A stretch of 64,000 bases of DNA from Ruegeria conchae (GTDB lineage Bacteria > Pseudomonadota > Alphaproteobacteria > Rhodobacterales > Rhodobacteraceae). Location: the NCBI RefSeq assembly GCF_000192475.1, contig NZ_AEYW01000013.1, positions 248,001 to 312,000 on the forward strand, in the 5' to 3' direction. The position numbers and the translations under genes are program-made. The notes under the pieces are model-generated. The model made no database searches. It worked only from the letters and a program-made list of their open reading frames with translations, and was not told the origin of the DNA. This document shows, piece after piece, positions 1 through 64,000 of this stretch. Within the stretch, counting starts at the first letter, position 1. Every line of letters begins with the position of its first letter.

Positions 1-502
1 CATACAGCAGATCCAGAGACTTGATATCTTTCAGCAAGGTGTGCTCATGGCCCAAGAGGTCGTCTGTGATCCGGTCGATCTGGCTTTGAACGTCCTCATA
101 CTGCGCCGTGAACTTGGCAAAGGGCGCTGCGCGGCCTAGCAGTTTTTCCCACCAGCTACGCTCGCGGCGAACGTCTAATTCGCTGACAGAGAAACCTCTG
201 ATCGTCGTTACGATATTGCGAAGGCTGTCGCCCGCCGGGCCCACATCCTTATTGCGGACATCGGCCAGCATCGCCTGACTGATCTCCTGCAATTCCGCCT
301 GTGCGGATGATCCAAATGACACGATCGAGTTTGTGTCGCCCATGTCGATCTCACCCATCCGCTTGCGGATTTCGGCGCCAACTGGTTCATCGGCGTCTTC
401 AAGCGGCACAATCTCAGCCTGTGGTTCAGGGAGGGCGACGGCGGTGACTTCTTGCACCAGCGTTTCAGCCTCGACTGCCTTGTTCTTGATCTCATCGGAC
501 AT
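1..502 (-). CDS. telA: TelA/KlaA-family toxic anion resistance protein (C-terminus cut off by window edge)
   Basis: About 167 N-terminal residues are visible; the rest lies outside the window. The protein starts MSDEIKNKAVEAETLVQEV and continues with an acidic stretch, then SIVSFGSSAQAELQEISQ and SELDVRRERSWWEKLLGR, which I recognise from the TelA family linked to tellurite and other toxic-anion resistance. It is soluble and largely helical, with heptad-like stretches. The ATG follows a GAGGA ribosome site by about 8 bases. It lies 29 bases after the XpaC-like gene, so the two are probably co-transcribed; telA-xpaC pairs recur in bacteria. The biochemical role of TelA is unsettled, and no tellurite genes are visible here. 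Confidence 0.85.
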   Translation of the reverse strand, partial: MSDEIKNKAVEAETLVQEVTAVALPEPQAEIVPLEDADEPVGAEIRKRMGEIDMGDTNSIVSFGSSAQAELQEISQAMLADVRNKDVGPAGDSLRNIVTTIRGFSVSELDVRRERSWWEKLLGRAAPFAKFTAQYEDVQSQIDRITDDLLGHEHTLLKDIKSLDLLY

Positions 503-531
503 GGGGTAATCCTCGCTTACATAAATGCCGG

Positions 532-1446
532 TCAATCCAACCGGACGCCTTCGCGCTGCAGCCGGTCACGCAGCACATCAATTTCAACCGTCAGATCACT
601 ACGGTCATCCAATAGCATCTTTCGCGTCCGCGCCGCGAAATTCTGTTCGAGATCGTCCAGCAGGGCCGAATAATCTGCCAGCGCCTGCGCATCGCGGGTA
701 CGCGCATAGACGTCCGAAAACTTCACCGTCGCATCGCGTGCGCCCTGCAAGTAAACCGTCAGATATTTCCGCGCGCCCGCCAGATCACGTGGGTCTTCTT
801 CGACCGTTCGGAACAAATCGCGGGCGGTATCTTGAAACCGCTCGACACGCGCTTCGATCTGACGGTCTCCGGCGCGTTTGATCGCGTCGGTCATTTGGGT
901 CAGGTGAGATTCCGCATCCTCAACAACGCGCGCCACGCGATCTTGTTGGAAGGTGTCGATGCCTTCCATACCCTTGTCTTTCAAGGGGTCGATGCCAAAG
1001 GACACCGAATGTAATGCAGTGGCAACAACCCCAAACAGAACCGGTGCCAACAGGCTGGCCTGAGCTGCGGTTTCTGCATCTAGAAACTCTGTTCGATACG
1101 CGGCCAATGCCGTGCCCAGCCCAGTCAGGACGCTTGAGAAGATTTTGCGGGGGAAGGCCGGGCGGCGGGCGGTACTTTTGGCATTGTATGCAGATTCCGC
1201 TCGCAGCCCTTCGCGCAGCAAGAATGCGGCGGCCGTCAGCAGACCTGCAGCGATCAAACCAATTGTCATTCCGATAGCGCCGTCGTTCAGTGACAGGAAT
1301 GCCAACGGAATTGCGGGCACAAATAGGAGGTTCGCGCGTGCACCCGCCGGTTCGACCCGAGCTCCGTCAAACTGTCCACGAGAGGGTTGATCTTGGTCTG
1401 ACGACGCACCCTGAGGGCTGAATTTCCCACCGAACCTTTTGGCCAT
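532..1446 (-). CDS. XpaC-like (5-bromo-4-chloroindolyl phosphate hydrolysis family) membrane protein
   Basis: A protein of 304 residues. The N-terminus is basic and hydrophilic (MAKRFGGKFSPQG), followed by hydrophobic segments near 39-54 and 58-78 and another near 130-148, then a long charged helical C-terminal half (about 155-304) rich in E, R and Q. This layout fits the XpaC family named after X-phosphate hydrolysis, whose true activity is unknown. An upstream in-frame extension to 1551 exists, but it would read through the 29-residue ORF in another frame and has unlike composition, so I chose MAKRF. It lies between the 29-residue peptide (4-base gap) and telA (29-base gap), which suggests one operon and a shared envelope role. 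Confidence 0.82.
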   Translation of the reverse strand: MAKRFGGKFSPQGASSDQDQPSRGQFDGARVEPAGARANLLFVPAIPLAFLSLNDGAIGMTIGLIAAGLLTAAAFLLREGLRAESAYNAKSTARRPAFPRKIFSSVLTGLGTALAAYRTEFLDAETAAQASLLAPVLFGVVATALHSVSFGIDPLKDKGMEGIDTFQQDRVARVVEDAESHLTQMTDAIKRAGDRQIEARVERFQDTARDLFRTVEEDPRDLAGARKYLTVYLQGARDATVKFSDVYARTRDAQALADYSALLDDLEQNFAARTRKMLLDDRSDLTVEIDVLRDRLQREGVRLD

Positions 1447-1450
1447 GCCC

Positions 1451-1540
1451 TTACAAGCCCCCAAGCACGCCGGTACAGACGCCGAACAACAGCACCAGCA
1501 GCGCTGCATACGCCAATTTTTGTACTCCGGTCCCGGACAT
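1451..1540 (-). CDS. 29-residue single-span membrane peptide ahead of xpaC-telA
   Basis: A short ORF of 29 codons begins MSGTGVQKLAYAALLVLL and ends in a glycine-rich tail before TAA. Residues 9-28 form one hydrophobic helix containing a single cysteine. A GGGGGC stretch lies 2-3 bases before the ATG, and the stop lies 4 bases before the XpaC-like ATG, the spacing expected for translational coupling. No domain is recognisable. It could be a small membrane partner of XpaC/TelA or only a coupling leader; the sequence alone does not decide. Confidence 0.55.
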   Translation of the reverse strand: MSGTGVQKLAYAALLVLLFGVCTGVLGGL

Positions 1541-1621
1541 GGTGCCCCCAAACTGTCGCTATCACAGAAAATTTAGGCGATGCGATGGCTTGGCGCTAGG
1601 GGGAAGGTTACTTAAGCCGCG

Positions 1622-2437
1622 TCACTTGCGAGGTTTCTTGCCGATTGTCGGCCTTTTGCGCTGAGGCCGGGCAGGGCGTTTGACGGTTGGCTTGCCGCTT
1701 TCTTCAGCGTCCATCCCCAGTTGGTCACGCATAACACGCCGACGAATCTCTTCAACCTCACCGGATTTCAAGTCGCCAAGCTGAAACGGGCCATAAGAAA
1801 CCCGCAAAAGTCGGTTTACCGCATAGCCGATATCTTCGATTGCACGGCGAATCTCGCGGTTCTTGCCTTCGCGCAGACCGATGGTTAGCCAGGCGTTCGC
1901 ACCCTGTTGGCGGTCCAATGTAACGGTCATGGGCTGAAACCGTTCCCCGTCTATGACCAATCCCTTGCGAAGCGGTGCAAAATCTTCGTCCTTGGGGCGT
2001 CCGTTAACCCGCACCCGGTATTTGCGCAGCCATCCGGTGGCGGGCAGTTCAAGCTTGCGCTTGATGCCGCCATCATTGGTGAGCAGCAGCAACCCTTCCG
2101 AATTCAGGTCGAGCCGTCCGACACTCATGACCCTCGGCATATCCTCTGGCAGATCGTCAAAGATCGTCTTGCGTCCCTTTTCATCACGCGCAGTCGTCAC
2201 AAGGCCTGGAGGCTTGTGATAGAGCCATAGGCGAGATGGCTCGGGCTCGGACACGGGTTTGCCATCGACAGTGATCCTGTCCTTGGCCGTCACGTTCAGC
2301 GCTGGGCTACTGATGGGTTTGCCATTCACGGTCACACGACCGGCTTCGATCATGCGTTCAGCCTCGCGACGCGAGGCGACACCGGCGCGGGCAAGCACTT
2401 TGGCGATCCGATCGCCGGGAGGAGGGGTATTGGTCAT
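1622..2437 (-). CDS. rluB: 23S rRNA pseudouridine synthase (RsuA/RluB family)
   Basis: A protein of 271 residues that should convert a specific uridine in 23S rRNA to pseudouridine. Residues about 9-56 form an S4 RNA-binding domain (RIAKVLARAGVASRREAER). The catalytic motif GRLDLNSEGLLLLTNDG places the nucleophilic Asp at residue 110. The C-terminus is a Lys/Arg/Pro-rich basic tail typical of alphaproteobacterial RluB. The ATG at 2437 was chosen because an upstream in-frame start would overlap tadA, which is divergent. Assignment to RluB rather than RluE or RsuA rests on the S4 domain and the long basic tail. Confidence 0.92.
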   Translation of the reverse strand: MTNTPPPGDRIAKVLARAGVASRREAERMIEAGRVTVNGKPISSPALNVTAKDRITVDGKPVSEPEPSRLWLYHKPPGLVTTARDEKGRKTIFDDLPEDMPRVMSVGRLDLNSEGLLLLTNDGGIKRKLELPATGWLRKYRVRVNGRPKDEDFAPLRKGLVIDGERFQPMTVTLDRQQGANAWLTIGLREGKNREIRRAIEDIGYAVNRLLRVSYGPFQLGDLKSGEVEEIRRRVMRDQLGMDAEESGKPTVKRPARPQRKRPTIGKKPRK

Positions 2438-2498
2438 CCCTCGCCCATAGCCTATCCCGGCGGCTTGCGAAAGCCGGGTTTCTGGGGCAGTCAGAGGC

Positions 2499-2948
2499 AT
2501 GGAGTTCCGATCTCACATGAAACTGGCGCTGGAACAGGCGCAGGCGGCGGCAGACCGGGGGGAGGTGCCCGTGGGTGCTGTAATTATCGGACCGGACGGT
2601 CAGGTGGTTGCCGCTGAAGGTAATCGGACACGCGAGTTGAACGATCCCACCGCCCATGCCGAGATACTGGTGCTGCGCGCCGCCTGCGCACAGGCCGGAT
2701 CGGAGCGGCTGCCTGATCACGATGTATATGTGACGCTGGAACCCTGTGCCATGTGTGCGGCAGCACTGGCTGCGGCGCGTATCCGGCGTGTGTACTACGG
2801 CGCATCCGATCCGAAATCGGGCGGCGTCGCCCACGGCGCGCGGGTATTTTCGCACCCGCAGGCACATCATGCCCCTGAAATCTATGATGGGATCGGTGCC
2901 GAAGAGGCCGAGCGATTGCTCAAGGATTTTTTCGTGGGGCGGCGTTAG
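2499..2948 (+). CDS. tadA: tRNA-specific adenosine deaminase / nucleoside deaminase
   Basis: A protein of 149 residues in the cytidine deaminase-like zinc hydrolase fold. Residues 53-55 (HAE) give the zinc His and the catalytic Glu, and PCAMC supplies zinc ligands Cys83 and Cys86. Length and motif context fit TadA, which makes inosine at the wobble position of tRNA-Arg(ACG); a guanine deaminase-like role is the main alternative. The ATG at 2499 has GAGG directly before it; a second Met at codon 7 is possible. It diverges from rluB and converges on the cyclase gene with only 4 bases between stops. Confidence 0.88.
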   Translation: MEFRSHMKLALEQAQAAADRGEVPVGAVIIGPDGQVVAAEGNRTRELNDPTAHAEILVLRAACAQAGSERLPDHDVYVTLEPCAMCAAALAAARIRRVYYGASDPKSGGVAHGARVFSHPQAHHAPEIYDGIGAEEAERLLKDFFVGRR

Positions 2949-2952
2949 CGCG

Positions 2953-3921
2953 CTACCAACTCAGGCTATAGATCGTGTGATCGCCGGGCAAACCTTTCAG
3001 TGAAACTGATCTTGGTGTGCCAAAGGTCAACCCATCTTGCCCGTCCGCTAAAAGCTGGGTTGCGTCGGACAAACGGACCTCACCCGGTGCGGCTGAGGCC
3101 GCGATCCGGGCGGCCTTGTTCACCACCGTACCGAAGAAATCGTCATCGGTCTGGATCACATCTCCCGTATGTATGCCGACGCGAATCTGCAGCGTTGGTT
3201 CACCCAATTCACTGGCGTTGCGCCGCTGCAGGTCGACTGCGGCCATCAGTGCCGCCCGCGCCGACGAGAAGCTGGACATGGTTCCATCCCCCAGCGACTT
3301 TACCAGCGTTCCGCTCTGAGCCTCGATGACGTCACGAGCCAATTCAAAGTGTTTTTGGACCGCATCGGTCCAGATCCAGTCCCCCAGCTTGTCGGCAATA
3401 GCCGATGAATTGACGATGTCCGTGAACATAACCGAAGCCATGCCCTCGCGCTGATCCTGACGAAACCCGTCGCGTGCGGCTGCTACCAGCGCGTCCAGGG
3501 CTTTGTGCTCAATACCGATTTTTTCCATGTTATGGATCGGATTGGACACGTGGCAGTGCACCATCTTCCACACACCGTCTTCGAGATGCAGGATGAAGGT
3601 GAACCTATGCAACATTGCCTTTTGGTTCGTGGCGAAGCAAAGCGTTGCAACGCAATGGGCCCAACCAACTGCACCGCATTCAAATGCCTCCAGGCTGTGT
3701 TCTTCCCAACCGTAGTCGGGAATTTCGGCCACATGATCAGGGAAACCCTTTCGGAATAGCGAGCCTGACCAAATCTCCCCATCCGCTGAGCCTTGATATC
3801 GCAGGTACTCAGACGTCGACAGCATGTTGTAGAGCGCTGCTCCATCTTTGGCTCGGACAGCGTCATTCCAGCGTCGCACCACCGCGATCAACTCCGGCGA
3901 TGGGCGAATAGGCTGATTCAT
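2953..3921 (-). CDS. SnoaL/NTF2-like domain fused to class III adenylate/guanylate cyclase
   Basis: A protein of 322 residues. Residues 8-135 resemble a SnoaL/NTF2-like fold (ligand-binding or small-enzyme cone). Residues 160-322 are a class III nucleotide cyclase catalytic domain with both metal Asp residues (FTDIV, D168; LGDG, D212) and the transition-state Asn268 and Arg272 (VVNKAARI). Lys208 and Asp261 lie at positions that usually favour ATP, so cAMP is the likely product. No membrane segment is seen. The start ATG overlaps the stop of the M24 gene (ATGA), so the two are probably translationally coupled. The N-terminal domain may sense a small molecule; that is inference. Confidence 0.88.
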   Translation of the reverse strand: MNQPIRPSPELIAVVRRWNDAVRAKDGAALYNMLSTSEYLRYQGSADGEIWSGSLFRKGFPDHVAEIPDYGWEEHSLEAFECGAVGWAHCVATLCFATNQKAMLHRFTFILHLEDGVWKMVHCHVSNPIHNMEKIGIEHKALDALVAAARDGFRQDQREGMASVMFTDIVNSSAIADKLGDWIWTDAVQKHFELARDVIEAQSGTLVKSLGDGTMSSFSSARAALMAAVDLQRRNASELGEPTLQIRVGIHTGDVIQTDDDFFGTVVNKAARIAASAAPGEVRLSDATQLLADGQDGLTFGTPRSVSLKGLPGDHTIYSLSW

Positions 3922-5093
3922 TTGGATTTCACCACAAGCTCCCGAGGGATGTCCGCCAAAGGCTGACCACCATTGGCGGTAACCAAAAAGCTCTCGGTGA
4001 TCGCCAGTCCCCAATCCGAAGTCCAGAGCCCGGGCATCAAATGGAAGGTCATATTTTCCTGAAGTTCGGTCGTGTCACCCGGCCGCAGGCTCATGGTGCG
4101 TTCACCCCAATCGGGAGGGTAACTTAATCCGATCGGATAGCCGGTGCGGTTGGCTTTGACATATCCGGCGCGGGCGAAACTCTCGTAGACACAGTTCGCG
4201 ACCTCTTCGCAAGTTGTGCCCGGACGCGCCGCGCTCAAGGCATCATCGATGGCCCTGAGCACAGCAGCCTCGGCGCGGCGAATATCTTCCGGAGGATCAC
4301 CCAGAAATAGGCTGCGACTGGCCGGGCAATGATAACGGCGATAGCACCCTGAGATTTCAAAGTAAGTTGCCTCATCCTGTGTTAAGGGTCTATCGTTCCA
4401 GGTGATGTGCGAAGCAGACGCCTCGGTACCTGAAGGGGCGATTGGAACGATTGCGGGATAGTCCCCGGCCAGTCCCGGCAATCCGGCGATCCCTGCTGCC
4501 TGAACTTCGGCAACCAGTTGGTTTTTTGGCAGCCCTTCGCGGAACGCATCGCGCAACACCTGATGCATATGGGCAGTAAGCCGCCCCGCTTTTTGCATCA
4601 TTTCGACCTCAGCGTCGCTTTTGACCGCGCGCTGCCAGTTTACCAGGCCAGTGGCATCCAAAATCGCAGCGTCTCCGAATGCGTTCTGCAGTATGCGATG
4701 ACTGGCGGCCGAGTAATAGTAGTTGTCCATTTCGACACCCAGTGCCGAAGTCCATCCGCGGTCCCGCAAAAGTTTGGCGAGGGAATCGACGGGATGGTGG
4801 TCGGGGTGTTGAACGTGCTCTTCAGGCCAGTCCAGAAGATCAGATGCATCCATCCATGTGGTCTGCGCTGCACCAGCCTTGTCCTGCGTACGCCCCCACC
4901 ATAGTGGAGAACCGTTCGCTGGCAGGATGACCATCTGGGGTACATAAAAACTCCACCCGTCGTAACCGGTAAGCCACGCCATGTTCGATGGGTCGGTTAT
5001 CAGCAGGGTTTCGATCCCCTGCTGTTCCATTGCTGCGCGGGTCTTCGCGATACGGTCGGCAAATTCCTGGGCGCTGAAATCTGTGGCGGGCAT
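3918..5093 (-). CDS. doeA: M24-family peptidase-like protein, probable ectoine hydrolase DoeA type
   Basis: A protein of 391 residues with a creatinase-type N-terminal domain (about 1-150) and an M24 pita-bread domain (about 160-385). Hallmarks are DPSNMAWLTGYDGWSFYV near the N-terminus and GYPIGLSYPPDWGERTMSL near the C-terminus, both of which I associate with DoeA/EutD ectoine hydrolases. DoeA opens the ectoine ring to N-acetyl-diaminobutyrate. However, none of the usual partners (doeB, doeC, doeX or the ectoine transporter) is in the window, so another C-N hydrolase activity is possible. It overlaps the MBL gene upstream by one base and the cyclase downstream by four. Confidence 0.75.
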   Translation of the reverse strand: MPATDFSAQEFADRIAKTRAAMEQQGIETLLITDPSNMAWLTGYDGWSFYVPQMVILPANGSPLWWGRTQDKAGAAQTTWMDASDLLDWPEEHVQHPDHHPVDSLAKLLRDRGWTSALGVEMDNYYYSAASHRILQNAFGDAAILDATGLVNWQRAVKSDAEVEMMQKAGRLTAHMHQVLRDAFREGLPKNQLVAEVQAAGIAGLPGLAGDYPAIVPIAPSGTEASASHITWNDRPLTQDEATYFEISGCYRRYHCPASRSLFLGDPPEDIRRAEAAVLRAIDDALSAARPGTTCEEVANCVYESFARAGYVKANRTGYPIGLSYPPDWGERTMSLRPGDTTELQENMTFHLMPGLWTSDWGLAITESFLVTANGGQPLADIPRELVVKSK

Positions 5094-5785
5094 CAGAGAG
5101 AAATCGCTTTCATCACTTCGGGTTCGATCACATCGACGCCCGGCAAGCCGTCAATCAGGGCCTGAGCCGATTGTTCGAGAATCGGAAAGGTCTGGTAGTG
5201 GCACGGAATAATCGTTTTGAAATCAAAGTACCGTTTGGCCGCGTAGGCTGCGCCTTTCATGTCCATGGTAAAGTGACCACCGGCGGAAAGGATGCCGATA
5301 TCGGGTTTGTAGAATTCCCCCATCCAATCCATATCCGCCATGATATCGGTATCGCCAGAGACGTACACCATTCGGCCCTCGGTTGAGATCATATACCCGA
5401 CTTCGGTCCCACCGGTACGCAATCCGTCGGGGGTTGAAAAGGTCGAACTGTGCGAGGCTGGGACCATCGATACCTTGATACCGCTAAGGTCAACTGTGCC
5501 GCCTTTATTGAAACCAACTGTTTCGATCCCTTCCGCCTCGGCCCAATAGCCCATCAGATCGTACTGTCCCACGACGGGTACGTTCAGATGTTTGGCCAGT
5601 GGCAATACATCAACGACATGATCGAAATGGGTATGGGTCAGTAGGATATGGGTTGCACCCTCCACCGCCGCATCATGCTGATCTTCGGGCAATGACGGGT
5701 TCCCCGTCAGCCAGGGATCGAACAGCAGGACCTGCCCCGATGTTTCGATGCGAAAGCTGCCATGTCCCAGCCAAATAATTTCCAT
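5093..5785 (-). CDS. Metal-dependent hydrolase, metallo-beta-lactamase fold (UPF0173 type)
   Basis: A protein of 230 residues with the zinc motif THTHFDH at 50-56 (His51, His53, Asp55, His56), later SGDTD and a C-terminal IPCHYQTFP, which places it in the UPF0173/UlaG-like branch of the MBL superfamily. The substrate is unknown. The ATG at 5785 follows GGGAGAG at 6 bases and was preferred to a TTG codon 15 bases further upstream. It is the first gene of a three-gene minus-strand operon with the M24 protein and the cyclase, joined by one- and four-base overlaps. Confidence 0.88.
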   Translation of the reverse strand: MEIIWLGHGSFRIETSGQVLLFDPWLTGNPSLPEDQHDAAVEGATHILLTHTHFDHVVDVLPLAKHLNVPVVGQYDLMGYWAEAEGIETVGFNKGGTVDLSGIKVSMVPASHSSTFSTPDGLRTGGTEVGYMISTEGRMVYVSGDTDIMADMDWMGEFYKPDIGILSAGGHFTMDMKGAAYAAKRYFDFKTIIPCHYQTFPILEQSAQALIDGLPGVDVIEPEVMKAISL

Positions 5786-5842
5786 AGTGAACTCTCCCAA
5801 ATTCTGCTTGGCGTCAGCCTAGCATCGGCTATGTAAAAATCC

Positions 5843-6514
5843 ATGGACTGGACGCAGTATATTGACGGTTATTGCGAGCGGCTCTCGCCCGCGTATTGGG
5901 CCGAGCCGATAAATGCCGTGACCAATGTGGCGTTTCTTGTTGCGGCATTTGTGATGTGGCGCAGGGTGCACGGGCAGGGTGCTCCGCTGGCGATGGCCTT
6001 GGTTGTGATACTGGCAATGATTGGTGTCGGCAGCTACCTGTTTCATACGCATGCACAGGTTTGGGCCGCGATAGCAGATACAACGCCGATCTTGCTTTAT
6101 ATTCTGGTTTATATCTTTGCGGTGAACCGGGATGTCTGGGGGATGCGGCCCGTTTATGCGCTGGGTCTGACCGCGCTGTTCATTCCCTACGCGGCGTTGA
6201 CAATTCCCGTGTTTCAGCTGGTGCCGGGTTTGGGCGCTTCAGCAGCCTATGCACCGGTGCCGCTATTGATCCTGATTTATGCTTTTCTGTTGAGGTCGCG
6301 GACCCCCGATACAGCGCGCGGGTTGGCGATCGGGGCTGGCATACTGATCGCCTCGATCATTTTCCGAGCCTTGGATGAGCCAACCTGCGGTCACTTTCCC
6401 ATCGGAACGCATTTCATGTGGCACATCCTGAACGCCACCATGCTTGGCTGGATGATCGAGGTATATCTGCGCGCCGTTCGGAAGGTGCCTGTTACGACTG
6501 CGCCGGGTACTTGA
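5843..6514 (+). CDS. Ceramidase-like (alkaline ceramidase/CREST family) integral membrane protein
   Basis: A protein of 223 residues with about seven hydrophobic segments. The conserved polar residues of the alkaline ceramidase/CREST superfamily are present: Glu21 in EPIN, Ser64 and His68 in GSYLFH, Asp79, and His190/His194 in GTHFMWHILN. These form a zinc site in known family members that cleave amide bonds of lipids. Bacterial members often have unknown substrates, and roseobacters carry aminolipids that could be targets; that is inference. It stands alone, divergent from the MBL operon and convergent with DUF4202. Confidence 0.82.
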   Translation: MDWTQYIDGYCERLSPAYWAEPINAVTNVAFLVAAFVMWRRVHGQGAPLAMALVVILAMIGVGSYLFHTHAQVWAAIADTTPILLYILVYIFAVNRDVWGMRPVYALGLTALFIPYAALTIPVFQLVPGLGASAAYAPVPLLILIYAFLLRSRTPDTARGLAIGAGILIASIIFRALDEPTCGHFPIGTHFMWHILNATMLGWMIEVYLRAVRKVPVTTAPGT

Positions 6515-6566
6515 GGCCAAACCAAAACACATTGGCGGGCTACCAGTACCTTGGAATCACTTGAGG

Positions 6567-7130
6567 TCAGTCACGGAATGCTGCCGCCAAAGCCTCGGGC
6601 AGATCAAATTCCGCCAAAACTTTGGCGCGGCCTTCGGCGGACATTTTGATGGCGGTTTTTTCTACGATGCGCTGAATTTTCTCGGCTGAATGCTTCGCTG
6701 CGAAGGGTTCAAAATACCATTTCAGGAAAACAAAACAGATCACATCCTCAAGCGCCTGCACGTCGGCATGGCGCTTGATGCCTTGTTTGCGCAGCATCTG
6801 TTCGACTGCTTCGATTTGATCCGCACCGTATTCGGCTTGTTCCATAAAGCCTCGCACCACGTCCGCGTGGTAAACACCTTGTGCCTTGCGCCAAGCCAGA
6901 TAACCGGCACGCCCTTCCGGATATTCGGTGCGCTTCAGCTTCCAGCGTTCGACATGCTGCCCGCGCGCAGCAATCTGAAGTGCATCAGATGCATTTGGGA
7001 AAAGGCGATCAAGCTCGGCACTCATGCGCTGGCCATACAGCAGTTCTGCGGGCTGCCCGTTTTCCATATTGGGATCTTCCGCATTGGCGGCGTCAATTGC
7101 GTTCAGTACTGCTTGCTTGCGTGCGCTCAT
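6567..7130 (-). CDS. DUF4202 domain protein
   Basis: A protein of 187 residues, soluble and helical. RGQHVERWKLKRTEYPEGRAGYLAWRK-type spacing and a later ADVQALEDVICFVFL segment match what I know of DUF4202 (I quote these in part only). Function is unknown; several His and Asp residues in conserved segments suggest an HD-like metal site, but this is not established. The start is MSARKQAVLNAIDAANAEDP. No operon partner is obvious. Confidence 0.82.
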   Translation of the reverse strand: MSARKQAVLNAIDAANAEDPNMENGQPAELLYGQRMSAELDRLFPNASDALQIAARGQHVERWKLKRTEYPEGRAGYLAWRKAQGVYHADVVRGFMEQAEYGADQIEAVEQMLRKQGIKRHADVQALEDVICFVFLKWYFEPFAAKHSAEKIQRIVEKTAIKMSAEGRAKVLAEFDLPEALAAAFRD

Positions 7131-7232
7131 GTTCTGCTCCGTTAGCTCGCCTGATCGTCACCTGTGGGTGTTTCGGCTGATGGTCTTTGGTCATGCTAAC
7201 GACTTGTCGGTCAGGGTACAGCGGTGATTTGG

Positions 7233-7271
7233 AAAAAGTGCCGGATCAGGAGGGGGAAGCCGATCCGGCAC
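7233..7271 (-). terminator. Rho-independent terminator of the secreted-peptide gene
   Basis: Ten-base arms GTGCCGGATC (7238-7247) and GATCCGGCAC (7262-7271) are perfect inverted repeats. On the minus strand they are followed by TTTTT. The hairpin begins about 12 bases after the stop of the 52-residue gene. Confidence 0.75.
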
Positions 7272-7282
7272 ATGGGACAGGT

Positions 7283-7441
7283 CTACTTGCCTGTCTGGGT
7301 TTGATCTTTGGTCACAGGCTCCGATACAGGCTGAGGGAAGCTGAGGTTTCGGGTCAGATTGTTCATGTCTATTCCCAATGCCAGGGCAGGAGATGTCAGA
7401 ACCACGGCGGCCAAGATGAATGCAGGGACAAAGGTTTTCAT
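7283..7441 (-). CDS. 52-residue secreted peptide, unknown
   Basis: The product begins MKTFVPAFILAAVVLTSPAL, a clear signal peptide with a likely AxA cleavage near residue 21, leaving about 31 residues rich in N, P, Q and T. No domain is recognised. The gene has its own strong terminator downstream and two perfect palindromes upstream (7460-7476 and 7514-7529), so it looks like a regulated single-gene unit rather than a chance ORF. A longer in-frame reading to 7549 would run through those palindromes and was rejected. Confidence 0.65.
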   Translation of the reverse strand: MKTFVPAFILAAVVLTSPALALGIDMNNLTRNLSFPQPVSEPVTKDQTQTGK

Positions 7442-7459
7442 ATGCTGTCTCCGGTTTCG

Positions 7460-7476
7460 AATTGTGTCACACAATT
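7460..7476. promoter_or_regulatory. Palindrome AATTGTG-TCA-CACAATT
   Basis: Seven-base perfect arms with a 3-base centre, 19 bases before the ATG of the secreted-peptide gene. Size and position suit a dimeric repressor site; the binding protein is not known. Confidence 0.5.
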
Positions 7477-7513
7477 GAAATGAACAGTTCGGTTTAGTTT
7501 TCAATGCCGAAAA

Positions 7514-7529
7514 TGAACTAATCAGTTCA
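7514..7529. promoter_or_regulatory. Palindrome TGAACT-AATC-AGTTCA
   Basis: Six-base perfect arms with a 4-base centre. A related TGAAC/AGTTC sequence lies at 7481-7490 (TGAACAGTTC). The shape resembles TetR/AcrR or MarR family operators. No such regulator gene is adjacent. Confidence 0.5.
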
Positions 7530-7665
7530 CCAACTTGCATATGGGGCATTCAAAAACGCATGGCTGCTGGCGAATTGAGTGCGCACGGCGGCGTCATCCG
7601 GTGACCGGTCTTGCGAGTGATGCGACAGACGGGTAAACGCCCCTTAACGCATATGAGGTTTTCCG

Positions 7666-7953
7666 ATGTCGATAGACCAAAGCACCGCCGCCAAGGTGGC
7701 CAAACTCGCCCGGATCAAGGTCGAGGATGACGCGCTGCCCGCGCTGGCATCCGAGTTCAACACCATCCTTGGGTTCATCGAGCAACTGAACGAAGTGGAT
7801 GTCGAAGGTGTCGAGCCGATGGTCTCGGTCACACCGATGCGTCTGAAGCGTCGTCAGGACGTAGTCACTGACGGAAATCAGCAGGACAAAGTTCTGTCCA
7901 ATGCCCCCGATGCGCGCGAAGGGTTCTTCGCTGTTCCCAAAGTTGTGGAGTAA
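7666..7953 (+). CDS. gatC: Asp/Glu-tRNA amidotransferase subunit C
   Basis: A protein of 95 residues, the usual GatC length, with the family pattern VAKLARIKV near the N-terminus, FNTILGFIEQLNEVDVEGVEP in the middle (quoted in part of its run) and a C-terminal AREGFFAVPKVVE. GatC tethers GatA and GatB in the complex that converts Glu-tRNA(Gln) and Asp-tRNA(Asn) to their amides. GAGG lies 7 bases before the ATG. It is followed by gatA after 3 bases; gatB is not in the window. Confidence 0.95.
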   Translation: MSIDQSTAAKVAKLARIKVEDDALPALASEFNTILGFIEQLNEVDVEGVEPMVSVTPMRLKRRQDVVTDGNQQDKVLSNAPDAREGFFAVPKVVE

Positions 7954-7956
7954 GTC

Positions 7957-9444
7957 ATGAGCGAACTGAACAAACTGGGGCTGGCTGAAGCTCGCGACGC
8001 GTTGCGTGCCGGTGATGTAACTTCGGTTGAACTGACTGAATCCTGCCTGACAGCCATTGATGAAGCCGATGCGCTGAACGCGTTCGTCCACAAGACACCC
8101 GAGATTGCGATTGAGCGTGCAAAGGCCGCAGATGATCGGATCAAAGCGGGCGACGCCCCTTCGATGTGCGGCTTGCCGATCGGTATAAAAGATCTGTTCT
8201 GCACCAAAGGTGTTCCTTCGCAGGCCGCGTCCAAGATACTCGATGGCTTCAAGCCCGAATACGAATCCACTGTGTCTCAGCAATTGGCTGACGCAGGTGC
8301 CGTGATGCTGGGCAAGCTGAACATGGACGAATTCGCCATGGGCTCGTCCAACGAAACCTCCGTTTATGGTAACGCCGTTAGCCCGTGGCGGCGTGGCAAC
8401 GACGAGGCTCAGCTAACACCAGGCGGCTCGTCTGGTGGTTCGGCCTCGGCTGTTTCTGCTGATCTGTGTCTGGCTGCGACCGGCACCGATACCGGAGGTT
8501 CGATCCGGCAACCTGCCGCCTTTGTTGGCATTACCGGCATCAAACCGACCTATGGCCGCTGCTCACGCTGGGGCATCGTTGCCTTCGCCTCGTCGCTGGA
8601 TCAGGCCGGCCCGATGACCAAGAACGTACGTGACGCGGCGATCATGCTGGAAACCATGTGTGGCCATGACCCCAAGGATTCCACCAGCGCCGAATTGGCT
8701 GTGCCGAATTTTGAGGCAATGCTGACCGGCGATATCAAGGGCAAGAAAATCGGTATTCCCAAAGAATACCGCATGGACGGTATGCCCACCGAGATCGAAA
8801 AGCTCTGGGTTGATGGCGCTGCGATGCTGAAAGACGCAGGGGCTGAGATCGTCGATATTTCGCTGCCGCACACCAAATACGCACTACCTGCATATTATGT
8901 GATTGCTCCTGCTGAGGCGTCTTCGAATCTTGCCCGCTATGATGGTGTCCGCTATGGCCGCCGCGCGCAGCTGGCACAAGGTGACGGAATCACCGAAATG
9001 TATGAAAAGACCCGCGCGGAAGGCTTCGGCCCCGAGGTCCAGCGCCGGGTAATGATCGGCACATATGTGTTGTCGGCGGGTTTCTATGACGCCTACTACA
9101 ACCGCGCCCGCAAAGTGCGGACACTGATCAAGAAAGACTTCGAAGATGTCTTCGCGACTGGCGTTGACGCAATCCTGACCCCGGCCACACCTTCGGCTTC
9201 GTTCGGCCTGGGTGAGATGACCGAAGCTGATCCGGTTCAAATGTATCTGAACGACGTGTTCACAGTGACCGTGAACCTAGCTGGCCTGCCCGGTATCTCG
9301 GTTCCTGCGGGACTGGACGCTCAGGGACTGCCGCTGGGTCTGCAACTGATCGGCCGCCCATGGGAAGAGGGCGATCTGCTCAACACCGCCTATGCGCTTG
9401 AGAATGCCGCCGGGTTTGTGGCCAAGCCGGGCAAATGGTGGTAA
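7957..9444 (+). CDS. gatA: Asp/Glu-tRNA amidotransferase subunit A
   Basis: A protein of 495 residues of the amidase-signature family. The Ser-cisSer-Lys triad is visible: Lys78 (GIKDLF), Ser158 (GGSSGGSA) and Ser182 ([11 protein letters not shown]). GatA releases ammonia from glutamine and channels it to GatB for tRNA amidation. Length is normal. It is co-transcribed with gatC. The following lipoprotein gene starts about 40 bases downstream on the same strand. Confidence 0.96.
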
Positions 9445-9484
9445 TTCTCTGACCGGAAGAACGACAAGAAGGCGGAGCAGCCGA

Positions 9485-10177
9485 ATGCGTAAATTGCTTC
9501 TGATTTCGACCCTCGGGCTGGTAGCAGCCTGTGATACGGTCGCCCCTGTATCGGGCACCGGGTTCAATACGCCGGAATACCAGGCCCAACGCGAGGCTGA
9601 ACTAACCGGGCAGGGGCTGGCTGGTAACCCGTTGCTGCCACCCGAAGCGATTTCAGAGCAGCCGCTTTCGGCGCAAGGTGCTCCTCTGAATGACGGCAGT
9701 GCGGCTGATATTGCAAACCAGACGGCTGTGGCGCTGGCCAGTACGTCTGACCAGCAAGGCTTAATGGCCCCAGTGACAAACAACACAGGCATTTCTGACG
9801 AACAGGATTTTGAAGCCGTTTCAAACAGGCGTAGTATCGATGCAGATGCGGCGCAGATCGAACAGAACCGACAGACATATGAAGTTGTCGCGCCAACCGC
9901 GGTTCCACAGCGCGGTACAGATGGACAGCCCAACATCGTGCAATACGCGTTGAACACGTCAAACCCCGTCGGAACCCAGCTCTACAGCCGTGCAGGGTTC
10001 AATTTAAAGGCCAAAGCCGAGCGGAACTGTGCGCAATTCGCATCGCCGGATCAGGCCCAGATCGAATTTCTATCCAATGGCGGTCCCCAGCGCGACCGTA
10101 AAGGTCTGGACCCGGATGGCGACGGCTATGCCTGCGGCTGGGACCCCAGTGCGTTCCGCAGTGCCGTCAACAACTGA
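9485..10177 (+). CDS. Lipoprotein with C-terminal excalibur calcium-binding domain
   Basis: A protein of 230 residues. MRKLLLISTLGLVAAC gives a lipoprotein signal with the lipid-modified Cys at residue 16. The middle (about 20-165) is Gln/Ala/Thr-rich and looks disordered. The end (about 178-228) carries an excalibur-type motif, NCAQF...LDPDGDGYACGWDP, whose DxDxDG loop resembles calcium sites. The role is unknown; such domains are found on extracytoplasmic proteins. The start follows a weak purine stretch. The next gene overlaps its end by 17 bases in another frame. Confidence 0.85.
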   Translation: MRKLLLISTLGLVAACDTVAPVSGTGFNTPEYQAQREAELTGQGLAGNPLLPPEAISEQPLSAQGAPLNDGSAADIANQTAVALASTSDQQGLMAPVTNNTGISDEQDFEAVSNRRSIDADAAQIEQNRQTYEVVAPTAVPQRGTDGQPNIVQYALNTSNPVGTQLYSRAGFNLKAKAERNCAQFASPDQAQIEFLSNGGPQRDRKGLDPDGDGYACGWDPSAFRSAVNN

Positions 10178-10832
10178 GCTTTCGCCGATCTGGCATCCAT
10201 CGCCCAATTTCGGCCCCCGGCGCGATGGGTTGAAGCCTGCGCTGATCGTTCTGCACTACACCGCAATGGAAAGCGCATCAGCTGCGCTCGAGCGCCTTTG
10301 CGATCCCGGTCCTGAAGTTTCCGCTCACTATCTGATCGGCGGCAATGGCGAGCTCTGGCAGCTTGTGCGCGAGGAAGACCGCGCCTGGCATGCCGGGGCA
10401 GGGGAGTGGCAAGGGCAAACAGATATAAATTCCCGTTCCATTGGCATCGAATTGGACAATCGGGGCGATCACCCGTTCTCCGAGCCTCAGATGAACGCGC
10501 TGGAACAGCTTCTGTCCAAACTCATGCGGCGTTGGTCGATCCCCCCGGAAGGTATCATTGGACATTCCGACATGGCACCCGGGCGCAAGACCGACCCAGG
10601 CCCCCGTTTTGATTGGCAAAGACTGGAACGTCAAAGCCTCGCCGCTCCATCTGGCACCGAAGCGCCTTCCGGATCGACGTTCCGGGCGCTGGCGCAAGTC
10701 CGGGGATATACAGCTGATGTCGATGATGACATCCTGCTCAAAACCATTCGCCTGCGCCACCGTCCCTGGGCCAAAGGCCCATTGCACCCTGACGATTTCA
10801 AAGCGCTGGCCCTTCCTCCACATCCGACCTGA
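10161..10832 (+). CDS. N-acetylmuramoyl-L-alanine amidase (amidase_2/AmpD type)
   Basis: A protein of 223 residues from a GTG start. Zinc ligands of the amidase_2 family are visible as His32 (LHYTAM), His135 (IGHSDMAPGRK) and Asp145 (DPGPRF), with Glu97 in IGIELDN. It cleaves the amide between muramic acid and the stem peptide in cell-wall turnover or recycling. No signal peptide is seen from this start, which suits a cytoplasmic AmpD-like recycling role. Upstream in-frame codons read through the preceding lipoprotein gene in another frame, so I prefer the GTG; the 17-base overlap suggests coupling. Confidence 0.88.
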   Translation: MPSTTELSPIWHPSPNFGPRRDGLKPALIVLHYTAMESASAALERLCDPGPEVSAHYLIGGNGELWQLVREEDRAWHAGAGEWQGQTDINSRSIGIELDNRGDHPFSEPQMNALEQLLSKLMRRWSIPPEGIIGHSDMAPGRKTDPGPRFDWQRLERQSLAAPSGTEAPSGSTFRALAQVRGYTADVDDDILLKTIRLRHRPWAKGPLHPDDFKALALPPHPT

Positions 10833-10839
10833 TCCGCAA

Positions 10840-10865
10840 TTCATCGGGCCAAAAATATTCCGGGG
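10840..10865 (+). repeat. Stop-proximal intergenic repeat, copy 1
   Basis: TTCATCGGGCC, then AAAATATTCCGGGG, begins 7 bases after the amidase stop codon, in the sense of that gene. It matches copies at 19675, 39071 and 41245 (minus strand). Confidence 0.6.
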
Positions 10866-10918
10866 TTGAATTGACCGAAGGCCAAGAAGGGGCTGGCCCC
10901 TTCATCCTCCAACCGCTC

Positions 10919-10947
10919 TTGACGTAACCTCTCCCAAAGCATACGCA
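10919..10947 (+). promoter_or_regulatory. Probable rnpB promoter
   Basis: TTGACG (10919-10924), a 17-base spacer and TACGCA (10942-10947) lie 7 bases before the predicted 5' end of RNase P RNA. The -35 element is good and the -10 weak. Confidence 0.45.
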
Positions 10948-10954
10948 ACACCTC

Positions 10955-11352
10955 GCGCGGAGGGCCGGATGGCCGCTGGGGCATATGCCCGAGAGGAAAG
11001 TCCGGACTCCACAAGGCAACGGTGCCGGGTAACGCCCGGGCGGGGAAACCCGACGGAAAGCGCCACAGAAATCAGACCGCCGCGGGCCTTGGCCCGAGGT
11101 AAGGGTGAAACGGTGGGGTAAGAGCCCACCGCGCCGCTGGCAACAGTGGCGGCACGGCAAGCCCCACCGGGAGCAATGCCGAATAGGGTCCCCGCGCGGG
11201 CCGGTCGGTGCAAACCGATACCGCCGCTAGGCTCGCTTTGGCCGAGAGGGACCGGGTTGGCAGCTTGAGCCGCGCAGCAATGCACGGCCTAGAGGAATGG
11301 TCATCGAAGGGGGCAACCCCGGAACAGGATCCGGCTTACAGGCCCTCCGCGC
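10955..11352 (+). ncRNA. rnpB: RNase P RNA, type A
   Basis: About 398 bases. The ends pair perfectly: GCGCGGAGGGCC at 10955 with GGCCCTCCGCGC ending at 11352 (helix P1). Core landmarks are visible: GAGAGGAAAGTCCGGACTCC after P2-P3, CACAGAAA, GGTAAGGGTGAAACGGTGGGGTAAGAGC (cited in part), and near the 3' end the ACAGGATCCGGCTTACAGGCC region. This is the catalytic RNA that trims tRNA 5' leaders. Short ORFs called across it on both strands are shadows. Confidence 0.97.
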
Positions 11353-11360
11353 ATAATTCC

Positions 11361-11693
11361 TCAGCCCGTCGGCGGCGTATACACCCCGGTTAGCGTTGCT
11401 GCTTTTGCAGCGACCGAAACGAACTCTTCGGCAGACCATGCGCGCACGGTTTCGATTTTCGATACTGCACCCGTGCTGGCAACGGCCATCCCGATTGCGA
11501 CCGCATCAGTGCCGTCAGGGACCTCGCTGATGACAACAACATCGTTGCTACCAGTGGTTACGTAGAATGAGATCAGCTTTCCGCCCGCTTTCTCAAGCAG
11601 CGCACTGACCGGGCCGGTACGATCCTGAGGATTGGCAACCATCGCCTGAACGGCCTCGGATGAGTAGGATGCGTAAGTGATGAATACAGGCAT
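11361..11693 (-). CDS. GYD domain protein
   Basis: A protein of 110 residues, MPVFITYASYSSEAVQAMV onward, matching the small GYD family of unknown function; the fold is probably a ferredoxin-like dimer. GGGAGG lies 6 bases before the chosen ATG at 11693, which supports this start over an upstream in-frame one. Its stop lies 8 bases from the end of rnpB, tail to tail. Confidence 0.85.
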   Translation of the reverse strand: MPVFITYASYSSEAVQAMVANPQDRTGPVSALLEKAGGKLISFYVTTGSNDVVVISEVPDGTDAVAIGMAVASTGAVSKIETVRAWSAEEFVSVAAKAATLTGVYTPPTG

Positions 11694-12064
11694 GAAAACC
11701 TCCCACTGTTTAAGTCTATTCGGAACCATCCGACTGGCCGGTTCCATGGCCAGATTGCTTGCTGAGACGCCTGCAATTCAGGAACACCCGGGTAACCCGG
11801 GCGATACTATTGACGTGAGTGGTGTAGGGTGCCGGACGATAGTCCCGGTCAGATTTTGCCCATGTTCGCAACACGGACTCTTTGGTCACGGTGACCCTAT
11901 CACAGTTTCGTGAACACACCAAGCGACACCCCGTTGAGGCGGAGTAGGGAATTGTTCCCGGAACACGGCGAATCTGGTTGACTTGGGCGTACGAGCAGTT
12001 AAAAGCGCACGCTCATAAGGATTCAACCGAAAGGCCCCTGCCTTTTCGGACGCAGGAGATAACC
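11694..12064. other. Intergenic region between GYD gene and rpmG with three palindromes
   Basis: No convincing gene in 371 bases. Three perfect odd-centred palindromes stand out: CCCGGGTAACCCGGG (11787-11801), GGTCACGGTGACC (11884-11896) and TGTTCCCGGAACA (11953-11965). A GGAACC...GGTTCC hairpin lies near 11726-11749. These may be regulator sites for the divergent genes. Confidence 0.5.
11978..12005 (+). promoter_or_regulatory. Possible rpmG promoter
   Basis: TTGACT (11978-11983), 16 bases, then TAAAAG (12000-12005), about 60 bases before the rpmG ATG. A good -35 and a moderate -10. Confidence 0.4.
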
Positions 12065-12232
12065 ATGGCGAAGCCGACGACAATCAAGATCCGTCTGAAC
12101 TCGACCGCGGGCACGGGCCACTTCTACGTGACCAAAAAGAATGCGCGCACCATGACCGAGAAAATGACCATTCGTAAATACGATCCGGTTGCTCGGAAAC
12201 ATGTCGAGTACAAAGAAGGCAAGATCAAGTAA
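12065..12232 (+). CDS. rpmG: 50S ribosomal protein L33
   Basis: A protein of 55 residues ([20 protein letters not shown] onward), the typical length and sequence of alphaproteobacterial L33, lacking the zinc-binding cysteines (a Cys-minus form). AGGAGA lies 6 bases before the ATG. It is a single-gene unit with a terminator 25 bases downstream. Confidence 0.97.
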
Positions 12233-12256
12233 TCTGCCCTCTGACTTGAATTTTTG

Positions 12257-12289
12257 AAAAAGGACTCTGCCGATGCAGGGTCCTTTTTT
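12257..12289 (+). terminator. rpmG terminator
   Basis: AAGGACTCTGC and GCAGGGTCCTT form a hairpin (one G:U pair) with a 4-base loop, flanked by A-run and T-run. It could work on both strands. Confidence 0.85.
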
Positions 12290-12439
12290 GTTGGTTTGAG
12301 GCGTCCCACAGCGCGTCGGTGCGAAACACGGGCGTTGCAGGGGCGCATCAGCCCCTCGGGTGTTCTGGGTGAGGGCGGCTTGCTTTTACGCACTCCATGC
12401 CGCTACGCTTCAGCAACTCTTTCCAAAATGTTGACCGCC

Positions 12440-12946
12440 ATGAAAAAAATCTTGTTACCCGCCCTTGCAGTTCTGACCCTGTCAGCCTGCGAAGATCCGT
12501 TTAACCGCGAAGGTGTTGGTTTCACCGGGATAGATGGTGAACCGCGTACGGTATCCGATGTGAAAGGAGCCGCGGCATTTGTTCAACCTGCAACCAACAT
12601 CCCGGCAGAGCTCGCCAAGTTGCCGACAGTTCAGGTTTCGTCTGATCAGACCGAGCTTTCCAAGATGGCGAAAGTAGCTATCGAGAATGGTGGGCGCACT
12701 GATACCAGCGCCGTTCAACTGTCAGGCCAGAGCACTAATCTGCTGCTGAGCACGGTCAGTGTGAACGGGACATTGTTTGGTGTGTTGCGAACTGAAGAAG
12801 GGGACACTCGCGTGGACAATTCCATCGGTGCAAACTTCGGAGCTCGGACCGAGCGCTTTACCGGTTGCTTGCCCGCTGGAGATGTTTACCGCAAAGGCTC
12901 GTCCAAGCGCAGCTCTGGTTTTGCGGTGCCGCTGAACTGTAGCTGA
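12440..12946 (+). CDS. Lipoprotein, unknown
   Basis: A protein of 168 residues. MKKILLPALAVLTLSAC is a lipoprotein signal with Cys at residue 17. The mature part has no recognised domain; it has two further cysteines near the C-terminus (GCLPAGDVY and the LNCS end) that could form a disulfide. An ATG 12 bases upstream is also possible, and neither start has a strong ribosome site. A terminator follows about 25 bases after the stop. Confidence 0.8.
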   Translation: MKKILLPALAVLTLSACEDPFNREGVGFTGIDGEPRTVSDVKGAAAFVQPATNIPAELAKLPTVQVSSDQTELSKMAKVAIENGGRTDTSAVQLSGQSTNLLLSTVSVNGTLFGVLRTEEGDTRVDNSIGANFGARTERFTGCLPAGDVYRKGSSKRSSGFAVPLNCS

Positions 12947-12971
12947 TTGCCAAAGTACCAAACCATTTTGT

Positions 12972-13003
12972 ACCCCCGCCAATTTGGTGGGGGTTTTCTT
13001 TTT
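12972..13003 (+). terminator. Terminator after the lipoprotein gene
   Basis: CCCCCGCCA and TGGTGGGGG are near-perfect arms around a 3-base loop, followed by TTTTCTTTTT. Confidence 0.85.
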
Positions 13004-13008
13004 CGCCG

Positions 13009-13482
13009 TCATTCAACGCGCCATTCAGCGAAACTGATCACGGGGTTTAGCCCGGCGCGCGCCATCAATTCAGCTGAAGGCGTATTGAAGGTTGCATAGG
13101 TCGTGGCCAAAACATCTCCGCCATCAGCAAGCAGATGTGCGCGAACCTCGTTTATCAAGGCTAATCCGATTCCTTTCCGACGGTGCTTGGCATCGACGCT
13201 GATGTGGTGCAGCATCGCACGTGTTTCCGCCCGGCGAAAAGGTGTCGCAGCACGCCTCTCAAGCTCAAAAATCGCATATCCCAACAGTATTTGATTCTCC
13301 TCATAGCCCAATGCAACCACTGCGTCATGGCTGAGCCATTCTGAAAGATAGGAAACAACTTCCTTGTCATCTGGCAAAGGCGCGTATCGCTGCGGCTGGT
13401 TCTGAACGTGCAGGTCATGCACCTGTTGAAGTAATGGCAGCAAACGATGCGCCTGTGACGGGCAAATGGTGGCGATGGACAT
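13009..13482 (-). CDS. GNAT-family N-acetyltransferase
   Basis: A protein of 157 residues. The acetyl-CoA motif A is visible as HHISVDAKHRRKGIGLALI (about 96-114), with the R/Q-x-x-G-x-G/A pattern as RRKGIG. The substrate is unknown. Start at the ATG (13482); a TTG one codon earlier was not preferred. It lies between terminators on both sides, so it is probably transcribed alone. Confidence 0.88.
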   Translation of the reverse strand: MSIATICPSQAHRLLPLLQQVHDLHVQNQPQRYAPLPDDKEVVSYLSEWLSHDAVVALGYEENQILLGYAIFELERRAATPFRRAETRAMLHHISVDAKHRRKGIGLALINEVRAHLLADGGDVLATTYATFNTPSAELMARAGLNPVISFAEWRVE

Positions 13483-13506
13483 CAATGGTCCTCCGATTAT
13501 CCAAAC

Positions 13507-13538
13507 AAAAAGGGCGGGTCTTTTCGGACCCGCCCTTT
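13507..13538 (-). terminator. Terminator of the Bax-inhibitor-like gene
   Basis: GGGCGGGTC and GACCCGCCC arms around a short loop; on the minus strand the hairpin is followed by TTTTTGTTTGG. It lies about 22 bases after the stop at 13561. Confidence 0.85.
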
Positions 13539-13560
13539 GGCTGTGAGTATGAGGTTCGCG

Positions 13561-14298
13561 TTATTCGCGATTACCAAGCAGCTGCAGCAGGAACATGAAC
13601 ATGTTGATGAAGTCCAGATACAGGTTCAGTGCGCCCATGATGGCCGCCTTGCCTAGCCATTCCTGGTCACCCGCATGGGCCATCTGCAGATAGGTCGTTT
13701 TGATCTTCTGAGTGTCATACGCGGTCAGGCCCGCAAAGATCAGAACACCCAGGATCGACACAGCGAACATGATCGCAGGCGATTGCAGGAAGATGTTGAT
13801 GACCATCGCGACGATCAGACCGATCACGCCCATCATCAGGAAAGTACCCATGCCGGACAGGTCTTTCTTAGTGACGTATCCGTAAAGCGACAGGCCCGCG
13901 AATGCGATCGAAGTCACTAGGAATACCTGAGCGATCGAGATGCCGGTGAAGGCTACAAAAATCCAGCTCAGCGACAGGCCCATGACGGCTGCAAATGCAT
14001 AGAAGAACAGCTGCGCACCAGACGCCGAAAGGCGGTTGATGGCGGCACCAAAGCCAAACACCATTGCAAGAGGTGCGAACATTACGATCCAGCCCAGGAT
14101 ATTAGGGCTAAGCGTGACTGGGTCACGGAAGATCGACAGAAGTTGCGGGCTTGAGCCAACGGCCCAAGCGACAGCAAACGTGATCAGCATACCTACGGAC
14201 ATTGTGCCGTAGACTTTGTTCATATGGGCGCGCAGGCCCTCATCAATCTCGGCAGCGCGCGCGCCGGACGCCGTCCGGATCGTGTCGAATTGTGCCAT
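13561..14298 (-). CDS. Bax inhibitor-1/YccA-family membrane protein
   Basis: A protein of 245 residues with a cytosolic N-terminus of about 28 residues, then seven hydrophobic segments. The family pattern is clear in the TYDTQKIK-like segment near the C-terminus and LYLDFINMFMFLLQLLG at the end, which hold the acidic residues of the BI-1 calcium-leak pore. Role in bacteria: small-ion leak or stress tolerance, not settled. The gene is monocistronic with a strong terminator. Confidence 0.92.
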   Translation of the reverse strand: MAQFDTIRTASGARAAEIDEGLRAHMNKVYGTMSVGMLITFAVAWAVGSSPQLLSIFRDPVTLSPNILGWIVMFAPLAMVFGFGAAINRLSASGAQLFFYAFAAVMGLSLSWIFVAFTGISIAQVFLVTSIAFAGLSLYGYVTKKDLSGMGTFLMMGVIGLIVAMVINIFLQSPAIMFAVSILGVLIFAGLTAYDTQKIKTTYLQMAHAGDQEWLGKAAIMGALNLYLDFINMFMFLLQLLGNRE

Positions 14299-14440
14299 CT
14301 AAGGGTCTCCCTTCAATATTCTGTGCTCAGCCTGCGATCGCAGGCCGATTTCCCACTAAATATCGGAGAGTACGGCCTTCGTTTCAAGGGTTTTCACTCC
14401 AAAACTCAGCAAAACTGTCGGCAAATTTGGTGACTGGTGC

Positions 14441-14475
14441 AAAAAACCTGACGGCGCAGTCCCTAATGCCGCCAG
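14441..14475 (-). terminator. Terminator of the DUF1127 gene
   Basis: CTGACGGC (14448-14455) and GCCGCCAG (14468-14475) pair with one G:U; on the minus strand they are followed by a GTTTTTT run. It lies about 18 bases after the stop. Confidence 0.7.
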
Positions 14476-14493
14476 ATTTCTTCTATTGTCCAA

Positions 14494-14712
14494 TTAATAC
14501 AAGTGTTTGTACCAGTAGTCAGGCGCATCCCACATAGGACGAGAAGCCTCGGCTTGTGCCTCGGAGCGGGTGATTCCGATATCTTCCAAAGCGCGATCAT
14601 CAAGCTGAGCCAGTTTTTGCCGTTGCCGCGAAAGGCTCAACATGTTGAGCAGGCGGTCTCCAATCGATTTACCTTTGATGCGACGCAGAGTCGAAATGGC
14701 TAGATGGGTCAT
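14494..14712 (-). CDS. DUF1127 small protein
   Basis: A protein of 72 residues. The DUF1127 core is visible in RQKLAQLDDRALEDIGITR. Short DUF1127 proteins in alphaproteobacteria act in RNA turnover and phosphate or stress responses, some through RNA binding. I chose MTHLAIST; a longer in-frame start would extend into the region shared with the divergent LysR promoter. The neighbouring LysR gene is divergent with 127 bases between starts. Confidence 0.88.
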   Translation of the reverse strand: MTHLAISTLRRIKGKSIGDRLLNMLSLSRQRQKLAQLDDRALEDIGITRSEAQAEASRPMWDAPDYWYKHLY

Positions 14713-14839
14713 GGGTATTGCCCTTTCATGCTTGACTGATGAAACACTGTGCTTCAATCAATTTCCTTGATCTATATGGGGCATTCTGACATATTTTAAA
14801 AATGAATGTTTTTGACGTTACCCATAAGGAATCTTGAAG

Positions 14840-15718
14840 ATGCGAAATCTGGACATCACTACGCTTCGTTCATTCGTTGCGGTCGCTGATCACGGCGGCG
14901 TTACCCGCGCAGCTGGATTTCTTCATCTCACGCAATCTGCTGTTTCCATGCAGCTCAAGCGGTTAGAAGAGCTACTCGGGCTGGAGCTGCTGGATCGATC
15001 CGGTCGAACCATTGCGCTGACCGCGTCCGGCGAGCAACTGCTTGCCTATGCGCGCCGGATGATTGCGTTGAATGATGAGGTGATCGGGCGGCTTACTGAT
15101 CAGGCTTTTGAAGGAGAGGTCGTGTTGGGGGTGCCGCATGATGTCGTTCATCCGTTCATCCCCCGTGTCCTAAAGCGCTTCAATGCCAGCTTCCCGCGCG
15201 TGAACGTGAACTTGGTTACCTCGAATACGCGTCACCTGAAGGAGGAATTTGCGCGCGGAGGTTTTGATTTGATCGTAACCACGGAATCGGGAGCGGGCGA
15301 GGGGGCTGAAACCTTGTATCATATGCCACTGCGCTGGGTCGGAGCTCTGAACGGGTCCGCCTGGCGACAACAGCCTCTGCGGCTGGGGTTTTGCCGCAAT
15401 TGCATCTTCCGTCCGGTTGCGACCGCGGCGTTGGATGACGCTGGGATCGAATGGGACATGAGCATCGACAGCGACTCAGACCGTACGGTCGAAGCAACAG
15501 TCAGTGCTGATCTGGCGGTGGGTGTACTGTTGGAGGGGACACAGCCCAACCATCAGGAACTGATCGACCATGCTGGGGTCCTTCCGGACCTGCCGGTGCA
15601 GTTCATCAACCTTTATGGTGCTGAAAGAGTGCGCGAGGAATATGTGGCTGAGCTCGCAAATCTCCTGCGGCAAAACTTTTCACACCCCAGTGCGCGCCCC
15701 CTCAAAGTGGCGAGTTGA
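14840..15718 (+). CDS. LysR-family transcriptional regulator
   Basis: A protein of 292 residues. Residues 1-60 form the winged helix-turn-helix (LRSFVAVADHGGVTRAAGFL, then SAVSMQLKRLEELLG). The rest is the two-lobed effector domain. It resembles the LrhA-like branch. AAGGA lies 9 bases before the ATG; a TTG two codons earlier sits too close. Its 3' end overlaps the convergent quinone oxidoreductase gene by 17 bases. The target may be the divergent DUF1127 gene, by position only. Confidence 0.9.
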   Translation: MRNLDITTLRSFVAVADHGGVTRAAGFLHLTQSAVSMQLKRLEELLGLELLDRSGRTIALTASGEQLLAYARRMIALNDEVIGRLTDQAFEGEVVLGVPHDVVHPFIPRVLKRFNASFPRVNVNLVTSNTRHLKEEFARGGFDLIVTTESGAGEGAETLYHMPLRWVGALNGSAWRQQPLRLGFCRNCIFRPVATAALDDAGIEWDMSIDSDSDRTVEATVSADLAVGVLLEGTQPNHQELIDHAGVLPDLPVQFINLYGAERVREEYVAELANLLRQNFSHPSARPLKVAS

Positions 15719-16670
15719 TCTGGATGACGATCTTACCGGTGGATTTGCGATCACGCAGCAATTCCAATCCCTTGGCTGCGTCCTGCAAAGGCAGGATGTG
15801 GCTGATATGAGGTTTAATCCGTCCTTCTGAGTGCCAGCGAAACAGAGTGCTGAAACTATTGTGAACGATTTCCGGCTTAAATTTCAGGTAACCACCGATA
15901 TAGACGCCAATCACACTGAGATTTTTAACCAAAAGATGGTTGGCCGGAATCTGAGGAACTTCACCCCCCGCAAAGCCGATGGGCAATAGGCGGCCCTCGG
16001 GATTCGTGGCGCGGAACGCAGCCTTGAAAACGTCACCACCGATGGCGTCATAGACCACGTCGGCTCCGCCAAGGACGCGAACGCGGTTACGCAGATTCTC
16101 ATCCGCATCGATCAAATGGTCCGCACCGGCCTGCTGCGCCACCGCCAATTTGTCGGTGCCGCGCGCTTGCGCGATGACGGTCGCCCCCATCAGTTTCCCG
16201 ATTTCGATGGCGGTCAGCCCAACGCCGCCAGCCGCTCCGGTCACCAGCAGCGTTTCGCCGGCCTGTAGGCGTGCCCGGTGCTCCAACGCGATATGGCTGG
16301 TGCCATAGGCGATCTGAATGGCGGCAGCGTCTTCGAAACTCATTGTGTCTGGGATGACAATAACCCGGTCAGCATCGAAGACACCAGATTCGGCCAGGCC
16401 GCCCTGACCAGAGAAAACAGCGACGCGGTCACCTGGTTTTAGATGCGTAACACTATTTCCGACTTCGGCAACGACCCCTGCAATTTCCATACCCAGAGTA
16501 AACGGTGTGCCGGGTGTATCCTGATAGGAGCCTTTCTGCATCAAAAGATCGGCAAAGTTCAGCCCGCAGGCCCGAATGGATACGCGCACCTGATTTTCCG
16601 CTGGTGTCGGCTCGGGCATTTGGCAAATTTGCGCCATTGCTCCCTTGGTTTTGATACGAAATGCCAGCAT
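15702..16670 (-). CDS. qor: NADPH:quinone oxidoreductase (zinc-independent MDR family)
   Basis: A protein of 322 residues. An N-terminal GroES-like domain (about 1-120) precedes a Rossmann fold with the NADPH motif GAAGGVG near residue 147. The zinc-binding cysteines of alcohol dehydrogenases are absent, which fits the quinone oxidoreductase branch. It probably reduces quinones or enones. Its stop lies inside the end of the convergent LysR gene. Confidence 0.88.
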   Translation of the reverse strand: MLAFRIKTKGAMAQICQMPEPTPAENQVRVSIRACGLNFADLLMQKGSYQDTPGTPFTLGMEIAGVVAEVGNSVTHLKPGDRVAVFSGQGGLAESGVFDADRVIVIPDTMSFEDAAAIQIAYGTSHIALEHRARLQAGETLLVTGAAGGVGLTAIEIGKLMGATVIAQARGTDKLAVAQQAGADHLIDADENLRNRVRVLGGADVVYDAIGGDVFKAAFRATNPEGRLLPIGFAGGEVPQIPANHLLVKNLSVIGVYIGGYLKFKPEIVHNSFSTLFRWHSEGRIKPHISHILPLQDAAKGLELLRDRKSTGKIVIQINSPL

Positions 16671-17006
16671 CAGTGTTCTCCGGTATTTTAGGGCACATAG
16701 GCGGAGAGCGCGCGCGTTTTGTCAATTCCAATCAAACACCCTTCTCAAACAGGTGTCTGGTCTAATTTGTTGTCTCCGAACATACACAGATGTGATGATC
16801 CCGGTACTCAACCATAATCAACAGTCCATATTCTTGGATTCAACCGTCTTGAAAAAAGAATCGATTGCGGCAATATTATTGTTCTATGGTGCTGTTCGGG
16901 GGGCACGATCCTAGTTAGGAAGTTCTTAAGCAGCGACCCGCTAACTTGGCGGTGACGGCTGCTGTTGCGGTTTCCCGGACAGGTGTTTGTGTAAAGGAGA
17001 CTACCA
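16671..17006. other. Intergenic region between qor and the XRE regulator
   Basis: 336 bases with no convincing gene. It is more AT-rich than its surroundings near 16800-16880. A possible promoter for the XRE gene is TTGAAA (16849-16854) with AATATT about 17 bases on. The last 20 bases hold the AAGGAG ribosome site of the XRE gene. Confidence 0.5.
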
Positions 17007-17378
17007 ATGACCCATCACGTCGATGTCCATGTGGGCAAACGCGTCCGGCATCGCCGCTGGCTGATTGGCATGACCCAGCAGCAGTTGGCGCAGCAAGTTG
17101 GTATCAAGTTTCAACAGATTCAAAAATATGAAACGGGTGCCAACCGTGTAAGCGCGTCGCGTTTGTGGGACATTGCCGAGGCATTGGATGTTCCGGTCAG
17201 CTTTTTCTTTGAAGGCCTTGAAGAAGCTCAGAAAGCAGAGGCTGACAAAAAATCAGTTCCTGCAGATCTGATGGGTGATAAAGAAGCGCTTGATCTCGTT
17301 CGCTCGTACTATGCGATACCGGAAAATCAGCGTCGCCGCTTGTTTGAACTGGCGCGCGTGCTGAGCGACGTCGCCTAA
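17007..17378 (+). CDS. XRE-family helix-turn-helix regulator
   Basis: A protein of 123 residues. Residues about 9-65 are a Cro/C1-type helix-turn-helix (GKRVRHRRWLIGMTQQQLAQ, then VGIKFQQIQKYETGANRV). The C-terminal part (about 85-120) is helical and ends NQRRRLFELARVLSDVA, as in a family common in alphaproteobacteria. Targets are unknown. AAGGAG lies 8 bases before the ATG. hisN follows after 44 bases on the same strand. Confidence 0.9.
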   Translation: MTHHVDVHVGKRVRHRRWLIGMTQQQLAQQVGIKFQQIQKYETGANRVSASRLWDIAEALDVPVSFFFEGLEEAQKAEADKKSVPADLMGDKEALDLVRSYYAIPENQRRRLFELARVLSDVA

Positions 17379-17422
17379 TACAATCGCTTGACTTCGCGGG
17401 GTGCCCGTCGCACGGGTAAGCC

Positions 17423-18214
17423 ATGCAAAACACCCTACGAAGTGATCTAGAGATTGCCGAAGAAATGGCCGACGCGGCGCGGGCGGCCATTCTTCCGTTT
17501 TTCCGCCAATCTAACCTGAAGACGGACAACAAGCTCGATGCCGGGTTTGATCCTGTGACTGCAGCTGACCGCGAAGCAGAGAAGGCGATGCGTGCGGTGC
17601 TGGCCATTCACCGGCCCAAGGATGGCGTTTTAGGGGAAGAGTTCGGCCATTCCGAGGGGGTGAGCGGACGGGTTTGGGTGTTGGACCCAATCGACGGTAC
17701 GCGCGGATTCATAAGTGGTACGCCCACATGGGGTGTTCTGATTGCCCTGAGCGATGAGACTGGACCTAAGCTTGGCGTAATCGATCAGCCCTATATCGGT
17801 GAACGCTTTATTGGAGAAAAAGAGCTCGCCTTTGTCAAAGGCCCTATGGGGCGTGCGGAACTCGAGACGCGGAATACGCGATCTTTGGATCAGGCGATCA
17901 TCTTCACGACCTTTCCTGAGGTCGGTACCGAGGCTGAGGCGGCTGCCTTCAAGGCGGTATCTCAGAAAACGAAGCTGACGCGTTATGGGATGGATTGTTA
18001 CGCCTATGCGCTACTTGCTGCAGGGCAAACAGATCTGGTGGTCGAGGCTGGGTTGAATGCCTACGATATCCAAGCCCCAATCGCGGTGATCGAAGCCGCA
18101 GGTGGTATTGTGACAGATTGGCAGGGCAATCCAGCCCATAATGGCGGGCGTGCCCTCGCAGCAGCCAATGCTGAGATTCATGCGGCGGCGCTGGAAATCT
18201 TGAAGCAATATTAA
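17423..18214 (+). CDS. hisN: Histidinol-phosphatase, inositol-monophosphatase family
   Basis: A protein of 263 residues. Metal-binding motifs of the family are visible: GEEFG (about 71-75), DPIDGTRGF (about 91-99) and the late AYDIQAPIAVIEAAGG. Best match is the HisN branch, which dephosphorylates L-histidinol phosphate in histidine synthesis; a generic inositol phosphatase is the alternative. A short hairpin follows the stop. Confidence 0.88.
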   Translation: MQNTLRSDLEIAEEMADAARAAILPFFRQSNLKTDNKLDAGFDPVTAADREAEKAMRAVLAIHRPKDGVLGEEFGHSEGVSGRVWVLDPIDGTRGFISGTPTWGVLIALSDETGPKLGVIDQPYIGERFIGEKELAFVKGPMGRAELETRNTRSLDQAIIFTTFPEVGTEAEAAAFKAVSQKTKLTRYGMDCYAYALLAAGQTDLVVEAGLNAYDIQAPIAVIEAAGGIVTDWQGNPAHNGGRALAAANAEIHAAALEILKQY

Positions 18215-18221
18215 ACGGGTT

Positions 18222-18244
18222 GCCGCACCCCCCATGCGGCTTTA
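18222..18244 (+). terminator. Weak hairpin after hisN
   Basis: GCCGCA (18222-18227) and TGCGGC (18235-18240) with a C-rich loop, followed only by TTT. A weak terminator candidate. Confidence 0.35.
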
Positions 18245-18328
18245 AACTGATCGCGGCTGGTTCTTACGCCCGTTTTCCACCAGCCCAATACTCCACGCAT
18301 GAGACGGGCAGGATGCGGGAGTGCTAAA

Positions 18329-19663
18329 ATGACAGAAATTTTGATCCGGAATGCCGACATTATCGTGACGATGGACGATGATCGGCAAGAGCTTGTGGGC
18401 GCTGACCTGTTGGTTCGGGACGGAAAGATTGCCCAGATTGGCCATGGTTTGACCAGCCTGGGTGAAATACATGATGCCGCCGGATGTGTTGTTACCCCTG
18501 GTCTGGTGAACACCCATCATCATCTCTACCAAACCCTTACACGCGCGGTGCCCGGTGGGCAGGATGCGTTGCTATTTGGATGGTTGCGAACACTTTATCC
18601 CATCTGGTCCCGCTTTGGACCTGAAGAGATGTTTATCTCTGCTCAGATTGGTCTGGCAGAGTTGGCGCTGTCTGGCTGCACGCTCAGTTCTGATCACCTC
18701 TACCTTTATCCCAATGGTGCGCGACTTGAAGATACGATCCATGCCGCGTCGGAGTTGGGTTTGCGTTTTCAACCGACGCGCGGGGCAATGAGTATCGGCG
18801 AAAGTGATGGTGGATTGCCTCCTGATGCTCTGGTCGAAGCCGAGCAAGCCATTCTGGAGGACATGATCCGCGTGGTGGATGCCTATCACGATCCATCAGA
18901 AGGCTCGATGTGTCGCGTTGGTCTGGCGCCGTGTTCACCGTTCTCGGTTAGTCGGGACCTGATGCGCGATGCCGCGCTTCTGGCGCGCGATAAAGGCGTA
19001 ATGCTTCATACTCATCTGGCAGAAAACGATGAAGATATCGCCTATTCTGAAGATCAGTTCGGTTGCCGGCCCGGCCAATACGCAGAGGAGCTGGGCTGGA
19101 CCGGATCGGATGTCTGGCACGCCCATTGCGTCAAGCTGGATGGCTCCGAGATCGACCTATTTGCGCGTAGCCGAACTGGTGTTGCGCACTGCCCATGCTC
19201 CAATTGCCGCCTTGGCTCAGGTATCGCGCCAGTCCGCAAGATGCGCGACCTAGGCGTGCATGTCGGGCTGGGTGTGGACGGTTCAGCCAGCAATGACAGC
19301 GGCAATCTGATCGCCGAGGCGCGTCAGTCCATGCTTTTGCAACGGGTTGCAAATGGCGCTGACGCCATGTCAGCCCGCGAAGCGCTTGAAATCGCCACCC
19401 GTGGCGGGGCGAAAGTGTTGAATCGGCCCGATTGCGGCAGGCTTATGCCCGGCAAACGCGCTGACATAGCCATTTGGGACGTACGCGGCATCGAAAGTGC
19501 AGGCAGTTGGGACCCAGCTGCGCTCCTTCTGGCCGGACCAACGCGTGTCAAACACCTGTTTGTCGAGGGACGCCAGGTTGTGCGCGACGGCCAGATCGTC
19601 ACGATTGACCTGCCGAAGGCTATGGAAACTCAGAATCGTCTGGCAAGCGCGTTGGCAGAATAG
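18329..19663 (+). CDS. 8-oxoguanine deaminase (amidohydrolase)
   Basis: A protein of 444 residues of the amidohydrolase superfamily. The metal motif HHH is at 63-65 (VNTHHHLYQ); later come LHTHLAEND, HAHCV and GVDGSASNDSGN, all typical of the 8-oxoguanine deaminase branch. It converts 8-oxoguanine to urate and ammonia. The start ATG at 18329 was chosen over one 30 bases upstream. It converges with guanine deaminase, which argues for purine salvage or catabolism in this block. Confidence 0.85.
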   Translation: MTEILIRNADIIVTMDDDRQELVGADLLVRDGKIAQIGHGLTSLGEIHDAAGCVVTPGLVNTHHHLYQTLTRAVPGGQDALLFGWLRTLYPIWSRFGPEEMFISAQIGLAELALSGCTLSSDHLYLYPNGARLEDTIHAASELGLRFQPTRGAMSIGESDGGLPPDALVEAEQAILEDMIRVVDAYHDPSEGSMCRVGLAPCSPFSVSRDLMRDAALLARDKGVMLHTHLAENDEDIAYSEDQFGCRPGQYAEELGWTGSDVWHAHCVKLDGSEIDLFARSRTGVAHCPCSNCRLGSGIAPVRKMRDLGVHVGLGVDGSASNDSGNLIAEARQSMLLQRVANGADAMSAREALEIATRGGAKVLNRPDCGRLMPGKRADIAIWDVRGIESAGSWDPAALLLAGPTRVKHLFVEGRQVVRDGQIVTIDLPKAMETQNRLASALAE

Positions 19664-19674
19664 CGGATCCGCTC

Positions 19675-19705
19675 TTCATCTGGCTGAAAATATCCCCGCC
19701 GGAGG
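19675..19705 (+). repeat. Stop-proximal intergenic repeat, copy 2
   Basis: TTCATCTGGCTGAAAATATC followed by CCCGCCGGAGG begins 11 bases after the 8-oxoguanine deaminase stop, in the sense of that gene. A further palindrome ATGGGCCA-T-TGGCCCAT follows directly. Confidence 0.6.
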
Positions 19706-19728
19706 CATGGGCCATTGGCCCATTCCCA

Positions 19729-21018
19729 TCATCCAGTAACAGCTCGCCCGGCGATCCAGACCTCGGCAACAGCCCGATCATCCCCCATCATTATGGTCGG
19801 GAACACCGCTTCCCAAAGATCATCAGCATGTGCTTCGCGTTGGGCGATGGCCGGAGTCGAGGCAAGGTCCAATACCACCAGATCCGCCTCCATACCCACC
19901 GCAATATTGCCGATACGATCATCCATCCGCAAAGTTTGAGCTGATCCAACCGTTCCAAGCCAAAGCAATTGCGAAGGGTGTAGCGGACGACCCCGCAGTT
20001 GACCAATTTCGTACGCTGCGGCCATTGTGCGCAGCATCGAAAAGCTGGAACCACCGCCTGTATCGGTGGCAAGACCAACCCGGTGCCCCTCGCGGATCAG
20101 GCCGTTCATGTCGAACAGACCAGAACCGATAAACGTATTGGACGTGGGGCAGTGGATCAGAGCTGCATCTACCTCGCGCAAGCGGTCACGTTCGCGATCC
20201 TCCAGATGGATCACGTGACCGTAGAGACCGTTTCCACCCAACAATCCAAACTGCTCATATGTATCCAAATAGTCGCGCGCCTCAGGGAACAGAGAGCGCA
20301 CCCATTCAATTTCGTCGGTTTGTTCGCTGAGATGGGTTTGCATCAGGCATTCGGGATGCTCCGCCCAAAGTGCGCCCATGGCCTCTAACTGATCTGGTGT
20401 CGATGTCGGCGAGAAACGCGGTGTAATGGCGTAGGATATGCGATTCACCCCGTGCCACTTTTCAAGCAGTGACTTGGACTGGTCATACCCGGTCTGTGCG
20501 GTGTCACGCAGCCCCTCGGGTGCATTTCGATCCATGCAGGTTTTGCCGGCGACAACCCGTTGACCTCGCGCAATTGCTGCCGAGAAAAACGCATCAACAC
20601 TCTCGGGATGAATAGTGCAAAAGCTGCACATTGTCGTCGTACCGTGTGCTGTCGTCAAATCGAGGTATCTGCTTGCAATTTCAGCGGCATAGACTGGATC
20701 GTCGAACTTCATCTCTTCCGGGAACGTGTAGCTGTTGAGCCAGTCGATCAGCCGCTTGCCCCAACTCGCAATCATTGCGGTTTGCGGATAGTGAACGTGC
20801 GGATCCACAAAGCCCGCCGAAATAAGCTTGTCGCCATAATCCTTAACTTTGGCCTCGGGGTGCGCGACAGAAAGATCGGACGCGGATCCCAATGCTGCGA
20901 TGCGACCATCTTCTATCAATACGGCTTCGTGTAGTTCGGTCGCGTCTGTGGGTTCGCCTTCGAACGGTGATCCGTTGAAGCTGAGCACGCGTCCCTTCAA
21001 AAGCGTCTTTTGCGCCAT
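19729..21018 (-). CDS. guaD: Guanine deaminase
   Basis: A protein of 429 residues of the amidohydrolase superfamily. Motifs: FVDPHVHYPQ (metal His pair), MQTHLSEQTDEI, YGHVIHLEDRE and GLATDTGGGSSFSML, which match GuaD. It turns guanine into xanthine and ammonia. It converges on 8-oxoguanine deaminase (65 bases between stops) and diverges from mgtE. Confidence 0.93.
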   Translation of the reverse strand: MAQKTLLKGRVLSFNGSPFEGEPTDATELHEAVLIEDGRIAALGSASDLSVAHPEAKVKDYGDKLISAGFVDPHVHYPQTAMIASWGKRLIDWLNSYTFPEEMKFDDPVYAAEIASRYLDLTTAHGTTTMCSFCTIHPESVDAFFSAAIARGQRVVAGKTCMDRNAPEGLRDTAQTGYDQSKSLLEKWHGVNRISYAITPRFSPTSTPDQLEAMGALWAEHPECLMQTHLSEQTDEIEWVRSLFPEARDYLDTYEQFGLLGGNGLYGHVIHLEDRERDRLREVDAALIHCPTSNTFIGSGLFDMNGLIREGHRVGLATDTGGGSSFSMLRTMAAAYEIGQLRGRPLHPSQLLWLGTVGSAQTLRMDDRIGNIAVGMEADLVVLDLASTPAIAQREAHADDLWEAVFPTIMMGDDRAVAEVWIAGRAVTG

Positions 21019-21157
21019 CTGCTGTGTTCTCCGCCTGTTTGGGGCCGCTATCCAGCATAGGGATGCAAAAGATGTGGGTAAATTGGACCATTGTCATTGT
21101 TTTCCGGTAGCTGCTTCTTCTATCTAGGGTCAATCGGCAGGAAAAAAGGGGCAGCGC

Positions 21158-22552
21158 ATGACGACAGGCAGTGACGAAGCCAGACCCGATCAGCCCCAGG
21201 ACGAGGACGCCTATGCGCTCGACCCGCGAACCGTCGAAGCCATCCTCTATGCGGTGGAGGTCGAAGATCGCGCCAAGCTGATCGAGCTCATGGAGCCGCT
21301 ACATGCGGCTGATATTGCCGACCTTCTGGAACAGATCAGCCCCTTTGACCGGGCGAGCCTGATCCGGTTGTACGATAAGGAATTTGACGGGGATATTCTT
21401 TCAGAACTGGATGAATCTGTCCGGGAAGAAGTGATCGATGTTCTGAAGCCGGATGTCTTGGCCGAAGCTGTTCGGGACATGGAAAGCGACGATGTCGTTG
21501 ATCTGCTCGAGGATCTCGAAGAGCCGCAACAAGAGACGATCCTTGATGCGCTTGAAGACTCTGAACGAGTCGCGGCTGAGCAGGCGTTGTCCTACCCCGA
21601 AAATTCCGCCGGTCGTCTTATGCAGCGCGAAGTCGTCATGGCGCCCGAGCACTGGACGGTGGGGCAGGCCATTGATTTCATGCGGGCCAATGATGATCTG
21701 CCAGAACAGTTCTATCATGTGGTCCTTGTTGACCCGCGGCTGAAGCCCGTTGCGCAGGTTACACTGGGAAAGCTGATGGCGACCCGGCGAGAGGTGCCCT
21801 TGCATGACCTCGCCGAGGAAGAATTCCACACCATCCCTGTCGATCAGGACGAAGAGGATGTGGCCTATGCGTTCAACCAATACCATCTGATCTCGGCCCC
21901 GGTTGTGGATACGGATGGGCGGTTGGTTGGCGTCATTACCATTGATGACGCGATGGTGGTGTTGGATGAAGAATATGAAGAAGACATGATGCGTCTTGCT
22001 GGTGTCTCGGACGAAAGTTCTTTGTCCGATAGCGTAGCGGCAACCAGTAAACGGCGCTTGCCATGGCTCGGTGTTAATCTGGTCACCGCGATTTGCGGTT
22101 CGCTGGTTATTTCGCAGTTTGAGGCCGCGATCGATCAGCTTGTTGCACTCGCAATCCTGATGCCGATTGTCGCATCGATGGGAGGCAACGCTGGAACTCA
22201 ATCACTGACAGTGGCTGTACGCGCGCTGGCGACACGTGACCTGACGAGTTCGAATGTGTGGCGCGTGATCCGTCGCGAATTACTGGTTGGGATGCTCAAC
22301 GGATTATGCTTTGCCATCGTGTTGGGAACCGTTGGGATGATGTGGTTTGATTCTCCGTTGCTGGGTGTCGTGATTGGATCGGCGCTGGTCGTGAACATGA
22401 TCATAGCAGGCTTTGCAGGTACGGTAGTACCGGTGGTGCTGGATCGTTTGGGGATCGACCCTGCACTGGCATCTGGAACCTTTGTGACCACGACGACGGA
22501 CGTCATGGGGTTCTTCATCTTTCTGGGGCTTGCCAGCATGGTGCTACTGTGA
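21158..22552 (+). CDS. mgtE: Magnesium transporter MgtE
   Basis: A protein of 464 residues. The acidic N-terminal superhelical domain (about 20-140), a CBS pair (about 145-265) and five membrane segments (about 300-464) follow in that order. Conserved pore residues lie in MPIVASMGGNAGTQSLTVA and in the last TTTTDVMGFFIFLGLA. It imports Mg2+ and is gated by intracellular Mg2+ through the N and CBS domains. I saw no M-box-like riboswitch in the 139-base leader. The stop overlaps the next start (GTGA). Confidence 0.95.
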   Translation: MTTGSDEARPDQPQDEDAYALDPRTVEAILYAVEVEDRAKLIELMEPLHAADIADLLEQISPFDRASLIRLYDKEFDGDILSELDESVREEVIDVLKPDVLAEAVRDMESDDVVDLLEDLEEPQQETILDALEDSERVAAEQALSYPENSAGRLMQREVVMAPEHWTVGQAIDFMRANDDLPEQFYHVVLVDPRLKPVAQVTLGKLMATRREVPLHDLAEEEFHTIPVDQDEEDVAYAFNQYHLISAPVVDTDGRLVGVITIDDAMVVLDEEYEEDMMRLAGVSDESSLSDSVAATSKRRLPWLGVNLVTAICGSLVISQFEAAIDQLVALAILMPIVASMGGNAGTQSLTVAVRALATRDLTSSNVWRVIRRELLVGMLNGLCFAIVLGTVGMMWFDSPLLGVVIGSALVVNMIIAGFAGTVVPVVLDRLGIDPALASGTFVTTTTDVMGFFIFLGLASMVLL

Positions 22553-23121
22553 CCGACACAACCGATCTGACCGAAATCAAAGCTGCGGCCCGAAAGGCGG
22601 CTTTTGCACGCCGAAAGGCGGCGTTTGAAACGCGCCTACCGGGTGCTGCAGGACGTTTGTCCGAGGTTTTGGCCGGACACCGAGGTGTTCCCATCTCAGG
22701 ATACATGCCCATCCGAACCGAGATCGACCCCTTGCCGGCAATGGCCGAAGCAGCCGCTTACGGAGCCGTCGGCGTACCCGTCATTCAGGCCGCCGGGAAG
22801 CCGCTGCGGTTTTCGCGTTGGACTCCGGAAGGCGCGCTGAAAGACGGACCATTTGGTGCGAAGGTGCCCGAGATCGACGATTATTTTGATCCCGAAATCC
22901 TGATTGTGCCGTTGGTTGCGTTTGATGCTCAGGGTGGTCGTCTGGGATATGGCGGTGGCTTCTATGATCGCACGCTAGAGGTGTTGCGCGGCAAGCGCCC
23001 GACATTGGCGATCGGGTTTGCCTTCGATGCGCAAGAGGCGGAGGAGCTGCCGCTTGAGCCGACGGACCAACCTCTGGATATGGTTATCACAGAAAGCCGC
23101 GTGCTGACGTTTTCGGCCTAG
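22549..23121 (+). CDS. 5-formyltetrahydrofolate cyclo-ligase
   Basis: A protein of 190 residues. The ATP-binding and catalytic signature DAQGGRLGYGGGFYDRTL (about 126-143) is intact. It converts 5-formyl-THF to 5,10-methenyl-THF with ATP and Mg2+. The GTG start overlaps the mgtE stop by four bases, so translation is probably coupled; the shared theme may be Mg2+, though this is speculation. Its stop overlaps that of the convergent DUF333 gene in a CTAG. Confidence 0.92.
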   Translation: MTDTTDLTEIKAAARKAAFARRKAAFETRLPGAAGRLSEVLAGHRGVPISGYMPIRTEIDPLPAMAEAAAYGAVGVPVIQAAGKPLRFSRWTPEGALKDGPFGAKVPEIDDYFDPEILIVPLVAFDAQGGRLGYGGGFYDRTLEVLRGKRPTLAIGFAFDAQEAEELPLEPTDQPLDMVITESRVLTFSA

Positions 23122-23345
23122 CCCGTGTGCTCAGCACGGAAATAGTCCCAGGCATCCTGTTTGGTTCCGTCTGGCAGGGTGCAGATCCCGGTTTGGCCGC
23201 CGTCGCCATCCTGAATATTGTACGTGCCGCCCCGTTCGATGCAAAAAGTCGCCGCCGGGTTTGCCAGTTCAGTTGATTGCCCGGCTGGCTGATCGCACGC
23301 GGCGAGGGTGGCGAGCAGGGTAACAATAATAAGATGGCGGGTCAT
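23118..23345 (-). CDS. DUF333 lipoprotein
   Basis: A protein of 75 residues. MTRHLIIVTLLATLAACDQP gives a lipobox with Cys at 17. The rest matches DUF333: NPAATFCIERGG, GGQTGICTLPDG and a final WDYFRAEHTG. Its two mature cysteines may pair. Function unknown. The stop shares a CTAG with the folate ligase stop on the other strand. Confidence 0.85.
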   Translation of the reverse strand: MTRHLIIVTLLATLAACDQPAGQSTELANPAATFCIERGGTYNIQDGDGGQTGICTLPDGTKQDAWDYFRAEHTG

Positions 23346-23432
23346 AAGTTTCTCCTAACCAATATTATTTGCGGTTTATGGTGACAGTTTAATCACTTGT
23401 GCTTGTGTTGCACCACACTTAGGACGGATGGC

Positions 23433-24245
23433 ATGAGGATATTATTTCTTGGCGACGTCATGGGGCGCTCGGGTCGCGCCGCCGTTCAACAGCACCTGCC
23501 GCGTTTGCGCGAGGAGTGGCGGTTGGATTTCGTCGTGGTTAACGGCGAGAATGCTTCCAATGGCATGGGGCTCAGTGGTGATCACGCCAAGCTGCTTTTG
23601 GACGCCGGTGCCGATTGCATCACTTTGGGCGACCATGCGTTCGATCAGAAAGACATGTTGCAGTTCATCGAGAAAGAGCCGCGCATTGTGCGCCCGGTGA
23701 ACTATGCCAAAGGGGCACCTGGGCGAGGTCATCGGCTGTTCACGGCGCCGGGTGGACGCAAGGTGCTGGTGGTGCAGGTACTGGGGCAAGTATTTATGAA
23801 GCGCCCGTTCGATGATCCGTTCTCAACTATCGAACCAATTCTGAAATCCCACCCTCGCGGTGGGCAGGCGCAGGCGATTATCGTCGATATGCATTGCGAG
23901 GCGACGTCTGAAAAGATGGCGATGGGCCACTATTGCGACAAACGCGCCAGCCTTGTGGTGGGCACGCACACCCATGTGCCGACGGCGGACGCGCAGATTT
24001 TGACTGGCGGGACAGGATACTTGACCGATGCCGGAATGTGCGGGGACTATGACTCGGTCATTGGTATGGACAAACAAGAACCTATGCGTCGTTTCATCAC
24101 CGGTATGCCCAAAGCCCGGTTCACACCCGCCAATGGCGAGGCAACGCTGAGCGGTGTGTATGTCGAAACCGATGATCGCGACGGAAGCGCAAAAACTGTG
24201 CAGATGGTCCGCGTTGGTGGGCGTTTGCAGCAGGCAGGCCCCTAA
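23433..24245 (+). CDS. YmdB-type metallophosphoesterase (TIGR00282 family)
   Basis: A protein of 270 residues. Metal-binding motifs of the calcineurin-like family: GDVMGRSGR (Asp8), NGENASNG, LGDHAFD and GTHTHVPTAD. In Bacillus, YmdB hydrolyses 2',3'-cyclic nucleotides and affects biofilm choice; here the role is unknown. AGGACGG precedes the ATG at 23433 by 5-6 bases, which supports this start over an upstream in-frame one. Confidence 0.92.
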   Translation: MRILFLGDVMGRSGRAAVQQHLPRLREEWRLDFVVVNGENASNGMGLSGDHAKLLLDAGADCITLGDHAFDQKDMLQFIEKEPRIVRPVNYAKGAPGRGHRLFTAPGGRKVLVVQVLGQVFMKRPFDDPFSTIEPILKSHPRGGQAQAIIVDMHCEATSEKMAMGHYCDKRASLVVGTHTHVPTADAQILTGGTGYLTDAGMCGDYDSVIGMDKQEPMRRFITGMPKARFTPANGEATLSGVYVETDDRDGSAKTVQMVRVGGRLQQAGP

Positions 24246-24336
24246 GTCGCATGTCAGGCTTGCCCTGTGGCATGCAATGCGTGAAACTGGCTGATAGGCG
24301 CGTGTGCCAGATCAGGTTTCGGACAGAATACCAAGA

Positions 24337-26115
24337 ATGCAATTCCTTCAACTGACAGAAACGGGTAGCGCAATTCTGGCGCTGATGATTGTTGCAGGGA
24401 TGTTCATCATGTTCCTGCGCGAGGTCTATCCGACCGAAGTTGTCGCCATTGGCGGCGTGGCCCTGATGCTTGTAACGGGTATACTGCCCTATCAAAGCGC
24501 GCTTGCGGTACTGTCTAACCCTGCGCCATGGACCATCGGTGCCATGTTCATCATCATGGGGGCTTTGGTGCGAACAGGGGCGCTTGATGCGTTCACATCT
24601 GTGGCGCAAAAGCAGGCGCAGGTTAATCCGCGTATAGCCATCGGTTTGTTGATGGGGTTTGTCGTCATCGCGTCTGCGGTGGTGTCGAACACACCTGTTG
24701 TCGTCGTGATGATCCCGGTCTTTATTCAAATCGCTCGCACACTGAACGTTTCGGCGTCCAAACTGTTGATTCCGCTTAGCTATGCGGCAATTCTTGGGGG
24801 AACGTTGACCCTGATCGGCACCTCAACCAACCTTCTGGTTGATGGCGTCGCGCGTGCGCAGGGCATGACGGCCTTCACGATATTTGAGGTCACCCCACTG
24901 GGCATAGCTCTGGTTATCTACGGCATGGTTTATCTGCGCTTCATAGCGCCGCGTTTGTTGCCAGAGCGCGACAGCATGGCCGAAATGCTGAGTGACCGAT
25001 CCAAGATGAAGTTCTTTACTGAGGCGGTCATCCCACCCGAAAGCAACTTGATCGACCGCGAAGTTACGGGGGTTCAACTGTTCAAACGCCAAGGTGTGCG
25101 GCTGATCGACGTGGTTCGGGGTGATGAGTCGTTACGTCGGAACCTAAAAGGTGTCACGCTGAAAGTGGGTGACAGAGTGGTTCTCCGTACCGAGATGACT
25201 GAGTTGTTGAGCCTGCAAAGCAATAAGGAATTAAAGAGGGTTGATCAGGTCTCGGCAGTTGAAACCAAGACGGTCGAAGTTCTGATTACGCCAGGTTGCC
25301 GTATGGTTGGGCGAACATTGGGTGCGATGCGTTTGCGTCGTCGGTACGGCGTCTACGTTTTGGCTGTGCATCGCCGAAACCAGAATATCGGGCGCCAGTT
25401 GGATGCTCTGACTGTACGCGTGGGGGATACACTGCTGCTTGAAGGCTCACCCGGTGATATTCAAAGGCTGGCAGCAGATATGGACATGGTTGATGTGACA
25501 CAGCCCTCGGCACGTGCCTTCCGTCGCAGTCATGCACCCATTGCCATTGGAGCATTGGTAGGAATCGTTGCGTTAGCAGCGCTGGGCGTCGCTCCAATTC
25601 TGCTTTTGTCTATACTGGCCGTTGCGGTGGTCCTGCTGTCCCGCTGTATCGATGCGGATGAGGCGTTTTCCTTCGTCGAAGGCAGATTACTGGCGCTGAT
25701 CTTCTCAATGCTCGCAATCGGCGCGGCGCTCGATAAATCTGGCGCTGTGACGCTGATTGTCGAGGCGATCGCACCCGCGCTGGGCATGTTGCCGCCCTTC
25801 CTTATCATATGGGCTGTGTATTTGCTGACCTCGGTATTAACCGAATTGGTTTCAAACAATGCAGTTGCAGTGGTGGTAACACCAATTGCAATCTCGTTGG
25901 CGCAGGCAGTTGGCATCGATCCACGCCCATTGGTCGTTGCGGTGATGGTGGCGGCGTCGGCTTCGTTTGCGACGCCCATCGGTTATCAGACCAACATGAT
26001 GGTGTACGGGCCGGGCGGGTACAGGTTCACCGATTTTCTAAAGGTTGGTGTGCCGTTAAACCTGACAGTTGGTTTGTTGGCCTCACTCTTGATCCCGTTC
26101 ATCTGGCCACTTTGA
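24337..26115 (+). CDS. SLC13-family permease with central RCK_C (TrkA-C) domains, first copy
   Basis: A protein of 592 residues. Five to six membrane segments (about 10-210), two TrkA-C/RCK_C-like cytosolic domains (about 225-390), then a second membrane half (about 400-592) ending with SFATPIGYQTNMMVYGPGGY. This matches the DASS/ArsB-like SLC13 permeases of anions such as sulfate or dicarboxylates; the substrate cannot be read from sequence. I chose ATG at 24337 over a GTG 33 bases upstream. A second member lies at 30313-32085. Confidence 0.88.
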   Translation: MQFLQLTETGSAILALMIVAGMFIMFLREVYPTEVVAIGGVALMLVTGILPYQSALAVLSNPAPWTIGAMFIIMGALVRTGALDAFTSVAQKQAQVNPRIAIGLLMGFVVIASAVVSNTPVVVVMIPVFIQIARTLNVSASKLLIPLSYAAILGGTLTLIGTSTNLLVDGVARAQGMTAFTIFEVTPLGIALVIYGMVYLRFIAPRLLPERDSMAEMLSDRSKMKFFTEAVIPPESNLIDREVTGVQLFKRQGVRLIDVVRGDESLRRNLKGVTLKVGDRVVLRTEMTELLSLQSNKELKRVDQVSAVETKTVEVLITPGCRMVGRTLGAMRLRRRYGVYVLAVHRRNQNIGRQLDALTVRVGDTLLLEGSPGDIQRLAADMDMVDVTQPSARAFRRSHAPIAIGALVGIVALAALGVAPILLLSILAVAVVLLSRCIDADEAFSFVEGRLLALIFSMLAIGAALDKSGAVTLIVEAIAPALGMLPPFLIIWAVYLLTSVLTELVSNNAVAVVVTPIAISLAQAVGIDPRPLVVAVMVAASASFATPIGYQTNMMVYGPGGYRFTDFLKVGVPLNLTVGLLASLLIPFIWPL

Positions 26116-26211
26116 GACTGGCACAGTTTCGCCGACTTGAATGTGTTGCCCTTGTAAATGGCGATCCAGCCACAATCTTTTTCTCAAAGACGAATGAGAG
26201 AGGATAGGATC

Positions 26212-26958
26212 ATGCCTTTTCCAAAACTCGGACAGGCCATTGTGGCCGGAGCAGTTGTATTGGCTCTGCTGGGCAGCCAGAGCCACGCCGGATCGGTGAC
26301 AGGCACAGCGACATATCGTGAACGGATCGCTCTGCCACCGGACGCAACACTGTATGTCGAATTACAGGATATCTCGCGGGCGGACGCGGCTGCCGTGACA
26401 CTGGCAGCGCAGCGCTACGCTCTGAACGGCGTGCCATCAGAGTTTGAGTTGTCGTTTGATGATGCGCTGATCCACGAAGGAATGACCTATGCGGTCCGGG
26501 GTGCAATCTATCGTGGAGAGGAGCTGCTGTTTACGACCGATACGATTCACCCGGTGTTGACCAACGGAGAAGGCAGTTCCGCAGACCTGATACTGGTGCA
26601 GGCGCACGATCAGAGCGCCGCGACACTAGAAGGCACTGAATGGGTGGCCATCGGAATAGATGGAGAGGTGTTGGACGCAAAGCGCCCGCCACAGCTTTCA
26701 TTTGCTCAAGGCGGAGCGTTCGGCGGTACAGGCGGTTGCAATCGGTTTACCGGACAAGCCGAAATCATCGGCAATAGCATAGAATTTCCTGAGAATATGG
26801 CTGCCACTTTGATGGCGTGCCCACCAGAAATGGAAGAGATTGAAGATCAATTTCTAGCCGCTTTGCAAAGTGTAACCACTTATGCGGTTGCCGGTGACAG
26901 TCTGGTTATGCTCGACGCCGCAGGCGAACCTGTCCTGAAGTTTGTGCGCAACCAGTAA
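26212..26958 (+). CDS. Exported YbaY-META two-domain protein
   Basis: A protein of 248 residues. Signal peptide about 1-26 (ending SQSHA). Residues about 27-125 resemble YbaY (GSVTGTATYRERIALPPDA). Residues about 140-248 are a META/HslJ domain (LEGTEWVA..., GGTGGCNRFTGQ, MACPPEMEEIEDQFL). Both families are envelope proteins of unknown function linked to stress or novobiocin resistance (HslJ). GAGAGG precedes the ATG. Its stop abuts the stop of the convergent FAD dehydrogenase with no gap. Confidence 0.85.
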   Translation: MPFPKLGQAIVAGAVVLALLGSQSHAGSVTGTATYRERIALPPDATLYVELQDISRADAAAVTLAAQRYALNGVPSEFELSFDDALIHEGMTYAVRGAIYRGEELLFTTDTIHPVLTNGEGSSADLILVQAHDQSAATLEGTEWVAIGIDGEVLDAKRPPQLSFAQGGAFGGTGGCNRFTGQAEIIGNSIEFPENMAATLMACPPEMEEIEDQFLAALQSVTTYAVAGDSLVMLDAAGEPVLKFVRNQ

Positions 26959-28620
26959 TCAGGCCACGGCGCGGGACCGTCCCGCATTGCGGCCCGAGAA
27001 GATGCAACCGCCCAGAAACGTGCCCTCCAGCGCGTTGTATCCGTGGTAACCGCCACCGCCAAAGCCCGCGACCTCTCCGGCTGCAAACAGGCCGGGGACG
27101 ACTTGGCCGTTTGCGCCAATCATCTGACTGTCGAGATTGGTCTGCAACCCACCAAGCGTTTTGCGAGTCAGAACATGCAATTTAACTGCAATCAAAGGGC
27201 CATTTGACGGATCGAGGAATTTGTGTGGCTTAGCGGTGCGGATCAACCTATCGCCCCGGTAATTGCGCGCGGCATGGATCGCCATCATCTGAGCGTCTTT
27301 CGAGAATGGGTTGTCGATCTGAGAATCCCTCGCCTCGATTTGCGTGCGCAAATACGCTTCGTCAATCAGTCCGCCGCCCAATTGGTTCATGCCACTGACC
27401 AATTCCGTCAGCGTGTTGGCAACAACGAAATCCTCACCCTTTTCCTTGAAAGCCTCGACCGGTCCAGTCGCCTTTGAGCCGGATAGAATGCGCTGTTGAA
27501 TAACCTCTTTCCAGCTGCCCGAAGTGAAGTCCGGGTTCTGCTCGGACCCGGAAAGGGCAAATTCCTTCTTGATCACTTTCTGGGTCAGAACGAACCAACT
27601 GTACTCATAACCCGTCTTCAAGATTTCGCGCAGCGTGCCCAGCGTATCGAAGCCCGGCAGACAAGGGGGTTGCAGACGATTGCCGCACGCGTCAAACCAC
27701 ATCGAGCTTGGACCGGGCAGGATGCGAATACCGTGCGCGGGCCAGATCGGATCCCAATTGCGTACGCCTTCCGTATAGTGCCACATTCGATCACCGTTGA
27801 TCACATGGCCGCCTGCTTTCTCGCTGATCGGGATCATCCGGCCATCGACATGAAAGGGCACACCAGCGATCATGTCTTTGGGTGGCTCACCCAATCGGTT
27901 TGTGGGCCAGTTTTTTCGCACCATTTCGAAGTTCCCACCGATCCCGCCGGAGGTGACGATGACCGAAGGCGCGTAGACTTCGAACTCGCCCACTTCGTCT
28001 CGATTGGTCTTGCCACCCCTCTGGACGCTATCATCGGCTAGGACCTCTCCGGATACGCCCTTGGCTGTGCCATTTTGCATAATGATATGGCTGACTTGGT
28101 GGCGGAACTTCAATTGGATTAGACCGGCACTGACATGATTCTGCACACGTCTGATAAAATGTTCCAACACTCCCGGGCCCGTGCCCCACGTGATATGAAA
28201 GCGCGGGACCGAGTTGCCATGACCATTGGCGTATGACCCACCGCGTTCGGCCCATCCCACGACCGGAAACCAGCGCAACCCCATGTCATACAACCACGGA
28301 CGCATTTCACCTGCCGCAAACTCGACATAGGCATCCGCCCACTTGCGGGGCCAATTGTCCTCATCACGGTCGAACTGAGCGCTGCCCATCCAGTCGCGCA
28401 GTGCCAGATCGTAACTGTCGCGAATACCCATGCGACGCTGTTCCGGGGTGTCGACCATGAACAGACCGCCAAGGCTCCAAAACGCCTGCCCGCCAAGGAA
28501 GTGCTCCGGCTCCTGATCCACAATGATCACACGCTTACCGCGATCCCCCAACTCTGCCGCGGCAGCCAGACCGGCAAGTCCGCCGCCGACGACAATCGCG
28601 TCTGCTGTATTATCAGCCAT
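26959..28620 (-). CDS. FAD-binding dehydrogenase (3-ketosteroid/fumarate-reductase-like flavoprotein)
   Basis: A protein of 553 residues. An FAD Rossmann motif is at the N-terminus (DAIVVGGGLAGLAAAAELG), and GFGGGGYHGYNALEGTFLGG near the C-terminus closes the FAD site. It belongs to the FAD_binding_2 group annotated as FAD-binding dehydrogenase; substrate unknown. The ATG at 28620 follows GGAG. It forms a minus-strand run with a BASS symporter 11 bases upstream, suggesting uptake and oxidation of one organic compound; that is inference. Confidence 0.88.
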   Translation of the reverse strand: MADNTADAIVVGGGLAGLAAAAELGDRGKRVIIVDQEPEHFLGGQAFWSLGGLFMVDTPEQRRMGIRDSYDLALRDWMGSAQFDRDEDNWPRKWADAYVEFAAGEMRPWLYDMGLRWFPVVGWAERGGSYANGHGNSVPRFHITWGTGPGVLEHFIRRVQNHVSAGLIQLKFRHQVSHIIMQNGTAKGVSGEVLADDSVQRGGKTNRDEVGEFEVYAPSVIVTSGGIGGNFEMVRKNWPTNRLGEPPKDMIAGVPFHVDGRMIPISEKAGGHVINGDRMWHYTEGVRNWDPIWPAHGIRILPGPSSMWFDACGNRLQPPCLPGFDTLGTLREILKTGYEYSWFVLTQKVIKKEFALSGSEQNPDFTSGSWKEVIQQRILSGSKATGPVEAFKEKGEDFVVANTLTELVSGMNQLGGGLIDEAYLRTQIEARDSQIDNPFSKDAQMMAIHAARNYRGDRLIRTAKPHKFLDPSNGPLIAVKLHVLTRKTLGGLQTNLDSQMIGANGQVVPGLFAAGEVAGFGGGGYHGYNALEGTFLGGCIFSGRNAGRSRAVA

Positions 28621-28631
28621 CTGATCTCCTT

Positions 28632-29489
28632 TCAGCGGTTGCGGAACCAAAGGATAAAGGGGGTCACGACCACATACATCGTGATACCATAAACTGCGGC
28701 CGGAACGGCAAGCGGACTGAAGCCCGTTGTGGTGCCTGTGATCAGTGCCGCCAACGTAATCCCCATCGCCGAATTCTGTATGCCTGTTTCGACCGAAATG
28801 GTTTTCGCCTCTTCCCATGTCAGCTTGGCGATCCGCGCCAGCCCAAGTCCAATCAGTAGCAGCGCGATATTTAGCGCGATCAAAGCGGCCCCGATCGAAC
28901 TGAGGTTCTCAATGAAGAACTGCCAATTTCCGGCTAGCGCTGCCAGAACGATCAGCACAAACAGGATCGAGGCAAGCGTGGACAAAGGGTTATCGATCCG
29001 AACTGCGAACTCTTTGGCAAAGTGGCGAATACTAACGCCTATCGCGACAGGCAACGTTGTGATCAGGAATAATGCGGTAGCAAGGGCGCCAATCGATACT
29101 TCCGGGGCGGTCTCACCCATGAAGTAATCGATGGACCACGCGGCCAGAATAGGAACTGTCACAATTGACAACAAGCTGATCACAGCCGTCAGGCTGACTG
29201 ATAGCGCAACGTCGCCTTTGGCAAACTTTGCAAGGATGTTGCTGGTTACGCCGCCGGGACAAAAGCTTAGAAGCATCACGCCAACGGCAATCTCAGCGGG
29301 TAGCCCGAACATCGTGACGGTTGTGAAGGCAGCCAGTGGTATCAACACAACCTGACTGATCGCACCTATGGCGAATGGGTATCCGCGGGTAAGAACTCGG
29401 CGAAAATCAGCGGCCTCAAGCCCGATCCCGAGCGACAGCATGATAATGGCCAGCGAAAGCGGCAGGCCAACATTTATGAGCAGGTCCAA
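28632..29489 (-). CDS. Bile acid:sodium symporter (BASS) family transporter
   Basis: A protein of about 285 residues with nine to ten hydrophobic segments. Family motifs are SFCPGGVTSNILAKFAKGD and ETGIQNSAMGITLA, which hold the sodium-site residues. Both candidate starts are TTG (29495 or 29489); the latter is 6 bases after GGAGGAG and is preferred. Substrate unknown: an organic acid or sterol-like anion. It lies 11 bases from the FAD dehydrogenase start, in one operon. Confidence 0.88.
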   Translation of the reverse strand: MDLLINVGLPLSLAIIMLSLGIGLEAADFRRVLTRGYPFAIGAISQVVLIPLAAFTTVTMFGLPAEIAVGVMLLSFCPGGVTSNILAKFAKGDVALSVSLTAVISLLSIVTVPILAAWSIDYFMGETAPEVSIGALATALFLITTLPVAIGVSIRHFAKEFAVRIDNPLSTLASILFVLIVLAALAGNWQFFIENLSSIGAALIALNIALLLIGLGLARIAKLTWEEAKTISVETGIQNSAMGITLAALITGTTTGFSPLAVPAAVYGITMYVVVTPFILWFRNR

Positions 29490-29561
29490 GAACAACTCCT
29501 CCCAAAGTCATTCGGGCCAGCCTATGCGAGGGGGTGTTAATCAGGCAATAACGCCGTTGGG

Positions 29562-30296
29562 TCACCCGTAGCGTTCGGCGAACCGTCGCAGGATTTCCCC
29601 AGGTTGTGTAACGTCCGCCGCGTGGCAGATTTCGATCAGGCGTTGTGCATCTTCGGGCGGGAAATACCCGTGATCTTTGTAGATGTTAATCCGCTGTTCA
29701 AAGTCCTTGGCATCCGCTTCGGGGTGGAACTGAGTGGCATAGACATTTTGTCCCCAGCGGATCATCTGGATCGGGCAGGGGGCCGAGGCGACCAGATGCA
29801 CGCAGCCTTCTGGCAGGGATTGCACGGCCTCTTTATGGCCGACAAAGGCTTCAAACTGCGGAACTAGGCCAGCGGTCAGAGGATCCTGCGCGCCATCTTC
29901 GGTCAGTTGGCAATCCGATGGTCCAACCGGTTCGCCGAATTGCCGTTTGCTGACATCACCGCCCAGGTGCGCCGCGAGAATTCCCAGGCCATAGCAGCAT
30001 CCCATAAACGGGTGATCCTGTGCCGTGATTTGAGGCATCAATCCCATGATCGCGCCCTCGATCTTGGCATCCAATGTAGATTTTCTTGCCGGATCGTCGC
30101 TGACGCAACCCGGGCCTCCGCCAACGATCACACCGGCGTAGTCGGTAACGTCCAGCCCTTCGGGCAGGTCTTCGCAATCCAGCCGGATGCGGTGGGTTTG
30201 CGAAGGTTCAAGGCCGGTTTTGTCCAGAATTGAGGCGTACTCAGCATCCGAAGCATCGGTTTCTGGGCGGAGTTGCAGGATCAGAAAGCGTTTCAT
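29562..30296 (-). CDS. Class I glutamine amidotransferase-like protein
   Basis: A protein of 244 residues. The nucleophile elbow is MGCCYGLGILAAHLGG, and the His-Glu pair is in ATQFHPEAD, so the catalytic triad looks intact. It resembles stand-alone GMP-synthase-like amidotransferases that act on gamma-glutamyl compounds or partner with an unseen synthase. The partner is not adjacent: a SLC13 permease lies 16 bases upstream, probably in the same transcript. Confidence 0.88.
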   Translation of the reverse strand: MKRFLILQLRPETDASDAEYASILDKTGLEPSQTHRIRLDCEDLPEGLDVTDYAGVIVGGGPGCVSDDPARKSTLDAKIEGAIMGLMPQITAQDHPFMGCCYGLGILAAHLGGDVSKRQFGEPVGPSDCQLTEDGAQDPLTAGLVPQFEAFVGHKEAVQSLPEGCVHLVASAPCPIQMIRWGQNVYATQFHPEADAKDFEQRINIYKDHGYFPPEDAQRLIEICHAADVTQPGEILRRFAERYG

Positions 30297-30312
30297 GCGC
30301 TGCCTTTACCCG

Positions 30313-32085
30313 TCAAAGCGGCCAGAACACAAGGATCGAGGGGATTGATACGGCGATGATCAATATCTCTAGCGGTAGGCCCATGCGCCAATAATCCCCG
30401 AAATGATAGCCTCCGGGACCCAGCACTAGCGTGTTGTTCTTATGACCAATCGGTGTGAGGAATGCTGCCGAGGCTGCCACGGCCACTGTCATCAGGAATG
30501 GATCGGGCGAGACCTCAAGCGTGCGCGCCATCTGTATCCCGACGGGGGCTGCAACAATTGCAGTGGCCGTGTTGTTGAGTACGTCCGACAGGGTCATGGT
30601 GACCACCATCAGCACAGTCAGGATCGCCCATGCAGGCAGACCGTTTGTCAACTGGATCAGTGCGTTCGCTATCAGTTCAGTGCCGCCGGATGTTTCCAAT
30701 GCGCTTCCCAGCGGGATCATCGAACCCAGCAATACCACCACCGGCCACTCAATGTGATTGTAAATATCCGCAATCGGGATGATCTTGGTGAGCACATAGG
30801 CCACAACGACCAGACCCAAAGCGATGGGTAGATAGATCAGCCCGATGCTAGCGGCCAGTACGGCTGTTGCGAACAGGCCGATGGCGAGCCACGCTTTTTC
30901 GTTGGCGGTGACGTTCAGGCCGCGTGCCGCCAAGGGCAAACAGCCGAGCCACTCGGTCACGTCCGCGCCCCGGTCACGCGGGCAGAGCAGAAGCAGGATG
31001 TCACCCGCCTCAACTTCGGTCTTCCGGACTTGTTCCGTGATGCGACGGCCCTGACGAGAAATCCCCATCAGCACCGTGCTCTGTCGCCAGGCCAACCCCA
31101 GCGCCTGCGCGGTGCGTCCAGTGATGCGGGCGCTTTCGGGGGCAACGACCTCGATTACCTCAAGCCCGTCGCCCTCGGCAGTCAACACCTCTTGCCGCTT
31201 TGTGTCTGAAAAATCGAGATTAAGCGCAGCGCGGAATTCGTCCAACGCTTCGGGTCGGGCTTCAAGCACAAGCGCGTCACCTTCCCGCAAAGTGGTGTGG
31301 GTGGACCTGCCATAGCGCCGCTTGCCATCCCGGATCAGGCCGATGATGGCGACGTCGGATTTCTCTGCCGCCTCATAAAGCTCGCTAACGCGCTTGCCGA
31401 TATGGGGTGACTCAGGCGGGACGGTCAGTTCGGCGATGTACTCGGCCAGAACTTCCGATGCTTCTTCCTGGACGCCACGATTGGGGATCAATCGCCAACC
31501 CACCAAGGCCACAAAGGCCAGACCGGCGATGGCTGCGATCCCGCCAACCGGGGCAAAGTCGAACATCCGAAATGGCTCGCCCAGAGTTTCGGCGCGGATT
31601 GAGGCGATAATGATATTGGGCGGTGTGCCGATGAGCGTGGCCATGCCTCCAAGAATGGTGGCAAAGCTTAGCGGCATCAGGCTAAGACCTACCGAACGCC
31701 CCGCCTTGCGAGCGGTTTGGATGTCGACTGGCATTAGCAACGCCAGCGCGGCAACGTTGTTCATAAAAGCGGACAGAACTGCGCCGATCCCGCCCATCAG
31801 CGCGATATGCGCGCCCAGACTGCGCGAGGCATCAACCAGTGTCCGTGTAATCAGGAACACCGCGCCCGACCGAACCAGACCCGCAGAGACCACAAGAACC
31901 AGTGCTACGATAATCGTTGCTGGATGGCCAAACCCGGCGAAGGCGTTCTCGACCGGGACAACGCCCAGCGTCACTGCAATCATAAGGGCAGTGAACGCGA
32001 CGAGGTCATATCGAAACCGCCCCCAAAGCAGCATTCCAAATACGGCAATGAAAAGGGAAAAAAGAATAATCTGATCTGTCGTCAT
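30313..32085 (-). CDS. SLC13-family permease with central RCK_C (TrkA-C) domains, second copy
   Basis: A protein of 590 residues with the same layout as the permease at 24337: membrane half (about 1-195), two TrkA-C-like domains (about 210-385) and a second membrane half ending SAAFLTPIGHKNNTLVLGPG. The two differ widely in sequence, so they are not a recent duplication. Probably a sodium-coupled sulfate or dicarboxylate transporter. It is followed by the amidotransferase gene after 16 bases. Confidence 0.88.
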   Translation of the reverse strand: MTTDQIILFSLFIAVFGMLLWGRFRYDLVAFTALMIAVTLGVVPVENAFAGFGHPATIIVALVLVVSAGLVRSGAVFLITRTLVDASRSLGAHIALMGGIGAVLSAFMNNVAALALLMPVDIQTARKAGRSVGLSLMPLSFATILGGMATLIGTPPNIIIASIRAETLGEPFRMFDFAPVGGIAAIAGLAFVALVGWRLIPNRGVQEEASEVLAEYIAELTVPPESPHIGKRVSELYEAAEKSDVAIIGLIRDGKRRYGRSTHTTLREGDALVLEARPEALDEFRAALNLDFSDTKRQEVLTAEGDGLEVIEVVAPESARITGRTAQALGLAWRQSTVLMGISRQGRRITEQVRKTEVEAGDILLLLCPRDRGADVTEWLGCLPLAARGLNVTANEKAWLAIGLFATAVLAASIGLIYLPIALGLVVVAYVLTKIIPIADIYNHIEWPVVVLLGSMIPLGSALETSGGTELIANALIQLTNGLPAWAILTVLMVVTMTLSDVLNNTATAIVAAPVGIQMARTLEVSPDPFLMTVAVAASAAFLTPIGHKNNTLVLGPGGYHFGDYWRMGLPLEILIIAVSIPSILVFWPL

Positions 32086-32196
32086 ATCGCCACCATAGCC
32101 AAGGGCGAAGGCAGGGCAAGCCGCTCTCTTGATCCTGCCCCCCGCAAACGTCTATATGAGCGCCGAACACGCAATCACGAATGACGAGGACGCACC

Positions 32197-32937
32197 ATGG
32201 CAGGCCATTCCAAATGGGCCAATATCCAGCACCGCAAGGGACGTCAGGACGCCGCGCGGTCCAAACTGTTTTCCAAACTGTCGAAAGAGATCACCGTTGC
32301 CGCCAAGATGGGCGACCCCGATCCCGACAAGAACCCGCGTCTGCGTCTGGCGGTAAAAGAGGCCAAGTCGAACTCGGTTCCCAAGGACGTGATCGACCGG
32401 GCCATCAAGAAATCTGTTGCGGGCGAAGGGGATGAATACGAAGAAATCCGGTACGAGGGCTATGGCCCAAATGGTGTGGCCGTGATCGTCGAGACGATGA
32501 CGGACAATCGCAACCGCACCGCATCGACCGTGCGTTCGACGTTTTCGAAGAATGGGGGCAATCTGGGTGAAACCGGCTCGGTTGGGTTCATGTTCGACCG
32601 CAAGGGTGAAGTTGTCTATCAGGCGGATGCTGGCGATGCGGATACGATCTTTGAAGCCGCGATCGAGGCCGGGGCCGAGGATGTCGAAAGCTCGGAAGAT
32701 GGTCACATCATCTGGTGCGCCGATACAGATCTGAACGATGTATCGAATGCGCTAGAGACCGCGCTAGGCGAATCCGAATCCACCAAGCTGGTCTGGAAAC
32801 CCACAACCACGACCGAATTGGGTCTGGAAGATATGCAGAAACTGATGAAATTGGTGGATGCATTGGAAGACGATGACGACGTCCAGCGGGTTACGACCAA
32901 TTTTGAGGCGACAGACGAGGTCATGGCCCAGCTCTGA
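32197..32937 (+). CDS. yebC: YebC/PmpR-family protein
   Basis: A protein of 246 residues beginning [20 protein letters not shown], the diagnostic start of the family. It has been described as a transcription regulator; recent work on the family points to a ribosome-associated role at difficult (proline) codons. Length is normal. A terminator follows 27 bases after the stop. Confidence 0.96.
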
Positions 32938-32964
32938 CGCGTCGGGCAATCGTTGGTTAATTAG

Positions 32965-32989
32965 AACCCGGCCTTTGGCTGGGTTTTTC
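32965..32989 (+). terminator. yebC terminator
   Basis: AACCCGGCC and GGCTGGGTT arms with a 3-base loop (one G:U), then TTTTTC. Confidence 0.8.
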
Positions 32990-33107
32990 TGTTGCAGGGC
33001 TACGCCTAACAGAAACTTTGGTCCCTAAGGTCCTTGCATTTATGATCAGATCAATGACGCTGAAAAATCTGAATAAGTAACCATAGGCGCATTACGCAGA
33101 CCAAGAA

Positions 33108-34382
33108 ATGGCGACGAACACGACCGATCCTGCCCGAAGAAATGTGCCGGTCATAGCTGGCCAGAGCATCCTGTCACAGGTTGCGTGGACTCTGGGCAGC
33201 CCCTCTGTTGTTTTGCCCTTTCTTGCGATCTCGTTAGAGCTGCCGATGTTCCTTGCGGCGGCATTAGTTTCTATTCGCATGTCGGGCAGTATGATCTCTG
33301 ACCTCGTTCTGGCGCGTCCTATCGCGGCGCAGGTTCGCAAGAAACGCGGTATCGCCCTGACCGAAATAGGATTGGGCGGCTGCCTTTTGATGGCCTTGGC
33401 CATCGCGGCAACCGGCAGCGTTACACTGACCGCTATCGCCTTTGTTGCGGCGTTTTTCCTGATCGGACTGATTGAAGAGAGCCAATCCTTGATGTTGTCC
33501 GATCTGTTCGGTGATCATCTGAAATCGAAATCTCGCATGATTATCCGATATCTCCAATTGGGTGCCGGTGGTCTTTGCGCGATCGGATTGGTGTTATTGA
33601 TCCACGAGATCACAAAAGAATATCCGCCATTTTCGCGACATTCTGCTGTAATCGCAGCATCGGTTTCGTTCTTCCTGTTTTCTGCGCTGTGCATTCTCGG
33701 AATGGCAGAGAGTGCCCCCGAAAAACCTGAAGATGGAAACATCAAGATTTCCAGCCGTCAATCGCTGCGGAGTATTATTTCCGGCATTGTTGAAATGTTC
33801 GAATACCCTTGGTTCCGTCGTTATATGGCGATGCGGCTTCCTTTGGTTGTTGTATCGCTGTCGGTCCCGTTCTTTGCGCTTATCGCTGCAGAGGCACACC
33901 ATACTTCTGCAAAGGGGCTGACGGCCATGATCATTTCGTCCGCATCCGGGTATCTGGTTTCGGCGCCGTTGTGGCAGTTGGTGAACATGAAGTCTCACCG
34001 CGCGGTGATGGTCTCGGGCAACCTGATGGTCGCAGCAACCGGGATCGTTCTGCTAGCCTTCCACTATGCCCACATTGACCACGAAGTTCATCTGCACGCG
34101 ATTGCATTGTTTGTCGTCTCGGTCGCAACAACCGGAATATCAAGCGCGCGGAAGCTCTATTTTCTGGACATTGCCCCCAAAGAACAACGTATTCAGGGTG
34201 CTGCAGCCATCAAGTCTATGTGTCGGTTAACGGCCGTTGCATTATCGGCTGCGTTGGCCGCAGTTGCCCATATGCACGAGGTTGCATCAGCTATTGTGTT
34301 CATCGTGCTTGTCAGTATTTGGGCAGCGTTTTCCTGTTACCGAATTGCGCAGCCGCAACAGAAGGCGGATACGCAGGCATAA
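33108..34382 (+). CDS. MFS-like 12-span membrane protein, unknown substrate
   Basis: A protein of 424 residues with about twelve hydrophobic segments and a charged middle loop (about 205-225), the major facilitator layout. Typical MFS motif A is weak, so the substrate class cannot be given. The ATG at 33108 has no good ribosome site. Its stop lies 2 bases before the stop of convergent argP. Confidence 0.75.
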   Translation: MATNTTDPARRNVPVIAGQSILSQVAWTLGSPSVVLPFLAISLELPMFLAAALVSIRMSGSMISDLVLARPIAAQVRKKRGIALTEIGLGGCLLMALAIAATGSVTLTAIAFVAAFFLIGLIEESQSLMLSDLFGDHLKSKSRMIIRYLQLGAGGLCAIGLVLLIHEITKEYPPFSRHSAVIAASVSFFLFSALCILGMAESAPEKPEDGNIKISSRQSLRSIISGIVEMFEYPWFRRYMAMRLPLVVVSLSVPFFALIAAEAHHTSAKGLTAMIISSASGYLVSAPLWQLVNMKSHRAVMVSGNLMVAATGIVLLAFHYAHIDHEVHLHAIALFVVSVATTGISSARKLYFLDIAPKEQRIQGAAAIKSMCRLTAVALSAALAAVAHMHEVASAIVFIVLVSIWAAFSCYRIAQPQQKADTQA

Positions 34383-34384
34383 GG

Positions 34385-35272
34385 TCAGTCTGTTGTGATG
34401 AGCGCCTGGGCTGCAACACGACGAACTGCCTTGGTCAACGGTGCAAGGGCAGGGGCAAGCACCCGCCCGATCTGCCAGGTCAGTTCCACATCCAATGGCG
34501 CGCCGGGAATAACCTCGCAGAGTTGACCTTTTACAATTGCAGGGCGCGTAAGGCTTTCAGGGTTCATCCCCCAGCCCAAGCCTGCAATCGCTGCCTCAAC
34601 AAAGCCGTTTGTGGAAGGCATAAATTGCGTCGGTGGCGCAAGCCGACGTCCTATCTGTTTACTTATCCAGGTTTTCTGCAAATTGTCTTTGCTATTGAAA
34701 GTCAGACAAGGTGCCAGCGACAACGAGTTTGCCGATACGCCATCGCTGAACCAGCGCTCCATGAACGCGGGGCTGGCGGTTGGCAGATAGCGCAACGCGC
34801 CCAGCGCAAATGAATCGCATCCAGTGACGGCTTGTCCACCGACGGTAATCGCCGCGCTGACCTCGCCGCGCCTCAGCCATTCGGCCGAGTGATCCTGATC
34901 GTCAATCACCAGATCGAACAAAAGGTCGCCAGCCTTTGCCATCGCGTCGATAAACCATGTCGCCAGAATGTCGGCAGGAAGTGCAATCCGCACGCGGGTA
35001 GGGCCTTCGCGCTCATCTAAGGTCAGCTCTCGTGCGAGCTTTGCTTCAAGCAGGCCAATATCTTCGGCATGACGCGCAATCCGCAAGCCAGCAGGTGTTC
35101 CGGTGCAAGGGGAACCGCGATGTATCAGAGCGGCTCCAACACGATCTTCCAAAGCCTTGATGCGTTGAGAGATTGCGGAGGGGGTCACAGACAATTCAGC
35201 TGCTGCCGCATCAAAGCTTCCATGGCGCAATATTGCAGACAGCGCTGAAAGATGATGCGGGTCCAGGAGCAT
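34385..35272 (-). CDS. argP: LysR-family regulator, ArgP type
   Basis: A protein of 295 residues. MLLDPHHLSALSAILRHGSF and TPSAISQRIKALEDRVGAAL form the winged helix; the sequence follows ArgP (IciA), which in enterobacteria activates the arginine exporter argO in response to Arg and Lys. Its gene is divergent from a LysE/ArgO-type exporter with 84 AT-rich bases between, the classic arrangement. No good ribosome site precedes its ATG. Confidence 0.88.
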   Translation of the reverse strand: MLLDPHHLSALSAILRHGSFDAAAAELSVTPSAISQRIKALEDRVGAALIHRGSPCTGTPAGLRIARHAEDIGLLEAKLARELTLDEREGPTRVRIALPADILATWFIDAMAKAGDLLFDLVIDDQDHSAEWLRRGEVSAAITVGGQAVTGCDSFALGALRYLPTASPAFMERWFSDGVSANSLSLAPCLTFNSKDNLQKTWISKQIGRRLAPPTQFMPSTNGFVEAAIAGLGWGMNPESLTRPAIVKGQLCEVIPGAPLDVELTWQIGRVLAPALAPLTKAVRRVAAQALITTD

Positions 35273-35356
35273 TAGATTTTCTTAATTCAGATTACAAACA
35301 TTAATTTGATAGGGCCCCGGGATGGCTATAGTCAACGGCCAACAACAGGAGGTCGC

Positions 35357-35956
35357 ATGTTCCCATCAATGATCGCAGGATTTGCCCTTAGCTTCAGCCT
35401 TATCTTGGCGATTGGCGCTCAGAACGCTTTTGTTCTGCGTCAGGGGCTGCGACGCGAGCATGTCTTTCCTCTCTGCATGACCTGCGCGGTTTCGGACGCA
35501 ATTCTGATTGCGGCTGGGGTGGCTGGATTTGGCACACTGGCGCAGGCCGCGCCGTGGTTTGAAACGGTAATGCGCTATGGAGGCGCGATCTTTCTGACAT
35601 GGTATGCTTTGCGCAGTTTCCAGTCCGCCTGGCGAGGGGGCGCAATGTTGGACACCGATGCAGGGCAGCGTACCAGTTTGCGCGCGGCTATGCTGACCGT
35701 CTTGGCCTTCACATGGCTTAACCCTCATGTGTATCTGGATACTGTGGTATTGATCGGATCGATTTCTGCCCAATACGATGACCGAATGGGGTTTGCTATT
35801 GGTGCAGTATCCTCTAGCTTCGTGTTCTTCTTCTCACTGGGATATGGTGCGCGCGTTCTTTCACCGATCTTTGCGCGCCCGCGTGCATGGCAAATACTCG
35901 ACGTACTGATCGGCATCGTGATGCTGGGTATTGCGATGAAACTTGTTATCATGTGA
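35357..35956 (+). CDS. LysE/ArgO-family amino-acid exporter
   Basis: A protein of 199 residues with six hydrophobic segments. The N-terminal GFALSFSLILAIGAQNAFVL and the TWLNPHVYLDTVVLIG segment are LysE/ArgO signatures. It should export arginine or lysine. AGGAGG lies 6 bases before the ATG at 35357. Regulation by the divergent argP is likely from gene order. Confidence 0.92.
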   Translation: MFPSMIAGFALSFSLILAIGAQNAFVLRQGLRREHVFPLCMTCAVSDAILIAAGVAGFGTLAQAAPWFETVMRYGGAIFLTWYALRSFQSAWRGGAMLDTDAGQRTSLRAAMLTVLAFTWLNPHVYLDTVVLIGSISAQYDDRMGFAIGAVSSSFVFFFSLGYGARVLSPIFARPRAWQILDVLIGIVMLGIAMKLVIM

Positions 35957-35996
35957 AGGGTTGTTCCCGAATAGAAAACGGTGTTCAACCGTCGGT

Positions 35997-36929
35997 ATGA
36001 CTTCACCAAACGATCAGCAGCGCCCGCTTGTCGGCATGTTCTGGATGCTTTCGGCAGGTCTGTCTTTTGTGGGCATGAATGCTCTGGTGAAAGTGCTCGG
36101 GACCAGTATGGATCCAATTCAGGCCGCATTTTTGCGGTATGTTTTTGGGCTGGTTTTTCTTATTCCCGCGTGGCGTGCGTTGATTGGAACGCCGCTGTCC
36201 ACTCGTAACTTGACCCTGTTTGGTTTGCGAGGTGTGATTCACGCGATAGCGGTTATGCTCTGGTTCTATGCCATGACACGCATTCCGCTGGCCGAAGTAA
36301 CGGCAATGAATTACATGACGCCGATCTATGTTACTCTGGGTGCCGCGCTTTTCCTGGGAGAGCGGCTCGCTGTTCGTCGAATCGCAGCAATCGTTGTTGC
36401 GATTGTTGGGGTTGTCATCGTACTGAGACCCGGATTTCGCGAGGTATCGCCGGGACATCTGGCGATGTTGGGTACGGCCTTGGCACTTGGAGGTTCTTAT
36501 CTGCTGGCTAAAGTTATGGTGCGTGATATTCGCCCATCGGCAGTAGTTGCGCATCTTTCTATCTGGGTCACGATTGCCTTGATACCTTTTGCTGTCGCCG
36601 TATGGCAGCCACCTTCCATGCGTGATTTGGGCATTCTGGTTGTCGTTGCCAGCTTTGCCACGGCTGGGCACTATTTCATGACGCTCGCGTTGCAAGCTGC
36701 CCCGGTAGCCGTGACTCAGCCCGTGACATTCCTGCAGTTGATTTGGGCGACGTTGCTTGGCACATTGGTTTTCCATGAGGGTGTCGACATCTGGGTTGTT
36801 GTCGGAGGCTCTCTGATCCTGGCAGCCGTCAGTTTTATCACTTGGCGCGAGGCGATACTTAGTAAGGGCAAAGCTACTCCGCCGACCCCGCTCCAGGGTT
36901 CAGAAACACCCGCCCAGAGTCGTTATTGA
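35997..36929 (+). CDS. EamA/DMT-family transporter
   Basis: A protein of 310 residues with ten hydrophobic segments in two EamA repeats (about 15-145 and 155-285). The start is MTSPNDQQRPLVGMFWML; no strong ribosome site is seen, and a Met 13 codons later is possible. Substrate unknown. It follows the LysE-type gene by 40 bases and its stop overlaps the BetI operator. Confidence 0.85.
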   Translation: MTSPNDQQRPLVGMFWMLSAGLSFVGMNALVKVLGTSMDPIQAAFLRYVFGLVFLIPAWRALIGTPLSTRNLTLFGLRGVIHAIAVMLWFYAMTRIPLAEVTAMNYMTPIYVTLGAALFLGERLAVRRIAAIVVAIVGVVIVLRPGFREVSPGHLAMLGTALALGGSYLLAKVMVRDIRPSAVVAHLSIWVTIALIPFAVAVWQPPSMRDLGILVVVASFATAGHYFMTLALQAAPVAVTQPVTFLQLIWATLLGTLVFHEGVDIWVVVGGSLILAAVSFITWREAILSKGKATPPTPLQGSETPAQSRY

Positions 36930-36942
36930 TTGACGAGTCAAT
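36929..36942. promoter_or_regulatory. Probable BetI operator
   Basis: ATTGAC-GA-GTCAAT is a perfect palindrome within TTGATTGACGAGTCAATATA, close to known BetI sites. It lies 49 bases before betI, so choline-responsive autorepression is expected. Confidence 0.7.
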
Positions 36943-36990
36943 ATAAAGCGCTTAGCTTCTCTTACACTCAAGCAGGGTAGAGAGGCGAAG

Positions 36991-37563
36991 ATGCCAAAAC
37001 TCGGAATGGAGCCGATCCGGCGGGATGCGATCGTAAAGGCGACGATTGCCGAACTTGGCGTACAAAAATCCCTCGATGTGACCGTCAGCCAGATTGCCAA
37101 GCGTGCGGGAATGTCCAGCGCATTGGCCCATCACTATTTCGGTGGGAAAGAGCAGATATTCCTTGCTGCTATGCGCCGTATCCTTTCGGATTTCGGAGCA
37201 GAAGCGCGCACCCAGCTTGGTTCCGCCAAGCCTGAAGAACGTGCGCAGGCCATCATCCGCGCCTGTTTTGCGCCATCCTGTTTCACGCCGGACGTGATTG
37301 CAGCATGGATGACCTTTTATGTTCTGGCGCAAACCAACGATGACGCGCTTAGACTTTGGCAAATCTATCAGGCCCGGATCCGCTCAAATCTCATCCATGC
37401 GCTACGCCCGCTAATGCGCGATCCGACCGAAGCCGCCGAAGACATGATTGCTCTGATCGATGGGCTGTACATCCACGCTGCTTTGAACGCCCCGCAAGAG
37501 CCGCAGTTGGCCGTGAACCATGCGCTGCGGGTTATGAAAGTTTTCCTAGAGGCCGAAAAATGA
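36991..37563 (+). CDS. betI: Transcriptional repressor BetI (TetR family)
   Basis: A protein of 190 residues. Residues about 8-60 form the TetR helix-turn-helix (VSQIAKRAGMSSALAHHYFG). The beginning MPKLGMEPIRRDAIVKATI is diagnostic of BetI. It represses glycine-betaine synthesis genes until choline is present. The stop overlaps the betC start (ATGA). Confidence 0.95.
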   Translation: MPKLGMEPIRRDAIVKATIAELGVQKSLDVTVSQIAKRAGMSSALAHHYFGGKEQIFLAAMRRILSDFGAEARTQLGSAKPEERAQAIIRACFAPSCFTPDVIAAWMTFYVLAQTNDDALRLWQIYQARIRSNLIHALRPLMRDPTEAAEDMIALIDGLYIHAALNAPQEPQLAVNHALRVMKVFLEAEK

Positions 37564-39068
37564 CAAAGCCGAATATTCTGATCCTAATGGTGGATCAGCT
37601 CAACGGGACCCTCTTCCCCGACGGTCCCGCGGAATGGTTGCATGCGCCAAACCTGAAAAAACTGGCGGCAAAATCAACGCGCTTCGCGAATACATACACG
37701 GCGTCGCCACTGTGCGCGCCGGGGCGGGCCAGCTTTATGTCTGGCCAGTTACCCTCGCGGACAGGCGTCTATGATAATGCGGCTGAATTCCGCAGCGATA
37801 TTCCGACCTATGCGCACCATCTTCGCCGCGCTGGGTATTACACTTGTCTATCAGGTAAGATGCACTTTGTTGGTCCCGACCAGTTGCACGGGTTCGAGGA
37901 TCGCCTAACCACCGACATCTATCCAGCCGATTTCGGCTGGACACCGGATTATCGTAAACCCGGTGAGCGTATCGACTGGTGGTATCATAACGTGGGATCG
38001 GTCACCGGGGCAGGCGTTGCCGAGATATCCAACCAGATGGAATATGACGACGAGGTTGCCTATAACGCCAAAGCCAAATTGTATGATCTGGCGCGTGGGA
38101 AAGATGAACGCCCTTGGTGTGTAACCGTCAGCTTCACGCACCCACACGATCCGTACGTGGCGCGTCGTAAATATTGGGATCTGTATGAGGATTGTGAGCA
38201 TCTTGAGCCACAGATCTCGGATTTGGGCTATGACAATCAGGACCCGCATTCCAAGCGTATTTTTGATGCAAATGACTGGCGCAGTTTCGACATAAAGACC
38301 GATGATATCCGCAAATCCCGCCGCGCCTATTTCGCCAACATCTCTTATCTGGACGACAAGATCGGCGAGATATTGGAAGTGCTGGAATCCACGCGGCAAG
38401 AGGCCATCATCCTCTTTGTCTCGGACCATGGCGACATGTTGGGCGAGCGTGGATTGTGGTTCAAGATGACTTTCTTCGAGGGGTCCTCGCGAGTGCCCTT
38501 GATGATTTCGTCGCCCGATCTTCCAACTGGCCGGATCGATACACCGGTATCAACGATCGATGTCACACCAACACTTGGGGCGCTCGCCGGCGTAGATATG
38601 GCCGAAATCGCTCCGTGGACTGATGGCGAAGACCTTGTGCCTTTGGCGAAGGGCAATGAACGAACAGCTCCTGTCGCGATGGAATACGCGGCAGAAGCCT
38701 CCTACGCGCCTTTGGTTTCGCTTCGGTATGGAAAGTGGAAGTACAATCGCTGTGCATTGGACCCGGACCAGCTTTTTGATCTTGAAGAGGACCCTCACGA
38801 GCTGAAAAACCTGGCGAGCCAACCCGAGCACGCGGGCACCCTGCAGTCCTTAAGCGCCAAATCCGAGGCGCGTTGGGACCTTGAGCGATTTGATTCTGAT
38901 GTAAGGGCCAGTCAGGCCCGTCGGTGGGTAGTTTACGAAGCGCTGCGGGAAGGCGGTTATTACCCGTGGGATTACCAGCCGCTGCAGAAAGCATCCGAAC
39001 GCTACATGCGCAATCACATGGATCTAAACGACGTTGAAGAAAGCCAACGCTTCCCGCGGGGCGAATAA
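37560..39068 (+). CDS. betC: Choline-sulfatase
   Basis: A protein of 502 residues. The sulfatase signature SPLCAPGRASFMSG has Cys52, which should be matured to formylglycine; Asp12 and later the VSDHGDMLGERG motif complete the calcium site. The C-terminal part with WVYEALR-like sequence is typical of BetC. It releases choline from choline-O-sulfate, an osmolyte of marine algae and fungi. It is co-transcribed with betI through a four-base overlap. Formylglycine formation needs an enzyme not in the window. Confidence 0.95.
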   Translation: MTKPNILILMVDQLNGTLFPDGPAEWLHAPNLKKLAAKSTRFANTYTASPLCAPGRASFMSGQLPSRTGVYDNAAEFRSDIPTYAHHLRRAGYYTCLSGKMHFVGPDQLHGFEDRLTTDIYPADFGWTPDYRKPGERIDWWYHNVGSVTGAGVAEISNQMEYDDEVAYNAKAKLYDLARGKDERPWCVTVSFTHPHDPYVARRKYWDLYEDCEHLEPQISDLGYDNQDPHSKRIFDANDWRSFDIKTDDIRKSRRAYFANISYLDDKIGEILEVLESTRQEAIILFVSDHGDMLGERGLWFKMTFFEGSSRVPLMISSPDLPTGRIDTPVSTIDVTPTLGALAGVDMAEIAPWTDGEDLVPLAKGNERTAPVAMEYAAEASYAPLVSLRYGKWKYNRCALDPDQLFDLEEDPHELKNLASQPEHAGTLQSLSAKSEARWDLERFDSDVRASQARRWVVYEALREGGYYPWDYQPLQKASERYMRNHMDLNDVEESQRFPRGE

Positions 39069-39070
39069 CG

Positions 39071-39101
39071 TTCACTTTTTCAAAATACTTCCGCCAGAGG
39101 C
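39071..39101 (+). repeat. Stop-proximal intergenic repeat, copy 3
   Basis: TTCACTTTTTC then AAAATACTTCCGCCAGAGGC, starting 2 bases after the betC stop. The 5' half is diverged, the 3' half matches copy 2 well. Confidence 0.5.
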
Positions 39102-39104
39102 GAT

Positions 39105-39129
39105 TAAGATTTTTCGCCGAAAAATCTTA
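39105..39129. repeat. Palindromic element, copy 1 (half site TAAGATTTTTCG)
   Basis: A perfect 25-base palindrome with a single central C, in the betC-betA gap. The same half site recurs after mcm (54506-54531). Confidence 0.75.
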
Positions 39130-39155
39130 GCCTGCGTGGAAATGGAGACACGAAT

Positions 39156-40814
39156 ATGGAAGCAGATTTTGTCATCGTTGGCGCTGGGTCCGCCGGTTGT
39201 GCGATGGCGTATCGACTAAGTGAGGCCGGTGCCTCGGTTCTGGTGATCGAACATGGCGGCACCGATGCGGGCCCATTCATCCAGATGCCAGCCGCTCTCA
39301 GCTATCCGATGAACATGTCGCGCTATGACTGGGGCTATAAATCCGAGCCCGAGCCTTATTTGAACAATCGCCGCCTTGTTTGCCCGCGCGGCAAGGTGAT
39401 TGGCGGGTCTTCGTCGATCAATGGAATGGTCTATGTGCGTGGCCACGCACGGGATTTCGACACCTGGGCGGATATGGGTGCGGATGGTTGGTCCTATGCG
39501 GATGTGCTGCCGTACTACAAACGCATGGAAACCTGGCATGATGGTGGCCATGGTGGCGATCACGCATGGCGCGGGACTGACGGGCCATTGCATGTGTCGC
39601 GCGGACCCCGTGAAAACCCGCTGTTCAAAGCCTTTGTCGATGCGGGGCAGCAGGCGGGATATGAGGTCACCGGAGATTACAACGGTGAAAAACAAGAAGG
39701 CTTTGGGCCGATGGAGCAGACCGTCTGGAAAGGACGGCGTTGGTCGGCGGCAAATGCCTATCTGAAGCCCGCTTTGAAACGTGAAAATTGTGACATTGTT
39801 CGGGGTCTCGCCGCACGCGTGGTGATCAATGACGGCCGCGCCACCGGCGTCGAATTGATCCGTGGCGGCAAGAAAGAAATTATTGGGGCAAGGCGTGAGG
39901 TCATATTGGCCGCGTCATCTATCAATTCTCCCAAGTTGCTGATGCTGTCGGGGATCGGTTCTGCGGCGCATTTGACTGAACATGGAATCGAAGTGGTCGC
40001 GGATCGACCTGGTGTCGGCGCCAATTTGCAGGACCATCTTGAGCTATACATCCAGCAAGCCTCGCTGCAGCCGATCACGCTCTACAAACATTGGAACCTG
40101 ATCAGCAAAGGCTTGATCGGGGCGCAGTGGCTGTTCACAAAAACCGGCCTGGGCGCGTCGAACCAGTTCGAGAGTGCGGCGTTCATTCGCTCGAAACCTG
40201 GTGTCGAATATCCCGACATTCAGTACCATTTCCTCCCTATCGCGGTGCGTTATGACGGTCAGGCAGCGGCTGAGGGGCACGGTTTCCAAGCGCATGTGGG
40301 ACCAATGCGTTCGCCGTCTCGGGGGGCTGTCACACTGCGCTCGGCACGGGTTGAGGATGCCCCAGTGATCCGTTTCAACTACATGAGCCATGATAAGGAC
40401 TGGGAGGATTTTCGGTCATGCATACGCCTGACGCGCGAAATCTTCGGGCAGGATGCTTTCAAGCCGTTTGCCGGCAAGGAGATCCAGCCGGGTAAAGACG
40501 TACAGACGGATGAGCAGCTTGACGCGTTCATCGCGGAGCACGCGGAAAGCGCCTATCATCCCTGTGGATCCTGCCGAATGGGGCGCGCGGATGACAAAAG
40601 TGCAGTTGTTGACCCGCATGGTCGTGTGATTGGGGTGGACAGGCTGCGCGTCGCGGATAGTTCGATTTTCCCTCAGATTACCAACGGAAACCTGAATGCG
40701 CCATCGATTATGGTAGGGGAAAAAATGTCGGATCACCTGCTGGACAAGGAGCCATTGGCTAAAGCAAATGACGCACCTTGGATCAGCCCGAGATGGGCCA
40801 CGGCGCAACGTTGA
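39156..40814 (+). CDS. betA: Choline dehydrogenase
   Basis: A protein of 552 residues of the GMC oxidoreductase family. The FAD motif [18 protein letters not shown] is at 8-25; [15 protein letters not shown] and the C-terminal [12 protein letters not shown] (catalytic His region) are intact. It oxidises choline to betaine aldehyde at the membrane. It follows betC by 87 bases that hold two repeat elements. betB, which completes betaine synthesis, is absent downstream. Confidence 0.94.
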
Positions 40815-40935
40815 TTCGGTTCTACCAATTGAGGTATCACGCAAAGAATTCTCAAGGAATTTGATTGGCGTCAAAGCGGTGTGAGACAACCATGTTTATC
40901 TCTCCGAAGTAACGCAACATTGAGGAGTTAACAGG

Positions 40936-41175
40936 ATGTCGCACACCCCGCATGAACTGGCTGAAGAGTTTCCCGATAAGATCGACACCATAAGCCAGCT
41001 CAAGCAAACGGACGCCCATTTTGCGAGGCTTGCGGATGAATATCATGAGGTCAATCGCGTAGTGCACCGAGCTGAAACCAATGTTGAGCCAATGGAAGAG
41101 TTGGCCGAGGTTGAGTTGCGCAAGAAACGAGCTGTTCTCAAGGATCAAATCTGGGCGATCCTATCAAAAAGCTGA
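40936..41175 (+). CDS. YdcH-family (DUF465) small protein
   Basis: A protein of 79 residues, nearly all helix, with the YdcH pattern LAEEFPDKIDTISQLK and LKDQIWAILSKS. Unknown role; coiled-coil-like. TTGAGGAG lies before the ATG by about 10 bases. A repeat mosaic separates it from convergent scfR. Confidence 0.9.
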   Translation: MSHTPHELAEEFPDKIDTISQLKQTDAHFARLADEYHEVNRVVHRAETNVEPMEELAEVELRKKRAVLKDQIWAILSKS

Positions 41176-41182
41176 CGGACAG

Positions 41183-41245
41183 GCGGGGGCTCTGCCCCCG
41201 TCGCGGCAAGCCGCGACTCCCCCGGAGTATTTCAGGCCAGATGAA
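41183..41245 (-). repeat. Mosaic of hairpins plus stop-proximal repeat copy 4
   Basis: Three hairpins lie side by side: CGGGGGC-TCT-GCCCCCG (41184-41200), GTCGCGGC-AA-GCCGCGAC (41200-41217) and ACTCC-CCC-GGAGT (41216-41228). Read on the minus strand, the repeat core TTCATCTGGCCTGAAATACT begins 2 bases after the scfR stop and runs into the hairpins. It may end transcripts from both sides. Confidence 0.65.
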
Positions 41246-41247
41246 GA

Positions 41248-42648
41248 TCAGGTGACTTCGTATGGAAGGATACTGCGGATATCGGAGTTGATGGTCAGGC
41301 GGCGTTCGAGTGGCGGTACTGAACGCTGATGACAGGTCTGGCGTTCGCATATGCGACAGGAGATGCCGATCGGTTCGTATGCACTGGCGTTGTTAATATC
41401 GAGATTGTCGGCGTAGACCAAAGCTTCGGCGTGGCGCACTTCGCACCCCAATGCGATGGCATAGCGACGAACGGGTGCGCCGAAGGAACCGCCGGATTTC
41501 GATACATCGCGCGCCAGTGAGATATATCGTACACCGTCTGGTGTTTCTGCCAGCTGCTGCAGAAAGTGGCCCGGAGTTTCAAAGGCACGGTGAACGTTCC
41601 ACAAGGGGCAGGCCCCGCCGAAGCGTGCGAATTGAAGCCGAGTGGCCGAATGGCGTTTAGTGATCGTTCCGGCCTGATCGACCCGGACAAAGAAGAACGG
41701 GATGCCTTTGGCCCCCGGTCGCTGCAAGGTGGAAAGACGGTGCGCGACCTGTTCGATGGATGCCCCGAACCGATTGCTGAGCAATTCCAGATCGTGACGA
41801 TAGTCCTGCGCAGCACTTAAGAACAGACCATATGGCATCAGGGACGCCCCGGCGAAGTAGTTTGCGAGGCCAATCTTGGCAATCGCACGGGCCTCTTCAC
41901 TTTGGAAGCGCGCGAAGTCGAGCGTTGCCTCAAGCAGTTTGTCCTGACTGATCAGCGCGACCTGCAGCAAAAGCTGGAAGACTTGTGTTTGCGGAGCTGC
42001 GCGTGAAGAAAGGCGCAGTGTCTTATCATCCGCGTTGTAGCTACGTAGGATCTCGGTATCGGTGAAGGTGACGTGGATTCCTCGTTCGGTCAGGCTGTTG
42101 ATCGCTGCCTGACGAATGCCACCGAATTCATCAGCGCGACTTGCGAACCGTTCAGCTGCCCGGTCAACGGCGTCAATGTAATTGTCGCAATAGTGAAAGA
42201 AATCACGCACTTCTTCCCAAGGGCTGGCTTGAATGCGGGCGTCTTCCCGACCTAATGCTTCGTCCAAAGAAGCCAGACGTTCATGAGTTTGGCGATAGCT
42301 TCGATGCAATTCAATGAATGCGCGGGCCAGCGCTGGGGCATTTGATGCGGTCAGCCGCAGGTCAGCCAATGGGGGCATGGTGTCAGCAAAAACCGGATCG
42401 GCAAGCGCCTCGCGCATGTCCGAAACCAGGCGCTCACTATCGCCCGTGCTAAGCTCGGTCACGTCCATGCCGAACTCTTGCGCCAGCGCCAAAACAACTG
42501 TCGTTGAAATCGGACGGTTGTTGTTCTCCATCTGGTTTAGATATGGCAGAGAAACGCCTAGTTTTGTTGCAAATTCCTTTTGGGTCAGAGATAGCCGGGT
42601 CCGCATCTCACGCAGTTTTGCGCCTGCATAGAGTTTTTGAGTAGCCAT
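41248..42648 (-). CDS. scfR: Short-chain fatty acyl-CoA regulator (ScfR/PccR/RamB type)
   Basis: A protein of 466 residues. N-terminal XRE helix-turn-helix (about 8-65, LREMRTRLSLTQKEFATKLG), an IrrE/DUF955-like middle, and a C-terminal cysteine-rich end, ISCRICERQTCHQR, typical of ScfR proteins. In Rhodobacter sphaeroides the homologue PccR activates propionyl-CoA carboxylase and senses acyl-CoA. The ATG at 42648 was preferred to a TTG five codons upstream. TTTGCAA boxes lie directly before its start and before pccB, as expected for autoregulation and control of the locus. Confidence 0.93.
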   Translation of the reverse strand: MATQKLYAGAKLREMRTRLSLTQKEFATKLGVSLPYLNQMENNNRPISTTVVLALAQEFGMDVTELSTGDSERLVSDMREALADPVFADTMPPLADLRLTASNAPALARAFIELHRSYRQTHERLASLDEALGREDARIQASPWEEVRDFFHYCDNYIDAVDRAAERFASRADEFGGIRQAAINSLTERGIHVTFTDTEILRSYNADDKTLRLSSRAAPQTQVFQLLLQVALISQDKLLEATLDFARFQSEEARAIAKIGLANYFAGASLMPYGLFLSAAQDYRHDLELLSNRFGASIEQVAHRLSTLQRPGAKGIPFFFVRVDQAGTITKRHSATRLQFARFGGACPLWNVHRAFETPGHFLQQLAETPDGVRYISLARDVSKSGGSFGAPVRRYAIALGCEVRHAEALVYADNLDINNASAYEPIGISCRICERQTCHQRSVPPLERRLTINSDIRSILPYEVT

Positions 42649-42656
42649 GTTAGTTC

Positions 42657-42694
42657 TTTGCAACTTAACTGATTGCTCAAGTTAACTTTGCAAA
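42657..42694. promoter_or_regulatory. Likely ScfR boxes before scfR
   Basis: TTTGCAA (42657-42663) and TTTGCAAA (42687-42694) flank a near-palindromic TTAACT...AGTTAA, with a further TTGC at 42673. RamB/ScfR proteins bind TTTGCAAA-type sites. Confidence 0.6.
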
Positions 42695-42712
42695 CCTATT
42701 GGCGCAAGCCCT

Positions 42713-43918
42713 CTAAAGCCCCAGTTGCTTCTCGCGCCAGATTACGCTGCTGATAGCGCAAATCGCCAGAATGGAGGTTGCCAGCATCAGCCAGAGCAAT
42801 GGCATTGCACCTGTCTCGCGTGTCAGCAATGCGCCCGCCCACGCGCTGAGGGCAGCGCCGCCGCCGAGCATGATCGCTCCGCTGAGGCCTGATGCGGTGG
42901 CTGCCAGATGAGGCCGGACAGACAATGACCCGGCTGTCGCATTGGGTATCGACATGCCGTTGCCAAGCCCAACAAAGGTCATCAGGCCAAAGAAACTGAG
43001 CGCGGTGCCAATGCCCGCTAAAAATAGGGAAGCGGAAATGGCTACGCCGATAGCATTCAGCCAGCATCCCCAGAGGACCATTCGGTTCACGCCAAAGCGT
43101 ACAGAATAACGACCACTGATGAAGTTTCCGAAGAAGTAGCCAAGTGCGGGCGCGCCAAAATATATGCCAACTTCTGCTGCTGTCATGCCGAACACTTCGG
43201 TTCCGATGAAAGGTGCTCCACCGAGATATGCGAAGAACGCCCCAGACGAAAACGCAGAAGAGAGCGAGTAGCCCCAGAATCGGGGGGAGGCCAAAAGCTC
43301 GGGATATTCGCGGAATTGTTGTACCAAAGTTTTGCCGCTGGCAGCGGCGGTTTCGCCGAAATCACGGTAGGTAAGCAACAGGGCCAGTGCGCCCAACGCA
43401 AAGGGCAGCCAAAAATTCGCTTTCCAGCCGAACGCCTCTTCAAGCAGACCGCCAACTGCAGGTCCGATCATTGGGACGACGGCCATGCCCATTGTGACAT
43501 ACCCAAGCATCGATGCGGCTTTGTCCTGGGTGTACATGTCCCGCACCGCTGCACGGCTAAGAACGATGCCAACGACGATCACGGCCTGACTCATGCGGAA
43601 TGCCAGAAAGACCTCGATCGTTGGTGCGTAGATGCAGCCCAGAGTCGCCAACAGGAACAATGCGAGCCCCCATAGAAGAACAGGCCGGCGCCCCGCCTTG
43701 TCGGCGATGGGACCGATTATGATCTGTAAGACCGCGTTGACCAAAAGATACAATGCAATCGATAGCTGCATCAGCTTGTAATCTGCCTCAAAGTAGGCGG
43801 CCATGAAGGGGAGACTGGGTAGGAACAAGTTCATGCTCAGCGCTGACAGGCCCGACAACAATATTAGCGTTGTAAGGGTCGGGGGTGTCCGGCTGATGGA
43901 TGTTGAACTGAACTGCAT
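42713..43918 (-). CDS. Bcr/CflA-family multidrug MFS transporter
   Basis: A protein of 401 residues with twelve hydrophobic segments. SALSMNLFLPSLPFMAAYF and GPIADKAGRRPVLLWGLALF (motif A) match the Bcr/CflA drug:proton antiporter branch. It may export drugs or small metabolites. It diverges from pccB with 182 bases between and lies upstream of scfR on the same strand, so it could share ScfR control; unproven. Confidence 0.92.
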   Translation of the reverse strand: MQFSSTSISRTPPTLTTLILLSGLSALSMNLFLPSLPFMAAYFEADYKLMQLSIALYLLVNAVLQIIIGPIADKAGRRPVLLWGLALFLLATLGCIYAPTIEVFLAFRMSQAVIVVGIVLSRAAVRDMYTQDKAASMLGYVTMGMAVVPMIGPAVGGLLEEAFGWKANFWLPFALGALALLLTYRDFGETAAASGKTLVQQFREYPELLASPRFWGYSLSSAFSSGAFFAYLGGAPFIGTEVFGMTAAEVGIYFGAPALGYFFGNFISGRYSVRFGVNRMVLWGCWLNAIGVAISASLFLAGIGTALSFFGLMTFVGLGNGMSIPNATAGSLSVRPHLAATASGLSGAIMLGGGAALSAWAGALLTRETGAMPLLWLMLATSILAICAISSVIWREKQLGL

Positions 43919-43979
43919 GGTTCACACTTAGAACTTAGTTTGGGGGAATGCCAAGAGCGGGTTTGTGATGTTACATAAC

Positions 43980-44032
43980 TTTACAAATTTGCAATTACCA
44001 CCTGCTTGATTTTCTTATGTTTGCAAATTTGC
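43980..44032. promoter_or_regulatory. Two likely ScfR boxes before pccB
   Basis: TTTACAAATTTGCAA (43980-43994) and TTTGCAAATTTGC (44020-44032), spaced 40 bases start to start, about 70-120 bases before the pccB ATG. Confidence 0.65.
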
Positions 44033-44100
44033 TGAAAACTTCTTTGGTCTCGGTATTCGTATCGTTATGGTCCCGCAAAATCTCATGGGAGACTACCGTC

Positions 44101-45633
44101 ATGAAAGACATCCTTTCCGAACTCGAGGGCCGCCGCAACGATGCACGCTTAGGGGGTGGACAACGGCGCATTGACGCACAGCATGCCCGAGGCAAGTTGA
44201 CAGCGCGCGAGCGGATCGAGCTGCTGGTGGATGAAGGCAGCTTCGAAGAGTTTGACATGTTTGTCAGCCATCGTTGCACCGATTTCGGAATGGAAAAGCA
44301 AAAGCCAGCCGGTGATGGCGTGGTCACTGGTTGGGGCACGATCAACGGCCGGATGGTCTATGTCTTCAGTCAGGACTTTACCGTGTTTGGCGGCTCGCTG
44401 TCCGAAACGCATGCGCAGAAGATTTGCAAGATCATGGATATGGCGGTTCAGAATGGAGCGCCGGTGATCGGGATCAATGACTCGGGTGGCGCGCGCATTC
44501 AGGAAGGCGTTGCCTCGCTGGCGGGGTATGCCGAAGTTTTCCAACGCAACATCATGGCCTCGGGCGTGGTGCCTCAGATCAGTGTGATCATGGGGCCATG
44601 CGCTGGTGGTGCGGTCTATAGCCCTGCGATGACCGACTTTATATTCATGGTCAAAGACACCTCATACATGTTTGTGACTGGTCCGGATGTCGTAAAGACT
44701 GTCACAAATGAGGTCGTTACCGCCGAGGAACTGGGTGGGGCTTCGACCCACACCAAAAAATCCTCGGTTGCGGACGGGGCGTTCGAAAACGATGTTGAGG
44801 CGCTGGCCGAGGTCCGCCGGTTGGTCGATTTCCTGCCGCTCAACAATCGCGAAAAGCCTCCGGTTCGTCCCTTCTTTGATGAGCCGGGTCGGATCGAGAC
44901 GTCGCTGGACACTCTGATCCCAGATAATCCTAACACGCCCTACGACATGAAGGAGCTCATCACCAAAGTCGCGGACGAGGGCGACTTCTACGAAATACAG
45001 GAAGATTACGCCAAGAACATCATCACCGGTTTTATCCGCCTTGAAGGACAAACCGTAGGCGTTGTGGCAAACCAACCGATGGTTCTTGCCGGGTGTCTGG
45101 ATATCGACAGCTCGCGCAAAGCTGCGCGTTTTGTACGGTTCTGCGATTGCTTTGAAATTCCGATCCTTACGCTCGTCGACGTGCCGGGTTTTCTTCCGGG
45201 GACCTCACAGGAATATGGCGGCGTGATCAAGCATGGCGCGAAACTGCTGTTTGCTTATGGAGAGGCAACAGTGCCAAAGGTCACGGTGATCACGCGCAAA
45301 GCATATGGCGGTGCTTATGACGTGATGGCATCGAAGCATCTGCGCGGGGATTTCAACTATGCATGGCCCACGGCCGAGATCGCAGTGATGGGTGCAAAGG
45401 GCGCAACCGAGATCATCCATCGCGCTGATCTTGGAGATGCGGATAAGATCGCGCAGCACACGCAGGATTACGAAGACCGGTTTGCCAACCCCTTTGTCGC
45501 TGCCGAGCGTGGCTTTATCGATGAAGTGATCATGCCACACTCAACCCGCCGTCGCGTATCGCGTGCCTTTGCCAGTCTGCGCGGAAAGCAGCTGAAGAAC
45601 CCATGGAAAAAGCACGATAATATCCCGCTCTAA
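44101..45633 (+). CDS. pccB: Propionyl-CoA carboxylase, carboxyltransferase (beta) subunit
   Basis: A protein of 510 residues, the normal PccB length, with both crotonase-like carboxyltransferase halves. [20 protein letters not shown] and [16 protein letters not shown] form the first oxyanion site; [20 protein letters not shown] and [10 protein letters not shown] the second. With PccA it carboxylates propionyl-CoA to (S)-methylmalonyl-CoA. The in-frame extension to 44017 would start inside the ScfR box and was rejected. It is separated from pccA by about 3.2 kb. Confidence 0.96.
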
Positions 45634-45662
45634 GAGTTAGATGGAACAAACCGATTTGCTTC

Positions 45663-46130
45663 ATGATCGACTTGATTGGACATAAAAGCGCGTTTGCCGC
45701 GCAAGCAAGTTCGGAGGGACTGGCTCGCGCTGGACGCTTCCTGGGGAGCGCGCTTGCATTGGCGATGTCTATGACTAGTTCGGTTCAGGCAAGTAATCTA
45801 TTGCCCGTGCCATCGGGTCAGCCAGTAGAGCTCAGCAATGTACTGCTTGATACCAATCCCGGGGAACTCTGGGTTCGTTTCAGGTTTATTGCTCCCAATA
45901 TCGGGGCGACCGTGGGCCGCATCACCTATGATGTCGCAGTGATCGACATGGAGCATCTGTGCCAGACGCTGGCGGTCCCTTACGTGGCGCAGCACGATCT
46001 GGATCCTGCGCGTGTCGTGATTTCTTTCTCGGATCGACCGCTGGAGTTCGGCACGTCCGAGCCAGATGCGACCCAGTTTTTTGAGGCCTATCGGCTGGAA
46101 CAATCCCAATGTATCTGGGAGGGACTCTGA
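45663..46130 (+). CDS. DUF6497-like exported protein, unknown
   Basis: A protein of 155 residues. A hydrophobic segment near 27-45 (SALALAMSMTSSVQA) with AxA-like cleavage is consistent with a signal peptide that follows a long polar N-terminus; an internal start nearer the signal is possible. Two cysteines (LCQTL, QCIWEGL) could pair in the periplasm. I associate it with DUF6497, found near pcc genes of roseobacters. It starts 29 bases after pccB and is probably co-transcribed. Confidence 0.7.
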   Translation: MIDLIGHKSAFAAQASSEGLARAGRFLGSALALAMSMTSSVQASNLLPVPSGQPVELSNVLLDTNPGELWVRFRFIAPNIGATVGRITYDVAVIDMEHLCQTLAVPYVAQHDLDPARVVISFSDRPLEFGTSEPDATQFFEAYRLEQSQCIWEGL

Positions 46131-46132
46131 CC

Positions 46133-46264
46133 ATGAGAGTACGCGATCTCGGTCACAGGGTGCCCATATACAACTCAGAGGTTCATATCGTGTTTTCATC
46201 CCGGCAGGGTCGTCTGCACCCATGTAATTTCAATGCCTTAACCAGCGAGGTGTCGAAATGCTGA
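46133..46264 (+). CDS. Possible 43-residue ORF between DUF6497-like and the next gene
   Basis: Reads MRVRDLGHRVPIYNSEVHIV and ends in SKC. It starts 2 bases after the preceding stop, with GGGAGGGA about 9 bases before the ATG, and its end overlaps the next ATG. The spacing is gene-like, but no domain is seen and the codon pattern is weak, so it may be leader sequence only. Confidence 0.3.
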   Translation: MRVRDLGHRVPIYNSEVHIVFSSRQGRLHPCNFNALTSEVSKC

Positions 46265-46611
46265 AACACCGTGGCTTCCCCGGCCGCTTGGCCGGAACTG
46301 ACTTTCAGTTCACGATCCGGCGCGCCAATCCCAAGGGAGTGACTCCCTTGACCAGGCGCGAACGTTTTCGGGACCGCAAGCCTGCAGATAGGCGTGCAGA
46401 TGCCGCATTCATGGAAGCGCTATGGGCGCAGTTTGGTGATCAGCCGTTCGAGCGTGGTAACCTGGATGCAGGCCGACTGAGTTGGCTGTTCGAGCGGGAA
46501 GTGATCGCCGCTGAAGATCCGTTTGACCCTGCCAGCTATGACGCGCTGTTGGTGATCGACCCGGAGGTTGCTCGTCAATCGTTTCCAGAAATCTTCGACG
46601 GGGTGCGCTGA
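46258..46611 (+). CDS. Small basic/acidic protein, unknown
   Basis: A protein of 117 residues. A basic N-terminal half (RRANPKGVTPLTRRERFRDR) precedes an acidic half ending DPEVARQSFPEIFDGVR. No domain is recognised. GAGGTG lies 6-7 bases before the ATG. It is the last gene of the pccB transcript before the convergent porin gene. Confidence 0.65.
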   Translation: MLKHRGFPGRLAGTDFQFTIRRANPKGVTPLTRRERFRDRKPADRRADAAFMEALWAQFGDQPFERGNLDAGRLSWLFEREVIAAEDPFDPASYDALLVIDPEVARQSFPEIFDGVR

Positions 46612-46697
46612 ATTTGCCCACCGCAGCTGCATATCAAGTTCGACCAACCCAAATTGGTGGAGCCCTGCCCGCGAACAGGCAGGGCACTTGGGGCAAG

Positions 46698-47849
46698 TCA
46701 GAAGTTCAGCTGTGCGGCCAACTGAATACGGTTGCCATCGAAAGTGTCACCCGAAATCGTATCGTTCCGCTCGCCATAGATGTATTCGGCGCTCAATGTC
46801 AGATTGTCAGTTGCTTTGTAGAACGCATTGACATGGATGGTCTCAAGCTCGGTGAAGGACAAACTTCCTGTCGAGGTGGGCAGGTCGTAATCTTCCTTAC
46901 CGTAGGAGATGCCCACGTTCCATTTGGGGGTCAAATCTTGACGAAACTCGATGGTATACCCGTCGACATCGTTCGCCTGACCGCCAACAATCGCGTCACC
47001 CAAACCGATCAGGTAGGGGCCGATCGCTTCACCGTTGACGTAGTTGACTTGGAACAGGCCACCTTGCCAGGGACGGATCGAACCAGAAAGGGTAAAGCCG
47101 GTCTGATCCACTTCGACATCGCCGGATTGGGCTTTGCCGTACAAAACCGAGGCGCGCGCCAGGTATTTGCCGTCGTTATACTCGACCGCACCAGTCAGCA
47201 CCGGATCATCCGAGTTCGAACCTCCGACGTTTTCCTCTACAGAAACAGCAAAGGTGGTATTCGATCCGAAGCCGTTAGTGTATCGAACCTGAGGAACACG
47301 GGCAAAAGGGATGCCGACCGGTCCATTGAACTCAACTGTGGTGGGGTAAGTGTCCAGAGGCTGGAAATTAGTCCAGTACTGACCGATGAGCCATTGTTCA
47401 CCAATCCGGATATTCGCGTGACGAATGCGGAATTCTGCTGTACCGCCCGAGCCGAAAGCATCCACTTCGATCTGACCCTGGATGTCGCCAATGCCGCTTG
47501 GTGTGTTGGTACGCAGTCCGATTCGCGATTGCCGAACGGTGGCGCCAAATGTGCCATCGGTTTCGGCCGAGGGCTCACCTATGACATTCACAAACGCTGT
47601 GTCGCCCTGATCATATTCGAAGTCGTAGAAGAAATCGGCTTTGACATAGCCATAGACGTCCAGCGTGGTGTTTCCGATCCTCAGATCACCGGTCCCGGCT
47701 CCGGGCTTGGACGATTCCAAAGCCTCGACTCTTGCGCGAAGCGCATCGAGTTCAGCCTGAGTTTGTGCATCTTGCGCCAAGGCCTGCATTCCGGTCACGG
47801 AAAGCGTGCTGGCAGCAAGCAGGCTAGCAGTTTTGCCCTTTATTATCAT
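46698..47849 (-). CDS. DcaP-like outer-membrane porin
   Basis: A protein of 383 residues. Signal peptide about 1-25 (ending MQALA), then a short coiled coil, QAELDALRARVEALE, then a beta-barrel with alternating hydrophobic strands and a terminal Phe (LAAQLNF). This layout is typical of the DcaP trimeric porins that take up dicarboxylates and related anions. AAGGA precedes the ATG. It is transcribed against both the pccB and pccA units, so it has its own promoter in the 650-base gap. Confidence 0.88.
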   Translation of the reverse strand: MIIKGKTASLLAASTLSVTGMQALAQDAQTQAELDALRARVEALESSKPGAGTGDLRIGNTTLDVYGYVKADFFYDFEYDQGDTAFVNVIGEPSAETDGTFGATVRQSRIGLRTNTPSGIGDIQGQIEVDAFGSGGTAEFRIRHANIRIGEQWLIGQYWTNFQPLDTYPTTVEFNGPVGIPFARVPQVRYTNGFGSNTTFAVSVEENVGGSNSDDPVLTGAVEYNDGKYLARASVLYGKAQSGDVEVDQTGFTLSGSIRPWQGGLFQVNYVNGEAIGPYLIGLGDAIVGGQANDVDGYTIEFRQDLTPKWNVGISYGKEDYDLPTSTGSLSFTELETIHVNAFYKATDNLTLSAEYIYGERNDTISGDTFDGNRIQLAAQLNF

Positions 47850-48237
47850 GGGGATATTTCCTTGTTTGCGAGTGTGCACCGGCACCGTTTCACGCATAAG
47901 AGCCCGGGGAAAATCACCAATCTGCGAGGAATTCTGCGCAGTTTTTCAAGTAACCGTGTCAAGAATGGCTCGTGCTTTCACAGCTCGGTGAAAGCTCAGG
48001 ATAAGCGCCTGGCCCCTGTAGATTTTCTTAGTGGACTTCCGAAAGCAACGCGTGAGGTATACCGCCGTGTTGGCCATCATCCGGCCGAGTATCGTCACAT
48101 GAACGTGACTGGCATGAGCAGGGAATTCGGGGGTGCAGGGCGATATGGTGTCGGCGCAAAGTTGCGCGGACGCGCTGCCGGTGGGCAAGTTTTAGCCGGA
48201 ATCTCAAACGGAAACGAAGATGGGTTTGCGCTGCAAA

Positions 48238-48370
48238 TTGTGCTGTGCACAGTGAAGGGGCCGTGCGGCTCTACTTTGCCTGCGTCGCACAAGCACCTAC
48301 TATTCCGTACCCCTTCCTTCCGCGGGCAGGCTTGTGTTCCCCACAGAGCTCTGTCCGCGGTTTTCTTTTT
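48238..48370 (+). ncRNA. Candidate structured small RNA upstream of pccA
   Basis: An orphan Rho-independent terminator ends a stretch with nested pairing: GAAGGGG (48254-48260) with CCCCTTC (48310-48316) encloses GTGCGGC (48263-48269) with GTCGCAC (48284-48290, one G:U). No gene lies upstream on this strand for more than 1.6 kb. The 5' end is not defined; TTTGC-GCT-GCAAA (48225-48237) just upstream could be a promoter-proximal ScfR-like site. I could not match it to 6S, SRP or tmRNA. Confidence 0.45.
48320..48370 (+). terminator. Strong orphan terminator
   Basis: CCGCGGGCAG (48320-48329) and CTGTCCGCGG (48351-48360) pair fully with one G:U and are followed by TTTTCTTTTT. The enclosed loop can extend the stem through TGTG/CACA. 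Confidence 0.8.
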
Positions 48371-48415
48371 GGCGAACACAGTCCAAAAACGGCAAGAAAC
48401 TGCGCAATTCAGTGG

Positions 48416-48440
48416 TTTGCAACCTCTGTTATTGCATAAC
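48416..48440. promoter_or_regulatory. Possible ScfR box before the lipoprotein-pccA unit
   Basis: TTTGCAACCTCTGTTATTGC with AA three bases on. It aligns with the scfR upstream site, TTTGCAACTTAACTGATTGC, with the same 16-base phase between the two TTGC elements. Confidence 0.5.
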
Positions 48441-48499
48441 AATGCCGGAATTCGGCATCTGCCCTCAAAGACTTTGAGAAACCAAAAAGGGCAGAAAAC

Positions 48500-48703
48500 A
48501 TGCAAAAATCACGAATCTTCCTTGCGTTGGCGACATGCGCCGGCCTTGTGGCCTGTGGTGACACAACGGGCGAGCAGGCGATCCTTGGTGGCGGCGCAGG
48601 CGCGGTCGGGGCTGCGGTCCTCAATGCAGATCCGCTGTTTGGCGCAGCGGTCGGTGCTGCGGGGAACGTGCTGTACTGCAAAACCCAAAACACCTGTAAC
48701 TAA
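48500..48703 (+). CDS. Small glycine-rich lipoprotein
   Basis: A protein of 67 residues. MQKSRIFLALATCAGLVACG has a lipobox with Cys19. The mature part is a Gly/Ala-rich stretch (LGGGAGAVGAAVL, FGAAVGAAGNVL) like a glycine-zipper segment, ending with a Cys pair, YCKTQNTC. Unknown role. It lies 117 bases before pccA on the same strand and probably shares its promoter. Confidence 0.78.
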   Translation: MQKSRIFLALATCAGLVACGDTTGEQAILGGGAGAVGAAVLNADPLFGAAVGAAGNVLYCKTQNTCN

Positions 48704-48820
48704 CGCTGAATTTATCGGGGCAGCCAACACCCCGTCCGTCATCACGCATCACGCCGTCGTGGGGTCAACACCCTGAGGCGGCGTTTTGCGTTTCCAGAAC
48801 TTCAATCCAAAGGACGTTCC

Positions 48821-50866
48821 ATGTTCAACAAGATCCTGATCGCAAACCGGGGCGAGATTGCCTGCCGGGTCATCAAGACTGCCCGCAAGATGGGCATTGG
48901 CACGGTCGCCATCTATTCTGATGCTGACAGGAACGCCCTGCACGTGTCGATGGCGGATGAGGCCGTGCATATAGGTCCACCACCGGCCAATCAGTCATAC
49001 ATTGTCATCGACAAGGTAATGGACGCCATCCGTCAAAGTGGTGCGCAGGCTGTCCACCCCGGCTATGGCTTTCTGTCCGAGAATTCCAAGTTTGCTGAAG
49101 CGCTGGATGCCGAAGGCGTCGCCTTTGTCGGCCCACCGGTTGGTGCGATCGAAAGCATGGGTGATAAGATCACCTCGAAGAAGATCGCACAGGAGGCCGG
49201 GGTTTCGACGGTCCCCGGCTACATGGGGCTGATTGAAGACGCTGATGAGGCGGTGAAGATATCGAACGATATCGGGTATCCGGTGATGATCAAGGCCAGC
49301 GCTGGCGGCGGTGGTAAGGGCATGCGGATCGCGTGGAATGATGAAGAAGCGCGGGAAGGCTTCCAATCTTCCAAGAACGAGGCTGCAAATTCCTTTGGCG
49401 ATGACCGGATTTTCATTGAGAAATTCGTGACCCAACCGCGCCACATAGAAATTCAGGTCCTGTGCGACAGCCATGGCAACGGCATCTATTTGGGCGAGCG
49501 TGAATGCTCGATCCAGCGCCGGAACCAGAAGGTTGTAGAAGAGGCGCCTTCGCCCTTCCTTGATCCTGAAACCCGAAAAGCGATGGGAGAACAGGCGGTC
49601 GCGCTGGCCAAGGCCGTGGACTATGCCAGTGCTGGAACGGTCGAATTCATCGTGGATGGGGAAAAGAACTTTTACTTCCTTGAAATGAACACCCGCCTTC
49701 AGGTGGAACACCCTGTGACCGAGCTGATTACCGGTGTTGATCTGGTGGAACAGATGATCCGTGTGGCTGCTGGTGAAAAGCTGACCATCACTCAGGATAA
49801 CGTGACCTTGACGGGTTGGGCCATCGAGAACCGTCTTTATGCCGAGGATCCGTATCGCGGCTTCTTGCCCTCGATTGGCCGCCTGACCCGTTATCGCCCA
49901 CCGCAGGAAATCGCCGCTGGCCCGTTGCTGGTGAATGACAAATGGCAAGGCGATGCGCCCAAAGGGGATAGCGCTGTACGTAACGATACCGGCGTCTATG
50001 AAGGCGGCGAGATCAGTATGTATTATGACCCGATGATCGCCAAGCTGTGCACTTGGGCGCCGACCCGCGAGCAGGCGATCGAAGCCATGCGTGTGGCGCT
50101 CGACAGTTTTGAGGTTGAAGGCATCGGTCACAATCTACCGTTCCTGTCAGCGGTTATGGACCACCCGAAATTCGTTAGCGGTGATATGACGACCGCCTTC
50201 ATCGCCGAGGAGTATCCTGACGGATTTGAGGGTGTGGAATTGCCTGAAGCTGACCTGCGCCGAGTCGCTGCATCGTGCGCAGCGATGCACCGCGTGGCCG
50301 AGATTCGCCGTACACGGGTGTCGGGGCGGATGGACAATCATGAACGCAAGGTTGGAACAGATTGGGTCGTCTCGCTGCAAGGGCAAGAGTTCGAGGTTGC
50401 GATAGAGGCCGATCAGGATGGCTCCACCGTGTCGTTTGCAGATGGCACGAAGCACCGTGTCGCCTCCGATTGGACACCGGGTGATCAGCTTGCAGTGCTC
50501 GATGTCGATGGCAGCCCACTGGTTCTGAAGGTCGGCAAAGTGTCGGGCGGATTTCGCGTCCGCAACCGCGGCGCGGATCTCAAGGTGCATGTTCGCACCC
50601 CACGTCAGGCCGAATTGGCCCGGATGATGCCCGAGAAGCTGCCGCCTGATACATCCAAGATGCTGCTCTGCCCGATGCCCGGCCTGATCGTGAAGATCGA
50701 TGTCGAAGTGGGGCAGGAGGTACAGGAGGGTCAGGCGCTTTGCACCGTCGAGGCGATGAAGATGGAGAACATCCTGCGCGCTGAGAAGAAAGGCGTTGTC
50801 TCCAAAATCAATGCTGGTCCCGGCGACAGCCTTGCCGTTGACGATGTGATTATCGAGTTCGAATGA
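48821..50866 (+). CDS. pccA: Propionyl-CoA carboxylase, biotin-containing (alpha) subunit
   Basis: A protein of 681 residues: biotin carboxylase domain (about 1-450) with ATP-grasp loop ASAGGGGKGMR, a linker BT domain (about 480-600) and a biotinyl domain at the end with the biotin Lys647 in EAMKMEN. It carboxylates its own biotin and hands CO2 to PccB. It resembles actinobacterial-type/roseobacter PccA in length. Gene order pccB ... pccA ... mcm places it in methylmalonyl-CoA metabolism. Confidence 0.96.
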   Translation: MFNKILIANRGEIACRVIKTARKMGIGTVAIYSDADRNALHVSMADEAVHIGPPPANQSYIVIDKVMDAIRQSGAQAVHPGYGFLSENSKFAEALDAEGVAFVGPPVGAIESMGDKITSKKIAQEAGVSTVPGYMGLIEDADEAVKISNDIGYPVMIKASAGGGGKGMRIAWNDEEAREGFQSSKNEAANSFGDDRIFIEKFVTQPRHIEIQVLCDSHGNGIYLGERECSIQRRNQKVVEEAPSPFLDPETRKAMGEQAVALAKAVDYASAGTVEFIVDGEKNFYFLEMNTRLQVEHPVTELITGVDLVEQMIRVAAGEKLTITQDNVTLTGWAIENRLYAEDPYRGFLPSIGRLTRYRPPQEIAAGPLLVNDKWQGDAPKGDSAVRNDTGVYEGGEISMYYDPMIAKLCTWAPTREQAIEAMRVALDSFEVEGIGHNLPFLSAVMDHPKFVSGDMTTAFIAEEYPDGFEGVELPEADLRRVAASCAAMHRVAEIRRTRVSGRMDNHERKVGTDWVVSLQGQEFEVAIEADQDGSTVSFADGTKHRVASDWTPGDQLAVLDVDGSPLVLKVGKVSGGFRVRNRGADLKVHVRTPRQAELARMMPEKLPPDTSKMLLCPMPGLIVKIDVEVGQEVQEGQALCTVEAMKMENILRAEKKGVVSKINAGPGDSLAVDDVIIEFE

Positions 50867-50942
50867 TCATGCGCGCGCCTGTTTCATACCTTTCAAGGTT
50901 CTCGGCGGCTTCCGTCGGGACTTTAAGGCAAGGTGCAGGTGT

Positions 50943-51389
50943 TCAGCCGCCTTCGCGTCGTTCGCGAATTTCGCGTTCACGCAAGGGCGTCTTGTCAATC
51001 GAGCGGCCTATCTCGCGCACGCTCCATGGGCTGGGTTTGCGCAGTTTCACTACACCATCCTTGTCGACAAATACCATCTGGAAACCGCGTGGTCGCAGTT
51101 TTGACCGTATCGGAGATCGTGCCGACGGATCGGTATCAGTCAATACGATTACGTCGCGATCACGCATTGCCGCTTCGCCCTCCAACAGCATGTCAATCTG
51201 TTGCTGGAACCTTGGGTCTGCAGGGGTATCGGCAAATACAACGATCGGGCGATGGGTCCAGAGAAAATCGCTCAGATCGCTGTCATCTACGGGACGCACA
51301 AAGCTGTCATCCGCAGGGGCATTCGCGTCCGCGGCCAAGGCGGCCAGCGGGAATAGTGCCGAGAAAACAAGGGCAAGCGTGCGTGTCAT
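50943..51389 (-). CDS. DUF4174 exported protein
   Basis: A protein of 148 residues. Signal peptide about 1-19 (MTRTLALVFSALFPLAALAA). The rest fits DUF4174, a thioredoxin-fold-like domain (RPIVVFADTPADPRFQQQ, DVIVLTDTD, VFVDKDGVVKLRKPSPWSV) that lacks the CxxC pair. Unknown function. It is inserted on the minus strand between pccA and mcm, so it does not share their transcript. The start at 51389 was chosen for its signal peptide. Confidence 0.82.
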   Translation of the reverse strand: MTRTLALVFSALFPLAALAADANAPADDSFVRPVDDSDLSDFLWTHRPIVVFADTPADPRFQQQIDMLLEGEAAMRDRDVIVLTDTDPSARSPIRSKLRPRGFQMVFVDKDGVVKLRKPSPWSVREIGRSIDKTPLREREIRERREGG

Positions 51390-51559
51390 ATGGCCTCCTG
51401 TTCTGTTGAATATAGCCTCTGCGCGGACGAATGCGACTGGCGAAATGTCTGCGGACATCAAAAAATTGTACTTCAGGCTCGATCCCGTTTCATCCGCGCC
51501 TATCCAAGCGCCGAGAATACAGGTTGTTCCTGAAGACTTTCGGTGGGGAGGGTAGGGCG

Positions 51560-52375
51560 ATGGAGATCATCCTGCATTGCGGCGCACACAGGTGCGCAAC
51601 CACCAGCTTTCAAAACTATCTAAGCAGGAATGAGAACACGCTGGCTGAGCAAGGGTTGGTCTATTGGGGGCCTGAACGCACACGTGCCAACGGTTTGAAT
51701 AGCCTGAACAAATTGACGCCAGATGTTTGTGACGCGCTACGCCGTGATCTGGATGCGTGTCGGCGTGCGGGTGCCAAGCAGCTATTGGTAAGTCAAGAGA
51801 ACTTCGTAGGTTCTATGGAGCGTAATATTGCATTCGCCTCGCTTTATCCCAGCATGCACGAGCGTAGTCTGCTGCTCGCGAAGGCCTTTGATGAAGGGGT
51901 TGGCAAATTGGCTCTGAATATCCGGGCATTGGATATGTATTGGTCTTCCGTTTCAGCCTATAAATTCAAACGCGGAAGTGAGCCGATTGAGCCCGCCAAA
52001 TGGAAACGTATCACTCAGAGCAAGCGGAGCTGGCGAAATGTGATTGCGGAGATGGGCCGCGCGTTTCCGGGCGTTCCGCTACTAGTCTTGCCCTTCGAAG
52101 ATTTTGCGGGCCATCAGCGTGCACAGCTTGAGGCTTTGACCGGGCGCGCGGCACCCGAGGACAACGACGGCCTTTCACTGAATGCCGCGCCACATCCTGC
52201 CCCTCACGGCCTAAACGCAGATCAGGCGATGAAGCTGTGGTCCGATTATGCGGATGATCTGGAATGGCTTGCCTCCGGCGCAGACGGCTTGGCCGAGCTT
52301 GTCTGCCGGACAGAAAGAGATACGCGCGGGGTCATCCCCGCGGAACCCCGATTGGAACAGAGGAAATCGACATGA
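51560..52375 (+). CDS. Sulfotransferase-like P-loop protein coupled to mcm
   Basis: A protein of 271 residues. The N-terminal [20 protein letters not shown] resembles the 5'-PSB loop of PAPS-dependent sulfotransferases (HxGxxRxxTTS). LLVSQENF and VLPFEDF segments and the helical C-terminus are also in line with that fold. The acceptor is unknown. GGGAGGG precedes the ATG by 5-6 bases. The stop overlaps the mcm start (ATGA), so it is the first gene of the mcm transcript. Confidence 0.7.
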
Positions 52376-54498
52376 CCGACACCAACGACTGGCAGGTGCT
52401 GGCCGAAAAAGAACTGCGCGGGCGTCCGTTGGACGATCTGACCAAGGAAACTCTTGAAGGCATCGACGTTAAGCCGCTCTATACGCAGGACGACACCGCA
52501 GACCTGCCGCATATGGGGTCACTGCCTGGCTTCGGCCCGTTTACCCGTGGGGTGAAGGCGACGATGTATGCGGGTCGTCCCTGGACCATCCGTCAGTATG
52601 CGGGGTTCTCGACCGCCGAGGAATCGAACGCCTTCTATCGTCGCAACTTGGCCGCTGGTCAGCAGGGTGTCTCGGTGGCCTTCGACCTGGCGACGCACCG
52701 GGGCTATGACAGCGACCACCCGCGCGTTGTCGGCGATGTCGGCAAGGCCGGTGTGGCCATCGACAGTGTCGAGGATATGAAGATCCTGTTCGACGGTATT
52801 CCGCTGGACAAGGTTTCGGTCTCGATGACGATGAACGGGGCCGTGATCCCGGTTCTGGCCAGTTTCATCGTTGCGGGAGAAGAGCAGGGGCATGACAAGG
52901 CCGTGCTGTCGGGCACCATCCAGAACGATATTCTGAAAGAGTTCATGGTGCGCAACACTTATATCTACCCGCCCGAGCCATCGATGAAGATCATCTCGGA
53001 CATTATCGAGTTCACCTCGAACGAGATGCCCAAATTCAACTCAATCTCGATCTCGGGCTATCACATGCAAGAGGCCGGGGCGAACCTGGTGCAAGAGCTG
53101 GCCTATACGCTCGCCGATGGCCGTGAATATGTGCGTGCCGCGACTCAGTCGGGCATGGATGTGGACAAGTTTGCGGGCCGTCTGTCGTTCTTCTTTGCTA
53201 TCGGCATGAACTTTTTCATGGAGATTGCGAAGCTACGCGCAGCACGCACGCTCTGGCATCGGGTAATGACCGAGTTCGGAGCGAAATCCGAACGGTCGAA
53301 AATGCTGCGAACCCACTGCCAGACATCCGGCGTATCACTGCAGGAACAGGACCCCTACAACAACGTGGTCCGCACCGCCTATGAAGCGATGAGCGCGGTA
53401 CTGGGCGGCACCCAATCGCTGCACACCAACGCACTCGACGAGGCGATTGCGTTGCCCACCGATTTTTCTGCCCGCATCGCACGGAACACGCAATTGGTGC
53501 TGCAAGAAGAGACCGGTGTAACCGATGTGGTCGATCCGCTGGCGGGTTCTTACTACGTCGAAAGCCTGACCAACGAGCTGGTTGAAAAGGCTTGGGCCTT
53601 AATGGAAGAGGTCGAGGAGATGGGCGGCATGACCAAGGCGGTTGCCAGCGGTATGCCCAAGCTGCGGATCGAAGAAAGCGCAGCCCGGCGCCAAGCCATG
53701 ATTGACCGGGGCGAAGAGGTCATCGTTGGTGTCAACAAGTACCGCAAGGAACAGGAAGACCCGATCGACATTTTGGACGTCGATAATGTCGCCGTACGCG
53801 AGGCGCAGGTGGCGCGTCTGGAACGCATTCGCGCCACCCGTGACGAAGCAGCATGTCAGCAGGCGTTGGACGCGCTGACCACCACTGCCCGTGAGGGTGG
53901 TAACCTGCTGGCCGCCGCCGTCGAGGCCGCCCGCGCCCGCGCATCCGTAGGAGAGATCAGCATGGCAATGGAAAAGGAATTCGGTCGCCACCGCGCTGAA
54001 GTGAAAACCCTGGCCGGTGTCTATGGCGCGGCTTATGAAGGTGATGAAGGCTTTGCCGCGATCCAGAAATCCATTGAAAAATTCGCCGAGGCCGAGGGAC
54101 GTCGCCCACGTCTACTGGTGGTCAAAATGGGGCAGGATGGTCACGACCGGGGCGCCAAGGTGATTGCCACCGCCTTTGCTGATATCGGGTTTGACGTGGA
54201 CGTCGGCCCTCTGTTTCAGACTCCCGCAGAAGCCGCGCAGGACGCGGTGGACAATGATGTGCATGTGATCGGGATCTCTTCGCAGGCTGCTGGGCATAAG
54301 ACGTTGGCACCCCAGTTGGTTGAAGAACTGAAAAAGGCCGGGGCCGAAGACATCATCGTCATCTGTGGTGGCGTCATTCCGCAACAGGATTACCAGTTCC
54401 TCTACGATCACGGTGTAAAGGCGATCTTTGGTCCGGGAACGAACATCCCTGACGCGGCACAAGATATCTTGCGTTTGATCGGTGAAGCCAAAGCCTGA
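52372..54498 (+). CDS. mcm: Methylmalonyl-CoA mutase
   Basis: A protein of 708 residues. TIM-barrel catalytic domain (about 40-560), and C-terminal B12 domain with the DxHxxG motif DGHDRG (Asp589, His591) and GGVIPQQDY. It rearranges (R)-methylmalonyl-CoA to succinyl-CoA, completing propionyl-CoA assimilation. Single-chain form of normal length. No cobalamin riboswitch precedes it. A palindromic repeat starts 7 bases after its stop, and a strong terminator follows. Confidence 0.97.
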
Positions 54499-54505
54499 GG
54501 TGAGC

Positions 54506-54531
54506 CAAGATTTTTCGTACGAAAAATCTTG
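54506..54531. repeat. Palindromic element, copy 2 (half site CAAGATTTTTCG)
   Basis: A perfect 26-base palindrome with TA at the centre, 7 bases after the mcm stop. Shares the 11-base half site AAGATTTTTCG with 39105-39129. Confidence 0.75.
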
Positions 54532-54551
54532 TGATCCGGAACCTTTGAGGA

Positions 54552-54593
54552 AAACATGCGGCCAGACACTTCTTGTCTGGTCGCATGTTTTTT
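54552..54593 (+). terminator. mcm terminator
   Basis: AACATGCG-G-CCAGACA and TGTCTGG-T-CGCATGTT form a long hairpin with one G:U, followed by TTTTTT. Confidence 0.9.
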
Positions 54594-54607
54594 GGGAGAG
54601 CGTCTTA

Positions 54608-55210
54608 ATGTTATTGGACCATTTGGCTGTTGCAGGTGAAACGCTGGAAGAGGCTTCTGACCATATCGAACAGGCGTTGGGCGTTCGATTGCAGGATGGC
54701 GGCAAGCACGAGAAATTCGGGACGTATAACCGCCTGTTGGGCTTGCGAGATGGCTTGTATCTGGAGGCGATTGCGATCGATCCCGATGCGCCCAACCCGC
54801 AAAGGACGCGCTGGTTCGATCTGGATCGGTTCTCCGGATCGCCCCGCCTGACAAACTGGATTTGCCAGGTTCCCGATATCGAGGCTTCGCTGACCGCCTT
54901 TCCTGACGGTGTTGGTCAGCCCATCGATCTGAACCGAGGCGCGCTGCGTTGGCGCATGGCGGTTCCACCGAACGGGCGTCTACCGTTTGATAATATCTTT
55001 CCCGCGCTCATCCAGTGGCAGGGCGATCTGCATCCTGCGCAAATGTTGCAGGACAGCGGCTGCCAGCTGCAACGCTTGATTGTGTGCCACCCGGATGCTC
55101 TCGATCTGGCCAAGGGCTTGGGGGCGTTGGATTATGTCGTTTTTGATAGTGGTCCGGCAGCATTGCGCGCAGAAATTGAAACTCCACATGGGCTGCGCGT
55201 GCTGGAATGA
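54608..55210 (+). CDS. VOC/glyoxalase-like domain protein
   Basis: A protein of 200 residues starting MLLDHLAVAGETLEEASDHI, matching the glyoxalase-like PF13468-type proteins of the VOC superfamily. His5 and Glu54 (YLEAIAI) are typical metal-site positions. Not methylmalonyl-CoA epimerase: it is longer and of a different branch. Substrate unknown. Its stop overlaps the next start (ATGA). Confidence 0.8.
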   Translation: MLLDHLAVAGETLEEASDHIEQALGVRLQDGGKHEKFGTYNRLLGLRDGLYLEAIAIDPDAPNPQRTRWFDLDRFSGSPRLTNWICQVPDIEASLTAFPDGVGQPIDLNRGALRWRMAVPPNGRLPFDNIFPALIQWQGDLHPAQMLQDSGCQLQRLIVCHPDALDLAKGLGALDYVVFDSGPAALRAEIETPHGLRVLE

Positions 55211-55731
55211 TCATCCGACAGGCAACGGTCGAAGACGCACCCGCGATTACCGAGATCGCAAACGCGATCATTCGTGACACGCTGGTCACTTTCACCACCG
55301 ATGAACGTAGCGTGGAAAAAGTGACGGCAGAGATAGAAACCCGTGGACCGGTTTTTCTGGTCGCCGAGCGCGATGGGGTGGTCGAGGGATTTGCAACTTA
55401 TAACTTATTCCGATCGGGCCCCGGATATGCGCAGTGCCGCGAGCATTCGATCCAGTTGGCGCCTGAGGCCAGAGGGCAGGGCACGGGGCGCGCATTAATG
55501 CAGGCCTTGGAGGCCATCGCCAAAACAAACAATGTGCATGTTCTGGTTGCGGGTATTTCCTCGGCCAACCCTGCAGCCGTTGCTTTCCATTCGGCAATCG
55601 GTTTCAAACAGGTGGGGCATATGCCCGAAGTGGGGTTTAAATGGGGGCAGCGCTTGGATCTTGTTCTGATGCAGAAAATACTTGCCCCGCAGTCATCTGT
55701 CGCACCTGACAGTCGCGCAAAGGCGCGCTAG
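55207..55731 (+). CDS. GNAT N-acetyltransferase, phosphinothricin-acetyltransferase-like
   Basis: A protein of 174 residues. Acetyl-CoA motif: HSIQLAPEARGQGTGRALM (about 82-100), with RGQGTG as the pyrophosphate loop. The overall pattern (MIIRQATVEDAPAITEIANA at the start, FHSAIGFKQVGHMPEVGFKW later) resembles Pat/Bar-like enzymes acting on amino-acid analogues. It is translationally coupled to the VOC protein. Confidence 0.9.
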   Translation: MIIRQATVEDAPAITEIANAIIRDTLVTFTTDERSVEKVTAEIETRGPVFLVAERDGVVEGFATYNLFRSGPGYAQCREHSIQLAPEARGQGTGRALMQALEAIAKTNNVHVLVAGISSANPAAVAFHSAIGFKQVGHMPEVGFKWGQRLDLVLMQKILAPQSSVAPDSRAKAR

Positions 55732-55740
55732 GGTGCGGCC

Positions 55741-56421
55741 ATGTCGATCTGGACCAGAATAGCTGATGCGCTTAATGCGCTTGCCAAGGGCGAAAGCCTG
55801 ACCGCAGTATTTGAAAAGCTACGTACGCCCCCCGAACGTTCGGTCGCGTTTGCAATTGCCGTTGTAGCACTAGGGGCCAAGATGGCCAAGGCCGATGGTC
55901 AGGTGACACGCGATGAGGTTACAGCCTTCCGCGAAGTGTTCCAGATCGCGCCCGAAGACGAAGACGGCGCAGCCAAGGTCTTTGACATGGCCCGAACCGA
56001 TGTCGCTGGATACAAAGACTACGCCCGCAAGATCGCGGGAATGTTTGCGGACGACAGCACCACGCTTTGCGATTTGATGGAAGGGCTCTTTCACATCGCT
56101 ATGGCAGATGGGTTCTATCACCCAAACGAGAATGAATTTCTTGAAGAGGTCAGCCGAATTTTTGGTCAGACTGACGCTCAATTCATGGCCTTGCGTGCGC
56201 GATTTGTGCCGGACGCACCAAAAGATCCGTACACAGTGTTGGGCGTTGCGAGGAATGCGCCACTGCCCGAAATACGCAAAGTCTGGCGGCAGTTGGTGAG
56301 AGAGACTCATCCCGATGCGATGATGGCACGCGGCGTGCCCGAGGAAGCGGTGCGTCTGGCCGAGAAAAAGATGATCGATATCAACCGCGCCTGGGATGAA
56401 ATAAACGGCGCTCGGGTGTGA
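55741..56421 (+). CDS. TerB-like plus J-domain protein (DjlA/DjiA type)
   Basis: A protein of 226 residues. Residues about 20-145 are a TerB/tellurite-like helical domain with acidic residues (AKMAKADGQVTRDEV, IAMADGFYHPNENEF). Residues about 160-223 are a J-domain with the HPD motif in RETHPDAMM, which should stimulate DnaK. The TerB half may bind metal. The EEP-family gene starts 3 bases after its stop. Confidence 0.9.
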   Translation: MSIWTRIADALNALAKGESLTAVFEKLRTPPERSVAFAIAVVALGAKMAKADGQVTRDEVTAFREVFQIAPEDEDGAAKVFDMARTDVAGYKDYARKIAGMFADDSTTLCDLMEGLFHIAMADGFYHPNENEFLEEVSRIFGQTDAQFMALRARFVPDAPKDPYTVLGVARNAPLPEIRKVWRQLVRETHPDAMMARGVPEEAVRLAEKKMIDINRAWDEINGARV

Positions 56422-56424
56422 TCG

Positions 56425-57426
56425 GTGCGGCTGGCGACCTACAATATCGAATGGTTCGCCAATCTGTTTGATCGCGACGATAATCTGGTCGTCGACGATA
56501 GTTGGTCAGGGCGGCGTGACATAACCAAAGTGCAGCAGATCGAAGCGGTGGCCAAGGTTCTGACCGCCGTCGATGCCGATGCTGTATTGGTCGTTGAGGC
56601 CCCAAATACAGGCAAAACGCAAAATACCGTCCGCGCCCTTCAGCGGTTTGCCGAAGCATTCAATCTGCGCACGTCCCATGCAGTGATGGGGTTTGCCAAT
56701 GATACGCATCAGGAACTGGCGCTGTTGTTCGATCCGGATGTCTTGAAAGCACGCCACGAGCCAGTTGGACAACTGAGTGATCTAGCCGCTCCTCGGTTCG
56801 ATGGCGTGTTCCGCATTGATCTGGACATCGATGCGACCGAAGATCAGGTCGAATTCTCGAAACCGCCAATGGAACTGGCCATTGAGATGGCCAATGGATC
56901 GACCCTCCGCCTGATAGGGGCACATCTAAAATCCAAAGCCCCCCATGGTGCCGGGTCACGGGACGAAATGATCCGTCTGTCCATTGCCAATCGCCGCAAA
57001 CAACTGGCGCAGGCGGTTTGGTTGGCGCGACGCGTTGAACACCACATTGACGCCAACGAGCCGGTTATCTTGCTTGGTGATCTGAATGATGGCCCGGGGC
57101 TGGATGAGTTTGAGCATCTGTTCGGGCGGTCTTCGGTCGAGATTCTATTGCAGGCAGGGCTTTATGATCCTCATGCCGCGCAAGCGCATCGCCCGCGTCC
57201 CGGATCAATACCGGCTACGGCGCGTTTTGAACGTCGGGAGGAGGGAAGGTATCTTGAAGCGCTGCTCGACTACATCATGATCAGCAAAGATCTGCGTGGT
57301 CATGACCCGGTCTGGCGCATCTGGCATCCATTTCGGGACGCCGCATGCTGGGGCACCCCCGAATTGCGCGATGCTTTGCTGGCAGCATCCGACCACTTTC
57401 CTGTGACGCTGGATATAGATCTGTAG
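56425..57426 (+). CDS. Endonuclease/exonuclease/phosphatase-family protein
   Basis: A protein of 333 residues from a GTG start. The EEP fold motifs are present: ATYNIEWFANL at the start, VVEAPNT (catalytic Glu), LGDLNDGPGLDEF and ASDHFPVTLDI at the end. It hydrolyses phosphodiesters; whether DNA, lipid or another substrate cannot be told. No signal peptide. It is 3 bases from the J-domain gene, probably co-transcribed. Confidence 0.88.
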   Translation: MRLATYNIEWFANLFDRDDNLVVDDSWSGRRDITKVQQIEAVAKVLTAVDADAVLVVEAPNTGKTQNTVRALQRFAEAFNLRTSHAVMGFANDTHQELALLFDPDVLKARHEPVGQLSDLAAPRFDGVFRIDLDIDATEDQVEFSKPPMELAIEMANGSTLRLIGAHLKSKAPHGAGSRDEMIRLSIANRRKQLAQAVWLARRVEHHIDANEPVILLGDLNDGPGLDEFEHLFGRSSVEILLQAGLYDPHAAQAHRPRPGSIPATARFERREEGRYLEALLDYIMISKDLRGHDPVWRIWHPFRDAACWGTPELRDALLAASDHFPVTLDIDL

Positions 57427-57463
57427 CCTTTCAACTGCATCGGCCACCTCTTATATTTCTACC

Positions 57464-57838
57464 ATGCGACATGTGTTGAAGATCTGCGCAACCTGCGCAC
57501 TGGTGGCCTTACCCGCCCATGCTGAAGAGGACAGCAAGTCCTTGATGGAGAGAGGTGCCGAGCTTTTTCTGGAAGGTCTACGGCAGGAAATGGAGCCCAC
57601 GATCGAGGATTTGCGCGGTTTCGCCGAGCAGTTCGGCCCGGCATTGCAATCATTCCTGCAGGAGATGGGGCCAGCGCTGGCTGAACTCGCCACTCAGGTT
57701 CAGGATTGGACGGCCTATGAAACGCCCGAAATGTTGCCCAACGGCGATATTATCATCCGTAAAAAGCCGGCACAGGAACGACCCGAAGAATCGGTTCCGC
57801 AAGATGACATTCCATCCGATGGGTTGACTGATATTTGA
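57464..57838 (+). CDS. Small exported helical protein, unknown
   Basis: A protein of 124 residues. Signal peptide about 1-20 (MRHVLKICATCALVALPAHA). The mature part is an acidic helix (SLMERGAELFLEGLRQEMEP...), then a Pro/Glu-rich tail. Similar roseobacter proteins have been labelled AAA+ ATPase, but no Walker motif is present here, so I reject that name. Its TGA directly abuts the ppx stop on the other strand. Confidence 0.75.
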   Translation: MRHVLKICATCALVALPAHAEEDSKSLMERGAELFLEGLRQEMEPTIEDLRGFAEQFGPALQSFLQEMGPALAELATQVQDWTAYETPEMLPNGDIIIRKKPAQERPEESVPQDDIPSDGLTDI

Positions 57839-59383
57839 TCAGCCCCTCAGGATAACCTTGGGTTCAGAATTCACCGCATTAGCCAATGAGTTGAACCGCG
57901 CTTCGGCAACTTCGTTGAACAATGGACCTGCTGATTTGGGCAAGCGCAGTTCAAGCTTTTGCTTCTTCGGATAGTAGCGCAACTTACCCATAGCCGCGTC
58001 ATGCTGCATCCAAAGCATTGCGCCAAAGCGAAGTGCTTTGCCCAGTATTTCGGCCTGTTCCTGGCCGCGCTCATCCAGCAGTTCATAGAGCTTGTTAAAT
58101 CGGCTACCCTCACGCTTGTTCCGATATCGGTGCTGCAAAGCGAGGCCGATAAATACTCTCTCAGAGTGTTTGATCCCGCTCATGTTGGCACGGGTCACAT
58201 ATTCGAAACAGGCCTCGGCCCGGTAATCCGGGTGCGCGCGCCAACTGACGTCGTGCAGCAGACAGGCGGTTTTGATCAGCCGCACCCGCTGCTCTGGCGC
58301 CGAGCGGAAAAGAGGCATGACAAAATCGAACAAGTGTTTTCCGAACCCGGGCAGGCGTGCATCTTTGGCTTCGGCAAAGCGGCTGACCTCAATCAATGGG
58401 TCGCGGTCGCGCAAGCGTTGCGGCATCTGCTCGTACAGTAATCCTTCGCGAATGCCATAGCTTGATATCGCGATGTCCTTGGGCTTGAAAGTGCGAATCA
58501 AGCGGGAAAGCACATCCATTGCATAAGGGATCAGCGCCATACGCGAACCAGATACACCAGCCTTACTGCGCAATTCATCCGCGTCATTCTGTTCGATGAA
58601 TTTGATGGTCTCGCGAACTTGACTCTGAGTCATTCGGTATTCGTGCAGCACGTTCAGCGGGTAGCCTCGGCGCAGCATGTCAAGGCGTGCGAAGGCGCGC
58701 CAACTGCCGCCAACAAGAAACAGGCGATCCCGCTGGGGGCCCATCTTATCGCGCATCTCTTCCATGGTCTTCTTGATATGCTCTTTACGCGCCCGACGAC
58801 CGCCTTTGATATCGCGCAGTTTAAGCGGACCCAAAGGCGAGGTCATGCGACGCCCGACCTTGCCGCCTCCGATTTCTGCCAGTTCGACTGACGAGCCTCC
58901 GATGTCACAGATCAAACCATATGCGCCGGGCCATCCCAACAATACGCCCTGCGCTGACAGGCGGGCTTCTTCTTCGCCATTGACCACATTGATGATCAAT
59001 CCTGTTTCCGCTTTTACCTGTTCGCAGAATTCGCGACCATCTTTTGCTTCACGCACTGCGGCAGTGGCGACGGCGTGCAGGGTGGGTAACCCGAGGTCTT
59101 CCGCCAGATATTTGAACCGATGCAATGCAGCCAGCGCGCGTACACGTCCCAACGGGTTAAGACGCCCGGTTTCGGATAGGCCTGCCCCCAATTCGCACAT
59201 GACCTTTTCGTTGTAGAAATAAGCCGGAGAGCGCGCTGCGCCATCGAAGATCACCATGCGGACCGAGTTGGACCCGATATCGACTACACCAACCCGAGAC
59301 AGCGCCCGAGCCCCCGGATCTTCGAAAATGGGCTTTCCAAACAGCCCGTGATCGGGGAAATCGGTCTCGGCAGTCTGTGTCAT
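57839..59383 (-). CDS. ppx: Exopolyphosphatase / Ppx-GppA family
   Basis: A protein of 514 residues. The actin-like ATPase-fold phosphate loops are visible: VVDIGSNSVRMVIFDG near the N-terminus, LICDIGGSSVELAE in the middle, VGGSWRAFARLDM later. The C-terminal third is an HD-like helical domain (HDVSWRAHPDYRAE). It degrades polyphosphate or pppGpp. ATG at 59383 follows GGGGA by 5 bases; an upstream ATG at 59446 would overlap hdaA and has no ribosome site. Confidence 0.9.
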   Translation of the reverse strand: MTQTAETDFPDHGLFGKPIFEDPGARALSRVGVVDIGSNSVRMVIFDGAARSPAYFYNEKVMCELGAGLSETGRLNPLGRVRALAALHRFKYLAEDLGLPTLHAVATAAVREAKDGREFCEQVKAETGLIINVVNGEEEARLSAQGVLLGWPGAYGLICDIGGSSVELAEIGGGKVGRRMTSPLGPLKLRDIKGGRRARKEHIKKTMEEMRDKMGPQRDRLFLVGGSWRAFARLDMLRRGYPLNVLHEYRMTQSQVRETIKFIEQNDADELRSKAGVSGSRMALIPYAMDVLSRLIRTFKPKDIAISSYGIREGLLYEQMPQRLRDRDPLIEVSRFAEAKDARLPGFGKHLFDFVMPLFRSAPEQRVRLIKTACLLHDVSWRAHPDYRAEACFEYVTRANMSGIKHSERVFIGLALQHRYRNKREGSRFNKLYELLDERGQEQAEILGKALRFGAMLWMQHDAAMGKLRYYPKKQKLELRLPKSAGPLFNEVAEARFNSLANAVNSEPKVILRG

Positions 59384-59432
59384 TGTGTCCCCAGATGTTT
59401 TGGGCGCAGGATGCGGGATCACCTGGGTTGGG

Positions 59433-60122
59433 TCAATCGTGGGCATCAGATTGTTCGAGTTCTGTGTTCAATAGACGCACCGCCAGCGCACGGGTGATAT
59501 CGCGCTTTTCATCGAGTGCAATGCGATCCAATTCGTCAACCACTTTCGCTGCAGCTTCAAAGCTGCGATCCATGTGTTTGACCAGATAGGCGATGACATC
59601 CGGGCCGGGGCTTAGCTGACGGTCAGTGAAGAGCTTTGCGAGCACTGCACCTAACAGAGCGTCATCCGGCGCTTCCAAGGCCACATGGTGCGCTCCTTCC
59701 ACGCGACTTTGCAGATCGGCCAACGGCAGGCGCCATAGCTTTGGCGCGGAGCGTCCGGTCATAAGTAAGGCGTTCCCTTCGGCCAGCACCAGATTATGCA
59801 GGTGAAATAGTGTTTTTTGCTGTTCAGGATCACCTGCAATTAGGGGAACATCCTCGATTGCGACCGAGGTACGCGCGAGGTTGGGAACCTCTTCGTATCG
59901 CAAATCAATGGCCTGCACGATGCGGCCGCCTGTTTCCGCCGCCCAAACATGGGCCAAGTGGGTTTTCCCTGATCCTGCCGGGCCGCTTAGCACCAGCTTG
60001 TTTCCTGGCCATGAGGTCGCAGAGATCATCGCGACGGCCAGCGCATTGGCGGGCGAGACAAAGAAATCTTCGCGGCCCAAGGCGGTCTTGGACGGCAGAT
60101 CAAAGCTGAGTTGTGTGGCCAT
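59433..60122 (-). CDS. hdaA: DnaA-like regulator of replication initiation (HdaA/Hda type)
   Basis: A protein of 229 residues. QLSFDLP at 4-10 is a likely beta-clamp-binding motif; GPAGSGKT at 47-54 is the Walker A of a DnaA-like AAA+ domain. The DNA-binding domain IV of DnaA is missing. In Caulobacter, HdaA stimulates ATP hydrolysis by DnaA to block re-initiation. It starts directly after the stop of the AI-2E family gene. Confidence 0.93.
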   Translation of the reverse strand: MATQLSFDLPSKTALGREDFFVSPANALAVAMISATSWPGNKLVLSGPAGSGKTHLAHVWAAETGGRIVQAIDLRYEEVPNLARTSVAIEDVPLIAGDPEQQKTLFHLHNLVLAEGNALLMTGRSAPKLWRLPLADLQSRVEGAHHVALEAPDDALLGAVLAKLFTDRQLSPGPDVIAYLVKHMDRSFEAAAKVVDELDRIALDEKRDITRALAVRLLNTELEQSDAHD

Positions 60123-61196
60123 TTACTCGTCGTCCTGTTCGAGCCCGTCAAGCCCGGTATAAAGACGGCTGTTCAGATATTGCTCAGTCGCGAAACGGGC
60201 CAATACACCCAAGGCTGCAGCAACTGGAACTGCGACCAGCATTCCGACAAAACCAAATAGTGCGCCGAACACTGACAAGGCCAGTAGCAGCCAGACGGGG
60301 TGCAAACCGACTGAGCTGCCTACCAACTTAGGGGTCAGGAAGTTGCCCTCGGTCACCTGTCCGATGGCAAATATGCCCGCGACCAGACCGATATGCGCCC
60401 AGTCCCCCCAAAACTGAAACAGAGCGAGACCAATGGCCAGAGAGCCTCCGATCAAGGCACCGAGATAAGGAATGAATGTGACCAGCCCGGCGATGAAGCC
60501 AACGATCAGGCCGAATTGCAAACCAACCAGCATCAGCGCAACTGCATAATATGTACCAAGGATCAGACAGACTGTGCCCATTCCGCGCACGAATGAGGCC
60601 AGAACAGCATCAATCTCGCCAGCCAGCCGCTTGATCGTAGGGGCGTGATCGCGGGGTAGCAGCTCTCCGATCCGGGCAATCATACGGTCCCAGTCCATCA
60701 GCAGATAGACTGCAACAACCGGTACGATGACCAGTAAAACGACAACGTTTATGGCCGATCCCAGCGAGGCCAGAACCGTCTGCAAAACATCTCCGGTTTT
60801 GGACTTCAGCGTATCACCAAAAGACACCAACATCTGGTGCGTGTTCGATTCCCGGTCCAGAAGAGCGGGGAATTGTTGTTCAATAAATGCGCGTAATTGC
60901 TTGAAAAGGCTAGGTAAAGTGTCGATCAGATCCAGTAGCTGAGTGATCAGGGCCGGAACGACCATCAAGATCATCAATACAAAGCCCAGCACTCCAACCA
61001 CGGTTATGATCGCGGTCGCCGCCATTCGCGATAGACCCAGTTTTTCCAGGCGGTCCGCAACAGGATCAAGGAAATAGGCAATCGCACCACCGATCACGAA
61101 GGGTAGCAAGACATCACCCAACAGGTACAAAAGCAGCACGAAAACAACAGTGGCAATGCCCCAGTATCTAAGCTGATCCTTCACTGGCAAGGCCAT
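60123..61196 (-). CDS. AI-2E family (PerM) transporter
   Basis: A protein of 357 residues with about seven to eight hydrophobic segments in the PerM/AI-2E layout. GLVTFIPYLGALIGGSLAIG is the family signature segment. Members export or exchange small molecules or ions; the AI-2 role is not general. It lies immediately upstream of hdaA and probably shares its transcript, a conserved pairing in alphaproteobacteria. Confidence 0.92.
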   Translation of the reverse strand: MALPVKDQLRYWGIATVVFVLLLYLLGDVLLPFVIGGAIAYFLDPVADRLEKLGLSRMAATAIITVVGVLGFVLMILMVVPALITQLLDLIDTLPSLFKQLRAFIEQQFPALLDRESNTHQMLVSFGDTLKSKTGDVLQTVLASLGSAINVVVLLVIVPVVAVYLLMDWDRMIARIGELLPRDHAPTIKRLAGEIDAVLASFVRGMGTVCLILGTYYAVALMLVGLQFGLIVGFIAGLVTFIPYLGALIGGSLAIGLALFQFWGDWAHIGLVAGIFAIGQVTEGNFLTPKLVGSSVGLHPVWLLLALSVFGALFGFVGMLVAVPVAAALGVLARFATEQYLNSRLYTGLDGLEQDDE

Positions 61197-61286
61197 GGCG
61201 CAATTCCTCGTTTGCACAGCATTGCCGTGTTCTTGGCCTATGACGCCCCGCGATGCAAGCGGTTCATGGAGCGCGATTTTTGCACC

Positions 61287-62261
61287 TCAATCTGTCAGTG
61301 TACCCAGTTCCGGAGTATCTCCTGTAGCCATTTCATCAGGCCAATTGGTGCGCCAAATTTCTGCTGACCAGTGGCCGCAATGCACCTCGGGGCGATCAAA
61401 GCCAGTCAGGACAGGCAGCAGCGGCGCGACCACCACATCGTGGCGCGGAACGGCGAAATACGGAAAGGAATAGCGTTCATGCCCGGATCGATTGACTACG
61501 CGATGCGGGGTCGATTTCAATCGCCCGCCTGACCATAGTTCCAGCATGTCGCCGATATTGACCACGAAGCCGCCTGGAGGGCAGTCCGGTGTGATCCAGC
61601 CTCCGGTGCGGGTCTGTACCTCAAGCCCGCCGACCGGATCGGGTGCAATTATTGTCAGCGCGTCGGTGTCTTTATGTGGATGAATTCCATAGCCACGCTC
61701 TTCCGGGGCCTGAGGCGGGTAGTGCAGCAGGGTCATGTTGGTCATCGGGTCGCGGAAGGCGTCGCGCAGAGTGTTGGGTGGGATCTCTAAGCCAACCTCT
61801 AGGGCGCCCAGCAGAAGATCGGCTACGCCATCAAGCTGTTGCCAATAATCCAGTATGACCGTACGCGCCTGCGGCACCTCTCGGGGCCAGATATTCGGGC
61901 CGTAAAGTGCGCATTCAGCCCGGATCGGGGCATCTTCGGCTGCTTCGAAATGTAGCTTGTACCCTTCGTACTTATCCGCCGCGCCCGAGCCGTCATTGGG
62001 CGTGAAGAACCCCATCGGTATGTACCCGCGATAGTTTTCGCGGGTGATGGCCTGATCCCATTTTCGGGCCTCGTCGATATCAAAGATCGCTTTTACAGTG
62101 TCGCGCACCTGATCGATGTTCTCAGGCGCAATGCCTGTCCCGGTGATCGACAGAAACCCGATACTGGTGCAGGCATCCATGATCTGCTCGACCGTTGACC
62201 GATACTGTGGTCCGGCGGGATTGGTCAGCGGGCTGATATCAATAGTTGGAATACGCTCCAT
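61287..62261 (-). CDS. 2-oxoglutarate/Fe(II) oxygenase, isopenicillin-N-synthase-like
   Basis: A protein of 324 residues. The iron triad is His196, Asp198 (HPHKDTD) and His253 (STPHRVV), and the 2OG/substrate Arg263 and Ser265 sit in ERYSFPYF. The N-terminal PTIDISPL block is typical of the DIOX_N domain. Substrate unknown. Its start overlaps the stop of the FAD oxidoreductase by one base (TAATG), so the two are coupled. Confidence 0.9.
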   Translation of the reverse strand: MERIPTIDISPLTNPAGPQYRSTVEQIMDACTSIGFLSITGTGIAPENIDQVRDTVKAIFDIDEARKWDQAITRENYRGYIPMGFFTPNDGSGAADKYEGYKLHFEAAEDAPIRAECALYGPNIWPREVPQARTVILDYWQQLDGVADLLLGALEVGLEIPPNTLRDAFRDPMTNMTLLHYPPQAPEERGYGIHPHKDTDALTIIAPDPVGGLEVQTRTGGWITPDCPPGGFVVNIGDMLELWSGGRLKSTPHRVVNRSGHERYSFPYFAVPRHDVVVAPLLPVLTGFDRPEVHCGHWSAEIWRTNWPDEMATGDTPELGTLTD

Positions 62262-63625
62262 TAGGTAATTCTCACGCCTTGCCGTTCCAATTCCTGATGC
62301 ACAGGCGCAAGGTTCATGCTGTCGAGTTCCTGATTGCTTTTCAGCGATAAGGCCGCCGCGATCCCTGCGCCCTGACCCATCACCGCGCAGCAGGACATGT
62401 TGCGCGTCGCGGCGTGTGCGACCCGATCCGCACCATGAGATCGACCCGCAACCAACAAACCCTTGATCCCTTTGGGCAGCATTGAGCGATACGGGATCTG
62501 CATATACCGTCCGGTGGTCGGCAAGATCAGTATGCCGTAACCATCAATGAATTCAGGGTAAATACCGATGGAATCCTCGAACCGGCCCTGATGGCGGGCA
62601 TCTGTTTCGGTCATGTTGTAGACTGCATCGATCTTGCGCGTATCCCGAATACCGATGGTCATGCCGAAATTGCGCAAACGTGCGTTTTCGCAGCCCGGCA
62701 TGAATCGGCGGAGGGCATCAATGGCGAGCATCGCCTGACGGCGGCCTTCGATCTCACCAAATGTCAGGCTGTCGGGGTCGGTCCCGTCGATCTGATCCAA
62801 ATGGATCAGGTTCATATAGGTCAGCTCTCCGGTATCGTGCATGGCACCCCAGGTGCCTGCAATCGTGTTCAGGTGAGCTGGTATCAGGCCTTCATCAATC
62901 GCCTGCTGGAAGGGTTTCTTGACGAAGGGCGAGAACATGTCATCCTCTTTGCCAGAGGTCTCGATATTCCATTCGCCACCGCCGCCCCAGTCCTTGTAGG
63001 TCTGCGGATCGGCTTTGATACCTTCCATAAAGGCCCGTTTGTCAACGCCGGCCAGATGAAACATGACCGAGGCTGCCATCATGTCCTCGCGCGGTGTCTT
63101 GTGGGTCGGGGCGCCCGCACGATGTGCGACGTCTGCATCCCCCGTTGCGTCGATGACAACCTTGGCCAAGATCGCCTCACGCCCCGCTTTGGATTCGGTG
63201 ATCACGCCGGTGATGCGATCCCCATCCATGATCGGGGCGACGAATTGTCGATGCAGCATCGGAAGAACGCCAGCCTCTTCGACCAGCTTGTCGGCCACCA
63301 GCTTGAAGCCCTCGCTGTCCAGTTCATAGCTGAGCGATTGGCTTTCAGGCACGGCTGCGCCCATTTCCTTGGCGCGGGTCTCGAATTCCAGGCCGATGCC
63401 TCCGGCCTCGACGGTTTGTTCGTGGCGATACCAGGCAAAGCCTTCGACGCCGACGGCGGTGATATTGCCGCCCATGCAACCGAACCTGTCCATCAGCGAA
63501 ACTTCGGCACCGGCGCGCGCTGCGGCCAGTGCCGCCGACAATCCCGCAGGGCCAGAGCCCACAACCAAAACATCTGTCTGGTGAACAACAGGGATCTGGC
63601 GAGCGGGTTCGGTGATTGTTCGCAT
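62261..63625 (-). CDS. FAD-dependent oxidoreductase (FAD_oxidored family)
   Basis: A protein of 454 residues. FAD Rossmann motif VLVVGSGPAGLSAALAAARAG, then a Cys-Met-Gly-Gly loop (GCMGGNITAVGVEGFAWY) typical of the family, and GLLVAGRSHGADRVAHAATR near the C-terminus. The chosen ATG follows GAGG by 6 bases; two upstream in-frame Met codons lack ribosome sites. Substrate unknown. It lies divergent from proS and coupled to the 2OG oxygenase. Confidence 0.88.
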   Translation of the reverse strand: MRTITEPARQIPVVHQTDVLVVGSGPAGLSAALAAARAGAEVSLMDRFGCMGGNITAVGVEGFAWYRHEQTVEAGGIGLEFETRAKEMGAAVPESQSLSYELDSEGFKLVADKLVEEAGVLPMLHRQFVAPIMDGDRITGVITESKAGREAILAKVVIDATGDADVAHRAGAPTHKTPREDMMAASVMFHLAGVDKRAFMEGIKADPQTYKDWGGGGEWNIETSGKEDDMFSPFVKKPFQQAIDEGLIPAHLNTIAGTWGAMHDTGELTYMNLIHLDQIDGTDPDSLTFGEIEGRRQAMLAIDALRRFMPGCENARLRNFGMTIGIRDTRKIDAVYNMTETDARHQGRFEDSIGIYPEFIDGYGILILPTTGRYMQIPYRSMLPKGIKGLLVAGRSHGADRVAHAATRNMSCCAVMGQGAGIAAALSLKSNQELDSMNLAPVHQELERQGVRIT

Positions 63626-63791
63626 TGTTGCCTCGCGATTGAACGTTTGCGCCAACATTGAAAAACCCGGCGTTGCGGTCAATCGAAAAACCGACAGCGG
63701 CGGGGTCGTAAAAACGCCATTGCGTGATTGCCCCCGGCGGGGCTTTGGCATAATCACCTTGCAGCGAAATTCTCACCCGTAAGGTTACGTT

Positions 63792-64000
63792 ATGCGCCTC
63801 AGCCGTTACTTTCTGCCCGTTCTCAAGGAAACCCCCTCGGAGGCTCAGATCGTCAGCCACCGGCTGATGTTGCGGGCCGGGATGATCAAACAGGCTGCTG
63901 CCGGGATTTATTCCTGGTTGCCGTTGGGCTTTAAAGTTCTGCGCAAGCTGGAAAACATCGTGCACGAAGAGCAGACGCGGGCAGGACATATCGCGATCCA
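63792..64000 (+). CDS. proS: Prolyl-tRNA synthetase (N-terminus only)
   Basis: The first 69 residues are visible: [20 protein letters not shown] then [20 protein letters not shown], the start of alphaproteobacterial ProS. The rest lies outside the window. A GCATAAT -10-like box lies at 63748-63754, 38 bases before the ATG, with a TTGCCC at 63728 that is 15 bases away, a little short. Confidence 0.95.

Follow-up and report, generated by a model that had tools for sequence, protein, structure and literature searches.

Between a porin-type gene and pccA, the Ruegeria conchae genome carries a conserved element that is probably a small RNA of about 110 nt: an independently transcribed, Hfq-type RNA that would act in trans, pairing with other transcripts through an exposed C/U-rich segment. 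The element lies in a 64,000-nt stretch (contig NZ_AEYW01000013.1, positions 248,001 to 312,000 of the forward strand), which was analysed as a whole and is referred to here as the window. A sequence-only reading of the same DNA had already suggested a candidate small RNA at this place, and the wide conservation, two covarying helices, promoter-like motif and terminator described below argue in its favour. The RNA-bearing interval of the Ruegeria window, 48120-48500, has the porin-type gene on one side and pccA on the other, and its features and neighbours are as follows.

46698-47849, minus strand: porin-type gene (Pfam DcaP), divergent
48151-48167, plus strand: box A, TCGGCGCAAAGTTGCGC (family consensus TcGGCatgattntGC), a candidate regulator site; Gibbs motif of 15.3 bits vs. 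6.0 shuffled
48182-48200, plus strand: box B, core GGCAAGTTTTAGCC at 48184 (family consensus ttngGCggnanncnGCcnan); 13.8 bits vs. 5.6 shuffled
48225-48230, plus strand: putative -35 element TTTGCG (family consensus cTTGGC); promoter motif of 11.5 bits vs. 6.3 shuffled
48248-48253, plus strand: putative -10 element CACAGT (family consensus CAnngT), 17 nt after the -35 element and part of the same promoter motif
48260-48370, plus strand: predicted small RNA, about 110 nt; covariance models R1 and R2, with conservation from about 48259
48263-48290, plus strand: 5' hairpin, stem 48263-48269 with 48284-48290; compensatory change in 7 of 7 pairs, 88.8% of cells paired
48300-48317, plus strand: linker CTATTCCGTACCCCTTCC, near-invariant and predicted to be unpaired; the proposed pairing region
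48320-48370, plus strand: intrinsic terminator, stem 48321-48330 with 48350-48359, then TTTTCTTTTT (48361-48370)
48500-48703, plus strand: small lipoprotein-like gene of 67 aa containing LVACGDTTGEQA, read from the sequence, between the RNA and pccA
48821-50866, plus strand: pccA (ORF), propionyl-CoA carboxylase alpha subunit, the constant downstream neighbour of the RNA

Architecture, fold and conservation of the RNA

The ends of the RNA are predicted from the -10 box and the T-run; with the -10 element at 48248, transcription would start near 48260. Over 55 nt, 48318-48372, the folding energy is -27.5 kcal/mol (z -4.84), equalled by 1 of 200 shuffles; the longer stretch 48240-48372 reaches -53.9 kcal/mol (z -3.45), equalled by none of 200. 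The reverse strand of the latter gives a comparable fold (-54.4, z -3.66) because the terminator is palindromic. A simple terminator scan of the window did not list the 48320-48370 hairpin, probably because its stem is bulged. The only plus-strand frame of at least 90 aa that covers the terminator, 46614-48776, runs antisense to the porin gene and in our judgement shows no sign of being a gene, so that the strong hairpin and T-run stand without a gene upstream, as the sequence-only reading had it. That reading had also proposed two nested pairings. The one between 48263 and 48284 is real and conserved; the other, between 48254 and 48310 (GAAGGGG with CCCCTTC), occurs in 1 of the 45 sequences of alignment A1 and falls mostly before the predicted start. 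It had recognised no known RNA class, in agreement with Rfam 15, which has no match at the RNA locus. The only Rfam match at gathering score in the window is an RNase P RNA at 10957-11354 on the plus strand.

Covariation points to a conserved structure. RNAalifold on A1 returned 20 pairs, 15 of them with compensatory change. In the wider alignment A3 (71 rows), all 20 pairs of the two helices show changes on both sides, and 89.3% of cells pair; sliding the partner lowers this to 36-44%. The covariation score of 0.638 compares with 0.187 in shuffles and 0.07-0.12 with the partner slid. In the outer stem of the terminator, 10 of 10 pairs have compensatory changes and 93.4% of cells are paired. 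All these figures lean upward, because A3 had been fitted to the structure and includes, among its 71 rows, one antisense fragment of a terminator. Even so, each of the two helices, 5' hairpin and outer terminator stem, shows covariation on its own.

The most conserved part of the RNA is the linker between these two hairpins. Among the 45 sequences from Ruegeria and close relatives, 16 of its 18 columns are invariant and the other two are conserved in at least 90%. Across the family the core loosens to CCGT[A/T][C/A]CCCTTCC. For a broader count we used 144 homologous rows drawn from alignments A1, A3 and A4, a set that represents 136 distinct places (eight are counted twice), omits rows shorter than 86 nt and includes a few weak matches. 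CCCTTCC or CCCCTTC occurs in 130 of these 144 rows (112 of 125 by distinct core), and CCGT[A/T][C/A]CCC in 106 (89 of 125 by distinct core). The linker is also predicted to be exposed: its mean unpaired probability in the predicted structure of the window RNA is 0.89 vs. 0.42 elsewhere, and in A3 it is 0.76 vs. 0.43 for the rest, the linker being higher in 63 of the 66 rows (out of 71) that could be scored. Complete reading frames inside the RNA are short or missing (median longest 0, maximum 36 codons, none in 85 of the 144 rows). A small-protein reading was rejected, there being no conserved frame in the 144 rows, and the RNA locus is therefore not a conserved coding gene.

Distribution and genomic neighbourhood

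A DNA query covering 48180-48500 matched 37 of 37 Ruegeria genomes and none of 24 genomes of other families; a shorter query matched 9 of 295 genomes across the family. The first 46 loci obtained (45 distinct, L001 and L031 being identical) are all followed on the same strand by pccA, at about 520-590 bases counted from where the match starts. Covariance model R1, built from 45 of them, found matches at E<=0.01 in 44 of 295 family genomes. Although pccA was not used as a criterion in this search, all 30 loci returned have a same-strand pccA, 122 to 771 bases past the end of the match. Close relatives of pccA are present in 279 of the 295 family genomes. We also ran the models on 97 pccA loci, a non-random set of 17 of the 30 loci returned by this pccA search plus 80 upstream regions among its better-scoring matches listed, from which genomes with an R1 locus were left out, bar two. 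R1 matches 42 of these at E<=0.01. Model R2, built from 71 rows, matches 71 of the 97, 40 of which had served, directly or as the same place, to build it; on the 57 pccA-upstream loci outside its training, 31 match at E<=0.01. Order-wide, R2 matches 136 of 196 genomes, its training loci coming in part from some of them. All of the matching genomes belong to Ruegeria's own family, as do the 20 that were listed of the 60 non-matching ones.

All 22 further loci from the order-wide search have a same-strand pccA downstream, and so do 60 of 61 named stretches with the core motif, the remaining one ending 94 bases after the motif. Named records with the most conserved segment are mostly from Ruegeria. 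The placement in a propionyl-CoA locus, proposed from the single sequence, thus recurs as a same-strand pccA downstream of each examined homologue with enough flank. A model search of the 4.49-Mb genome itself gives one strong match and two further ones (E 1.4 and 2.3). In the wider class, 6 of 140 genomes have weak matches outside the family at E<=0.01; no pccA was found at those loci that were fetched, and by eye four of the matches resemble GC-rich terminators while two do not clearly do so. One of these four (L277, E 0.0016) has CCCCTTCC ahead of a GC-rich terminator, with no pccA nearby, and may be either a chance match or a distant relative.

The neighbourhood holds several other elements. 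The lipoprotein-like gene, overlooked in the sequence-only reading, has no Pfam match; tblastn places relatives of it at the same position in 25 of 30 R1-matched loci. On its 5' side, at 48427-48441, lies a near-perfect palindrome, TGTTATTGCATAACA, which reads TGTTATTGAATAACA or TGATATTGAATAACA in several other Ruegeria and has close variants in a few further genera; it is a candidate operator. A third box of the GGC-N7-TGC kind (ACGGCAAGAAACTGCGCA) is located at 48389-48406, between the terminator and the lipoprotein gene, and in several other genera takes the form of a palindrome of the type TCGGCAA-N3/4-TTGCCGA. Beyond pccA and before mcm, 51560-52375 on the plus strand encodes an uncharacterised protein without a Pfam match that has relatives in the pccA loci of other genera.

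Promoter and upstream boxes

The promoter-like motif and boxes A and B come from a Gibbs motif search of 105 upstream regions, with shuffled sequence for comparison. Box B follows box A by 31 bp and contains a loose palindrome at 48184, and the two boxes share GGC-N7-[T/A/G]GC cores. In its own genome the box A pattern has nine matches (the RNA locus and eight others), compared with none for the reversed pattern; the matches are in mixed intergenic and coding places, and this own-genome search did not identify the regulator.

The earlier reading raised a propionate-linked regulatory RNA as a possibility and noted an ScfR-like TTTGC-GCT-GCAAA at 48225. Exact copies of TTTGCAAA, which we take to be the PccR motif, occur in the window at 26862, 42687 and 44020 only. 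The copy at 42687 is upstream of a pccR-like gene (41248-42663, minus strand), by look and place an ScfR-like regulator, and the copy at 44020 is upstream of pccB; these two appear to be the genuine ScfR sites of this region. The sequence at 48225, on the other hand, occurs in 1 of the 144 homologous rows; it overlaps the conserved -35 element and is that element with chance surroundings. ScfR sites are described as commonly consisting of two near-identical boxes and a spacer (accessible text of PMC10370305), a layout that boxes A and B would fit but without the TTTGCAAA letters. With the 48225 site not conserved and TTTGCAAA lacking from the conserved upstream boxes, the proposed propionate link through an ScfR site is not supported: the TTTGCAAA-type operator expected of an ScfR/PccR-regulated promoter is not seen at the promoter of the RNA.

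Proposed function and known RNAs

A promoter-like motif, a U-tailed terminator and a conserved segment predicted to be single-stranded are all present, as in an Hfq-type sRNA, and the own genome has an hfq gene. We consider it probable that the RNA is transcribed from its own promoter, starting near 48260 downstream of two candidate regulator sites, and that transcription would end at 48370, at the intrinsic terminator. The RNA would be closed at its two ends by the 5' and terminator hairpins, which would keep CUAUUCCGUACCCCUUCC (48300-48317) between them open, with Hfq probably carrying the RNA on its U-rich tail. Since the linker resembles an anti-Shine-Dalgarno sequence, pairing at ribosome binding sites is a natural proposal: mRNAs transcribed from other loci would be bound by the C/U-rich segment at G/A-rich stretches that resemble Shine-Dalgarno sequences, which would alter their translation. 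Expression may follow propionyl-CoA metabolism, and the strict association with pccA suggests a connection to carbon metabolism via this intermediate. In roseobacters, propionyl-CoA is fed by DMSP among other sources.

The target searches, covering long complements in Ruegeria genomes and candidate starts in the window, found none. The complement of the 18-nt linker, with up to three mismatches, occurs in the own genome at the RNA locus and at one other place only. A 13-mer complement allowing wobble pairs gave 18 matches beyond the 38 self-matches in 38 Ruegeria genomes, vs. 34 for the reversed control. Scanning candidate starts in the window for duplexes, the best is at 51560 (-25.5 kcal/mol, with the 0.5% background quantile at -24.4), one of many starts tested. 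With the own-species seed, the same duplex in 30 relatives reaches -25.1 in one and -20 to -22 in four, the rest going down to -8.5; this unevenness disfavours 51560 as a target. Because the genome has a single strong copy of the gene and the candidate pairing segment is defined, deletion and target tests should be straightforward.

The main rival explanation, given the constant position ahead of pccA and the example of UpsM, is a cis-acting leader of the lipoprotein and pccA genes, in which the terminator at 48370 sets read-through by attenuation or as a riboswitch and the short RNA is a by-product of termination. A same-strand pccA downstream of each homologue with enough flank would suit such a leader, as would boxes and a promoter in front of the RNA, and UpsM, from the same bacterial family, is described as arising in this way before mraZ (accessible text of PMC5089854). 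A leader of this kind might be expected to have competing folds. However, when the 5' hairpin or the linker is paired with the terminator arms across 70 rows, own energies are like swapped ones: permutations at least as strong number 341, 447, 1671 and 1439 of 2000 for the alternative pairings and 927 for hairpin vs. linker, compared with 0 of 2000 for the terminator arms as positive control. For mutually exclusive terminator and antiterminator folds, none of the pairings tried gave an own-versus-swapped signal. In addition, elements recur after the terminator (a TGCGCA-type box; TGTTATTGAATAACA in Ruegeria; TTGCGGAAC in other genera), as judged by eye among the alignments listed, and these would suit a separate promoter for the lipoprotein gene. 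Rfam has no riboswitch class at gathering score in the window and nothing at E<=5 in 47850-48520. We think a cis-acting leader unlikely. It is quite improbable that the element has two roles, being a metabolite-controlled terminator before the lipoprotein-pccA operon and also, as the terminated product, an RNA that works in trans; if true, short-chain acyl-CoA control in this family would have an RNA arm in addition to the protein regulator PccR.

Three further explanations are less likely than a cis-acting leader. The RNA could bind and titrate a protein, with the linker as the protein site; in favour are the strong conservation of the linker across many genera and the failure of the searches to find a complementary target. 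CsrB-kind titrating RNAs carry many copies of their motif, however; here there is one per RNA, and the resemblance of the core to an anti-Shine-Dalgarno sequence suits mRNA pairing. Titration is thus improbable. That the RNA pairs, in cis or trans, with the ribosome binding sites of the neighbouring lipoprotein or pccA genes is suggested by a possible pairing of its C-rich core with AAGGGG-type Shine-Dalgarno sequences before the lipoprotein gene in several Ruegeria species, but seems highly unlikely: the own duplex is no better than swapped or reversed-motif duplexes, either for the lipoprotein leader (117 distinct pairs; own -11.37, swapped -11.52, reversed -11.75) or for the pccA leader (116 distinct pairs; own -10.59, swapped -10.95, reversed -11.66). 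Finally, the element could be a bare terminator or chance hairpin with no RNA function, given that covariation is usual in intrinsic terminators by themselves and that several weak out-of-family model matches are terminator-like and without pccA. This is highly unlikely: the 5' hairpin covaries separately in 7 of 7 pairs, conservation is greatest in the unpaired linker, and a promoter and two boxes are conserved upstream.

The trans-acting RNA that we favour is of a kind already known, and the RNA family itself is apparently undescribed. A literature search with sequence strings returned only papers unrelated by title. We take pccA of Ruegeria pomeroyi DSS-3 to be SPO1101; strain SZCCDBG043 carries the RNA locus, and DSS-3 may do so too. 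In the accessible text of a DSS-3 study (PMC4809877), intergenic trans-sRNAs, some detected by Northern blot, are reported, and are like the present RNA in being intergenic in a Ruegeria. In the ID order of its Table 1, cis40 at SPO1059 is followed by cis41 at SPO1176 with no entry between, so that, given the assignment of SPO1101, the list appears to hold nothing at the pccA locus; the study is described as leaving out regions resembling 5' UTRs (PMC4809877). The accessible parts of the literature searched, including PMC4809877, PMC5107571, PMC8625941, PMC8307010, PMC5089854 and PMC10370305, supplementary coordinate tables excepted, nowhere name an sRNA at pccA. Earlier detection under another name is possible, for example in a list of 79 R. 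sphaeroides sRNAs, as far as that source is accessible, or among conserved P. denitrificans RNAs such as "intergenic 134" and "intergenic 60" (accessible text of PMC5107571). Two known systems invite closer comparison, as set out below.

CcsR and other alphaproteobacterial sRNAs have C/U-rich CUCCUCCC loops. The RNA described here is similar in exposing a C/U-rich segment that resembles an anti-Shine-Dalgarno sequence, but the core is different, the segment is a linker in a single copy and not in loops, and the locus is another one. CcsR1-4 are described as deriving from the 3' UTR of ccaF1 in Rhodobacter (accessible text of PMC8625941). UpsM (RSs0682) of Rhodobacter sphaeroides, described as 206 nt long, located upstream of mraZ/dcw and confined to Rhodobacteraceae, shares with the present RNA an upstream promoter of its own and an intrinsic terminator shortly before a conserved gene cluster (accessible text of PMC5089854). 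Membership of the UpsM family was considered and rejected, the homologues with enough flank being upstream of pccA and not of mraZ/dcw. Compared by description only, UpsM is a 206-nt RNA of the dcw locus, whereas the RNA here has about 110 nt and a CCGU[A/U][C/A]CCCUUCC linker; and where read-through past UpsM is reported to supply mRNA for the genes that follow, the downstream gene here shows promoter-like elements of its own.
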